Assembly: GCF_000143535.2 (NCBI RefSeq)
Contig: NC_037310.1
Location: 1,488,001 to 1,552,000, forward strand
Reading direction: 5' to 3'
Source: Botrytis cinerea B05.10
Lineage: Eukaryota > Ascomycota > Leotiomycetes > Helotiales > Sclerotiniaceae
Length of the DNA stretch: 64,000 nt
A program made the translations under genes and the position numbers. Below, in pieces: positions 1-64,000 of the stretch. The notes under the pieces were generated by a model. It saw only the letters and a list, made by a program, of their open reading frames with translations, searched no databases and had not been told where the DNA came from. Position 1 is the first letter of the stretch. Each line of letters opens with the position of its first letter.

Positions 1-2050
1 GACCAACTACTTTACGAACCATGGATTTTACAGTGTGGCCATACATACTGTTATTCTGTGAGTGTAGTCCGAGAATTTGGTTGAATGGATAGAGGTTGAC
101 GTGATGATAGTGTCTGTGCCAGTGGTTCATCCCAAATAAGAGAAAAAAGACTTGCCCAGAATGTCGCGCACCAGTAAAACAAATACCAGCTCCAGCCTTC
201 CTTGTAAGAAATTCCTAAAAAAGACATAAACAAGATTAATGCGTATTAATCAGCACTAGATAAAAAATATGGTCGAAATATTCATCCAAAGAGGTCAGCT
301 AATGCCAGACGACGAGACGGTAGAACAGCACAAGGTCAAGAATGCCGAGGAAACTGAGATGGTAGAGAAAGATAAGAATAGCCCCGAAGGATTGTTCAAA
401 GGCACATTCCCACTACGGCATGGGGAATTGTGGCTCGATGAAGTGGATGGGATTATGCGATGTCCCTCCTGTGGGCATGAGCATGAAGGCGGCCCATTGT
501 GCAATCATTGTGGTGCTGAGTTTGACGATATTCATGGCTTCAGCGATATGGATGACGACGGCGATCTTTCGGATTTTGACATTGGTTATGGAGAAAATGC
601 AGAGCATGAGGATATCAGGCTTCAACTTGAGCTTGAGGCCGAATTGTCAAGGGAGATGAGCGATGCTTCAAACGCTGCCCACTTTCGCCATAATCCTTTT
701 GCTTTTGGCCCAAGTCACGTTCTTCATCATTTCCACGCTCATCGGCGTGGTCACCGTGTGGATGATTTAAACGACGACTCAGAAGATCCTACAAATTCCG
801 ATACCAGCAATCAGGACAATAGCGATGACGAAGATGCTGGCTCACTGGAAGATTTCATTGCAGATGACGATGAAGATAGCGAGTCTGCTGCTCCTCCACC
901 ACGTAGGGCGAGACAGAGAGTGGTCATAATATCAGACGATGAAGATGATGATGACGACGAAGATGATTCCGATGATGAAGGTGGTGCAATTACAAGTCGC
1001 CGACGGCCGCGACCTGGCTGGCCCGGCTCCTCGGAAACACCTTCCAGAGCTGTCTCAACCGCAGCGGAGGAGAATGGTAGTACACCCTCTAGATCTATCT
1101 TGATTTCAGATGACGACAATGGTAGCAGTGCAAATGGTTCGGAGTTTGGTGACGAGGCGGTCAATTATGAGTCGCGCAGGCTGAGGGCCTCGGGTGGCTG
1201 GAGTCCCTTGGATGAAGGAGAGGATGACGATACAAACAGATTGGCGCAGGGTGATTATGGTGATTATACCACAACTGACGATGAAAGAGCCTCGGATGAA
1301 AGCGATTCGGATACAATAGGTAATCCAAATTCAGATGCCGAAGAAGAAGAAGATCGGCCTCGGGGCGGGCTTCGGGGAATACTGAATTATGATTATGAGG
1401 AAATGGACCCAAATTTTGATGGTTTCTCTTCAAGCGTGGATGGGGATGCCACACCAATCGATTATGCTGGAACTAGCGACGGCGCGTCTAACAATCACGG
1501 AAGCGAAAACGAGCATTACGACTATGACACTGATGGAGATCTACCACCTAGCATGGATCGGGATGGTGATACTGAAATGAGTGTGTCCCCTGGTGTATCA
1601 CGATCCAGTCGAGATGTTAGTGTAGAGAGTAATTTGGGCGGAAATCTCGGCGTTGCAAACGAAGTTACCGGGGATGACGACGACGATGATGATTCAGACA
1701 GCTCGATTCGCCCACCCCCACGTCGACAACCGAGAAATAATGCTGGTCATCAACAGTATAATTCAAGAATAAGCATGCTTTTCGCAGAACATCAGAATAC
1801 TGTTAGGAACGCTCGAAACCCCGATGACATAAATTATTGGGAAGATGAGATCAATAGGAATGTCCGAGAGGAACTGCCCTCTGGGAATCGTCGCAGGACT
1901 CAATATCATCATCCCCTAGGCCCATCGGGAGGCAATCATCATCGCACCATGCAACCTCTTGGAATTGATAGAATCAGAACATCTAGAGGCTCTTCGCCAC
2001 CACGCATCGCACCTACTTATGGTAGAACTGGTCGCTCGCAGAGACAGTAG
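1..2050 (+). CDS. RING-finger protein with acidic disordered tail, 5' partial
   Basis: Exons <1..57, 111..203 and 260..2050; both introns are phase 0 with GTGAGT and GTAAGA donors. The gene is cut by the left edge, so its start is not visible. Joining the exons gives a RING core: QCGHTYCYSCLCQW, then TCPECRAPV, spanning the first two exons. This pattern of Cys-Gly-His, Cys-x2-Cys and CPEC is typical of E3 ubiquitin ligases. It is followed by a short helix-like linker ending KNMVEIFI and a second small Cys motif, CPSCGHEHEGGPLCNHCG (about nt 458-514). The remaining ~480 residues are very rich in Asp, Glu and Ser with repeated SDDED-type blocks, and look disordered. The tail also has basic, Arg/Pro-rich patches near its C-terminus. 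The overall plan resembles fungal nuclear RING ligases (Psh1-like), but no substrate can be inferred. An ATG at 269 exists but is internal to exon 3 and is not the likely start. Confidence 0.85.
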
Positions 2051-3323
2051 TCAACATAATTGTAAATAGAACAGACATAATAACGAGGCGTTGGGTAAAA
2101 CTCTTCTTTCTGGGATCTCAACATTGGCGCCTGCCTGGACTGGACCGGGCGGGGATTGAATGGGAAGGGAGTTTGGGTCAAATACCAGGAATGGAATATA
2201 CGAGCATATTAGTCTTAAGGGCGTGGCGTTACTTGATCTGAACATCAAGTTAGGTCAAGGGGTATTTATTCGCTGATATGAGCTGTCTACCAATGGCGAT
2301 TTTGGTTGCCTATGCATACCTACATATACATAGATTACACGTTTAAAAGTAAATCATTACAAGAATATTTATAATCCACGATCAAGCATGTACTTAATAC
2401 ATGGTATATATTTCACAATCATTTATTACTTTTTATACACAATGTATATACAGGTACACACATCTATCCATCCATCCATCCATGCACCCATCCATATATA
2501 TACGAGAAAAATAAAAGATCTTGTTTCTCCCTCCCATCCCCTGCCCTTCTCTTCACCACCTAGAAATTCTTTGCATTTTCATTTCCACCTATTTCCTTTC
2601 TCATCCCATCCCATCTCATCTCCCCGGTCGTTCCTCAACTCCGGTACAATTTTACCCTCTTCTCTTCTCTTCTCTGCTCTTCCCTTCTCTTCCCTATCCA
2701 TCCCACTATACACACAAACAATGGTATCAAAAACTTCCATATACCCGAATTGCTGAGGAAAAAGAATCAAGAAAAAAAACTTGCAACCGAAAACATGCTA
2801 AAGGAAACAAAAGAGGCACAAGAAAATGAAATAAAAATGCTATGATGTACGTATGTATGTATATATGTATGTGTAGACAGATGAATGTGTAAAGGTAAAA
2901 TGTAAAGTAAAAACAAGAAGAACCAAACAATAATGTACTGCTAATAAAATATGTGAGGGTGTGAAGAGAAGAGAAAAAAAATAAATACTAAATACGGTAA
3001 AATCGAAAGTAAGTGGATGGTTAAAACAGATAAAGCAGATAAAGCAGATAAAACAAAACGCTTCTATATAGTATATCCACCCAATCCTTCCATTCCATTT
3101 CATCCGTCCATCCATACCCGCTTTGTTCCTCGCCATCGACGATTACTGATGTACGATGTGCGATTCGCAAGGGAGATTAAGTTGAAAAACAAATTGTACA
3201 AGAGAATATGTACGCTATGTACATGCGCACTACATCGCAACACACCGCACCAACCCATCCACTCCCCCAAAGACCTCATGAACCCCTTCATTTAATCAAA
3301 AACATTCTCACTTCGAGTATCCT
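2051..3323. other. Convergent intergenic region, low complexity
   Basis: No convincing gene. This is the shared 3' flank of the RING gene (+) and the kinase (-). It holds a TCCA microsatellite near 2466-2490, long pyrimidine-rich stretches (2520-2710), and TATG/TATA-rich runs near 2850-2880. A 10-mer, ataaagcaga, recurs around 3027-3055. Confidence 0.5.
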
Positions 3324-6029
3324 CTATACAGCTCCATTAGTAGGTGTTTTCTCTCTGTCCGACTCCTCAATCGTATCATCCCTTCTCAACATATCACTTG
3401 GGGTGAAAACCATTTCTTCTGTTTCACCCGGTCCAGTGACGGGGGTAAATACATCGACTTCTTCAATTTCTTCCTCGTCTTCTTCTTGAATGATTTCGCC
3501 ACTTCTTCTGCCTGCTATACTGGTGCTTCTACTATGTGAACCTGTTCTTGTGTGACCATGGCCGTTTCCACTACCGGATGAGATAGGCGAGGTAGTATTG
3601 AGCGAGGGTCCTTTGAATAAATTCTTTTTTCGTTTTGCGAATACAAGGGGTGCACCAAACGCACTATTGCTACCACCCCATGAGACTCCTTCATTAAAAC
3701 TTGAAAGCGGAGTTTGTCGAACGACGCGGATGTTAGAAGGGAATGACCCAAGGGTAGGGGTTGCAGGTAGGACTTTGACGGAGTGGTGAGGGCTGCGAGT
3801 AGGCAATGATATCTTTGAGCCAGATCCATTGGATGAGGTTGATGAAGCTTTCGAATGAGTATGTTGATGCATTATGCTGCGAACGGAAGAAACAGAAGAC
3901 GATGTGGATTTCCGTCCCCTCAAGCCACTACTTGGTCGACGTTGAAAAGTTGAGCGAGGGGTTACCGGTGATGGAGATAACGAGTGTCGCTTGGTACTTG
4001 AAGTTCCTTGAATTCGTGAAATAGGAGGGCCGCCTAGTTGTGGCATCGGAGCACGTGTCATCGTAGGAGACTTTGAAGTAACTGGTCGCGGACTAGGGTC
4101 CTTCGGACTACTCGAGCCGTCAGCAGCCTTTTCGCGGAGATCTGGTGTTGAGCGACTAGCTTTTGTTTTTTTCCCAGGTGACCTGGCACGTCTAGCAGAG
4201 TCTAGAATCCAATGTTTCCAATGGGCTAGTTGGTTTATGATAGCATGCTGATGCTTCCGACGCTGTTGGGGAGGTTTGGCAATGCCATTAGTACTGGGGT
4301 GTAAGAAATCATGATTAGAAGTAACTAGCTGCAGTGTGCTTCCTCGTGACCGGGCACTCCGCAAAGTGCCTTCTTTAGGAGGAGGGATAGGCCGTCGATG
4401 TCGGGATGAGCTTGCGGAGCGAGTGGAATCCTTTTCAAGTGGCGGAGGAGGGGTGTGAACTTCAGGCGAGGAGAATTGTCCGTGTTCGGGCAATCCAGGT
4501 AAATCTGTCAGTATAAGGTCCGGGTAATGAGCGCTTCGCCTCTCCTTCCTTCCTCTGCTCCTAGGAGGATCGCTAATCTTCAAAGGCTGCCCTTCTTCAT
4601 CGACTCCAGTCAAAATTGGCGTCATTTTTTCCAAACGGCTACTCGCAGCACTTAGTCTTCGTGAGGATCGGTTCTCTGCCTCTCGTTCCTTGCGTTTCCG
4701 TTCTTTTCGAACCTGCTTCCTTTCTTCCTTTTCGAGTAGAAGGGCCCACCAACCGGCCAAAGCATCACATCGCTGAGCTAGTACATTTTCAATGACCTGG
4801 TCGATATCTACACCAGCACTTCGCATCCGCTCCAAGGTCTCCTTTTCTAACGCAGTGGTGAAAGGTGCCGCTCTCTGTAATTTTAGAATAGCTTGCTGTT
4901 GTGGTGCATGTTCGGCAAGAAATGGATGCGTCAGAATATCGGATAAAGCAGGACGTATTAAAGGTCTCTTTGATAATAGAATACCCAATAAAGTTCTTGC
5001 GTCAGTTGTAAGGTGATCCGGCCATTTTGGTTCCGTGGTCAAGATCCTAGTCCTTGTGATGTTATCGTCATCATCGTCGAATGGTAGCTCGCCGCATAGT
5101 AAAGCGTACAGGATAACACCTAGACTCCAAACATCAACCTTTTCCCCGGCATACTTTTCCCCCTTCAGCATTTCTGGAGCACTGTAACATATTGTACCGC
5201 AGAAAGTCTGCAAATAACTCGCCTTTCCTTCATACTCGCGAGTAAACCCAAAATCTACAAGTTTAACATTCTCGTGTTTATCTAAGAGGATGTTTTCCAG
5301 TTTTAAATCTCGGTGAACGCAGGACGAATTGTGAACGAATGAAACAGCGCCAACCAATTGAGTAAAGATCTTTTGGACCTTTTCCACCGGTAAGGGACCA
5401 TGCTTAAGAAGATAGTTGTATAACTCGTCGCCTGCACCATAATTATTAGCCCAACTTCCGTCCGTCTATGTATAGAACTTACCAGGGCAATACTCTAGCA
5501 CAAGCCATACCAGGTTTTCGGTGACAATTACTTCGTAAAGGCGAGCGATGTGAGGATGTAAAAATTGCCGGTGGTGATGTATTTCTCGAGCCAGATTCGA
5601 ATCATCCTTGTTGGCCGACTTGAGTACAACCTACAGGAAACCAGTGAATTAGCACATATTCTGCGAATACTAATTCCATCCTTGAACGTACTTTAGAGCC
5701 ATGTAAGAGTTTGTGCGAAGCCAAATAAACCTTCCCAAAAGAGCCCTTTCCAATTAACCTCCCTAATGTGTAATTGCCTACTGAGCGGAGTTCTTTCGAC
5801 GAGAACTCTCTGCACAAGGTCCATTGTTAGCATTGTTCCCTTTGGCTTGCTCCAGTAAATACATACTCCAATAACTCATGATATGAATTGGCAAGCTGTG
5901 ACTCGAATGTATTAGCCCCTCATATTCATTTCCCAGAAACCCATTTCCCTTGCGCCGACTTGACACCCCATCAATGCCTACCTTAGCTTTCCGGCCCTGC
6001 GATTCAGCCTTAAGCCTTGCTGCCTGCAT
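3324..6029 (-). CDS. CAMK-family Ser/Thr protein kinase, Kin4-like
   Basis: Complement exons 6029..5982, 5895..5867, 5809..5692, 5630..5483 and 5431..3324; about 816 aa. Kinase domain about residues 39-320: Gly loop GKGSFGKV (46-53), catalytic Lys69 in VVLKS, HRD at 154-156 with LKLEN, DFG at 174-176, a GTICYSAPE activation segment, and DVWSLGVILYALLCGELPF. The acidic insert DDDDD after LPF and the N-terminal YHELLEEFSS lead resemble fungal Kin4/Frk1-type CAMKL kinases, regulators of polarity and mitotic exit; that subfamily call is from recall. The C-terminal ~480 residues are Ser/Arg/Pro-rich and probably disordered, with many possible phosphosites. Exon 2 is only 29 nt, and skipping it would break the frame. 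The start at 6029 is the first in-frame ATG of exon 1; the open frame runs a little further upstream to a TAG, so an additional 5' exon is possible. Confidence 0.85.
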
Positions 6030-7636
6030 ACCAGTCACCTTTCGCCACTCCGTCTGCTGTGTATACAAGAGGCCCTGAGCCGGGACATCCAAACTCTACC
6101 AGTCACGTCGGCGCGTCGTTTGGCGAATCGATCGAACTTCGTCTGGTTTATTGATAAAGAAAGGTCCTGAAGATGGCTGAAGATTGATGAGCCTTGGGTC
6201 GAAAAGTAGCCTTGTTAAGAACTTTGGTCATTGGCTACTGCGTAATGAGTTGATATTGGTGCACGATAGATAAGGTATGGCAAAGAATCATGATTTAGAG
6301 ACAAAATAAATGACAAGGAGGTGCTTCAACAGGGGCATGTTTTTTTCTGGTCCGGGCAGCGGGCTTTTCGGAAGCGGTACGTCGTATGTTACCTTTCCAA
6401 AATGGACCGACTTGAGACCTCCTTTTTGAAATATACTTTGGGGATTTTTGATGCAGAAATGTGCTTCTTCTTTATGCAGCAGCAGATCAACCAAATGTTC
6501 AAAAGTGGTTGTTATTATCTAATACTCTTCCAAAGTTATCTCTATCTTGCCATATCGCCTATTGAAGGGAGTAGCATAGAGGTAGGTATCGGTACACACA
6601 TCACGATACTTCTGGCATCGTTTTACCTCTTCCCAGGTCCTCTTGCTATGACTTGCTTGCTATACTTGGTATCCTCTATTGAGCCTCTATGAGAGATTGG
6701 CAGCAGTTCACCGTCATCGAATAACGAAGTCTCCTCTGCCTCCAAGATGCATGATCGAACACCTCCCGAGTCTTCTCATTACGAAGGTATGATGTTTTGA
6801 TGTAATACTCTGGAATCCCTGCATGGGATCCTGCATAGAATAATGATCCATAAGGGCGAATACGATCCACAAAAACATGGCAGAGCGTGCACTTCTTACC
6901 GCGAAGTCGTGAATTCCTGTCTATATTTAACCTTCTTCAGCTGAGAATGATTGCCCAGGTGTGTTGCTTCGAGAATGAATTTCCATGGATGTTTTAGACC
7001 TACCCAGTGCCTGTGAGCTAACACTCGAGTGCCCCATCGCTATGGTTCAATGTAACGATATGAGATAGAAAGTCGATACATGAGTGGTACAAGTAACTGC
7101 ACAGGCTGCGAGTACCTAGGACCCAGAAGAGACTAAAGTCGTTCTCTGGGGTAATGGGCATGAGGGTCACCAGCGTCAAACATCTAGACTTCAACGTTTC
7201 GAAGGAGACAACATGATGTCGTGGTTTTCTCACGCTTCTGTTTTCATTTGGACAAGTCCAATATTGGTGTAGGCATAAGATGTCAGAAAATGGCAAAGAT
7301 GAGTGTTGCTATTCTCCAGGTATGATGAAATTAAATCTTCGAATATGCAGGACAGCTAAGAAAATCAACATCAACATCTTTTAAACTAGATCTCATATTT
7401 TCTTCACATGTTCGCTTATATGAGATTATTATGGGCAAAGGAGCTCCGATTAAGTTCTGAAAATTTTTGGATACTATACATCCTCTCCCAATCTACATGA
7501 GCTCAAATAGGAACATATAATGCATTCGTGAATGCCAGAATGATACTTTTCCCTGTATATTCCCTTCCCCAAACACCACCGCAACGCCTAGTAAATGAAA
7601 TTCCATGTCGTAAGTCTAGCCGATGCCTTCTAGCTT
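6030..7636. other. Intergenic region, no gene seen
   Basis: 1.6 kb between the kinase start and the 3' end of PNO1 (both -). Part must be the kinase promoter and 5' UTR. Only short open frames without family features occur; no tRNA-like fold or clear repeat was recognised. Confidence 0.45.
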
Positions 7637-8535
7637 TTAAAATCTCTCCTTCATTCTGCTAGCAACGGTTCTTAAATTACCGTAAACCTTTCCAGGTGGG
7701 CTACCCAAAATCAGACTAACAATGGCCTCTCTCGCAATGTGAATGTTCTTGAAGCCTCCCAAAATGTGGATTTTGCTATCTGCAAGAACCACTCTTGTCC
7801 GACTTGCGTTCTCAATTGCAAATTTGGTCTTTCCATCCTTGCCTGCGATACGGCCAATGGCTCTTCCCAAATGCTCGCCTTGCAGTGTCTTGACATCCTT
7901 AATCTCAAAAGTCTGGATGTAAAGATCGTCAAGTCGTAATAATGCAATAGCATCATCAACATCGAAACCTAACGAAAAGGCCTTGACGAAATCTTCGCCC
8001 TTTTGTAAAGATCCGGTATCGGTAGTATGTTTGGAGGTGCGAAGTTCAACGGCTTTGTTTTTGATATTCATGCGGACTTGGAGTTTGAGATGCTCGACGA
8101 GAGGAGGGTAAATCTTAGGCCAGGCGGCTTTGAGAGGTGTCATTCGGTGTGGAGGAATGGGAACTTTTCGAGTTTCGACTCGGGTTGCTGGGTCCTGTTG
8201 TTTTTGTTAGAATCGTATGCGCTTTTTTGAAGAGTGGCATAGATTGAGAGCCGTACAATATTCTTGGCTGGTGCAAATCGAGGTCGTCCTTCTTCATCAA
8301 TGTGCATCTCGCTGTTGTCGGTGGCTGGAGGCAAGATAGTATCCAAATCTGCGGAAGTAACTTCTGGTGCATCTAATAAAAATTCATCATCTTGATCTGG
8401 TGTGGCATTAGTTACCATTCCCGCAATGCGCATAGAGACAGCGTCATGAGATTAATTACTTTGATCGGGTGCTGGCACATTAGTAGCTTCAGCAAGCTCT
8501 TCCGGTCTCCTCAACAAAGCTGTTGGTGCAGGCAT
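7637..8535 (-). CDS. PNO1: PNO1/Dim2, KH-domain 40S ribosome assembly factor
   Basis: Complement exons 8535..8460, 8396..8257 and 8194..7637, 257 aa, close to the 274 aa of yeast Pno1. Pno1 binds pre-18S rRNA with Nob1 during late 40S maturation in nucleolus and cytoplasm. Diagnostic blocks: MPAPTAL at the N-terminus, GRPRFAPAKN, then KVPIPPHRMTPLKAAWPKIY, EHLKLQVRMN, the DVDDAIALLRLDDLYI segment, and the KH domain with LGRAIGRIAGKDGKTKF (GxxG-like loop) and HILGGFKNIHIAREAI. The C-terminal ILGSPPGKVYGNLR is also family-typical. Start at 8535 is chosen because the MPAPTAL start is standard; an ATG at 8433 lies inside intron 1. The intron joins are AAA|GTAATT..ACCAG (phase 1) and ATT|GTACGG..AACAG (phase 0). 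Divergent from MDM31. Confidence 0.95.
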
Positions 8536-8893
8536 TTTCCTCTTGTCGGGTTGCGTACGGGGAAGTTGGACAATATCTTCGTGGAAATATTCGTTATGTA
8601 GTTGAGAATATAATTGTCCTTTTTTTTTGAATGTCGATTTTAATGTTCGTAGTCAGTCGATCAAATTGGAAAAAATATTTAGTGGGGGATGCATGCGATA
8701 GAGAATTTACTGATAAGATCACTAGCGTCTTCATTAGTGCCAAAAATTCCAAAAGGCGCATCCGGAAAAGCCCATCGTCATTCATTCTCTCGTGTGTCTT
8801 CATTTTCATTTTTTGTTCCAAGATACGAGTGTTGAGGAAGGATTCTACGACTTCAACAGTCTTGTTTCAATCTTTCAGGATGAGCTGGAGGTT
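8536..8893. promoter_or_regulatory. Shared PNO1/MDM31 bidirectional promoter region
   Basis: 358 bp between two divergent start codons, so it must carry both core promoters and 5' UTRs. No TATA box stands out. A T-rich tract (8617-8630) lies near its centre. The role is inferred from position only. Confidence 0.5.
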
Positions 8894-11108
8894 ATGTCGA
8901 TAAACATAAAACCTAGGTTATGGTCCCAGTTATGGGATCAAGCAAATTCACTCGTTGCAACAAGGGCATGCAAAGAATCTATACGGCCTTTCATATCCAA
9001 TTCGACTCTATTAAATTCTACTCGTCGCGCATTTTCGCAATCCAGAATCAGGTCCTTCAGCAGCTCTTCTCCCAAAACTCAAGTTCGAAGGAGTTTCGCT
9101 TATGGCGGGGTCTTCTTCCTCGATTTGAGCTCAGGTACTTCCGCAACACCCTCGATAGCATCATGTACAACCACAGTGGAGAAGACGTTATATACAGCAT
9201 CATCATCGTCAAGAAGGCCTTTGACGACATATTTTCAACAAGAATGGCGACGTGAGATCCATTCAAGTAGCCGGCGAAGGGCAAGAGGTTATGCGAGAAG
9301 AAATAAAAGCTCTGCATCAAATTTACAAAATGCTCGGAAGACACCCCAAGAGATCCACAACCCCTCACAGACTACCCCGCCAGTAAAGGAACCGGTCACG
9401 GATTCTAGCATTTCACACTCTGCCTCGAGCAAGTACCATCTTCCTCACATGCCAAAGATGCCCCATCGACCGACAAGAGAGGAACTACTTGCTGCAGCGA
9501 CGGGATTCTGGTCTCGACTTAAGGTCCGGTTCAAGTGGTTTACAATTAGAGGCGGACGGCCTTGGAATGTAGATGATTGGAGTGCTTTTGTTTCGTGGTT
9601 CGTCTTGGGAAATATTGCGTGGATTTTTGTCGGAACTACAACTTTCTTTTCTCTTGTTATTCTATCTATCAACACTGTCGTTGCTCAAGGTAAGAGTCAT
9701 AACAAAACATAAGAATTCTACGATGACTGACTCGAGATTAGAAACATTAGCAAGATGGGTAGGTGACTACCTCACACATTCGGCGGGGATCAAGGTCGTT
9801 TTCGAATCTGCCATCGTGCCGCGATGGAAAGATGGAGTAATTACATTCCGGAATGTGTTTGTCTCAAGGAGACCAGGGCAAGGGAAGACGAACTTTAGCA
9901 AGGGTTCATCTTTGAGTGCTGCGGCTGCAGCTGCCTCTCAACGGCAGGTGGATACAGAGGGCAAAAAGGAGGAAGAGGAAGATACAAACTACACCCAATT
10001 TGACGTCACTCTTGATACAGTCAATGTCACTTTATCGTTTGTGAAATGGTGGAATGGCAAAGGACTTCTTCGGGACGTAGAAATCAAAGGTGTCCGAGGG
10101 GTAATAGATAGAACTTCGGTTCATTGGGGCGACGAATACATCGACCCCAAATCGTTCCGACATGAGCATAACCCCGGCGATTTCGAAATAGATTCTTTCA
10201 AGCTGGAGGATCTCTTAGTCACCGTGCATCAACCCAATGGCTTCCGACCCTTCTCTGTCAGTATTTTCTCGTGCGATTTGCCCCAATTACGAAAACAATG
10301 GCTATTCTATGATTTCCTTTCGGCGAGCAATATGTCTGGTGCCTTTGACGGATCTCTTTTCACAATTCATCCTCGACAGATCCACGGGTTTACTGGCTCT
10401 CACGCTCTTGACTCTTCTGGAAATGGCGGGTCAAACCCCTGGAAAAAGCAAAGTCGTCTTCGCATAGATGGTCTCAAAATTGACCATTTAAATCGAGGAG
10501 TGGAAGGGCCGTTTGGCTGGATCCATGAAGGAAATGTCGACATTGTTTCTGACGTTATGCTTCCAACTGAAGAGGACGACAGCATCGCCAAGGTGATGTC
10601 CGACTTTTACGACCGCATGGAAGAAGCTGTAACTTCTAATCGTTATTTCCACATCCTCGAAAACAACCCGCGGACAGAAGAACTAGACACCCCGGCTGAG
10701 CGTGATGCTTTGGCGGAGAACCTCTCTCACGACGACAATAAACGCTACATTGTCATGGATCTTCGCATCCATCTCAATGACGTGAAAGCAGCCGTACCAC
10801 TCTTCACTCGCGACTTGTCTTACGTCAATCAGGCCCTGATTCGACCCATCGTTGCCTATATCAATGCGAAGAAAACGTTTATCCCCATCAATTGTCGAAT
10901 CGTGAAACGAGCTAGTGATTTTGATGGTAGCTGGACCATCTTCGATAGTGGATTGATGGACGATATGTCCGCCGAGACTTATGAAGCATTTGCGAAAGAT
11001 GTGGTAGATAGTCAGGCACGCCTGCGTCGGTTGAAAAAGGTGGGATTCTGGTCAATCTCTATGGCAATCCAGGCAATATTTATGGGCATGGCTGGAAATG
11101 TTGCTTGA
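8894..11108 (+). CDS. MDM31: MDM31, mitochondrial inner-membrane distribution and morphology protein
   Basis: Exons 8894..9689 and 9742..11108, phase 1 intron of 52 nt; 720 aa. Mdm31/Mdm32 are inner-membrane proteins needed for mitochondrial shape, mtDNA nucleoid stability and lipid homeostasis in yeast. The N-terminus is rich in Arg and Ser and lacks acidic residues (RRAFSQSRIRSFSS), as expected of a mitochondrial targeting sequence. A transmembrane segment lies near residues 235-262 (FVLGNIAWIFVGTTTFFSLV), encoded just before the intron. The large following domain carries family blocks such as ETLARWVGDYLTHSAGI, AIVPRWKDGVITFRNV, LLRDVEIKGVRGVIDR and DLRIHLNDVKAAVPLFT. A C-terminal hydrophobic stretch, SMAIQAIFMGMAGNVA, is a second membrane anchor candidate. 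The frame is open upstream to 8792 (MCLHFH...), but 8894 fits a presequence better. Confidence 0.93.
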
Positions 11109-12674
11109 GATGTCAATTGATTAAACTTATGAATGGGCTGGTTCAAGGCCTGCATGCAAGGTCATGAGACTCTCCTTTTACCGTGTGGTATAATGATCTT
11201 TTTGTATAAAAGGGTGTGGCAATGGATGGGTAGTGCATAGCTTGGTTTTGCTTTCTTGGTTGAATTGGCATGGCGTTTAGATATCCCCCTCAAAAAACGG
11301 ATCAGCGGGTGGAAGAACAGGAGTTTGGGATTCGATGCGTGTTCATACACGTCTATACGCGCATCTCTATAGAATAATGAGATGAAGATGAAATTAGATA
11401 AATTTACTGAAATCAGTCATTGCTCTCCCGTCTTAATTCGCGTGATGACAGGCTTGAACATCTGTTTTCACAAGGCTGGTTTATTCGCCTCCTCCTTCTT
11501 CTCCTTCTCTACATCATCATCGTATCCAATCTTACCATCAATGCCTATGTAGCAAACTCTTTTTTTCGAAGTGGTAGAAAATGTGAAGCTCCAAACTAAG
11601 CAGTAAATCTTCAGACTTTAAATGCACGTCCTCTTACGTTGCTTCCGATGAACTTCGTAGCTCCACCTTTCACTTTTTACTGCTGTCTTTAAAGTATCAT
11701 GATTCCATTTGTTTCTTCTACTTGTATAGTTATGCCAGTAGCAACGGTTCTCGGAGGCTCGGAATTTAGTTCACCTATTTGGTCAATTTTATCATCATCA
11801 GAATCCTCTAATTGTCTAATTATAAATCAACTACAAATAAAACTGGTAGCCAAATGAAGTTTAACCTTTTCATTATCTTGAATCTTATCAAAAGATATAT
11901 GTCACATCAAGTTTGAAGATTAAAACTCAATTATTGGACGTATCATGAAGTGGTGGGAACCCAGCCGTATTGCTCCCTCCTACGAATAGCTTCTGCATGT
12001 AAGCGAAGAGGGGGACTAGCGGGTACGGAATAACACTTAGACGACGGTGATACAAAGTCACTAGCGAATGAGTGATTCATAAGCACTAATTTTTAAAGAG
12101 CTGCCTATATTCTTAGGCCTATCAGTTAAAGTGTCAATCGTGACTGATGCAATATCTCAATGCCAAGTATCCAATAATATTCGTCACGAATATGACGCAA
12201 TTTACACCCCCTATCACAGCATAAACCGCACAAAACACACAGCAGGGTTTAGATTAAAAAAACAGTCAGTAATATTACCCCGCGTTCTTATCTAGTAACC
12301 CACTCACCACTGTCTGGATCATATCACTTTAGCATCACGGTGCATGTCGATTCACGCATGGAGACATCCGACACTTACATTGCACTCCAATACTAGTTTA
12401 AACCATACAGCCGACGTACTGTTGCTATATCTCGTCATGCATCATCTGTATCTCGCCATACTTGCCGTTATTCCCGGTAGTAGAGAACTGTATAATCAGT
12501 ATATCAAGTCAAAATTAAAAAAGACTTTGCATATCGAAAAGACAACTACATAGACTGAAGAAACCCCTTCTATAAAAGCATCATGATCTCTAGCTCTCTT
12601 TGTCTAAGAACTTCGACATTAATTCTTCATCCTGTTCATCCAGATCCAAAGAACAATATAAAAGCCTCAATATC
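11109..12674. other. Intergenic region, no gene seen
   Basis: AT-rich 1.57 kb between MDM31 and the dioxygenase. Only short chance open frames. The last ~130 bp before 12675 should be the dioxygenase 5' UTR and core promoter; a tataaaag motif occurs at about 12571. Confidence 0.45.
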
Positions 12675-13892
12675 ATGGCTCCCTCTGCAACAGAAGCCCA
12701 ATCAGCTCCAGTCGTTAACCTTAACAAAGGCAACGACAACACCAAGACAGATTCCACCAGTCAAGAAAAATGGGTGAAGAGCACTGGCGTTCTAGATCAA
12801 TTTGAGTCTTTTGATGTTACTCCCGTTATCGGCCGCGAATTTCCAGATGTCAATTTGGTAGAATGGCTTCAAGCTCCCAATGCCGATGAGCTCCTACGCG
12901 AGCTTGCTCTTACTAGTATGTCCTAATGAAACACAATACTATCACGAGTCTTTGTATGCTAACCATGACTTAGTATCTCAACGTGGCGTGGTATTCTTCC
13001 GCAAGCAAGATAATCTCACTGCCGATTTGCAAAAAGAACTTGTCCAACGCATTGGTCTCCTTTCAGGAAAACCATCAACTTCAGGCCTTCACATTCATCC
13101 ACTTCTCAACCCAGAGAGAGAAGGATATCGTGTAACAGATCCAGAAATTAGTACCATTGATTCGGTGCTCAACAAAAAACTTTACTTCAACACAAAATTT
13201 GACCGAGCAAACGGTCTCCAAAATACTTCCAAATGGCATGCGGATATCTCTTTCGAGCCAAAGCCTGCCGATTATTCAAGTTTGAAACTAGAGGTTCTCC
13301 CAAAAACGGGAGGCGACACATTGTGGGCAAGTGGATATGAAATCTACGACCGGATTTCAAAACCCTATCAAAAATTCCTCGAGAGTCTGACTGTGACATT
13401 CCAACAACCTGGCTTCATTGAAGCTGCTGCAAATGGTGGATTCGAATTGTACGATAAGCCAAGAGGAGCTCCAGAAAATGTGGGAAAGGAATTGAAAGCC
13501 GTGCATCCAGTAGTGAGAACTAACCCAGTTACTGGATGGAAATCTGTTTTCCCAGTTGGAGGCCATGTTAGCCATATCAATGATGTGACTCAATTGGAAA
13601 GTGAAGCACTCTTGGGTTGGTTCAAGCGATTGTTGGTGGACAATCATGATTTGCAGGTGCGATTCAAGTGGAAGAACCAGAACGATCTTGGTAAGTTTTT
13701 TTTGCAGTACCCTGTATGTTGTCTGTACTAACGATAAGTATAGCTATCTGGGACAACCGTTCAGTCTTCCATACGGCCACAGATGATCTCGAAGGACAGG
13801 GTGAAAGATATGGTGTCAGAGCTGTCAGCGTTGGAGAAAAGCCATTTTTCGACCCCGAGAGCCAGTCTAGAAGAGATGCCCTAGGCATCTGA
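12675..13892 (+). CDS. TauD/JLP1-type Fe(II)/2-oxoglutarate dioxygenase
   Basis: Exons 12675..12915, 12974..13690 and 13744..13892; 368 aa. The family oxidises sulfonates such as taurine, or sulfate esters, with 2-oxoglutarate and O2, releasing sulfite or sulfate. The metal triad is visible: H169-x-D171 in KWHADISF, and the distal His329 in RSVFHTATDD. Arg341/Arg345 in GERYGVRAV are candidates for 2-oxoglutarate carboxylate binding. QRGVVFFRKQ and LPKTGGDTLWASGYEIYD are further family blocks. The last exon is essential, since it supplies the distal His; stopping at the in-frame TAA after the second exon would remove it. Introns: ACTA|GTATGT..TTAG and CTTG|GTAAGT..ATAG, both phase 1. Probably cytosolic, as no signal peptide is seen. 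Related herbicide-type (TfdA-like) or other substrates are possible. The Dal5-type permease downstream on the same strand could supply its substrate. Confidence 0.92.
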
Positions 13893-15293
13893 TGTAAATA
13901 GCTACAGGATACTATAATGAAGAACTTGAATAAAATGATTGACATGAATCCTTGTAAACTGTTATTGGTCAAATTGCTACCATTTGTGCTTGTGGATAGA
14001 TATAGTCATGAATGCCGTCATGAACACCGGTGAATGAGTCACTGGCCGTCTGCTCGCGAACATCTATAGCGGTATATAAAGATGGAACTAATGGCCCATA
14101 ACAGACCTTGTTTATGGATATCACAAAAGACAAAATGGCTCGTTTAGATTGTACTTCTTTTCCATTCGAGCGTGTTCAATTTGCGGACAGAATTAAACTC
14201 AGGAGGCATTGACCACAACATTTTTATCCACGTGACCAAAAGTTAAGACATTTCTCCACCGCAGCTACCTTCCGAACTTCACTCCAACAACGGGGTTTGA
14301 ACTGACATACATACAGACAATGCAAAGACGGTTCAATTGTCGATTGAGGACAGCGAAGCCAAGCTATTGGCAGCATTCTGTTTGCGCCTTTCACATATGA
14401 CGACAGAAGTTTCATCCACTATTACCACTGTATCTTTGATGGATTGTCTGAAAATTGAATCGATCGCGAAACAATCACGAAAGTCCGGGGACAGATGACA
14501 ACATATGTCCTTACAGGCATTGTATGCCATATGCACACCCAACCACTATCCCGTTACACTGTTTCTCCAACTTTGTAGCTTCCCATGCAGACGGAACATC
14601 ATATGTACATTAAGCACTGATAAGAGTTTCGTGCTTGTGGCCAATGCTTGTGCCTTGAGCTGTCTTCGTCGATAAAACGGTAAACTTTTGGGACGGGCTT
14701 TGATGGCGACAAGTGCGCTAGAGATTCTCTCATCGATTGATTTATTATGAAGTTTTTCTCTCAAGGGCTTCCATGACTACTTTGGAGCATGTCCCGGAAT
14801 ATGCTCTCTTATGGTGGCGCTCGAGAATTTCATGATGTTTACGCAGCATGCGTTTGACTGTGAAATTATTCAATATATTAGCATGATTTATGCGCCATCT
14901 AAAAGCACGTCATGGGCTTATCTGGTGTCGAGGCGTGAAAACTTTGCTGATTCTAACTATTTTCATTTATCGGGGAAACTATTACGAGGGAAAGGTAGGT
15001 CTTGATCCGAGATTATGGATAATGTCGCTCGCTGCATTGTCTTTGCCACGAAGGTCTGGCTGCGAGTTTACTCCGAGATATCTCTATTGTGTGATTTCCT
15101 GTGGATCTTCCTCAATAAGTGTCTACCCTCGGTAGCCCCCCACACCTGCAGCGTCTCTTGGCCTTTCGCACCAATCACAATATAGCTGATATTGTAGCAT
15201 GAGCATATCTTTGAACCATCGCATTATATAAGTATCTAGTTTCCTACATCTCAACACCGATCAATTGAGAGAGCAACCCGCGTATATTCGAAG
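13893..15293. other. Intergenic region with permease promoter
   Basis: 1.4 kb without a convincing gene. A TATA-like element, attatataag, lies at about 15223, some 70 bp before the permease ATG, and is a plausible core promoter. Only short open frames without family features occur elsewhere. Confidence 0.5.
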
Positions 15294-17159
15294 ATGTCTA
15301 AAGTTGCCACAGACAAGACAGACCCTAAGAGTGGTGCTGCGCGACAACCAGATGACTCGCTTCAGTACGAGGAAGCAACAACTTTTGGCGACCCAATTCC
15401 TGTAAAAGATTCAACTTTTGTTTCTACGGCCTCCGACTCAGATGAAGATGGATCCGCCTTTGCCAAAAATCCTTTTCTAGACCCCGACGTAAGGGATCAC
15501 TGGACTGCGGTTTACGAAAAATCGCAATATGAATGTCGGCATGCCTTTGACCCCAATTTCACTTGGACCGAGGAGGAAGAGCGACGTCTAGTTCGACGGC
15601 TAGATTGGCGAGTTTGTCTCTGGGCTGTAAGTTTGAGATCTCGGAATCATTTAGATCATTGTTGACAACATTCCAGTGTGTAATGTTTTTTGGTTTACAG
15701 GTCGATCGTGGTAACTTAACCCAAGCCGTTGCAGATAATTTGTTGGATGACCTGAACTTGAGTACAAATGGTACGTTGGTCATAACTCTCCTCTTTTATT
15801 GAAAGTGCTCTGGGACTAACAATATCTAGATTACAACTTCGGCAACCAAATCTTTCTGTTCTCGTTCTTACTAGCCGAATTACCTTCACAGCTGGTTTCC
15901 AAGAAGATTGGACCCGATAGATGGATTCCGCTGCAGATAACCCTCTGGTCAGTAGTTGCTATGTCTCAGTGTGCAATCAAAGGAAAATCTGGATTCTATG
16001 CTACACGAAGTATGCTGGGTCTTCTTGAGGTAGGTTTATCGTAAAATCTGAGCTTGAAAATTCGAAACTCACCAATTGATAGGGCGGGTTTATTCCAGAT
16101 ATAGTATTGTGGTTGTCATACTTTTATACATCTAAAGAACTTCCCGTACGACTCAGCTTCTTCTGGACTACGCTTTCCGGAACTACCATCATTACATCGA
16201 TTCTTGCTTTTGCTTTACTTCACCTACGGGGTGTATCAGGGTGGGCAGGATGGCGTTGGCTATTCCTCATTGAGGGCTTGATTACCTTGCTAGTTGGCCT
16301 TGCTTCTTTCTTCATGATGCCAGCATCTGCAGTCCAGACGAAAGCATGGTTTCGACCAAAGGGCTGGTTTACTGATCGTGAGATATCCATCGTCGTTAAT
16401 CGAGTTCTTCGAGATGATCCTTCAAAGGGCGATATGCACAATCGACAAGCAATTACACCGAAAAAACTCTGGCACGCAGCAAAGGATTACGACCTTTGGC
16501 CACTGTATGCTATTGGGTTGATCGCATATATTCCTCAATCACCACCTCAGTCCTACATTACTCTCACCCTGAAGAACTTAGGTTTCAGCACATTCAACAC
16601 CAACTTGTTGACAATTCCTTATTCAGTCTTCCACATTATCATGCTACTTCTTATCACCCAGCTATCCGAACGCGCAAACGAAAGAACTCTAGTCTCCATG
16701 ATACAACCACTGTGGACCCTTCCATGTATCATTGCGCTTCGCTTTTGGCCAGGTTCAGGAGTACAGGCTTGGAACACATACGCACTAGTGACAGTGCTTC
16801 TTTCATACCCCTATTGCCACGCCATTCTTGTAGCATGGACTTCCAAAAACTCAAACAACGTTGGAACCCGATCTGTCTCCTCTGCTCTGTACAATATGGC
16901 AGTGCAACTGGGAAATATTTGCGCAAACTTCATTTACAGGACTGACGATAAACCGCTATATCATCGTGGTAACACGCAGTTACTCATAATTAATATCGCG
17001 GCCATTGCGGTGTTCCTACTTACAAAACTATATTATATAATGAGGAATAAGCAGAGAGAAAAGGTATGGAATGCCATGACGGCTGAGGAACAACAGGATT
17101 ATAAGAGAAATACGAAATTGAGTGGGAGTTCAAGATTAGATTTTAGGTTTGCGCATTAG
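15294..17159 (+). CDS. MFS permease, Dal5/anion:cation symporter family
   Basis: Exons 15294..15626, 15677..15770, 15830..16029 and 16083..17159; 567 aa. A ~105-residue hydrophilic N-terminus leads into about 12 membrane segments. Family signature blocks are DWRVCLWACVMFFGLQVDRGN, DYNFGNQIF, the AELPSQLVSKKIGPDRW loop, ATRSMLGLLEGGFIPD, WLSYFYTSKELPVRLSFFW and GWRWLFLIEG. This is the ACS family of fungal permeases for allantoate, nicotinate, pantothenate and sulfonates (Dal5, Tna1, Fen2, Soa1). YIPQSPPQSYITLTL is also typical. The substrate cannot be read from sequence; neighbourhood with a TauD-type dioxygenase makes an organosulfur anion (sulfonate or sulfate ester) a reasonable guess, as with yeast Soa1 and Jlp1. 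Plasma membrane expected. Introns are short, with phases 0, 1 and 0. Confidence 0.92.
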
Positions 17160-17967
17160 ATGGTAGATGGCCTTGTTTTGTTACGATTTTGAATAATTAT
17201 AATCTTTAGCTATCAATTAATTCTATACTGAAAACTATCTCTTTGAATGATTATAATTTACGGTTATTATAGTGCCATTCCAGAATTAGTATGGATACTT
17301 GTATATCGTTACTCGCAATTTTCTATTTCCCATCTCCTCTCATCTCCTGAGATACAAAACCAAAAGAAATTTCTGACGCATACTCTTATGATTGGAAGAG
17401 AAGCAACAACTTCTTTTTGGGGTGATATCGGATGAAATGTTCAAGTTTAGCTAAGGAGCAGAAGAAGGAATCAAATCTGGTACTGGACTGGGAAAAGAGT
17501 ATGATATTAGAAATCTATCACCTGAATCTATAGTTCAATCCCACATGCCTTTCTTATATACAGCGTTCTTGTAGAAACGCGCTCTTCCACTTTGCTTTAA
17601 ATAATTTTAAACTGGGTGAGCGTCATCTACATAGAGCTATCAGGGGCGGAAAAGGAGAGGTTCGGCTCCCACAAAATCTTGGAAAGATTAACAACATTCG
17701 CTTATCGGAATGCAACGAATGGAAATAACAAGAGCAACAACATGATATGTATATTCCACTATCCTACTCATTAATGATTATCTTTGATGAATGGTATACG
17801 CAGAAAAAAACAACAGAGCAACCCCTCCCACAAACTTCGATGCAAACGCAAATACGAATGCGACGCTCCATACATACAAATCAACAAGAAAGACATCTGT
17901 GTACAAGACAAACGCTCGCGACTTCGAACTATACAAAAATCATAACTCATAACTCATCAATCATCAA
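17160..17967. other. Convergent intergenic region, no gene seen
   Basis: About 0.8 kb shared by the 3' ends of the permease (+) and the AAA ATPase (-). AT-rich, with short direct repeats (cataactcataactcat, then aatcatcaatcat) around 17941-17971. No coding signal. Confidence 0.45.
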
Positions 17968-20900
17968 TCATAACCCAGCGACGCTCATTAAATCCTCGAC
18001 GCCATCAAAAGGGTCGTCATCTGCATCCTCTACAACTCCTTTCATGGCTTCTCCCGCGTTTCTTTTGTCTTCTTCGTCTGAATCGTCGTATCCTCCTGCA
18101 TCATTGACTGCATACTGCAATTCTTCGAATCCCATTGGAATGCCCTTCCATAAAGCTAGCTGTCTGGCTGTTCTAACGGCATGTCCGATTGCATGTCCGT
18201 TGAGCTTGTACTTAGCTAGCGTAGATATGTTTGCGCGAAGCTCAGTGATGTTTATCGTAGAGGGATTGAATAAAGATTCCAATGATTCAAGCTGCGTGAT
18301 ATGAGATTCCCATATCTTAATCCGTTGGGTCAAGGTAAGAGGAGCATAGCGAAGGGAAAGCTGAATGCGGGATTTCAGCGCTTCGTCCACGGACGAAATG
18401 GAAGAACTCGTCAAAATGACAATCCCGTTGTACGATTCGAGTGCCCGTAAGAATACAGAGACTAATGCGTTGCGACGAAGGTCTCCCAAAGTTCGTTTCT
18501 CGAGGAATAGCTCGGCTTCTTCGAGGAGTATGACGCATTTCCAAACTCTTCCTAGATAAAAGATCTGTTGAAGAGATTTGTGTAGGGCCTCTGGTGTGGT
18601 CGCTATCTCACTACATGGAGCTATGTAGAGTGGTCTCTCGACTACTTCGGCTACACTTTCCGCTGTCATGGTTTTACCGGTCCCGGAAGAGCTATTGATG
18701 TTTTGTTAGCCTGGATTACGAAAGTCCGGAGGAAATATTACTTACCCATGTAATAGTATGACTGATCCAGTTCCCTTCCTTCCAAAGAGGCTTGGACTTT
18801 GTTCGTCTTTGATTTGATTGGCGACTAAAGCTGTAATGAGGACCTTCATGTCGTTATCTCCGGCCAATGTTTCAAATGCATCCTTGTTCCATTTTACCGC
18901 ATACATGCGACTAACTTCGAGATCGACTGGCGAATTGAATTAGCAAACGAGGTCATGATTAGAGGTTCTTATGTTACATACCCCATTTCTTTTCCTGAAT
19001 ATTAAATCCAATAATCGTGTTAGGCAAAAGTAAGGTAAAAACTCCTTCGGGTGGCACGTCAGATGCCATGACCAAGGGACCTAAATCATCACGATTGGGT
19101 GCTTTGACGCCAGCAGATGCTGGGTGCAACTTCTTGTACGTCTTGATATCAATCATGTACCTGGACTGCCCCTGAAAGTGAATTTTATGTTAGCTAGCTT
19201 ACTAAAGTAGATTTGATTATCGGACTTGCTTACAATAGTTTCTACAGACTCATCTTCTTCACTATAGTATACGTAACACGCGTTGCGGAATTTCCAGAAC
19301 ATTTCTCCTTGTTTCCTAAGCGATGTGCCAATGGTGGGGTCGGCGTAGCGCATCGGATAAGTGCTGAGAGCGGTGATCTTTACAATTTCTTCTGGCGTTT
19401 TGAAATCATCAATTGTGATCAACTCGACATTCTCTTGGAAGAGGCCATCAAATGCCCAGGAAGATACGAGTAAAGAGGTTTCCAACGTAGCTGACTCTCC
19501 ACTTCCATTTGAGCTCCCTGTTACTGGCAGATGAAGCCATGATTTAGTTAAGTAAGCTTTCGTCTTTCCTACATCATGTTTTTCGGTACGCAGTATGACG
19601 GTATCAGGGCTCTGGCTATGATGTTAGTTGGCTTCCAACTTTAGGCCAAGAATTTACTTACGTAAAGATAGCACAAATACGTGCGCGTGATTTTCCCCTG
19701 ACTTAGAAGCGCATCGACTACAGCATATTCGGGCCCAAAACTTTCGTTGACATATTCCACAAATGAGTTTACACGAGTCAAAAGCTCGGGTTTAAGCTGA
19801 CGTCTTCGTTCTTCCAAAGGAGCTCTTTGATGGTAAAACCACGGATATGGTGCCTTAAACTCAGTCCCAACATTAAATGAAGGGTAGTATGAGTTCTCTT
19901 GAATATTCTGCCTCGTAAGTCTTTTGAGACCGGCGGATAGCTCGCTGCCGATCAAGCACACTGACTCGCCTTCGAGAAACTCTGAAATTTCATTCCCATC
20001 GTTCAACCCAGTTTGTTCCGAGTCTCCGGGTTGCAGTTTTGTGGAATTTTCTGGCTTCAATGAGTTGATCTTAGATTTGCAACAGGCATAGTCTTTGTAT
20101 ACGATGAACGATAAGTTCGTGTATTGCTGTGTATGTAGAGCAATATTTCGTACAATAATGCTGCCATGAATATGGCCACTAGCAGGGCCATCTTTCACAA
20201 GCCAAGGAGTATCCAAAAACATATGGATCTGCCCATTTTGATGGCATCTAACTCGATAAATCGTATGGTAAGGTAAGGATAATTTTTCTTGATTAGGGTC
20301 ATTAGCATCGGGTAAAAGCTTGCTCCTGGTCATTTCCAACATCTTGAAAAGGTCTTCGTCATGACTATCCGATGGTGCATTGAACAGCTGGCAAAGCTGC
20401 GATCTCCAATCAACGAAATTATTATGGCGATGAAGGGTGGGCGACGACACCGATCCGTGAATTTCTGGTAATTGGTCAGTAGACATTGGTAAAAATGAGC
20501 ATTGTTTTACTCACGTGGTCTACGGTTATCCAGAGCTTGCTCAAACTGATGTTCAGAACTATATCCCCCTGCATGACCGCCACGAGTGGAATTTCCATGA
20601 GATTCTGGAGTGAAATTCGATGGGTTAGGGATTGTAGTTTCTAAAACAAGTTAGTATTGTCAGTGAAAGATGCCAAAGAAATGAACATACGCGGACTGAA
20701 ATCTCCTTGAGAATTTTGATCATAGCCATAATTTGGGTGGCCCATATCATGCTCATGACGGGGACCATAAGTTTCATGTCCGTGTCCTCCATGGTGGCCT
20801 TGTTGGACTGGTACAATTTGCCCGGCTAGCGCATGGCCGAAAGTTTTAGGACTGCTGTGGGTATTGTTCTGTGGCGCATATGACATTTGGCGGCGACTAT

Positions 20901-22155
20901 TGCTTGACAGACTGTCGGGAGTTGGGTAATTCTTTTGCGGAATTCTATTGTTATGACTCCAGAGTTCGGAGCCACTGGCATGTGAGGAATCATGCCCTTG
21001 CTCTATGTTTTGTTGACTGGTATCTTGCCGCGACTGAGAAGAGTAGGATACAGGATGAAGTCTGGAAGATGGAGATCCAGACTCCGCTAATTGCAGAGCT
21101 GTTGCTTCTTGAAGATTCTGGACAATATTGGTGTTATTCCGAGCAGGTTTGGGTGCCGCCCATTGCGTAGGCGCAGCCTGTGGCGATTGGGACTTTTGGT
21201 GTGGAGAAGATGCGATCTGATTATGTCTGTATCTTTCCGAGAGCTGACCTAGAATTGCATGAGTTTAGCTTCAAATTCTAGCCCCGGGTATCAAATATCT
21301 ATACTCACTGTTTACAGATGGTTGCGTTCCAGAATTGGCCGTATTGTTCTCAAATGCCGATCTTTCGGCAGCCTGCTTATTAGCCGGTCCCCGGTTTCTA
21401 TCTGCATATTGTCTGAGATTTGTTGTGTAGTTAGATCGAGTATTATTCGCTTGATAAGGCATGTGTGAATTAGAAAAAATAGGACCAGGACGAAAGTCAG
21501 ATATCGGAGCTGTTGGAATAGGTGGTGGCGGAGATGGAGTTATTTGCGTACTATCGAGCTGTCGTATTGAAGGAGAGGGGGATCGAGGGGTATTTTCGGT
21601 AGGTGGAGAATCGGAACGATTTCTGGGACGAGTATGGTGCCAGGAGTCAGGCCCATCTGTTATTTGACGTGTCTGTGGCAAAGACGGCTGCTGGGCACGA
21701 TGTAATTGAGCAGCGTAATTTGTATGCTCTATAATAGGGCTTCCAGAGTTCCCAGGCGGCTTTTGAATGATCAGTTTGGGACTTCACTAGATTACAAGAG
21801 GTGATTGAGAAGGCCTCCTTTCAGTCAGACTTACCAGATATAGATTGTAGTTGTACTTTTCTGCTAATGTAGCAAGTAGCTTTTGTTCATCATCTTCACT
21901 TTCTCTACTTATATTTTGTGGCCCAAATTGTGCAACGTTATCGATGACATTCTCATCTGCCTCGTCTGTGACAGTTGCTTGCGCTCGACGATTGCGAATG
22001 TACTCTTGAGCCTCGCGTTGTCTATCCATTGCTTTTTCCGATGGACTTGAATCTCGATGGGAAGTGTCGTTCTGCGGTGCAGGTCCTCGATCCATTTCCG
22101 AATAATGCTCTGAATCTCTCGCCTTATCAGAGGCAGCCACATCTATGTTCTCCAT
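17968..22155 (-). CDS. Large AAA+ ATPase with disordered N-terminus
   Basis: Nine exons, complement: 22155..21835, 21759..21309, 21248..20691, 20640..20515, 20464..19662, 19611..19234, 19171..18982, 18926..18746 and 18691..17968; 1243 aa. Residues 1 to ~490 are Gln/Ser/Pro/His-rich and low complexity. The middle (about residues 600-990) matches the domain usually found before the ATPase in this fungal family (DUF7025-like): YPSFNVGTEFKAPYPWFYH, EYVNESFGPEYAVVD, and LVMASDVPPEGVFTLLLPNTIIGFN. The AAA module follows: Walker A GSSGTGKT (1003-1010), Walker B region CVILLEEAELFLEKR, RRNALVSVFLRALESYNGI, ILTSSS at sensor 1 and DEALKSRIQLSLRY with arginine-finger-like Arg. The Walker B Asp is Glu and the sensor-1 Asn is Ser. 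The acceptor of intron 1 (21759/21760) is the least certain join. Function in the family is unknown. Confidence 0.88.
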
Positions 22156-23471
22156 GTATGGATAATATTACAGCCTTGTTGCTTGGTGTCAGAAGAAGTA
22201 TCCACATGAAATGGGCCAAATTTTTTGTATAACTGTTCTGCAGTAGTTTACTATGGGCTGGGAATGAAAAGCACGAATTAGATTTGTTGATGGACGATCA
22301 CCTGCAGCTTATTGGTGTCACTATGAAGATGCAGCTGGCAATACAAATAGAAGGGAAATTCTTTCGCAATGGGAAAGAAGGAAACTTTAGAACGAAAAGA
22401 AGGGAAGAAAAAAAACGAGGCTGTCAATCGAATGTGACGCATTTCGAGACCTATGCCTGCAGATTGCTGCCCTATGCATTGACTTGGTCGGGTCGGGCCC
22501 CACACATTACTGAATAAGGTCTATGACAACGCACTGAACAGAGAGAAATCCCATCGGATATTTTCATACAGCCTACATACAGGCTATTTGAGAAAGCCCA
22601 TCAGTACCGGATTTGATACACGCAGCATGCGTAAAAAGGCGGTCAAGAGGAATCAGTTTGCGGTAGCGGGACTGCCAGCCCCAGCGGGGTCTAAAAAGTG
22701 GGTTCTTGGAATTGAGACCCCATGTGAAGAACACTTCGTATATAAAATATGATGAGAATGGCAACGACGGAGCACGCAGACTTGGCTGTAAATTTTTGTG
22801 ATAGATGTGTATTTAATATCCAGCATCTGTGGCTGTGGGATTCATAAGATGGTCTATAAACAAGCTGTTGGTATCGTAAAGTGTATGCTGATAAAAATGC
22901 AATGCGACTTTCCTTGCCTGCGTCGTGGGCCACTTGGCATTGGTCGAAGAAAAGCTTACATCTGTACGAGTGTATAGGTAGCTTGTAGAAAGCTATCTTC
23001 AGATATGTAGTATTAAGATAACAGTAATTCTTACACAAAAATGATTCGGGATAGGTGACAATTAAATCTACCTTGTGGAGCGTTGATGAACATACGGAGT
23101 AAAAACTTTCATAGTGGGGTGTGGCTGTTACTTCCTAAGCGACTTGTAGACGCCACTTTCTCTGCTTCGATAAAATCCCTTGAATGTGATATTGAATCAT
23201 TAGTTCTATTACATACAATACTTGATCAAAGTCGAGAGAAGAGATAGAGCATGAAATAAGGAGAGCCTTTCTGACCAAAATATCGAGGTTTACTATTATT
23301 AATGAGGCATGCAAAAGATAGTGCTAAGAAAGTATGTTTACCCCACGCTCAGCACGTGATGTCTACACGCCGGTTTGCTTTCCCTGGCATTTGAGAGGAT
23401 AAAACGACAGAGCAGATGCCAAATTGATCTGGAAAACAAAATGGACAGACAGTTCATGAGCAAAAGTGAAT
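22156..23471. other. Intergenic region, AAA gene promoter side
   Basis: 1.3 kb between the AAA start and the tRNA 3' end. Only short frames without family features. It must contain the AAA gene promoter and 5' UTR. Confidence 0.45.
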
Positions 23472-23569
23472 TCCGGTACGGGGAATTGAACCCCGGTCTC
23501 CCGCGACTTGATTGAAGCTCAGAAGCTTCGAATGAGAGGCGGAAATGCTAGCCACTACACCATGCCGGA
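23472..23569 (-). tRNA. tRNA-Glu (anticodon CTC), with 27-nt intron
   Basis: Read on the minus strand, acceptor TCCGGCA (23569-23563) faces TACCGGA (23478-23472). The D arm contains GGTGTAGTGGCTAGCA and the T arm is CGGGG-TTCAATT-CCCCG, both typical of eukaryotic tRNA-Glu. Loop CTCTCA gives anticodon CTC at 23536-23534. An intron of about 27 nt (23532-23506) interrupts after position 37, the canonical place, and the anticodon stem TCCGC/GCGGG closes with one T-G wobble. Position 6:67 of the acceptor stem is a C-A mismatch. Confidence 0.93.
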
Positions 23570-24368
23570 TGGGTGATCTTGTAGATATGATGGAGGTCAC
23601 TAATTAAATATATATTCTTTTGTTTGTATTTCTGATGAAGTCTCGAGCCAATCACCACAAAAGTGGAGAGGAGATACAAATTAGCCGAAAAGTTACACGT
23701 GCCCGAAAACCACGTGCAGATTACCTCGAGACAACAAGACAACCTAACAATATGACCGATGCCACTACAACGCCATTTCAGTGAATGAATACAGCCAATT
23801 ATATTCAGATATCTTAAGAACTTATAAAAGAGACCATCATACCTATTTACACGACTCGTCATAGTCTTGATGATGTACAGATATTGGAATACTGATTCCA
23901 GCTTGTCATTTCACCGAAAAGGAGGATGGCAGTATGTGGAAATGCGTATCATCGGCACTGGCAATTTTATTTGAAGAAGCCATGACTCAAAAGGCCGCAC
24001 AAGTGCTCGATCTAAAAGCGAGTGCTTTAATCTATAAATGTCTCAAAGGGATATGTGTACTGCAAAGTCTTCCTTGGAGTCATTTATCAGTAGAGCCTCA
24101 TCTTAATGCCCTGAATTTTCACAAGGGTTCCTGAAAAAGGGCGCAACTCCTAATCACATCCGAGTAGTCTCTGAATATATAACATTTCTCTCATTCCCAC
24201 ATACATTTACTCCTTTTTTCGCACTTTTTCTACCATTTTTTGCATTATCAATTTACAGCCTTGCATTATACGGATCTTATTGGTCGCCCTTTTTACACAC
24301 ACCTCAAAGCTGTCAATCACTTATTGGCTAAAATTCCAAGCCATATCGCCCTCTTTACAGTCAGCAAT
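23570..24368. other. Intergenic region, zinc-finger gene promoter
   Basis: About 0.8 kb between tRNA-Glu (-) and the zinc-finger gene (+). A tctgaatatataac element near 24170 is a TATA candidate, followed by pyrimidine-rich sequence (24190-24240) typical of fungal 5' leaders. No gene seen. Confidence 0.5.
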
Positions 24369-25301
24369 ATGAAACGTTATTCTCAACAGGATCATTCTGC
24401 ATACGAGATGCCTAACTTCGACCAAACATGGCAATCAATACCTGGCGAAGAGCTCTTCACTGGTGGAATCGAGACCAACACTATCATCAACCCTGTCTTT
24501 GATGTAGAGCTTATGACGAACTGGCAGATACCTAATCCTGATCAATTCCATTTGAGCGGAGAGCTTTTCATGGAGAGCGCCCAGTTTCCATTGCATGCAG
24601 AGCTTACGACACATCACTGCCCGGTACCTATGGCCAACCATTCTATGCAAGCCCCTTTGAATCAAGGATTCCTCAGCGAAACTCGCTCGACCCACCAATT
24701 CTTGCAGCGCACTTTTAATACAGGGAGCCCATCAAATCAAACCATATATCCAGCTCTCGACCAATCTCCGTGCTACCCTGCGTGGGAACAGAGAGGGGTC
24801 GGAGATGTTGGGTGAGTTTTTTTTTTTTTTTTTTTTTGCTAACTTGCGGCTCCAATAAATAGTAGGGATTCATGTAAAATCATGACCTCCCGGCTAGCCG
24901 AATCAGAATCTCTGCCCTCGAGCAATGCAAATGCGACGGTCACCCCTACACCACCTCTCATCACCCCTCATCCAATCACCGGCCGTTATCCCTGTTCCTA
25001 TCCCAACTGCGCTCAAGACTTCAATCGCTCATCCGATCGTCTTCGACACATCTCATCAGTTCATCAACGTGGCCAGACAATTCAAGGAAAGAACCTATGC
25101 CCTATTGTCGGATGTCGCCGAAGTTATGGGAGAGGACTTTGTCGTCCAGACAAAGTCAATGATCATTTGAGAAAGGTCCATGGTCTTGTTAGAGTTGCTC
25201 CAAATGGTGCTTCTGCTTCTGCTGGCTCTTCTGCTCATGGTACTGGTGACGGCTCTAACGTTGATGCTGGAGCTGCTTTGGCCCGAAATGGAAACTCATG
25301 A
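24369..25301 (+). CDS. C2H2 zinc-finger protein (probable transcription factor)
   Basis: Exons 24369..24811 and 24863..25301 (phase 2 intron); 293 aa. Two C2H2 fingers lie in the C-terminal half. Finger 1 has C192, C197, H210 and H215 within CSYPNCAQDFNRSSDRLRH, a normal C-x4-C-x12-H-x4-H. Finger 2 has C227, C232, H249 and H254, with 16 residues between the second Cys and first His and an extra Cys241, so it is stretched. The N-terminal 190 residues are Gln/Asn/Pro/Ser-rich with several acidic positions and could serve as a transactivation region. The tail is Ala/Gly/Ser-rich. This layout (two fingers near the end of a ~300-aa protein) recurs in filamentous ascomycetes with mostly unknown targets. 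The intron contains a 21-T tract immediately after its GTGAG donor. Confidence 0.85.
24817..24837 (+). repeat. Poly-T tract of 21 nt inside intron
   Basis: Uninterrupted run of 21 T directly after the GTGAG donor of the zinc-finger gene intron. Such homopolymers vary in length between strains and are prone to sequencing error; here it cannot shift the reading frame because it is intronic. Confidence 0.9.
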
Positions 25302-26069
25302 AAAAGAGAGCCCACCAAGGAGCGACTTTTGATTTGACACGGATATACGCAGTGTTGTTATTTCATGGGACTCGAAGAGTTGGATAGAATATGGGGGATT
25401 TCTTTTCTTGGCGATGCTTCATTTGGATACACGGCCTTTAGTAACGTTAGATAGCTTCTCATACTGAATACGAATCGTTCTAGCACTGTGCGATCTAGAC
25501 CGTTGAAACATTGTAGTATGCTTGAGATACACCAATGACAATCTGAGAGATCAGATCTATTTAGAAATACCCGTGATTTCGAGAATTCTTTTTGTTGCAC
25601 ATCTACTAGGATGATTCCGAGTACATATAATACTAGGCACCACACCCCCCTTCTTCACATCTCAGTCCCTTGTCTTTCATTATCAGCACATGACCAGTCA
25701 GCAAAATGTAGCAGCTGACGTACCCCGCTCGTTTACTTGCATTTCGGGTGGTAATCACGCTGCTGTGTAACGATCCCCCACCAATACGGGGCTGCCATGT
25801 TTTACTCTCCCTTTTGTTTCGTGTTGATTGCTATCTGTCTGATGAAATGCTTGAAATACTGAGAGGGAATAAAGCATTGAAACCCAGAATTTATATATCA
25901 TTCCATGTACCCAGAGATATTTCTGTCCAGAAGTACATTCTATTCTGCAACTTCTGAACATAGTGAATTTTGAGGACAGCGAGCGATTCTGGATTTATAA
26001 AAATTCATGACATATCGGTCACCACTATTGACAGCAGATTGCCATTCTTGAAAGAAATTTATCGCAAAG
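25302..26069. other. Intergenic region, no gene seen
   Basis: About 0.77 kb holding the 3' flank of the zinc-finger gene and the promoter of the repeat protein gene. No family-like frames and no RNA gene recognised. Confidence 0.45.
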
Positions 26070-27390
26070 ATGGCTTCCGAGTATGCAGGTGCTGGTGAGT
26101 GGTATAATGGGGAGAATAGCGGACTTACAGATGATGACGACGATGAAGGACTGTTTCGCGCAGCCAACAATATTGGGGATGAATTTGGGAATTGGGACGA
26201 GGACTCAAATCCTGGGGATCAAGTTTTGTGGTATGGACAATACAAAGGTCACAAATATGACCAGCTACCTCCTTCGTATGTAGAATGGACGATAGAAAAG
26301 TATCTGAAGAGCCCAGATACTGCTTCGCCAAATGTGTGTTCTCCCCTTAGAATTTACAAATCAGGGCTAACAAACAGCCACCTAGATCAAGGGCTTCAAG
26401 GCGTTGCACGATCGAAAGCAAGTCTGGATCGAAAAAAATGTTTCCAAGCTTCCGCCTCCCGGAAAGGAAATCATATGGTTCGGCCAGCATACAGGCACTG
26501 CTTTCGACAAATTGGACTATGGATATGTGATGAGTCTCTATAACAATTATTACAAAGAAGGGGACAGAGCACTGCCAAGTGTAAGATAAATCCACCCCCT
26601 TGGTGAAAACAATAAAATGTCGGCCAACATTGTCAATTAGATACGAAAATTCAAGGAGTCATACGATAGATACAATTCATGGCTCGTTGCAGAACGGATA
26701 CGCACGTGGAAAAGTCCAGGATCAACTCTGATTTGGTTTGGGGAGGACCAGGGTAGAGAGTTTCGACAAATATATAAATATCGGCGTCGAAAGTGGAAAT
26801 GGCTTCTAAAAAACAGCATATGGGCCCCGATACTCAAAGCCATTGCTCGTGAATATGAGGAATGGTTGAGCACACGGCGACGACAACGACCTGTTTCGCG
26901 GAATATACCGATGATTGCTAACCCAGTTGGCGAGAGACTAGGGCCGGATGATGATGAGATACCTTCTGATGATGATTCTTATGTATCCGACGATGGCTTT
27001 GTGGTTAAAGATGAGGACGAAAGCTCTAATGAGGACGAAAGCTCTAATGAGGATGAAAGCTCTAATGAGGGTGAAACAGAGGAGTTGGAGGCCGACGGGG
27101 AAGTCGAGGAATGTACCACAGGTGGAGACTGCGAGGTTGATAAAAACACATCCCCGAACCTTGATGGCAGCGAAAGCGATAAGTCAGGAGAAGTGCTGCT
27201 AGGAACACCGAATGTAACGAGGTCCTCCGAGCGAAAATCGCTAAATTTTTTCGAAGACTCTATTTCTTCATCCGACAGTGGTGATGAGTCTGAACCAATC
27301 GTCTCTCCTGGTAAACGTGGAATGAGACGTAACCTTTTGCGCCCCCGAAAGAGGGTGGCACCCATGCCTGAGAGTGATAGCGACAACTAA
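26070..27390 (+). CDS. Unrecognised acidic protein with three exon-encoded W-[YF]-G repeats
   Basis: Exons 26070..26333, 26386..26580 and 26641..27390, all phase 0; 402 aa. I do not recognise the gene by name. Each exon carries one copy of a module: VLWYGQYKGHKYDQLPPSYV (52-71), IIWFGQHTGTAFDKLDYGYV (117-136) and LIWFGEDQGREFRQIYKYRR (182-201), sharing hhW[YF]G-x3-G-x2-[FY]-x-x-[LI]. Exons 2 and 3 also begin alike, I[KR]-x-FK-x3-DR-x3-W. The first copy, with GQYKG..Y..LPP.YVEW, resembles the DUF3820-type motif of some nucleic-acid enzymes (GKHKG..L..LP..YL.W), but that link is only pattern-level. The C-terminal half is strongly acidic (DDDEIPSDDD, triple EDESSN repeat) ending in a basic patch and ESDSDN. 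Exon 2's acceptor is placed at 26385/26386 because the earlier AG would bring an in-frame stop. Likely nuclear, by composition only. Confidence 0.8.
27013..27066 (+). repeat. 18-bp coding tandem repeat, three copies
   Basis: Unit gaggacgaaagctctaat at 27013-27030 and 27031-27048 is perfect; the third copy (27049-27066) differs by one base. It encodes EDESSN repeated in the acidic tail of the repeat protein. In-frame expansion is expected between strains. Confidence 0.95.
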
Positions 27391-28334
27391 CCTGCTTCAC
27401 TCTCCGAAGAGGGCAAAAGCAACCCAGGAAAGTTCTCGAAAACGGTACCTTTTACGGCTGACAACCCAAGAGACAAATTTTGATCACGAACCGAGAGATA
27501 TCACGAACCCGTTTTTAAACGCAACTAAAATCAGAAAGGCGGCTCTAGTATTTCAGGTTCAAATGATCCATTGCTGTTTCCCAATGAGAATACCAAGGGA
27601 TCAGTTCAATCATGACTTCCAAGCGTACCAAAACTCCAAACGAACCAGATATGCAGAGAGCACAGATTCAGAGGCCGTTCTACGAGCTCAATCAAAGCAA
27701 AAGATACAAAGAAGCAAGATAAGAGAAAAGGGGTGAAGGCATGATTGTCAGGCATGTGAAGCGATATCTCATCTTGACTTCAGGAATTGGGATATCACAT
27801 AGTGCACCGCAATGAATTTTCAGAACAATGAACTTGATGGATATAAATGATGATGGAGTCAAACTGTAGCAGGCATTTCATTTTCATGTGTGTGGTTGCC
27901 GCACAGTCAGTGTGGACATTGAGGTGATAATGGTGAGAGGATGGCGGCTTTCGTGTGTAGGAGTATTTTCAGGAACGAATTTGATGATTACACAGTTCCT
28001 AATGTGATAAAATATAAGACCTTTACTTTTCTTGACAAACATGTAAGATCCACCATCATCATACTCATACTTAATCTTACTCGAATGGGGTGTAGCCCAA
28101 CTCTTTGTTGGCAGTTCAAGACCTAAAATTTCATCTAAAGTCTTGTTAAATATCACCAGAACGTTTCTGCCCAAGGCGGTGAAACACCATAATCCCTATC
28201 GATCAAGACGATGTTCGCAACAACATGTAGAGAATGAACGAACACTATGATCAATTGACAACATAAAGGAGCGAGATACCATAGTATGGATCGAAGTAAA
28301 TCACCACTCAGATGCCCCCAAAACAATATCGCTC
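27391..28334. other. Intergenic region, possible small minus-strand frame
   Basis: 0.94 kb between the repeat protein stop and the first FPGS gene. An open frame at 27402-27736 (+) lacks family features. A minus-strand frame at 28174-27884 is weakly protein-like but has no supported start. The last ~150 bp should be the FPGS promoter. Confidence 0.4.
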
Positions 28335-29969
28335 ATGTTTCTCCGTGCACTTCGGAATGTAGCAGCTGAACCTTGCCTACGCAATCGCAGTCTCCAACTT
28401 CACATTCGATTCTCAAGCAGTATGGCCTCCAAAGGTCGTAGCTATCAGGATGCAATCGCACTTCTGGATACCTTACAGTCTAATCGCACAATTGTATCCT
28501 CCATATCGAGTACCTCGAAAGATATGAACCTGTATGCTATACCAGAAATGCTCGAATGGACGCGCAAAGCGGGGTACGAGACTAAGGACTTCTCAAGTCG
28601 CGGACTAAAATGTATACACGTAGCTGGGACAAAAGGGAAGGGAAGTGTATGCGCTATGATAGATAATATTCTGCGACAGTATCGCAGCGAAGAAAGTGAC
28701 ATCGGAGTTATGCCAGGGGGTACTGAAAGAAAAGCTCTGGGCAAGATTGGGCTATATACCTCACCACACCTAATGTCAGTACGTGAACGAATACGAATAG
28801 ATGGCCTTCCCATATCTGAACCCCTATTTGCGCGGTATTTCTTCGAGCTTTGGGATCGGTTCTCTGACGCCGCTTCCGCATCTGCTACCCCGCATCCGAA
28901 TCCTACGTCCCCTGAGACCAAGCCAGGGTATTTTCGATATCTCACAATCATGGCATTACATACATTCATGGAGGAAGGGGTAGAGACAGCTATCATGGAA
29001 TGCGGTATTGGAGGGGAATATGATAGCACCAATATACTGCCTGCGGAAGCAGTAACTGCCACCGCGATCACGAAACTCGGCATCGATCACGTTGGTATGC
29101 TAGGAAACACAATTGACAAGATAGCTTGGCACAAAGCTGGCATTATGAAGCAAGGTATCCCATCTTTTACAGTTCCCCAACTTCAGGAAGCCCAATCCGT
29201 TCTAGAAAGCCGTGCGAAGGAGAAGAATGTCAAATTAGAGGTTGTGAATCGATGTGCAGGGTTCGATGATGGAACTATTACATTGGGCGCCGAAGGAGAG
29301 TTTCAAAGAGACAATGCGAGTCTGGCAATGGCCGTTTCGGCTTCTCACTTGCAAAATCTATGTATTGAAGGCGTGCCTACTCCTCCTGCAATACTATCTC
29401 TCCAACAACCGATTCCAGATAAATTTCTAGAAGGACTGAAGACAATTAAATGGGCTGGTAGATGTGAAGTTGTGGTCACTGGCAATATTACATGGCTCAT
29501 TGATGGTGCCCACACGGTTGACAGTATCAAGGAGACTGGGATTTGGTACGCTTCAAAACTGGTTCAAGCTAGCGCGGAGGGAGCCCTCCCAGCAAAAACC
29601 ATGTTGATATTCAATCAACAAGACCGCGATCCAGACCCTCTCATTCGAACATTACTTGCGAGTATTGGCATTTATTTCAAAGCGTTCACGTTTGCTGCGT
29701 TTTGTACCAATACCCCTTTTAAGAGCGAGGCAAGTGAAAAAGAGATCAACGATCTCACCCAACAGAAATTAGCATCCAAACTATATTCAAGTTTGGATCG
29801 TAATCCAATGTGTGTGGAATATGCGAGTATTGAAGAAGCTGTAGAGCTTGCGCGTAGGGCATCCGAAGATGAAGATAGATTTTTCGTCCTGGTGACTGGA
29901 AGCTTGCATCTCGTCGGTGGTCTTATGAAGGTTCTTGAACATCAGAGCAAGAAAGAGCGGAAAATCTAG
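28335..29969 (+). CDS. Folylpolyglutamate synthase, intronless paralog
   Basis: Single exon, 544 aa. FPGS adds glutamates to folates by ATP-dependent ligation, retaining them in cytosol and mitochondria and making them good cofactors for methionine, purine and thymidylate synthesis. Mur-ligase features: P-loop HVAGTKGKGSV (residues ~95-105), YTSPHLMSVRERIRIDG (the folate-binding SPH..RERI block), MECGIGGEYDSTN, IDHVGMLGNTIDKIAWHKAGI, and WLIDGAHTVDS. Two candidate starts: M1 precedes an Arg-rich, acid-poor segment that looks like a mitochondrial presequence, and M30 (in SSSMASKGR) would give a cytosolic form. The gene lies tail to tail with a second, intron-containing FPGS. Dihydrofolate synthase (FOL3-like) is less likely given length and leader. 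Confidence 0.92.
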   Translation: MFLRALRNVAAEPCLRNRSLQLHIRFSSSMASKGRSYQDAIALLDTLQSNRTIVSSISSTSKDMNLYAIPEMLEWTRKAGYETKDFSSRGLKCIHVAGTKGKGSVCAMIDNILRQYRSEESDIGVMPGGTERKALGKIGLYTSPHLMSVRERIRIDGLPISEPLFARYFFELWDRFSDAASASATPHPNPTSPETKPGYFRYLTIMALHTFMEEGVETAIMECGIGGEYDSTNILPAEAVTATAITKLGIDHVGMLGNTIDKIAWHKAGIMKQGIPSFTVPQLQEAQSVLESRAKEKNVKLEVVNRCAGFDDGTITLGAEGEFQRDNASLAMAVSASHLQNLCIEGVPTPPAILSLQQPIPDKFLEGLKTIKWAGRCEVVVTGNITWLIDGAHTVDSIKETGIWYASKLVQASAEGALPAKTMLIFNQQDRDPDPLIRTLLASIGIYFKAFTFAAFCTNTPFKSEASEKEINDLTQQKLASKLYSSLDRNPMCVEYASIEEAVELARRASEDEDRFFVLVTGSLHLVGGLMKVLEHQSKKERKI

Positions 29970-30391
29970 AAGCTCCCTCAATGATGAACAGAATAATACT
30001 GGAGTTTGTTTTGATACCCATTCTCAATATAGATAATACAAAATCTGCGCTTACAGTGGGAAATCTATGGTTCCAATATGTTTTATATGTAGGGATATGG
30101 TTATTAGTATGTTCATCGAAGTATTTCGCTATGCTATTTGATGTGACTTTGAATACTAAACGTTAGACTCAAAATGAAAAGGCAAACCATATTTAGCTCT
30201 AGAAATAGCATGCTCTGATTATTTAAACATTTCTAAATTAACATATTGGTTGAACAATATCGTACACATCGTACACAATCGTGAATCTCGTTATCCCTTT
30301 CCCCTTTCCCCTTTTCCCCTTAAAAAAAAATGACGTTGAGGTACAAGCTGATTCTTCGTTTTAGCCAACTTCATGTTACAGCCTTAATCTT
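29970..30391. other. Convergent gap between the two FPGS genes
   Basis: 422 bp of 3' flank for both genes. Contains a run of tandem ccttttccc-type units (about 30296-30320) followed by an A tract. No gene. Confidence 0.6.
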
Positions 30392-32150
30392 TTACAGTGC
30401 ATCCACCGATTCCAAACTTCCCAGCGCTCTACCAACCAAATGCACACTTCCCGTAATCAGAGCTTGAGCATGGACTTCATCCGTGGCCAAACCTCGCACG
30501 TACTCAAACGCATCTTCCACGCTTGGAAGAACTTGTACATCGGTTTCAAGGTTGGAATCAAGCGAGCGCCATTTTTCAGCAAAGGCTTTCTGCATCGTGA
30601 GCTCGGATATTGACTTAGGATCGTAGGAAAGGTTGACGAAGTCTAATGGGGTCAGTGATGAACTTGATTATGCGAGTAGTGAATAATTACCTTTCTTGGA
30701 TGCGTTTTCTTTCTGGATAGATGTTGTGCAAAACACTACGTGGTCAAATTTTACAGATCCTTGGATTGCGCTATGAAGTCCTTCAAGTAATCCAATTGCT
30801 TCGCGATGACCTTGTTGATTGAAAATCAGAACTCGTGGGCCGTTCCTAGAAAAGGTCAGTTACATGAACTCAGTCAAGGTATAAAACTTACTTTTTTGCT
30901 ACTTCGTCACCAAACCATTTTGCTGCGACTATGATACTATCTGCAGTATGTGCGCCATCTAAGTACCAGGTAACATTTCCATCAACCTTTGTTTCGCATC
31001 TTCCACGCCAAACTACTTGCTCCAAAGCTTCTACGAATTCTTGGGGTAGAGAATTCGAGGATGTATTAAATTTGGAGTCCAGTTTGTTCAAAACTGTTTC
31101 AGCTAGACGGATGGCAAGACTCGCGTTTCCCCTCTGAAAATCTGCAGCCGGTTTTATTTTCACCGTCGTCAGTCTTGGGTCTAAACCGACTACTTTGAAA
31201 GACTTCACCCCCTTTTCTACAGCCCTCTTCTCTACAACTTCCATCGCTTCTGGCTTTTGATTCACTGTAAATGATGGCACTTCTGCCTTCTGAATTCCAG
31301 CTTTATGCCATGCGATTTTATCAATCGTGTCTCCTAGTGTAAACACATGATCGATCCCTAACGATGATATACCCGTCACCGCAGGTCGATCCACAATATT
31401 TGTTGAATCGTATTCACCTCCAACACCAACTTCATAGATCGCAGCATCAACACCTTCTTGGAGAAAAACGTGGTAAGACATCAAATTCAGGTATCTGAAA
31501 TAGACAGGCTTCTCAAATGGTTCGCTCGAGGATGTCGCAGCTGCTTCCAGACGATCCCAAACTTCGAAGAAGTATTTTGCAAACATAGGAGCTGATATGG
31601 GTGCTGAATTGATTCGGATCCTTTCCCGGACAGCGATGAGATGGGGTGATGTGAAAAGTCCAACCTTTTGAGGAAGATCATGTGACTTTCTATAACGATT
31701 CAAGATAGAGTCAACATAGGCGCACGTAGAGCCTTTTCCTTTGGTACCGGCAACATGGACAATATTCAATCGTTCGAGATCATCTTGCTGGACGTGAGTT
31801 AGCGACAGCAAAATAGGAAGGGAGATTGAAAAGTACGGTATATCCAATTCGAGTCAGATGCTGTCTCATTTCCCGATTGGCTCCTTCATCGAGCTTGATC
31901 CCAGCCTCCCATCGTTTCTTGAGAACTTCGTATGGTGTTTGAAGCGTATTCAAGGCATTGATAGCATCCTAATTGATGGTGAGAAAAGAAATCATGTGTG
32001 TAGCAATGTTGTGACAAAACGAACATCGTAGGTCCTTTCTCCCATTGTGGCAATAAATCTTCGCGAATCTGGAGCGCGTTTATTGAAGCGCGGATTTATA
32101 GAAGCGTTTCTGAGGGATCGGAGAGATGATCTAGAGAAAGAAGTCCACAT
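30392..32150 (-). CDS. MET7: Folylpolyglutamate synthase, five-exon paralog
   Basis: Complement exons 32150..32025, 31968..31837, 31787..30892, 30845..30691 and 30642..30392; 519 aa, comparable to yeast Met7 (548 aa). Features: DDAINALNTLQTP and RIGYT-QDDLERLNIVHVAGTKGKGST (the P-loop begins at residue 100), TSPHLIAVRERIRINSAPIS, YEVGVGGEYDSTN, SLGIDHVFTLGDTIDKIAWHKAGI, and WYLDGAHTADS. The N-terminal 35 residues (RSSLRSLRNASINPRFNKR) form a likely mitochondrial presequence, with an internal Met36 in FIATMGERTY for a cytosolic form. Of the two copies, this one looks closer to the standard fungal FPGS. Exon joins were set by homology to the intronless copy and by splice consensus; the donor of intron 1 (GAT|GTTCGT) is non-standard and is the weakest join. 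Confidence 0.92.
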
Positions 32151-32664
32151 CACATGTCATGTATAAATCTTTGTTGAGAGTTTGAAGATGGAAACTTTGA
32201 GAAATATGCAGCACTGTTTTGCTTTGTCATCCACCAGTGATCGCTGATGTGTTAAAGCAGCGCATAATCTTCAATAATCTCTCCCATTTTCCCATCGCCG
32301 TTATTGTAGAGTTCTTATCTAATCGTTGCATTTCATGACAAACGCATGGCTTTATCGTGAACAACCGACTAGAGATGATCGCTTCAGATGAAGAAAAAAC
32401 ACCAGCGTAGCATTTCCCGCTTGCGCTTCCGCTCCTACTTGTCACAGCGGTTTCAACAGTAGGGAACATGCGCTCTGACAGACCAATCTTTAGGCAATTT
32501 TAAGGTTTTGCCGGCATACGACGCAAAAGTGGGGTGGAGATAGTGGCCGGGCTGGTGGTGTGCTTGCAAGGGAGATAGCTGTAGGTTATAGGTAGAACTG
32601 TATTCACAATGTAGCTCTATCACCACTACTTCTTTTCAAAGTACCTAATCGCTGTTCGCAAGAT
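32151..32664. other. Divergent promoter region, FPGS / DHA2 transporter
   Basis: 514 bp between the divergent starts of the five-exon FPGS (-) and the MFS transporter (+). It must hold both promoters and leaders. No recognised binding motif stands out and no gene is seen. Confidence 0.5.
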
Positions 32665-34518
32665 ATGGCGCCAAGTATATCTCAAAGTGATATCTCACAG
32701 ATCAATGTCAATGGGCCCCAGCGAATCTCCATTGAGGATGTTGTACTCGAAAAGGGCATGATGGAGGAGGTGGCAATTGAGCCGGCAATTGTGAAGGTCG
32801 AAACTCGATTTTCGGAAAAAGAAGTGACAATCCGACAAGTAGCCCCTATGGTTATCGTCTTAACAGGAGCAACGTTTCTTGTTGTAGGTACCAAGTTCAT
32901 GAATATTTTCGGAAGGAAGTCTAATGTTTTCCCAGACGATTGCTGCTCAAGCAGTCACCATTATTTTGCCTGAAATCTCTCGGGATCTTGATATCCCCCA
33001 AGCTCGGCAGCAATGGGTGCTATCTTCGTACGCGTTGACTTCTGGCTCATTCTTACTTTTATGGGGCAAGCTGGGAGATGTATATGGCAGAAAGCTGTTA
33101 TTTATTCTCGGCGCACTTTTCACGGCTGCAACTTGTATAGGGACGGCTTTTTCGCCTGTTGAGATTTGTTTGTATGTGATGCGAGCTTTGCACGGACTCG
33201 CATCGGCTATCACTATTCCTACAGCGATTGGCATCATAGGACACACCATTCCACCTGGTCGAGTAAAAAATTATAGCTTCGCATTTTACTCTGGCGGAGC
33301 ACCAATGGGCCAAGTTCTTGGCAATCTCATGGTGTGTATTCCCTAATTTTCCAAGTCCCGTTGGCAAGTCTAATCCATTCTTTAGGGGGGAATTATCTCT
33401 CAATGGGCCAGTTGGAAAGTTGTCTTCTTTGTGATAGCTGGTGCTTCACTTACTATTGCTGTAAGCGCCATTTTTGTGGTTCCAAAGGAGCCGCCTAAAG
33501 GCAAAGAAGAAGATAAACTGCGCGCCTCGGGAGTAGATTGGATTGGTGCTTTTCTATTCACTGCAGGTCTACTTCTACTACTCGTAGGCTTATCTCAAGG
33601 GGGCTCATCTGGATGGCAGGCAGCTTCAGTTATTGCAATCATAGTGATATCCGGCGTTTTACTCATAGCGTTTGTTCTATGGGAACACTATCGAGAGACC
33701 AAGACCACAAAGGAACCATTGATGAAAATATCGACGTTTCGTCATAAGCAATTCTCGATTGCTATGATAATCATCACTTTATTCTCGTCCGGCTTTACGA
33801 ACTTCTGCCTCTACACAACTTACTAGTATGTCCTAAATCCAGTTGCGCAATTTCAGGGGCTGATTTGAATTCAGTTACCAAGACTTCCATCTTCTGGACC
33901 CTTTACAAACTGCACTTCGGTACATCCCATTGGGAGTAGTTGGTAGTAAGTTCTGCATATCTTCTTTCACGGAAAATTGTTCTAACCTCTGATGACTTTG
34001 CAGTTCTTACCACTTTCGGATCCGGATACTTACTCGCTCGAATCAATGGCAATTACATTCTCAGTTTTGGCCTTGGCTCGGCCATGATTGCCAATCTTCT
34101 GTTTGCTGTACCAATACCTCCCAGCACATCATACTTCGCCTTCGGACTACCTGCAATGTCACTTGCAGCATTCGGTGCTGATACAGTCTACCCATGCCTT
34201 GGTCTATTCACAACCCAGTCACTTCCTCGAAAGGATCAATCAGTCGCAGGGGCTATGTTTCAGACTATGGCAGCCATTGGGCGATCTATGCCGCTACCTA
34301 TTACATCCGTAATTCAGCAATCTGTACAATCAAAAGAGCTGAACAAAGGGACGGACCAGATGCTAGCATTCTTGGCGGGACTGAGGGCTGTGGAATGGTT
34401 CTGCGTAGGTTGTATGGCAGCATCATTGGCTATGACTATAATTGGGCTCAGAAATATTGGGAAGATTGGAATGTTAAAGAAACTAGGAGTTGCCAGGAAC
34501 GCGAAAGAAGAAGTGTGA
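32665..34518 (+). CDS. MFS drug:H+ antiporter, DHA2-like (14-TM type)
   Basis: Exons 32665..32883, 32936..33331, 33386..33825, 33875..33945 and 34004..34518; 546 aa. A ~55-residue cytosolic N-terminus is followed by about 14 hydrophobic segments. MFS motif A is GKLGDVYGRK; ILPEISRDLDIPQARQQWVLSSYAL, FSFAFYSGGAPMGQVLGNLMGG-like motif C and DPLQTALRYIPLGV are typical of DHA2-type exporters and related fungal multidrug/toxin pumps. Probable plasma-membrane efflux pump; substrate unknown. No secondary-metabolite synthase lies nearby. Intron 1 is placed at GTT|GTAGGT..TTTTCCCAG because it restores frame with a CTAAT branch site; simpler joins break the frame. The donor of intron 4 is GTAAGT, after GTTGGTA. 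Confidence 0.9.
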
Positions 34519-36754
34519 AGTTTCTGCATCTATGGGTTATAGACCACAGTCCAAAATTTTCCAGATGATTAGATATAGATTAAAATATTTAAATTGTCAG
34601 TGTATCGCGTAATCTCGAAGTCTCGCTAATTGCTACCGCCGACTAACTCCATTCGTTAGAGGCCTTGAAGTATCTATCTCGAAATTTCTATTCCAAAGCC
34701 AACCTGCACAGTCAGTTTAGACGATGTAATACTGCTGGAATGATAAAAGACTAATCTCGGCAGAGTTGTATGATGACACAGAGCTGTATTAACAAGCGAA
34801 GCATTATTAGTCATTTAGCTAGAGTGCTAATTATAGTTCTAGCGCTGTACAAGACTATATTGACTAAGGATTAACATGATAGGTTATAATCCCAAAAATA
34901 ATCGCCAAGAACGGTAGTCGTGAAATTATTTCGGGGGCTCATACTTACAAGTTAGATTCACAGTAGTAACTTATAAACTTATCAAAGATTCAATTGTTTA
35001 ATAGAAATGATTATCGCTAGTAGGCCTCGTCATAATCAGATTGTGGAATGAAAGTTTTTCCAAGAAACCGTATTAGAAAGGACGAAGTCTAATAAGAATT
35101 TCCTCCGACACTATCAATACGCTCGAGAGACTTCTTTCACGCTAGACCGCATAAACCCCTGTTGAAATTCTGTACTATTTTGAGTATGAACCAATAGAAT
35201 TCCACAGAAGTAGTTGTTCGAACAATATTGATTACTTAGACTTATTGATAGAAATTCTTTGTCTACTTTTCTCTTTATATAGATAAAGTACATCGTATAA
35301 AAGGAAATCATTATAACTCAACAAGTAAATATATATCTATCTAGGAAGCTCTAAATGAAAGTCTTATCTGTACTGAAAGTTGATAGCTGCTGTATATAAA
35401 TCGTACTAGGATTCGGAAAAGTCTGACTTATTGATAAGGAGTTCCTAGACGAGTCCGATTATACAATTCAAGATTTCGGATTTCGAAATCTCACTATCTG
35501 ATTTCGATCACACAGCGTGTCAAATCAAGTATTTTGTAGACATTTCAAGCAACTTATAGAGTTATAAGACTCAGTCAACTAAATTAAATCTTAGAAATAT
35601 GTTCAAAAATTATTTTGATTTTGATTTTCTTTGTTGTTACTTCCTTTGTTACCTTTTCTATATTTGTACGACGATCGTGCAGGCTTCAGACCTTCGTTTT
35701 CACCTTAAAGGAGACAAACAAGGGCGTTGTCTGGCACACTCCATCCTCTTCCAACCGATCCGTAGAGATCGATCCACAAAATTGAGGACCTTGTTGGTCA
35801 CTTTGCGCTTAAGCCCTTATCTCCGGCCCCAAATCTGGCCCAGATCGAGGACCAAATCCGACTCGGAATACGACATCAAACCCGACATAAAATCCAATGA
35901 GCAACATTTGCGCACTTTACCACCATTCAAAATCCGCCAGAACACGAAACAGGCATTTACACTGTCATCAACAATGAAAATTGGAAACACGGAACAAAAA
36001 GAGCCGCATAATATGAGGGGGCACATAGGGGAGCTATGGAACACAAGATAATCTTGGAGAATATGCGGCGAGCCCACAGAGGACCTGCCAGGGTCTCCGA
36101 CAGTTGCGGACAATGACGATATGAGACGTATTTCCACACAGGTCAAATAGAGCAGAGCAAGTCGTGTGTTGGGTTCTCAAACTGTCGATTTGAATTCTCC
36201 AACGCGGCACTCAATAGACGGCATTTCCTCAAGAACGCTCAACATCTTCCTCAACAGATCTAACCTCATCCACGCTTTTCAAAGTCGCTATTGTTTGCCC
36301 AGATCCACATAGTCGTTATTGAGTGGGTGGAAAAAGGGTGAATATATGGTTTTGATGGCAGTGACAAGACATGTAGAAACTGTGTCCCAATGAGTGCTGT
36401 ACTTAGATTCTTAAGTCAAGTAGAGAATCTCCAACCAAGCTCTCAAAGCAGGTTTTCCATTCTTATAACCATGCAAGAGAAGAGGACGTAGGAATTATGG
36501 ACCGAGTTTGTGGGTTTGCGGGTTTGTTTGAGAGTTTGGTTGTATTTCAGTCATCGTCGTAGAGCTAGGCGGAGTACTAGGTACAGTGATATAGTCTTTC
36601 AACGGGCGTATCACCCTCTTTAGCTATTATATTTGCGGCAAAGAAAATTACATCAATTAGAAATCATATGTGCTTATAATACTCGAGTATGTGTGTGTCG
36701 AAACCAAAGATATCATTGGGATCGATCTCGTTATCCCGAAATAGATACCCAAGA
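34519..36754. other. AT-rich gene-poor tract, possible decayed repeat
   Basis: 2.2 kb without a convincing gene. From about 34600 to 35600 the sequence is strikingly AT-rich with many stops in all frames, as in old repeat-induced-mutation relics; from about 35690 to 36250 composition becomes more balanced. No transposase or reverse-transcriptase motif remains and no terminal repeats were recognised, so the origin is unproven. Confidence 0.4.
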
Positions 36755-38872
36755 CTATCTTCGTCGTGGTTGCACAGAAATAGAAGTTGGAATGCCATCG
36801 AAATGGTGGGAAGCCTGCCAAGGGCTTTTACTTGGCTCTTCAGATGCTCGAATTCTGCCTTGGGAATACCAAGTGTTGGTATAACCTTTAGGACTCAAGA
36901 GACTCCAGAGATGCCTAAACTGCTCTTCGTTCTTGGCAGACTGTCTCTCGTCAACAGTTATTCGATTAACTGTGCCGTGGCTTGGCTCGACAGTTCCGAC
37001 CTCTTCGCAATATTCTGGGATGACAATTGCATTGTCGGACTTATCGCCAGACCGACGACCCAAACGACCGCTTTCTCTACTCTCTCTACTGGAAACTTGT
37101 TCAGCCCGAAGCCCGCCTTGAGGATGTGCGACGATGCTCCAGAAGATAGACTGTCTTCCTTGGACTGCATTTTTATGATTGTGAGGTTGCACGGTAGACG
37201 CAGCGAGTAAGCGCACATCCCGTTCTTGCGATGTCTTAGTCTTTTCAACGATCATGTTATTGGCAATCGTGTTGAAATTGGTTCCAAAGTTCAAATTTAG
37301 CCCATCACTTTCTCGGACACCACTAACGTCAACTTTGAGCCCATTTCCTCGCTTTTCAGGCTGGGAATGTTGTGCAAACTTGAGTTGTACTTCCGACCCA
37401 AGACATTCTCCAGGCCGATATTGTCGCTTCGATGGTCTGACATCAAGTACTCCTTCCTCAAGCAGAGATTCCTTTCTCTTCTTTGGTAGGGAAGTAGGCA
37501 GCATTTGTGACGCATTTGGGTATCTGAACTGATTTTCGTGGACTTGATAGTCGAAATTACTGGCTCTCATAGCTTGTTCCTTACGACTGCCAGCATCAGA
37601 TCTCTCATATTGTCTTTGTCTCATGGGTTCGCCAGTATATTTGCTTGATTGAACCCAAGGATTTGGTTCAAAACCCATGTACATGTTTCTCGAATGGGCA
37701 TTATTACTGTATGGTTGCATGGATGCCAGCATAGAACCCTTATCTTGCGTCATCGGCCGAGTGTCAAAGGCCTCATACTCCGAGAGTTTTGTTCTCGAAT
37801 TAGGTCCGCCTATTTCTGCCTTGTAGGATACTGGGCGTTCACCAGAGTTTCTGTCCGCATTGCCGTGATTTTGTTGGAAACCCATCTGCCACCCGGCGTT
37901 CTTAAAATTGCCATCAGCCAGGTTTAATTTCTTAGGGTTGACACCATTTTCAACCTGCACCTGGGATTGAGGAAGATCAATGATGTGGTCAGAATACTCG
38001 AATGAATCAACTATCAAGTCGCATCCAGTCTGAAACTCAAAGTCATTTTCGATTTCATTACCCATCGGATAGTCGTCGTCGTCGTCGTCGTCGTCTACAA
38101 TTGCCTCGTTGGCATCTGCATCGACAGCTTCCTCGTCACCGTCACCATCACTCGCGCTTTCTATGTATCCATTAGCCGGATTTAAAGATGATCCTGGATG
38201 TTCAATCGAGTTTCCTTCGATAGTTTTGCCTGTCTCAAGACTAATCAGGCCGCTTGCTAGCTTTTGTAGGTACTCGTCCGTCTTTCCTGTTTCATTATAT
38301 GCTGCCCACATCTTGTTCGCATACTTGTTTGAGGATGGCATCGAGCTTTTCCAGGCTTTCCAATCTTGGAATACTTGCCCACCAGCCTTCCACGCCCTCC
38401 GTTTTTTTTGTCTGTTCTTTTCTTCAACATAATTTTTAATGTTTGCCGGGCTTGTTTTATTCAGCATCGCCAGGAGCATCCTATCACCTGTCCATAGACG
38501 TCCGTCTCTCTTCTCAAGGACCCTATCGATCCTATTTTTCGCGGTTTGAATGCGACGTGTAGATCGCGGCTTTCCAGCCGCCTTCTTTCTGAGCTCCTGC
38601 ATATGTCTGCATTTATAAATTAGCTACTGCCATCGATTTTTTGAACATAATAAAAAACAAGGCAAGTCTAACCGTCCTACAATCTGCGCGTCAACACCAT
38701 TGGTCATTATCCGCCGATTTTTTGGCGATGGTCCTTTCGTACAAGCTTTCGTGTCAAGCTCGCTATTGCATATTTCTGCAATCTCTCCGCTTTTCAAAGG
38801 TAGGATTCCATCGACATTGTAATTTTTGTAATAATTGTCGAGCCAATCTGCGTGTTTCTCAGATTTGGGCAT
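36755..38872 (-). CDS. Divergent homeodomain-like protein A (tandem paralog)
   Basis: Complement exons 38872..38673 and 38606..36755 (phase 2 intron); 683 aa. Not recognised by name. It is a clear paralog of the gene at 40259-42737: both start MPK, share GVD[AS]QIVGRH around the intron, a basic RKKAAGKPR-type patch, a homeodomain-like segment (about residues 79-137), and SSNKY[AS]xKMWxAY after it. Its recognition-helix region reads SPANIKNYVEEKNRQKKRR, so the usual W-F-x-N is Y-V-E-E. An acidic stretch (eight Asp from a GTC/GAC repeat, nt 38075-38098) follows near residues 240-255, and the rest is polar and probably disordered. By analogy to fungal homeodomain proteins a nuclear DNA-binding or dimerising role is possible, but the helix changes make sequence-specific binding doubtful. 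Confidence 0.8.
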
Positions 38873-40258
38873 TTTGACTATAATCTTAGCACTTGGTAGC
38901 TATTTAAGATTTTATTTTGGCCGAGAGGTATTCTGAAAGACGATTTAGATGATCAGCAGATGTGCAGCTGGTTGATGTTGATGAAGCCTAGTCCTTCGTC
39001 CAAAGTCAGATCTGATTATCCCCGAATTAGTTTGTTGAAGGATGAAAGTTACTTGCCTTCTACTATTCTTGTGGGATTTTCTACTTGAGATTCCGCCCAA
39101 CCAATATTTCGTGGAAAGTGGTTGTGTGCGTGGGCAAATTATTGAACGCGATAGAATTTATTGAACTCGATAGAATTTATTGAACTCGATAGAATTTATT
39201 GAGCGCGGTAGAATTTATTAATCGTTGTAGATCCTACTTATCTCAGTGAATTTGTTTGTAGAATCCCTGAGCCGACTTTCTACTATCTCGAATTGGTGCA
39301 AAAAAGGTCTCGAATAAGGCCGTGGTTATAGTTAATCAAAATGCAGGGATCAAATCTTTGAAGCTGATTAGATTTGTTCGGGAGTTAGTGGTAAGATAGT
39401 GGGGTGTATTGAAATCATTGATCTTCATCTCGCTTATCTTTTGTCTAACGCCTCGTTCTTATCAAAATTGGTTGCCTAGGTAAATCCAGATCACATCCCT
39501 GTTCGTAACAGGATGCGACCTCGAAATTTCGATCACTTAAAAATACAGGCACAAAGCCGCGGACCAAAATTATTGCAGCGATTTCAAGTTTGGAAGTCTA
39601 AGTTGGAGCATTAAGATGGAGGTTCAAAGGGTTTCAAATTTGGTCAATACGAAAGAATGAGTTCCTCCTTGTTCTTGAGTGTAAGCCCAAACTACCCTTA
39701 TCATCTACGAGACAGGACTGACTACGAGCTTCGCATTGATAGTTTTCCCTTCACAGTCGATTCTACGACTATCAATACCGGTTTCCAGGTGTCTTCCACA
39801 GACTTATCTCCATTTTTACAATTCTCGTCTACCGAACACAGTCAAGCTAGTCTTCAAAGAAGTCGGAAGTTATTACACTTCTGGTGATGTTTTTCTGAGG
39901 GCCAGGCACATACAAATACAATTACAATATACATTTATACACACAATTGAAAGTCGGGGTTGAATAGATAACACATTTGATGGGATTTGTTATAATTCTG
40001 AACAAAATACTTTTATGATTTTTGATTTATGTAGATTTTTTAAGTACATCGCAGATAGATCATGGAAAATTCTACAGGATCCGTGGTCTTCTTCATGCTA
40101 TAACAGCTTCATTCAAACAGACAATGTGCGCCGGGTATCTTCAAATCTGGTCCAAGCCTCGAAACAGTGCAATCCTTTCCTCCGTGTATCATATATCCAA
40201 CATTATACGGGGTTCCCATCTTTTTCTAGTGATTACCGCCAGGTCCGCCTTTCTGGAA
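38873..40258. other. Intergenic region between homeodomain-like paralogs
   Basis: 1.39 kb. Includes the promoter of paralog A and the 3' flank of paralog B. Contains a 19-bp tandem repeat at 39138-39220. I looked for a third decayed paralog here and saw no shared motif. Confidence 0.5.
39138..39220. repeat. 19-bp tandem repeat, about four copies
   Basis: Unit tagaatttattgaactcga at 39152-39170 and 39171-39189 is identical; 39190-39208 differs at its 3' end (gagcgcgg), with partial copies on each side. Lies about 270 bp upstream of the paralog A start codon, so it may affect that promoter. Confidence 0.92.
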
Positions 40259-42737
40259 TCAATTGTTATCGAGATTGGGTGTATCCCAATGCTCGAAAAG
40301 GCTTTCGTTGCCCAGGAAGGCCGAGTAATCGAACTCTCCGTTTTGCAGAAAAGATTGCTCTAGGGCATTCATGTCTGGCACAGGAAGCAGGTTTTCGAAG
40401 TTTTCGGCATCCTGTGTATTCAATGCATTCTCTGGCACTGAAGGTATTTCAGCCGACAACTCAAGCTCCTGAGTTCCTCCTTGTAGGAATGCAGAATCCT
40501 GTTGTAGTTGAGGGTCTTGAGCTGTCGAGTCAGCTTCCCAATCTCCATCTAAGATGCTGACAGGATATTCAAAGGCAGGACTTGGAGTTCTTGCAGGGGC
40601 GGTCGTATTGCCTTGTTGTGTCACTCGCTCTGTGATGTTCTCCGTGACATACTGTCCTACATTTTCTGCACCGATTGTTGGGGTAGATGTTGGAAAGCCC
40701 TCAAGTAGTTGTCCAGAAACTTCTTCTGTGCCACTGTTGAGACCGTCTTGTTCGTATCCGAAGAGGAGAGGGTCAAGAGGTTGTGGTTCGACATCCGAGC
40801 CTCGGACATCAAGAGTTCGGATATTGGGAGTTCGGATATTAGGAGACTTTAATTTTGAAAGGTCAGTAATTGTCGATCAGGAAACATTCACAAAGGAAAT
40901 TTGTACTCAGAAATAGATAAAGAAGTGAGAGGATACAGGAGGATGAAAGGGATGTGATAGTATCATTTAGAAGAACTAATAAAACTTACTGTCATTCCCA
41001 ATTCAGCTGTGTTCTCCTCATAAGGACTACCATGGCAGATATTCAACTTTGAGGGCTCAGGAGGAGACCATCTCGCGCCACTGTTATCGAAAGATGAATT
41101 CATGGCGTCTTCAGTCGAACTCCAGGAACTCCTTCGAATTTCGGACTGGCCAGGCATTGGTCGACGACGGGTCTTTAGAGTTGGTCTCATAGCCCTCAGT
41201 CTCTTGGCTGGCCTTCTTGTATCAGCCATCCTACTTTCAGCTCCAGCAAAGTTTCCTGTTGCAGATGGAGCAAAAAGTCTAGAACCGGAGGCTTGACGAG
41301 GTCGCTTTCTCAAATGGGCGGCATATGGGCCCTGGTTAAGCTCGTCGTCATCAAGAGTCGACTTCCTCTTTCGGGCAGGATCATTAGATTGGGCAACATG
41401 CCCATTAAATGGTTGTTGCCCCATCGGAATCCCTGAAGCTTGCGGTAATACTGGCATATACTGCATAGCATGACCTTGTGCCGCCGGAGGATAAAATGAC
41501 ACATGTCTTCTCTGCCAATCTTCCTCATACTCCTCTTCATTGTCATCCTGATTTGCGAATGGATCGCATGGAATGACAGACTGGGAGCTTACAGGCATGC
41601 CGTATCTGTGCTGGTATGGCAAAGTTTGCTGAATGCCATCGAATAAGGCCGGTGCTACATCATGAGAGATGGTGTCGGCGGTGTATGCCCCTGGATAAGC
41701 TTCCTGTTGAGGCGCTGGTTGAACTCTACTCACTTCGTAGCTTCGCCCAGCTGCGTAACTACTGATGCCCGAGTTCGCAGACTGGGTTGGTGGCATGGTA
41801 TACACCACGTTTTGCTCCCGAGTATACATGGGAATCTGCTGGGGCCCATGTTGTTTTTGTTGAGGCGCCTGGTAATGTGGTGGTGCCTGCAGATTTGAGT
41901 TTTCGGGTTGAGCCTGCTGGTTTACTTCGATATATGGTGCTGCAGGCTGCGTATCAGGAGATCCGGGCTGCCCATACTGGTACATCTGACTTTGTGGTGG
42001 TGGTTGTAAATTAGAGAAGCCACCTTCACCATTTTGATAACCAGATTGATTATCGAGATTGGGAACAACAGTCGTACCAGGTGCCAAGGCTACTAGACCA
42101 TTATTTCCGTTGATAGAATTAGCGGGCCCATTCGCAGGTGCATTAGGCAAGCCGGGTGCTGCTTGACCAATAACGGCACCAGTCACAGGATCGATCTCGC
42201 CGTTCAACAACTTCTGAACATAGCCAAGTGGATTTGCAAAATATGCCTTCCACATCTTGGTTGAATATTTATTGCTGCTGGATGTTGGACCGACAGGACC
42301 TCCGCCTGATTTCTTTAGCATCTTTGCCTTTTGTTCGAACCAATTCTTGATCTGCCTATAGCTCATTCCGGTTTGATACATCAATTTCATTCTTTCTCCT
42401 GGGGATGGATAATGATCGACTGCGTAGGCGGCTTGGAGGATTGCTAACTGCCACTGTTGGATGCGCTCTGCTCGAGGTTGGTTACGAGCGCGTCTTCGGC
42501 ATTCGCTGATATGTCTGTGTTTATGTTAGCTTCGTGACTAATCATAAGAATAAGAGTTCACTCATACCTTCCGACAATCTGCGAATCGACACCATCAACA
42601 CCTGAAGTTGTAGGTGGGATGTGTGCTGCATTGCATCTAATCGCAGTCTGTTTTGTTGTCTCCGTCAAGATGTCAGGATTGAGGAGACTGTTGAAGTAGT
42701 TGTTGAGAAAAGTGATGTGTTGGTTGTCTTTAGGCAT
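40259..42737 (-). CDS. Divergent homeodomain-like protein B (tandem paralog)
   Basis: Complement exons 42737..42568, 42514..40990 and 40846..40259; 760 aa. The homeodomain (about residues 69-125) is recognisable: WQLAILQAAYAVDHYPSPGER, then MSYRQIKNWFEQKAKMLKK, with the diagnostic W115-F116 of helix 3. The next positions are E-Q-K-A where Q-N-R-R is usual, so the almost invariant Asn51 is Gln118. The N-terminal GVDSQIVGRH and SSNKYSTKMWKAY blocks are shared with paralog A, as is the phase 2 intron within the Arg codon of GR. The middle is Gln/Pro/Asn-rich; the third exon ends in an acidic, aromatic stretch (FLQNGEFDYSAFLGNESLF), reminiscent of activation domains. The third exon is supported by an open frame of 196 codons and GTAAGT..AAAG splice sites (phase 0). 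Probable transcription regulator; targets unknown. Confidence 0.82.
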
Positions 42738-45712
42738 CTTGTCTATTTCTCTTTTAATTTTTAGCTCCAATCCAAAGGTTTAATAGGATTGGGATGTTGG
42801 ATGTGTTTCTTACCGGTGTTGGTAGAATTAGTTTCTTGTTATAAATGCTCGAGATGCTTTCTCAGTATCTCACTGCATCAAAAAGGTTAGCTTTTTATTC
42901 GTGGAGCAGACTTGATGATATCTCAAGGGGGCTTTAGAACAGCATGAGAATGTTCTAACCTTTGAAAGTCCTTCGACTTCTGTTGTGAAAATATTCTTAA
43001 TAAAAAAAGCGAGGTGTTCCGTCGGTAAACGGCGTCTGGTATTCACCTAGATTTATTCTAGATGACAATAGTGGGTTTATCAGGGGCTCTTCGTGAGTTT
43101 ATCAGATACGTTGCAGATTGAAGAATCGTAGAGCTGCAGGCTGTCGACAAGAAAGACAGATCGTGTTGAAGGTAACAAATTTGTTTGTTTTTGGATTAAA
43201 GAGACTAGAAGTAGTCAAAGTAGGGAGTTGGTTGCTGTCTTGTTAGAAAGTACTTTAGATATCCAAAAGTATGTGTTAATGATTTTCTCAGAGGTCGCGC
43301 GTTGGGAAGCTTATATCTAAGCAGAGTCTTGAAGTCGCTGATGCTTCAATCACTAGCGCGGTGTATTGTTGCTAGCGCGACGGTTAGAACATTGAAGCAA
43401 GAGGGACAGTATGGCAGAGATGTTTGTTACGGTTTTTTTGACCCGTGCACCTCGTGGTTTACGGTGTTGTTGACAGTACAAGTCTATTAATACATGGCAC
43501 ATGATCTCTACTACTTGAACTTGAGCCAGTCCCGAGGAACAGTTGGCTGAGATCTCTCCATCTAGCTAGCTATCGTGGCGTTGTCGATTGTCTAATTGCG
43601 AGGCACCAATGTGGTTCTTAGTTGCGATTCTTAGGATTCTCCAATTAGCGCGACCTCTCTTCTCTGCCCGAGCGCAGGTATTCCTTTGCTTTCATACGTG
43701 ACCTCCTTCTAATTTTCCTCTACTTACTAGCCACCTTGTACAAATCCTGAATGTTTTGCTACAAATTTCTGCCATCAATCATAGCCAAGATTCATCCCTT
43801 CATAGAACACGCGTGATCTTGATGCAGATTGACATTCTATTGACAGACTTTCAGTCCATTAACGACTTTGATCAAGAGATTTTTAGACATTATCTATGTA
43901 TCAGCGGGAATATACCGATCGAAAGAGATAGGAATCGAAAGAAGACAATAGAGAGATGGAAATAATGCGCGATAAACCTGGATTAGATAGCAGAGAATGG
44001 CAAATCCAGCCAAAAGAAGACAAAGAGAGAGACAAATCAAACTCAAGTTGAAAGTTCGTATGAAAATTCATTCTTAAAGAGACCACAGTTGTAGAGCAGC
44101 ATGCTCACATATACTAAGTTTCTCTCCTAGCTCATCTAATACTAGCAGGTTCCCTTTGCATTCCAATTATCTAGGACCGTTATTTCAAAACCGATCCCAA
44201 TATCCCAAAGGCGCGAGGGCTGGAGAAACATAAAGGGCGTGAAGAAATACATCAAAAGAACACACGAAAGGGTATAAAGGAAGGCAGGAGTACGAATGAA
44301 TGCGAAACGAGACGAATAATGTCTACGCGTGCACGATGAGGTGCACGATGAGAGACAGAGCCTCGATTGATCACCCTACTCCATATTCTGGTATAATTGC
44401 GATATATTGCACTACATCTATTCGAATTTTTGTTAGCAATGCGCAGATACCCCACAAACTATCGACATCTTACCGCTACGAAAATTTACCAAGTCATTCA
44501 TCTCGAGCCTTCGCGCAATTCTGCTATTCAGATAGTTTATTTGGATAGTCACTATTTCTCCCACCCCCCTTTCAACGACAATTATCTTCACAGTAGAATT
44601 CGCTTCAGGACGCTATAGCTTCTGCATCAGTGCGAAGCGAATCCTTTAGTATATTCCTTGTTGTACAACCTGATGAAGGTTAACTGAATTAGCAAGTCTG
44701 AAATTCAGAGCAATGATCCGAAATATATCGTCAAACTGCCGTCGCACATATCATTTTACGAGAACAAAGATCAGCATAGTAGAGATGTTCTACAATCTAT
44801 CACTCTAGAGTGGTAGATGAGACGGACAGAGTCGAAAAGCAAGGGCCAGGATTCGAAATCTCCGAAACGACAGGAACGAATACATATAAGAAAAGGCTCA
44901 TATAGTACAGCTAGAAGTACAGCATCTATTGCAGTTCCATCATATATGAGATGGATATAATTTTCAAGTGCTAGTGTATCTAGATGATAGGTTCACAGAT
45001 GTGAAATGATGCAGAAATATACTGCAGAACGATCTACAACACCAAATGAGCTAAAGAACGGAGATTTCAGATGAACAATAGATGGGAACATATGTATACA
45101 CTATATTGGCATCATCAACACGGCATCTAGTCGTTGCTACTCGAAAGAGAAAGCATCGCAGGCCTGCCAAAAACCTAAAAGCAGTACGTTAGCTCAAAGA
45201 TGCACAATTTACAGGGGGAAAGGAGCAGACTAAATGGTAAATTATGCATACAACAATGCATATATGCCGCGCCTTTATCCAGTACGTTCAATTGTCATTT
45301 CAGAGTATAGAGCTCGATTTGCTTATTCTAATTGGAGCGCTAGATAAGGGGTTACGTAGCGACTCAGCACGGGCCTTTGCTGGCCTTCAAGTGTCTAGTT
45401 CTTTTCAAAACTAGCAACAACCGGCATAGAGTTGTGACTGGGGTCATAGTTTGTGGCGGATTTATTTACTGGTAGACTTCTGCAATTGTCCAGTAGGAAT
45501 CTAGAATAGAAGATCATAAATTGGACGAAAATTCACAATTATTGAAAGCAGTTTTATTACTTTAACATGTTTTTGATGGTGTAACCTTGAATTAAATTAA
45601 GCCTAAAGTGTAACCACTACGTGCAATTAAGTTGAGTTGGACTGTTGTATTCCAATCTGAAATCATCTATATTCCCATTCATCATTATTAGTATGGTGAA
45701 TTTTCTAGTCTC
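42738..45712. other. AT-rich gene-poor tract
   Basis: 3 kb without a convincing gene. Contains the promoter of paralog B next to 42738. The rest, especially 43700-45600, is AT-rich with frequent stops in all frames. No tRNA, transposon protein or terminal repeat recognised. Long non-coding transcripts or decayed repeats cannot be excluded. Confidence 0.4.
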
Positions 45713-47557
45713 TCATTTAGATGCCGATCCATAATTTGTCGTCCGACCATGTTCAACTAAGATATCGTCCTCTTTGAAAGTCGTTGCTCTCCCATAATCA
45801 TTGTGTGCTATCTCTTCTAGACTTAACCCTTGAGTTTCGCGCAAGAAAAAGAATGAGACAACTGCGATTATGCCATCGAACAAACCCCAGAGTAGGAATG
45901 TACCCCTAGTTTTATGTTAATTTTCTCACAAATTCTGGCTTCTAGGATATGTGTGTATTGCTTACCAGCCGAGATTTTCAATCATATACGGAGTTGTTAG
46001 GGAGAACACGAAGTTAAAAAGCCATTGGGATGAGACTCCAATTGCAATACCAGGTTCTCTAATCCTCGTTGGAAAGATTCTGCATCAGAGGTTAACAAAT
46101 TGCAAGGACATGAAGGCACGAGTAGAAAGTTCTTACTCAGACACATATGGCCATGGTAGCGGTCCCCATGAAAGATTATATGCAATGACAAACATGTATA
46201 TGAGAGCCACTGTCGCAATTCCACTACTTGTGACACCTGCAGTCTTGGTGGCTGGAAGCTCTTTGACCACAATTGCAGTTGTAATTTGACAAGCACTCAT
46301 GAAAACTGCACCACCGATCAAAGCTGCCCTTCGACCAATGCGATTGGAGAGAAAGAGTACAAAGACTCCACAGGCTACTATTTTGATTGCACCAAATATG
46401 GCAGTTAGTAATAAATCTCGATTTCCACCGCCAACGAGCAGTTTGAAATACTGCGGCCCATAGTAAGCAAACGCCGTTGCACCTGTAGCTTGCTGAGCTG
46501 TGAATATAGCGAATGCTGTGAAAATACGATTGAAGTTATCCCTTTCAACAAGTTCTATAGAATATTAGTGTTCGCTTCACTTTGTCAAGAAGACGACGAA
46601 ACATACCCTTAAAGTGAAATCCTTCGGTAGCTCTTTGTTCCATTTCGACGCCTACACGAATTTCTTCCATCTCTTCAAGTGTAGCTTGCGATCCATCTGC
46701 TCGAATCCACTTCAAACTTTCCCAAGCCTCATCATGTCTTCCTTTCTTGGTAAGCCAACGGGTACTTTCCTTCAAAGTAAACATTCCAAAACCAAGGAGA
46801 CCTGCTGGGATAATCTGGAGACCAATGGGAATTTGCCATTGTCTGGACACAGAAGGGACTACTTCGGCCATGGCATAATCAACCCAGTACGAAGTAAATA
46901 TTCCTATGTTAATGTTAAAACCCGTTCGGGTGCTTCATCACTCCACTCAAACTAACCAAAAGTGTAAAACCATTGGAAAAAGCTCCCAATCTGTCCTCGC
47001 AATTCCTTCGGTGCCATCTCCGCATTAAACATTGGAACAACCACACTGGCAGCTCCAAGGCCTACGCCAGCAATGACCCTCCCAGCATAAAATACTGCCA
47101 TGCTATGAGAATTGACAGTTTCCATTATGGCACCAATAATGAAAATGAACGAAGCGATTTGCAATGAAAGTTTGCGCCCGATACGATCCGCAATGGGCCA
47201 TATGAAGAAACATGCTACAAAAGCACCCGCTTGCTGCAGGCCAACAGCAAGAGAACTCACGCGAGTTGCATGAGCGGTCGAATATTTGAAATCATTAACG
47301 AAAGATTTGAGAGTCAAGACTCCACCTATTCATCGTTAAAACTCCGTACTTATACTACTGTGCCGAATTCACCACGATGTACCCACCAACACTATATGAC
47401 TGTTAGTAGATGAAACAATCGAGCAAACATACAAGCAGGTGAGCAAGAAATAGAGGGATACACACATGCCACTATCATAACCAAATAGAAATCCTCCCAT
47501 GCAAACTACGCTTGCCAGCCAGTACGCTCTTATTTTGCCAAGTGTTGAATTCTTCAT
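45713..47557 (-). CDS. MFS sugar-porter family transporter with 5-nt microexon
   Basis: Complement exons 47557..47466, 47391..47387, 47325..46957, 46903..46607, 46554..46137, 46079..45966 and 45905..45713; 495 aa. Sugar-porter signatures: GGFLFGYDSGIVGGVLT near the N-terminus, ADRIGRK motif after helix 2, GRVIAGVGLG, PMFNAEMAPKELRG (the PxYxxExxPxxxRG-like loop), LKESTRWLTKKGR, and SNRIGRR. The length is normal and there are about 12 membrane segments. The overall style recalls quinate/hexose permeases of filamentous fungi; substrate unknown. The second exon is only TGTTG: it supplies the last base of Ile, all of Val and the first base of Gly in GIVGG, and without it the frame is lost. Both flanking introns have GTGTGT/GTGGGT donors and TAAC branch sites. 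Divergent from the arylsulfatase, so co-regulation is possible. Confidence 0.88.
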
Positions 47558-50208
<2,651 letters not shown>

Positions 50209-51814
50209 AGGAGGGGTTTGGAGGGAGAAAGCTGGGAGGTGTGTGAACATCATTTATCTCGAAGATTTATTCTCAGAGTTAACACAAAACCTTTATAAGT
50301 ACCTTCTATTTGCTTATGACCTTACCAGGTATTGTGAAACCCATCCGAAGTAAGATACCAGAGCTAGTGCTTTATAACAAGAAGAAACATGAATATATTG
50401 AAAACAGTCATTACTCGCACCGAGAGTCTAATCAACCATAATAAACCATGTTTATCTCGTATTTTCTCAAAAAAAAATTGGTGGTTCTTTCCTTGACACA
50501 ATCCTAACATTCTCCAATATTCAGGAGTCATCAAGCTGCATCTCTCTAATCTCATTGAGAAGCAGTAGTAGTACATGTTTTCCCCCATTCTCCCAAACAG
50601 AAGATTAAATGATATCTAAAAGTCCCCTGAGCTATGTGTAAAAGATAGCAGAAGTGAGCGTTCTTGTGGATTTAGCAACAAGCACAAAATTATCGATATA
50701 TTGCATACATAAAGCTGCAAGGTGAGTACACAGGACGCAAGAAAGGAGGGGGAATGAACCTAGTGCGTGTGTATACCGATTTCTTCTACTATTACAACTT
50801 ACTATCCCCGACGGCAATGAAATAGCAAAGCCTTTTTAGCATCTAGAAGGTCAGGTCAGGAAATTAAGAACATCTCAACATATTTCTCAGGGAGCATAAC
50901 TGAAGATAGGGGGTTGTGTATGATTTTTCGAATCGATTTATATGTCTTCATTCCCCAGGTTCATCTATCCTTAACATGAGTGCAAAGTGCGGATTTGCTT
51001 TTCAGGTCGCCGTCGTGTGTGTGATAGTTAGGTAGTAGCTAAGTAGTCATATATGGAATGAGCAGATGAAGGACACGATCGAAAGTAGTTGGTTGATCCT
51101 CCACACAAACATACAATACAGACATATATACTACCAATACCAAGTCCAATTAACAAGTAACCACCAACTCTTAATTCGATACTTGAGAATTAGACGACCC
51201 CACCCCCCTCCATATCGCTCGCAATCATCAATTAATCAAAACTTATCAACGAACGAGAACGATATCATCTATTTATTTCTGCAAAGATAAACACACACAA
51301 AACAATATAATCTCAGAATTGAACACAGCAAAATCTCCTCTCGCCAATGTAGTCAGGCATACCATTCTCTTTCTTCACAGCCGGATATTCCCGACGAGTT
51401 TGCGTTCAGTATAGTGATTTCATTTCGACGATAAAAATAGATGTTAAGAGTGAGATGAGAAACCGAGTTGAACGCCCCGTAGATTCAGCAGCGTGTGCAT
51501 TTGCAGAGTAATCATGGTGTGTACTCGAACACCTGGAGTTCGAAGACTTCAGACAAAGAAAACAGCCGGAAAGGGGTTTGGTTTGGTTTGGGGACAAGAC
51601 AAAGAGGGTTGAGAAAGGGAATCGTAATGAATCGTGTGAAATACGAGTACCTAGTGCTTTACCATACATATCAACCATTAAAGGTTTGAGAAAGATTATT
51701 GATTTCACATTAGACGGGGAGAAGTTGATTAGAGATATAGATTTTAAGCATCATGTACGCATTTACAAACAAGATTGGGGAGGGGATGGATATCACATGA
51801 CTACTATACCGATT

Positions 51815-51846
51815 TTTCTTTCTTTCTTTCTTTCTTTCTTTCTTTC
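51815..51846. repeat. (TTTC)8 microsatellite
   Basis: Eight perfect TTTC units. Length is expected to vary between strains. Confidence 0.95.
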
Positions 51847-52776
51847 CTCAGCAAAACAGCACTGCAATAAGAAGCACCGAGAAGAAAATCCGTTCATTCT
51901 CCCTTTTCAATCCCATTCCACAAGTCAACAAGTCTGTGTATTCAATAGTGGATATTGTCCAGTATTCATCATCTATCATCCGACTGCTCCGCCCGCTGAC
52001 ATCTACCAATCTGTAGCAGTGCCCAACCTCACAATCTGATGTGTGCATGAATGATAGAACAGATTACATACTTGAATCTTTCTCAATCGTCGGATGATGA
52101 TCGGATGTACGTGTGCGGATACTTGAGTATATGGGTAATCATGTTGTGTAGCGTGAAGGGTCAAGGTTGATGTTGCTGCGATCTAGGAAGCGAAGTTGAT
52201 TTCACGAATATGTGTTGTACGGTGTTGAGATAGAATTGCATAACTGGATACGGGTTGGAATATTGACAGCCAAATCTACCATCAACTGAGTGAGTGATAT
52301 TGTGAAATAAATTATCCGTGGGGATTCTTCACCATCACTCACATCCTCCGTGTTCAAACGTTTGATACTGAACCCTGGATATGCTCTCTTGATGGACTGT
52401 ACTGAGCGACATTGAGTGAGACTTCGCTAGCCTCTGTCTTCTCCTGGCTAAAGAATCATCCACTAGAACAAAAACATGCTACGAGTCTACGACCCTTACC
52501 GTTACCGTTACCGGACACCACAGAAATTCCGCACCGGTCCAAACGATTCACGCATCAAATGTCCAGTTATACTCTTCATTTGTAGAATATTGACCCCCAT
52601 AAATCAAAGCAAAAGATTCTACTCCATAGAAAAGATAAGAACTTCAAACTCTTAAGCATCCGAGAACCTCCAATTACCAATGAATGTGCGCCCTGCGAAA
52701 CTTCGGCTTCCTCAATCTGCATCAAAGATGTAAACTCCACCGAAAAAAAACATTTGTAAGCAGTGAAGTTGCCATA

Positions 52777-52784
52777 TCACGTGA
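52777..52784. promoter_or_regulatory. TCACGTGA E-box palindrome upstream of PAPS reductase
   Basis: Exact 8-bp palindrome TCACGTGA, the core bound by Cbf1 with Met4/Met28 at yeast MET genes. It lies about 1.15 kb upstream of the PAPS reductase ATG, farther than usual for yeast. Its use is inferred; other bHLH proteins bind the same core. Confidence 0.35.
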
Positions 52785-53928
52785 AATGTCGTGCTTTTTG
52801 TCAACAATGACACAAGTGAAAGTAATCGGCAGGGGTTGTCCACACTATCCGATTACCGAGCAGATGATTTGAGGATCGACTTTTCGATATGAGGGAAATT
52901 GATCTTGGTCAAGTTTAGCATCAGACGCTTCCTAGTAGTGAAGACTCAATGCGTGAGTGAACATCGAAAGATCGATGCAATGAAGGACGCAGGTTTATCT
53001 TAAATAGAAATTAAAAACACCGAATCAGTTAAAATTTGTAACATTAAGTAAAAGCGAGTAAAAAATAGTAAAAAAAGAGTATAAAATTTGCCACCATAAA
53101 ATCTCACCCCCAAAACCCTCAATTGACAATTCGATACACACAGGACCCGAGATTCAGGAACCAAAGAGGAATAAAGAACCTTCTCTTGCATCGCAGCCTC
53201 ATAAACCTCTACCTCTTTCAGTAAAGTCTCGAAAGTGGTTCACCAAACAAAACAAGCATAAAAAATCGATAAGACCTCAATCCTTACTAGCGTCTATCAC
53301 GCCATATCAAATTCTCAAAATAAGGCAAAATGAGGCAACCAGGCCTTCCTCAAGCCTCCGCGACAGCACTTACTGCTCAGTGCCCACGGAGTTATGGCAC
53401 GGCAATGCGGTAATGAAAGAATGATTACTTGCCTTTGCCTGGAAAAGTGCAAAAAGTCCGTCTTTGTAAGAATAATGAAATGTCGTGCTTTGTGTGATGG
53501 TCCACTTTTCTTTTGTAATTGTCGATGGGAGAGATGTACCAAGAGAGTATATACCAGCACTCGAATCATCTTTCCTACTTTACTTCCTCTTCCCCTTCTT
53601 TTGCATTGTGTGATCATACTCTCTACTTTATATAATATACACAACATACCATTATCCCGCATCATATCTCTTCATCGTATTCTCTTGCAACGTGTGAGAC
53701 TAGATCGGATCACACCATCGAGAAGATAATTGTGCCATTTATTACTGCTGGACTTTTGATATCACTTTCCTCTTTCAGCTTTCAACCTGTTGTCAACTTT
53801 ATACCTTTTACTCTTTTCTCTTAAACAAAAGCAATAACTTAAGAAAAAGTTTGTTTGCCTGTATTTGACTTGCTATCACAATTCAATAAAAAGTTTTCTT
53901 CCTTCGCTCAACCGAAACATACATCAAC

Positions 53929-54855
53929 ATGGGACACCACCGCGAATCATCTGCCTCGAATCACGAGTCGGGATATGCTTCTGGAGCATCTTCTCAAGGC
54001 TCTCTTCCCCAAATCGTCCTCACAAAGCCTCACCTCAAGTTCATCAATGCATCACTCAACAACCTTCAACCCATAGACATTCTCCGATGGGCCAAAATAA
54101 CCTTTCCAAACCTCTACCAAACCACTGCTTTTGGAGTAACAGGTCTTGTCACACTTGACATGTTAAGTAAGCTTCAAAAGGAAACACCAGAGCTACCAAG
54201 CGTCGATGCTATCTTCCTTGACACCTTGTATCACTTCAACGAAACACTTGAATTGGTTGAGAAGACCAAGACTAAATACCCAAACGTAAACTTGCATGTT
54301 TATAAGCCAGAAGGTTGCCAAAATGTTGGAGAGTTCGAGGGAAAGCATGGTAAAGAGCTATGGAAGACCAACGCCGATTTGTATGATTGGGTTGCCAAGG
54401 TCGAACCCGCTCAACGAGCATACAGTGAGTTAGATGTTGCTGCAGTCTTGACTGGCAGAAGAAGAAGTCAAGGTGCAAAGAGAGAGAGCTTGGACATCGT
54501 CGAGGTGGACGAAGCTGGCTTGATTAAGATCAACCCTTTGGCAGGATGGAGCTTCAAGGAGGTACAAAACTATATCAAGGAGAATGATGTCCCATACAAC
54601 GACTTGTTGGATCGTGGATACAAGAGTGTTGGAGATTGGCACTCAACTGAGCCAGTAAAGGAAGGGGAGGACGAACGTGCTGGAAGATGGAAGGGCACTG
54701 AGAAGACCGAGTGCGGAATTCACAACAAACGATCGAAGTATGCACAATACCTGTACGAAATGGAACAAAAGAAACAACAAGAGGAACTTTCCGCAGCATT
54801 GGAAAAGGTCCAGGTTAGGGAAGGGAAGATTGAAAACATTACTGTCGGGGTTTAA
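53929..54855 (+). CDS. MET16: Phosphoadenosine phosphosulfate (PAPS) reductase
   Basis: Single exon, 308 aa. PAPS reductase reduces PAPS to sulfite and PAP with thioredoxin, the step between sulfate activation and sulfite reductase in assimilation. The PP-loop fold is seen as ILRWAKITFPNLYQTTAFG followed by VTGLVTLDMLSKL; FLDTLYHFNETLELV and the ADLYDWVAKVEPAQRA segment are family-typical, as is VLTGRRRSQG. The catalytic motif ECGIH is present with Cys262 near the C-terminus. A Lys/Glu/Gln-rich tail of about 40 residues follows. N-terminal residues 1-28 are Ser/His-rich and variable. Probably cytosolic. The 5' leader is pyrimidine-rich. Methionine/cysteine repression is expected for this family but is not proven from the promoter here. 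Confidence 0.96.
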   Translation: MGHHRESSASNHESGYASGASSQGSLPQIVLTKPHLKFINASLNNLQPIDILRWAKITFPNLYQTTAFGVTGLVTLDMLSKLQKETPELPSVDAIFLDTLYHFNETLELVEKTKTKYPNVNLHVYKPEGCQNVGEFEGKHGKELWKTNADLYDWVAKVEPAQRAYSELDVAAVLTGRRRSQGAKRESLDIVEVDEAGLIKINPLAGWSFKEVQNYIKENDVPYNDLLDRGYKSVGDWHSTEPVKEGEDERAGRWKGTEKTECGIHNKRSKYAQYLYEMEQKKQQEELSAALEKVQVREGKIENITVGV

Positions 54856-56008
54856 AGTCATCAGCACTCGCTATCTTGCCTGACGCAGTTTTTTTTTCTT
54901 AGCAATCTTCTCGTTCCATTACAGCACACCGTTCATGGTCGGAGTTTAGGGGGAACATCGGTGGTATAAACACATGAGTTATGAGCATTGGAGTTGCAGG
55001 CGTTTAAATAAAGGGAAATCATATGATACCTTACAATGGTTCTTGTCCTGTTTAGATCTTGGAGGCTCGTTCTTTTGATGCCCGCCATCAAAAGTTTCAG
55101 TCCCGCTATTTTATATAGCGAAAACGACTTAATGAAAGTTACATTAATGCAATCCAAGCTCTTGTTGTGATGTCGTTTTGATGTGTTATGAAGTGAAAGA
55201 TTCAAGTCGCCGATAATATGTCGCCACCGAAAACTGGTGCTGGTGTGACACATGGTCTTGTCACAGTCACCCTCGTAGGATAACACTAAACAATCAATGT
55301 CTTAAAATGTATGGAAAAAGTCATCTTGTTGTGGCCCGACGAGGTCTGGAAAACAGCCAGAGGCAGGTTTGAGGACAATCTTCTCCAAGGCACATTTCCC
55401 AAGAGATCAAACGTATGAGCTGACAAGAATCCCGATTACCGGGTAAGACAAGTCTGAACTTGTGTGTGCAACCTAATTCGTATCTCACCACCACAATAGA
55501 TCTAGAAGCTTATGAAACGAAGCCACTATCTGTACTGGTATCAGCGGTCAGGGGAGTGTGGAGAAGCTGATTCTCAAATTCTAGGGGGCGACTATGGTGT
55601 TCTAGAATATTGATATCGTCTAATGAAAGACGCCAGGGCTTCAAATGGGGACGAGATGAGGCTTGTTATCGCCCGAAGTAGGTAGTAGACTGGGGTAGCG
55701 TTCGGCATTTTGGCAAGAGTGATGAAAATTGAGTTTGCGGCATTCGGCTCGGATCATTGCGGGGAAAGCGGCCGCTGTCGCCACTTACGCGGGGATCTCA
55801 ATGCCAAGAATAATGACGACACTGCTTTTGCTCTTGCTACAGGAATTCTAGAACGCATGGAAAAGAAAACATGGCATTTAGTTTCTTCGTGCCTAGGTAG
55901 CAATACTTATTGTCGAATTCTGTGGTTCTCTCTCCTTCTTTCATAACCTCACAATCCTGTGATTGTGCCAACAACTATCACACAGTCAAAATCGAGAATA
56001 CAGCCAAA
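54856..56008. other. Intergenic region, no gene seen
   Basis: 1.15 kb. A frame at 55710-55946 lacks family features. The last 150 bp should include the promoter and leader of the EI24-family gene. Confidence 0.45.
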
Positions 56009-57380
56009 ATGTCGAGTTCAATGGAAAAAGCAGGCGCCAAAGCCAAGGAGGTTGCGTAGGTTCATTCTGACGCTTTATCCATCTGTTCGAAGTACTAATG
56101 GATTTCAAACAATAGAAAGGAAGATTTTGATAAAGCAAAGGAGTTGGCACGCTCAGCAGCAATCAGTGGAGCTTACCTCTACCCCATTAAAGTACGTTGG
56201 ATTCTAAATCAGATCTTTCTCACTATTCTATCGTACTACAAGCTAATCGATTCCTCAAACAGGGAATCTTCTACTTTCTCTCGCATCGCACATTGTGGAA
56301 ACCCCTCTTATCGAAGCTCGTACCCACTCTGTCCCTTTCCGTCGTCGTCGTAATTGTGATGTTCATGTTTACCTATCTACCACAACTTGCCATTCTCATC
56401 TTCACCGATGGACCTCTCGCCGCAGTCTCTGCGGTTCTCTTGACCCTCTCTGAATCTAGCACAATTGTCACTATGCTTTCCAAGAACTTCCTCATTGCAG
56501 ATGCTCTTGTTGATACATTTGATGGGGTAATGGTGGCAAAAGGCCAAACGGAAGTCGTGCAAGGTGGACGAGAGATCAAATCAGGAAAGTTTGGTGACCC
56601 AATGAGAAAGTTGGGTAAGGTTGTTAAAGGATATGGTCAAAAGTATAGCTTTGGAGGCTTGGTAAGATATTTGATGTATCTGCCATTGAACCTTATACCA
56701 GTTGTTGGTACAGTAGTCTTCGTTGGTTTGCAGGGCCGACAAAGAGGTGAAGGGGTCCATTCAAGAGTATGTTTCGACACCATTTTCTGACATGTACATT
56801 TAAGCTGACAGAGTGATTAGTATTTCCAATTGAAGGGATGGTCTAGCGCACAAAAAGAAGAGTGGCTTAAGAAGCACTCAGGGGCATACACATCGTGAGT
56901 TTTTTTTCCCTCTAATGTCGCCTCATTTATTCTTCACAATACCCCTCGTTTTTATAGAGATCAAATGCACAGCTTTGATATCTGCATTGCATTTGTACCT
57001 GGCAAGTGCAGTGCTACTATCAGTGTTTGTCCTATTTCCTGCATATACCAGTTTTATAAATGCATCTTTGACAGGTATCACAAAGCTATACGACAACACT
57101 TTTTGTCAAGATCTACCAGTACAGGTTTTATCTAACTAACTTCCGTGTAGATTCGGAACCGTCGCAACTCTTCTTGAGCTTGTCCCCATTGCATCTATTC
57201 TCTTCTCATTCACCAACACTGGTAATTACTCCCTCCCACTTTCAACTCTACTCCTACATCCGTGCTAATGATCTCTCAGTTGGCGCAGCATTGTGGGCTG
57301 CCGATATCGAAGGTAACGGCACGACTATGACTCAAATTTCTTCGCCTCAGGCGCAAAAAGAAGCTCTAAGATCCGAGTAG
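56009..57380 (+). CDS. EI24/RRT8-family integral membrane protein
   Basis: Exons 56009..56055, 56116..56191, 56263..56766, 56821..56894, 57151..57221 and 57280..57380; 290 aa. The family (EI24 domain; yeast Rrt8/Lds, outer spore wall assembly and lipid droplets) has several membrane segments: LVPTLSLSVVVVIVMFMFTY, a second hydrophobic block ILIFTDGPLAAVSAVLLTLS, YLMYLPLNLIPVVGTVVFVG, and TLLELVPIASILFSFTNT. GAYLYPIKGIFYFLSHRTLW is the usual lead into the first membrane helix. The tail carries VGAALWAADIE, also family-typical. Intron 4 (56895..57150) is unusually long at 256 nt but preserves frame; intron 1 has a perfect TACTAAT branch site. ATG at 56009 gives a short Lys/Ala-rich start consistent with homologs. 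Role in this organism unknown. Confidence 0.85.
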
Positions 57381-59441
57381 AGTACTTTCTGCAGCGTCCC
57401 GAAATTGGCCATAAACGGTGCAACTTTCGGCCAGTCTTCGTACTCCTTCGTTAATTCGCTTGGAAGATCCCCTGTAGCACATATGTTCATCTGTGCGTGA
57501 ACATCCTTGCGGTTTCTGGTTGTTGGTAACCATTTGTTTGTCTTCCTGTCGATTTTTGACGGTGAATATGGCGTGGGTAAATTGGTAGCGATGGAGTGGA
57601 AATCAGGTATGGCTTGGCGAAAAACAAAAGATGTTAATTATTAATGATTTGCGTTGTTCTTTTCAATAACTTGAAGTAAACAGATGATTTTACAGCGTGC
57701 ATTATGAACTGCAAATTGTGCAATATAAAGCCATATCATTAGGTAAATCAAGGCTATTCAAATTGAAAAGTACTTGTGAGTTCATTCTTTCATTGGCAGA
57801 TTCCATAGACATGACGAAAAGCTAGAGATCTCATCCTGGAATCCCTAGACCCCCGTCTATCGTGTAAAATCTTTTGTACTCTTGCAAGATTCGAGTCACT
57901 TTGAATCCGGAGAACAGTAAATTTATCAGTACTATAGAGCTGCTGCATTGTATCCGTGATCAACGGTGCGTTTGTTAATTCTGTTGATGGGGGTCTTGCC
58001 CAAGATATGCAACAAGGCTGGTTGTTAGTAATACGAGCTGTCTCTTGGAAACGGACTTCAGAAACTTAAGTCAACTTGACTTCTTTGGGTGTTCACAGCT
58101 AGAAATTCACATCAATACTATTGGCATTGAATGAAAGGGATATTCTCACATGCAGGAACAAGCTCATCAAGTCACGGATAGGTACATCCTCGCTTGTTGC
58201 GTTGTCCAACTTGATGGACGGGAATGCAATGCAGCCTACCGCTGTGTAACTTCAACCTAATGGTCCGTTCCTAGTCGTTTGAATTTGAGAGACAATTTTA
58301 TATTGCAATCTTTGAGAAGTGGAAGAGTTTCCGCCCTGGATCCCTCAAGGTAATTGAGAACCCGGGAACTTGCCATATGGGATGGTCACAACATTCGATG
58401 AAACGCAAGGGAGGAGATGAGTGGATAGCAAGTCTGGCTTTGGGGTGTATAGTAGGTGAGCTGGGTATCTCCGAATGTCTTCGATGATGGGAAAATACAT
58501 GGCAATGATGGAGGCTCCATGCAGACTTCCTCTTTCATGGGATGTTTTGATACGAAATTGAGTGGTTTTGATGTTATTACTTCAAGTGCTAGTATGGATG
58601 AAACATTTTGAGGGAAAGATATGACGTCTTAATTGGAGGAAAGTATGAGAATATGGAAAAAATGATGGATACTTGCTGTCTCTTGTCGCTTGCCTGCTTG
58701 TCCAGGTACTGTGTGCTTACCTTGCCTGGTCGCCTCGTACCGTTGACCTTGACTCTTTCTTTTCCTGGAGACGGGAAGGGATCGAGTCAAATCGGAACCA
58801 AAGAGTTGCCGAAAACAGTTTACTGAACATCTACTGTCTGTCTGGGTAGGTCCTATGGAGGTGGCTGTCTTTTTTATTGCATCATTGCATTCAAATTGAA
58901 ACCTCTCTGCTGTCGGATACCTTGATCGATAAGGCAATCTGATATTTTCCACCTTTGACCTTTCACCTTACACCTTAGTGCGCTTGTCCCTTTTCTCTTC
59001 TTCTCTCATCCCATCCCATCTTTCCATCTATTTCAACCTTTCACTTCCCATGCCACAATTTCTTCTTCGTCTCGTCTCGCCTCATCTCATCACTTCCTCT
59101 CTTCTTTCCTCTCACCAATTCTCCTTCCACCACATCTCCCTCGAGATTCAGCTGTTTTGAATTGACGTCCCGGTCTGCAATACTTCTATTTATCTGAGAG
59201 ACGTCCTATAATACGGATCAAGTTGTCCTACTCATCTCGTCACAATCTCCTTTTAATATCCGCTTCTGCGAAATCACGCTCTTCTGTCCTCCTCGTCAGA
59301 ACAATCAAGTGATAGATCTATCTCAGGTATGAACTGTCTTCCCATATCTTTTCTTACTTCACAGAAGTGTTCCTACTCCTTTGGAATCAATTGGTCCTTC
59401 TTAGTTTATCACTAATTTATATCTTGTTCATATAGATCAAG
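57381..59441. other. Long upstream region of the Ser/Thr-rich secreted protein gene
   Basis: 2 kb without a coding signal. From about 58980 to 59330 it is strongly pyrimidine-rich (many CTTC and CATC runs), typical of a fungal promoter and leader of a highly expressed gene. A putative 5' UTR intron lies at its end. Confidence 0.5.
59327..59435 (+). other. Putative 5' UTR intron
   Basis: GTATGA donor after ATCTCAG and ATATAG acceptor, with a CACTAAT branch-like element about 25 nt before the acceptor. Splicing would bring the leader to within 6 nt of the ATG at 59442. Inferred from motifs only. Confidence 0.45.
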
Positions 59442-62400
59442 ATGAAAATCAATATTACCGCTAGACTTGCGTCCAGCGCGTTTCTGCTTGCGTTGGTCCC
59501 TGCAGCTCGAGCTCTGCCACAATGGCTTCAGCCACACCTTCGTAATGCCAATGCAGATGCGTTTGCCCCTCGGGATTATACAATCTATGAGAGAGCAGAG
59601 GGTATTCAAGATCGCTATACACCATATGGATATGGGCCTCAGCCTACATATACCATAAACCCAGTCACAAGCGCTGACCCCGAGGAAACTTCATCATCCA
59701 GTACTAAAATTGGTTAGTTCATCCATCTTCTTTCTCAATCTTGGTCAATCGCATGCTAATTGAACTAGGATCTGTAACGGTCTCTGTCTCTGGTTCTTCT
59801 GTCAGCGGTATACTTTTCACTGGTACTTCTCCTGTTAGTCTATCTACTGGCCCAGGATCGGTTGAGCCTTCTGTTGTTACTTCTTCCACTGTTGCATACT
59901 CTACAATCACCATTTCAGTTTCTGCTACAGAAGGTTCTTCCACGGATTCGGCTTCAGCTTCGACTTCGAACTATGATCCAGAAACGTCGGCTTCAGCAAC
60001 AGGGACCATATCGTCGGAAACTAATGGAATATCACCAACAATACCTGGAGCAACAGATACTACATCTTCAGATTTCAATGGAAGCCCACCAACAACATCT
60101 GGAGCACCAGGCACTACTACTCCTTCAGAGTCTAATGGTAGTTCGCCAATAACATCGGCAGGTACATATGAACCATCTGGTATCATTTCATCGGACTATT
60201 CCTCTACCACTCCAAGTACAACCACTACTAATCATTGCAATCATGACAACTGTCTCCGTGAATTCATTCGGTCTTCTTCCATTGTTGGCCCGTTTTGTGC
60301 TACATATACTTTGTCAGAAAATACTGCCACTGCAGATCTTCCAACATATGTTTCACAATGCCATGATTCACCTTCAAGGATCTCATCTGCATGTTCGTGT
60401 TTGAATACTGGTGCCGCAACTACTCCAGGAAACGTCGGTAGCAGTACATCTTCGGCCCAGGCAGGGCCGGAAAGCACACCCCCAATAAGTGGTGCACCGA
60501 TTTCTTCTGGAGCGGAAAGTTCTTCGTATTCATCACCTGCCGGTCCAGAATCTTCTGCTAGCCAAAGTTCTTCTGTCACTAGTTCTGGAAGTTTAGGCTC
60601 TACGGTGACTGACACTCAGACCTACACCGTCACCCCTACCATCACTATACCTTCCGGAAGCCAGACGACTCAACCATCAGGAAGTGCATCAAGTAGCGAG
60701 TCAACAACCACTTCACCGGGAGCTGATACGACAACAACTCCAAGTGCAATAGGAAGTGAGACAACCGCTGCCCCATCTGGTGGCGAGACAACAACTTCTC
60801 CTTCTGCCGGTACAACTACATCTTCTGGAGATATAACCCCAAGTGAAAGCTCAAGTAATCCCAGCTATACTTCAGGAGCATCGGCCACCGAGCCTATATC
60901 TTCTGCGTCTGCAAGCTATACCAGCTCACCTTTCACGTCTGGAAATCCTTCGACTCCTGTCAGTCCAATTAGCTCATCAACATACGTTTCAGCTAGTTCG
61001 TCATCTGCAGGGCCATACACAAACACTTCAGCTTCAGCAACCGGTCCTGTAACTTCCGGAATCTCATCATTCAATCCATCTGGCAGTGTCTCGGCACCTG
61101 GAAGTTCAAATGGCGGTAGTGCTCCTTATACAAATTCGACATCGGAATCGTCTTCAACAACTACAATCGTTTCTTCAGGGACTGCACCATTCACTTACCC
61201 TTATCAGACTGGAAGTGGTCTTTCTAGTGGAAGTATCTCTGGCGGCATTTCAAGCTCGAGTGCATCGGCACCTTTGTACACAAATTCGACCGCTGTAGCC
61301 AGCCCAACTTATCTCGGTACTGCGCCATTATCTTCCGGCTCATCGGAAAGCGGAGTTTTGTCGACAGGAGCTTCATCATATACTCCTCTATACCCACTGA
61401 ACTCGACATCCACCTCAAGTGGAGTTGTTGGGCCCACAGGATCAGGTATATCGGGTGGTATTAGCTCTAGCTCGTCTGCCAGTGCTCCTTACCCAACGGG
61501 TAATAATGCTTCAACTACTGCTGGTCCAACTGGCACAGGATCTATGCCGACATCCTCTTTATTAGGAACTGGTACCTCGGGGTCTTCTGTCTCTGGTATC
61601 ATTAGCTCCTCCGCTGGATCCGCTCCATACTATCCTTATGGAAATAGTACTTCATGCACAAATGGCCCAACTGGATCCGGAGCAGGAACAGGTAGTCCAA
61701 GCTCTGTGTCAGGAGGTGTCCAATCAAGTACTGGTTTTTCAAGCTCAGGGAGCTACCCATCTTCTTCTAATGTGTCAGGTGGAATCAGTTCGTCGCTTCC
61801 ATCCTCTGCTCCATATCCAATCTCCAACAGTACATCAACGGCGGGACCAACCAATCCAGGTACCTCGGTATCTAATGGTTTCACTTCTGTTACTTCTGCA
61901 CCACTTGGCACTGTAAGCTCACCATCATCAAGCGTCTCAGGTGGTATTAGTTCTTCACCAGCATCTTCCCAACCATACCAACCTTATCCCTATGGAAATT
62001 ATACCCTTCCACCACTAGGGACAGGCACAGGAGGTGCAGCTACATCCACACCTTTCGGGTCCGGAAGTCCACCATCAAGCACCGGTACAGCACCTCTAGG
62101 GACAGGGAGCTCAAGCACTGATTCCGGATCATCTTCATCAGTTCCATACCCAACTCCTTCGAATGGAACTTTGACTAGTGGACCAACTGGGCCATTGGGA
62201 ACCTCACCAATATCCAGCAGTGATTCTGGTCAATCTTCATCGGCTCCATACCCAACTTCAGGAAACAGCACATTGACTAGTGGACCAACTGGAACTACAT
62301 CTGTCTTGAGAACTGGTACAGCGCCTTTGGGAACAGGAAGTTCGAATACTGATTCTGGCTCGTCATCATCAGTTCCATATCCAGCCTCTTCAAACGGAAC

Positions 62401-63027
62401 CCTAACTACTGGACCAATTGGACCATCAGGAACTTTACCAGTCTCAAGCTCATATCAATCATCTGTCTCTGGTAGCCCTACCAGTATTGGTAATGCAACT
62501 TCAGTGAATCCAACCTCATCTGCCAGTACTTACGATCCTGATGGATCTACTTCCAGTCAAGGATCCGTAGGAACCTCGTTGTCATCGTATTCGGCAACAG
62601 GTTCATTTAATACCAGCACTGGAGCTTCCCCTACTACATCCTCGTCCTCAGGTAAACTAAAATAAATGAAAACCTAAATGTTTTGAAGTTTTGCTAACAT
62701 TATTTTCAAGGTGGCTCTGGTACGTCGATCACGTCGGCAACTTTGACACCATCCACATTTGCAACATCGGTTTCGACTGGGACATATGCTGGCACCAATT
62801 CTTCTTCCATCGTCTCGTCTGTGTTGACTTCTGACTTTGGTTCCTCAATCTCATCCACGGATTCTTCAAGTGCTGCACCTTCTACAAATTCTCCCACTCC
62901 GACCACTTCGTATTCTCCACCACCAACTTATGCTCCGCCACCTCCACCAAATTATTATGGCTGGGGATCATGGGGCAGAAAGCATCAGAATAGGGATTCT
63001 GGTAGTGTTCGTCGTTGGTTCTGGTAA
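59442..63027 (+). CDS. Large secreted Ser/Thr/Gly/Pro-rich protein, probable cell-wall or adhesin type
   Basis: Exons 59442..59712, 59769..62651 and 62711..63027, phase 1 introns; 1156 aa. The N-terminus (KINITARLASSAFLLALVPA) is a signal peptide, with likely cleavage after ARA. Most of the protein is Ser/Thr-rich and should be heavily O-glycosylated. One folded-looking island at residues ~246-305 has six or more Cys: HCNHDNCLREF, FCATYT, SQCHD and SACSCL, a pattern seen in many fungal extracellular Ser/Thr-rich proteins. Downstream, units with GGISSS..APYP..NST..GPTG recur, and a longer repeat (APLGTGSS..TDSGSSSSVPYP) occurs twice at nt 62091-62400. The C-terminus is unusual: a Pro-rich run (PPPTYAPPPPPNYYGWGSWG) then a basic, aromatic end, SGSVRRWFW, with no GPI-anchor hydrophobic tail. 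Function unknown; surface adhesion or wall structure is an inference. Confidence 0.85.
62085..62440 (+). repeat. Imperfect coding tandem repeat in secreted protein
   Basis: Two long copies beginning at LGTGSS with T/STDSGSSSSVPYP followed by SNGTLT[ST]GP[TI]GP, separated by a related unit (SSDSGQSSSAPYP..NSTLTSGPTG). Typical of wall proteins whose length varies among strains. Confidence 0.75.
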
Positions 63028-63852
63028 GAATCGAGTACAATACATCGAGCGTTAAGCTCAAACACAATTTTCGCTTCTAGACTTGCTTTCTTTTTGACAT
63101 TTTGATTGTATCTTCAATCGAAACACATGTTTTCTTTCGCTATCTTAATTTTCTTTCTTTATCACGAACTTTTTCTTCTATGTATGGACGAAGGAAGGCA
63201 AGATTCAAAATGACTATCATGTCAATTAATGCATATCAGCTTCATTTACTGTATGGTGCTTTTCTGACCCAAACAAAAATGAGCTATGAAAGAAGTCAGT
63301 TATTTGGCAAGGTTGTATGAAATAGCTACATAAAGATAAGAAATAACATATCAAGTCAAATTTCTCATTTCATTGATGTTTGGAATGTGAGATGTAGGTT
63401 CTGGTGAAGTAAAGTATGTATCATAAGTGAGCCATATTTTGTTTCATTGCATTTTCCATCGAAGCGCCGTGACCGCTGCACTCTGATAACGCATTGGGAA
63501 GAATGAAGACTTGGAAATGTGTGATGATCACGCATGCTACTTGTCCTGAGATAGTCAGAAGAATAGTCAAGAGGATAGTCAGGTACATTGGGCTCATTGG
63601 GTTGCATTTCATCGGGATGACCTCGGATCAGATAAATTTCAAAGTTAGTGGTCGAGATACAAAAGCACTAAATACCCCTCCGCACAAATGAAACAAATGA
63701 AAGGCTGCCTTCACCCCCACTTCTCTAATCAATCCTCGCAGAACGAACTACTCCGTAAATTGATTCTTAACTACTCGCACAAGTTCTCAACTAAGGGTCA
63801 AATATTTACCTAGGCAGAGGAAGTATATTCAAGGCCTTTAAATTTGAGCAAG
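63028..63852. other. Intergenic region, no gene seen
   Basis: 0.8 kb with the 3' flank of the secreted protein gene and the promoter of the last gene. No RNA gene or family-like frame. Confidence 0.45.
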
Positions 63853-64000
63853 ATGGCTGAAAATGAAGCATCAGCAAGACCTGGACGTCCCAGCTTAGGC
63901 AATAATGTGCGCAGTCGTTCTTACCTTCAAGAACATCAACAATATCGTCCTCCGCAACAAGATGGTCATCACGGTATAGATAGCATAGTCGAAGGTATTC
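63853..64000 (+). CDS. Unrecognised protein, N-terminus only (3' partial)
   Basis: Open frame from ATG at 63853 (in GCAAGATGG context) to the window edge, 49 codons with no stop. It begins MAENEASARPGRPSLGN and continues with a His/Gln-rich stretch (EHQQY, PPQQDGHHG). Too short to assign a family; polar and probably disordered here. The ATG context and position after an 825-bp gap support it, but a downstream intron or a chance frame cannot be excluded. Confidence 0.55.
   Translation, partial: MAENEASARPGRPSLGNNVRSRSYLQEHQQYRPPQQDGHHGIDSIVEGI

What the first reader, a model, noticed from the sequence alone, without database searches (positions are those of the whole stretch)
36755..42737. 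Tandem pair of divergent homeodomain-like genes in an AT-rich island
Two adjacent same-strand genes share MPK starts, GVD[AS]QIVGRH, a basic patch, a homeodomain-like segment and an SSNKY-x-x-KMW-x-AY motif, yet differ widely elsewhere. They sit between two gene-poor AT-rich tracts (34.5-36.7 and 42.7-45.7 kb). A conserved motif pair flanking a decaying homeodomain suggests a lineage-specific regulator family.
Basis: partly seen in the sequence, partly recalled or inferred. Interest (0 to 1): 0.75.

Follow-up and report, generated by a model that had tools for sequence, protein, structure and literature searches.

The report
Paired cryptic double-homeodomain genes in grey mould
Two neighbouring genes of the grey-mould fungus and its relatives encode fast-changing, probable gene-regulating proteins that seem to be built from two homeodomain-like units, both without the amino acid that homeodomains normally use to read DNA.

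Summary
The observation largely holds. The window is Botrytis cinerea, and 36755-42737 carries two intact, spliced, same-strand paralogues: A (760 aa) and B (683 aa). They share an intron at the same codon and phase, and 34% identity over ~225 residues (E=5e-22). The pair is old: A and B form 100%-supported groups, each spanning Botrytis and Sclerotinia/Stromatinia, and 14 of 19 A rows have a B row beside them. All named hits are Sclerotiniaceae genera. Gene A is most likely the known, uncharacterised BcHOX5; I found no paper on B. The 'AT-rich island' is only a mild G+C dip.

New here: (1) GVDxQIVGRH opens helix 3 of an N-terminal three-helix domain. It resembles a homeodomain with a long helix 2-3 loop and is very well conserved, so a double homeodomain is likely (predicted, moderate confidence). 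(2) A's recognisable homeodomain keeps the fold but has lost DNA-contact Asn51 (Gln in 17 of 18 rows, His in 1). B also lost Trp48, and Pfam finds no homeodomain in it.

Best reading: a Sclerotiniaceae regulator pair. A has an acidic, activator-like tail, clearest in Botrytis; B has none and may be a partner or competitor. Function is inferred, not shown.

The parts
40259..42737 (-). Gene A (probable BcHOX5), 3 exons: 42737..42568, 42514..40990, 40846..40259; 760 aa
   Evidence: spliced translation; 759-aa B. cinerea protein and 18 further rows; Pfam homeodomain
36755..38872 (-). Gene B, 2 exons: 38872..38673, 38606..36755; 683 aa, no Pfam match
   Evidence: spliced translation; 99% identical 682-aa B. 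cinerea protein and 20 further rows; Pfam none
42487..42725 (-). A: N-terminal three-helix, homeodomain-like domain (residues ~5-66; helices 5-17, 28-38, 52-66), interrupted by the intron in codon 57; holds GVDSQIVGRH
   Evidence: AlphaFold2 block pLDDT 82-95; core residues kept in 34 complete rows; two-unit matches to tandem homeodomains
42307..42465 (-). A: canonical-length homeodomain (residues 74-126), Asn51 replaced by Gln, Arg53 by Ala
42199..42279 (-). A: SSNKY..KMWKAY two-helix element (residues 136-162)
   Evidence: helices 141-150 and 152-160, block pLDDT 94-95; conserved in A and B
41362..41373 (-). A: RKRK basic motif, putative nuclear localisation signal
   Evidence: KRK after residue 250 in 18 of 18 A rows and 17 of 19 B rows; nuclear role inferred
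40262..40396 (-). A: last 45 residues, acidic and hydrophobic, activation-domain-like (9 acidic, 0 basic)
   Evidence: less clear in the Sclerotinia and Stromatinia rows
38579..38860 (-). B: N-terminal homeodomain-like domain (residues 5-76; helices 5-18, 28-38, 62-76; 23-residue loop), interrupted by the intron in codon 67; holds GVDAQIVGRH
38396..38557 (-). B: diverged homeodomain-fold segment (residues 84-137), no Trp48 or Asn51
38252..38335 (-). B: SSNKY..KMWAAY two-helix element (residues 158-185)
   Evidence: helices 163-174, 176-185; alignment

Best explanation
Genes A and B are an ancient tandem duplicate pair of nuclear regulators restricted, as far as the searches reach, to Sclerotiniaceae. 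Each protein has a folded N-terminal ~165-185 residues: a cryptic homeodomain-like domain with a long helix 2-3 loop, a second domain with the homeodomain fold, and a short KMW helical pair. A long disordered tail follows. DNA or partner recognition probably rests mainly on the conserved N-terminal domain and the basic stretch after it. The second homeodomain has lost the standard Asn51 base contact and probably serves as a weak or backbone DNA contact, or as a protein-interaction module. A carries an acidic tail and would activate transcription; B lacks it and would act as partner or competitor at shared sites. Shown: gene structure, homology, adjacency, conservation, residue losses. Predicted: folds. 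Inferred: nuclear role, DNA binding, activation and competition.
Confidence: 0.5

Rival explanations
1. Ordinary fast-evolving homeodomain transcription factor (BcHOX5) with a diverged tandem copy. The canonical homeodomain binds DNA in the usual way despite Gln51, and the N-terminal domain is only a dimerisation or accessory element.
For: Pfam homeodomain over cut-off; fold very close to engrailed; basic arm before helix 1; Trp48 kept in 18 of 18 and Phe49 in 17 of 18 A rows.
Against: Asn51 and Arg53 are absent in 18 of 18 A rows. Asn51 is described as very highly conserved and its mutation as abolishing DNA binding (PMC2725295, passages). The N-terminal domain is conserved about as well as the homeodomain or better.
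Confidence: 0.25
2. HOPX-like co-regulators: neither protein binds DNA; they act only by binding and titrating other transcription factors.
For: Loss of the DNA-contact residues with the fold kept in A. HOPX is a precedent of a homeodomain fold without DNA binding that acts on SRF (PMC9179269, passages).
Against: The N-terminal domain keeps Arg or Lys at the position of Arg53 in 34 of 34 complete rows, followed by a basic stretch; A has an activation-like tail.
Confidence: 0.15
3. Self/non-self or mating-type-like homeodomain pair, analogous to basidiomycete HD1/HD2 (analogy recalled).
For: Two linked, divergent homeodomain-type genes.
Against: Same-strand tandem; no third copy found. Little difference from one other B. 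cinerea protein each: 1 of 175 N-terminal residues in A and 1 of 200 in B; only one database row per gene was compared. Each gene follows the genus split. MAT1-1 and MAT1-2 genes are described elsewhere (PMC5821092, start of abstract); their position relative to this window was not checked.
Confidence: 0.03
4. Decaying pseudogene pair.
For: Rapid divergence and no ESTs for BcHOX5.
Against: Predicted proteins of 599-759 aa in 18 A rows and 18 B rows across several genera, with shared core residues.
Confidence: 0.03

Closest known systems
BcHOX5 of Botrytis cinerea (BC1G_12223, 757 aa; orthologue SS1G_04303)
   Same: Very probably gene A itself: a homeodomain gene of 757 aa (353 aa in the T4 model) whose only homologue found in 2012 was in S. 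sclerotiorum (PMC3485016, section 5 read). Gene A is 760 aa with a matching taxonomic range.
   Different: Identity inferred from length, domain and range; the accession sequence could not be compared. The section and passages seen mention neither the N-terminal domain, the Asn51 loss nor gene B.
HNF-class homeodomains (HMBOX1/HOT1, HNF1A)
   Different: His instead of Trp48 and Glu instead of Asn51; no room for an upstream POU-like domain; sequence match not significant; rows tied with other homeodomains. Likely resemblance rather than descent.
HOPX (vertebrate homeodomain-only protein)
   Same: Homeodomain fold that has lost key DNA-contact residues (PMC9179269, passages).
   Different: HOPX is a single small domain; A and B have a second domain and long tails; DNA binding here is untested.
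Double-homeodomain proteins (DUX4) and POU proteins
   Same: Two helix-turn-helix units in tandem; among the top Foldseek rows for A and B.
   Different: Rows that span both units have rmsd 8-17 and no row reaches E 0.001, so the relative arrangement is not comparable; no sequence kinship shown for the first unit.

Membership tests
Homeodomain (second domain of A) | Three-helix homeodomain fold, Pfam PF00046 over cut-off | tested here: met
Homeodomain (second domain of A) | Core L16, F/Y20, W48, F49 | tested here: met
   L16 18/18, Y20 18/18, W48 18/18, F49 17/18
Homeodomain (second domain of A) | DNA-contact Asn51 | tested here: not met
   Q 17/18, H 1/18; 4 of 4 other homeodomain exons found in this genome have Asn
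Homeodomain (counterpart in B) | Pfam PF00046 and core W48 | tested here: not met
HNF-class homeodomain (first domain) | Homeodomain fold with insertion between helices 2 and 3 | tested here: inconclusive
HNF-class homeodomain (first domain) | W48 and N51 in helix 3 | tested here: not met
   H at 48 and E at 51 in 34 of 34 complete rows, in the register that I set by hand from L16/F20/A35/V45; D at 51 in the partial Monilinia row
HNF-class homeodomain (first domain) | POU-like domain upstream of the homeodomain | tested here: not met
   the domain starts at residue ~5 of the protein
BcHOX5 | Sequence identity to XM_001548942 | not testable with these tools
   accession not held; length, domain and range agree

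The most novel reading that the evidence does not exclude
In one fungal family a homeodomain regulator was rebuilt: recognition moved to a cryptic N-terminal homeodomain-like domain with its own conserved chemistry (His at 48, Glu at 51, plus H7 and C35 that could bind a metal). The canonical homeodomain became a fold-only module, and a tandem copy without the acidic tail became its built-in partner or antagonist. This would be a new class of double-homeodomain transcription factor with a non-Asn51 recognition mode.
Probability: 0.22. Interest if true: 0.7.

Novelty: new variant of a known kind. Interest (0 to 1): 0.45.

Why it matters
Asn51 is described as one of the very highly conserved homeodomain residues. 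A whole clade of intact, fast-evolving fungal homeodomain proteins without it, joined to a second, well conserved homeodomain-like unit, gives a natural system for testing how homeodomains lose or shift DNA recognition. The pair also offers specific, uncharacterised candidate regulators of Sclerotiniaceae for functional study.

Tried and rejected
Further paralogues in the genome: exon-wise searches with three pieces found only A and B as credible matches. Two weak extra places (L008, E=0.08; L009, E=0.36) lie in frames that do not look related: a low-complexity frame and what I read, without a family search, as a prolyl-tRNA synthetase. The search with B's first exon did not even find A's first exon, so diverged copies of that exon would be missed. 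BcHOX4 was considered for B and rejected: B has no homeodomain match and is 683, not 495 aa.

Wider family: the profile search with A1 returned only 19 A-type rows, because just the best word-sharing candidates were scored; it says little about distant kin. Internal duplication (first domain copied from the homeodomain): hhalign probability 0.2%, unsupported. B's homeodomain-like profile against PDB sequences: nothing credible. AT-rich/RIP island: rejected on composition. Transposon-derived paired-type DNA-binding domain: thought of, not tested beyond Pfam. Papers: searches for Bchox5, for four gene numbers, for homeobox with Leotiomycetes, Sclerotiniaceae or Monilinia, and for Bchox4 with apothecia gave nothing on the function of A or B in the listings and passages seen. 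dN/dS could not be run: no orthologue DNA was available. Relatedness of rows was not corrected for in the residue counts.

Full report
What was checked. The window is positions 1488001-1552000 of contig 1 of a 42.63 Mb, 18-contig genome. Over aligned residues its proteins here are 98.7% (A, 749 of 759) and 99.0% (B, 675 of 682) identical to database proteins named as Botrytis cinerea. The two genes at 36755-42737 are intact and spliced: gene A has three exons and 760 codons, gene B two exons and 683 codons. The first intron of both lies in the Arg codon before the His of GRH, in phase 2. BLASTP gives 34% identity over 225 residues, E=5e-22. The 'AT-rich island' is not: the flanks are 39-40% G+C in a 43.5% window, with no RIP-like dinucleotide bias (thresholds recalled).

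Family and age. The search with A residues 1-200 gave 19 of 771 candidates and the search with all of B gave 21 of 7700 candidates. A profile of 37 rows gave only 19 A-type rows of 7993 scored. Every named source is Botrytis/Botryotinia, Sclerotinia, Stromatinia, Ciborinia or Monilinia; the four species looked up are Sclerotiniaceae, the other genera go by name. For the other 5 no partner can be read off the tables. In a tree of 37 rows A and B are each one side of a 100/100 branch, and inside each, Sclerotinia/Stromatinia and Botrytis separate (midpoint root). The duplication therefore most likely predates that split. B was found in Ciborinia and Monilinia; A was not, which may be a limit of the search. 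No third copy was found in this genome, though diverged copies of the first exon would be missed.

Rate. Over aligned positions, window A is 43% identical to Sclerotinia nivalis (288 of 667). Window B is 37% identical to S. trifoliorum (233 of 625) and 44% to Stromatinia (294 of 662). The average for B. cinerea against S. sclerotiorum proteins is 83% (PMC3158057, abstract passage). The species differ and no neighbour gene was measured, so this is a rough yardstick. Predicted proteins nevertheless stay long across genera with a shared core, so the pair is probably under selection. dN/dS could not be computed.

Anatomy. AlphaFold2 models from 37 and 32 rows show a folded N-terminal 160-185 residues and disorder beyond. 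In A the helices are 5-17, 28-38, 52-66 (first domain), 77-89, 95-105, 109-125 (second domain) and 141-150, 152-160 (KMW element). B has the same order, with a 23-residue instead of a 13-residue loop before helix 3, and one more helix (144-155) before the KMW element. Block pLDDT is mostly 82-95 in A (76 and 59 between the second domain and the KMW element) and 57-90 in B.

Tails. KRK occurs after residue 250 in 18 of 18 A rows and 17 of 19 B rows (a stricter pattern with a preceding K, R or G gave 18 of 18 and 12 of 19). The last 45 residues of A are acidic in the 14 Botrytis/Botryotinia rows (8-11 acidic, 0-1 basic) and less clearly so in the 4 Sclerotinia and Stromatinia rows (6-10 acidic, 1-5 basic). 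B's end is not acidic.

What is known. B. cinerea has nine listed homeobox genes. BcHOX5 (757 aa) had no homologue found outside S. sclerotiorum, no ESTs and no significant change in sunflower infection (PMC3485016, section 5 and passages). Gene A fits it; the identity is inferred. A search for 'Bchox5' finds only that paper, and a search with four gene numbers finds only that paper. Transcriptome work on apothecia names Bchox4, Bchox6 and Bchox8, not Bchox5, in the passages seen (PMC5821092). B's rows carry no functional name, and I found no paper on gene B, though its own locus tag was unknown to me and could not be searched. Asn51 is described as very highly conserved and its mutation as abolishing DNA binding (PMC2725295, passages). 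HOPX is a precedent for a homeodomain fold that does not bind DNA (PMC9179269, passages).

Verdict. A taxonomically restricted, fast-evolving, regulator-like pair: a new variant of a known kind. The most interesting parts are the loss of Asn51 in all rows seen and the well conserved cryptic first domain. Function remains inference.

Noticed in passing
window 39139-39219: Tandem array of 4.3 copies of a 19-bp unit (93% matches) in the A-B spacer, about 270 bp upstream of the start of gene B.
   Followed up: no
gene A codons 7, 35, 58 (and 62); gene B codons 7, 35, 68: H7, C35 and H58 are in 34 of 34 complete A and B rows; A also has C62 in 18 of 18. Possible metal site or polar core in the first domain.
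   Followed up: partly
P0036 and P0037: Database models of gene B in Sclerotinia nivalis and S. trifoliorum lack most of the first domain: different first exon, modelling error or real loss.
   Followed up: partly
window 28251-29969 (+) and 30888-31853 (-): Two adjacent tail-to-tail frames that share a VAGTKGKGS motif and look like paralogous folylpolyglutamate-synthase-type ligases. Pfam gives Mur_ligase_M for the first; the second frame alone gave no match.
   Followed up: partly
window 48763-50208, 53890-54855 and 12862-13731: A sulfatase, a PAPS reductase and a TauD-type dioxygenase frame lie in one window; possibly sulfur metabolism.
   Followed up: no
window 59708-62665: 985-aa Ser/Thr/Gly-rich open frame with imperfect 57-bp repeats (60021-60156), no Pfam match; looks like a surface or wall protein.
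   Followed up: no
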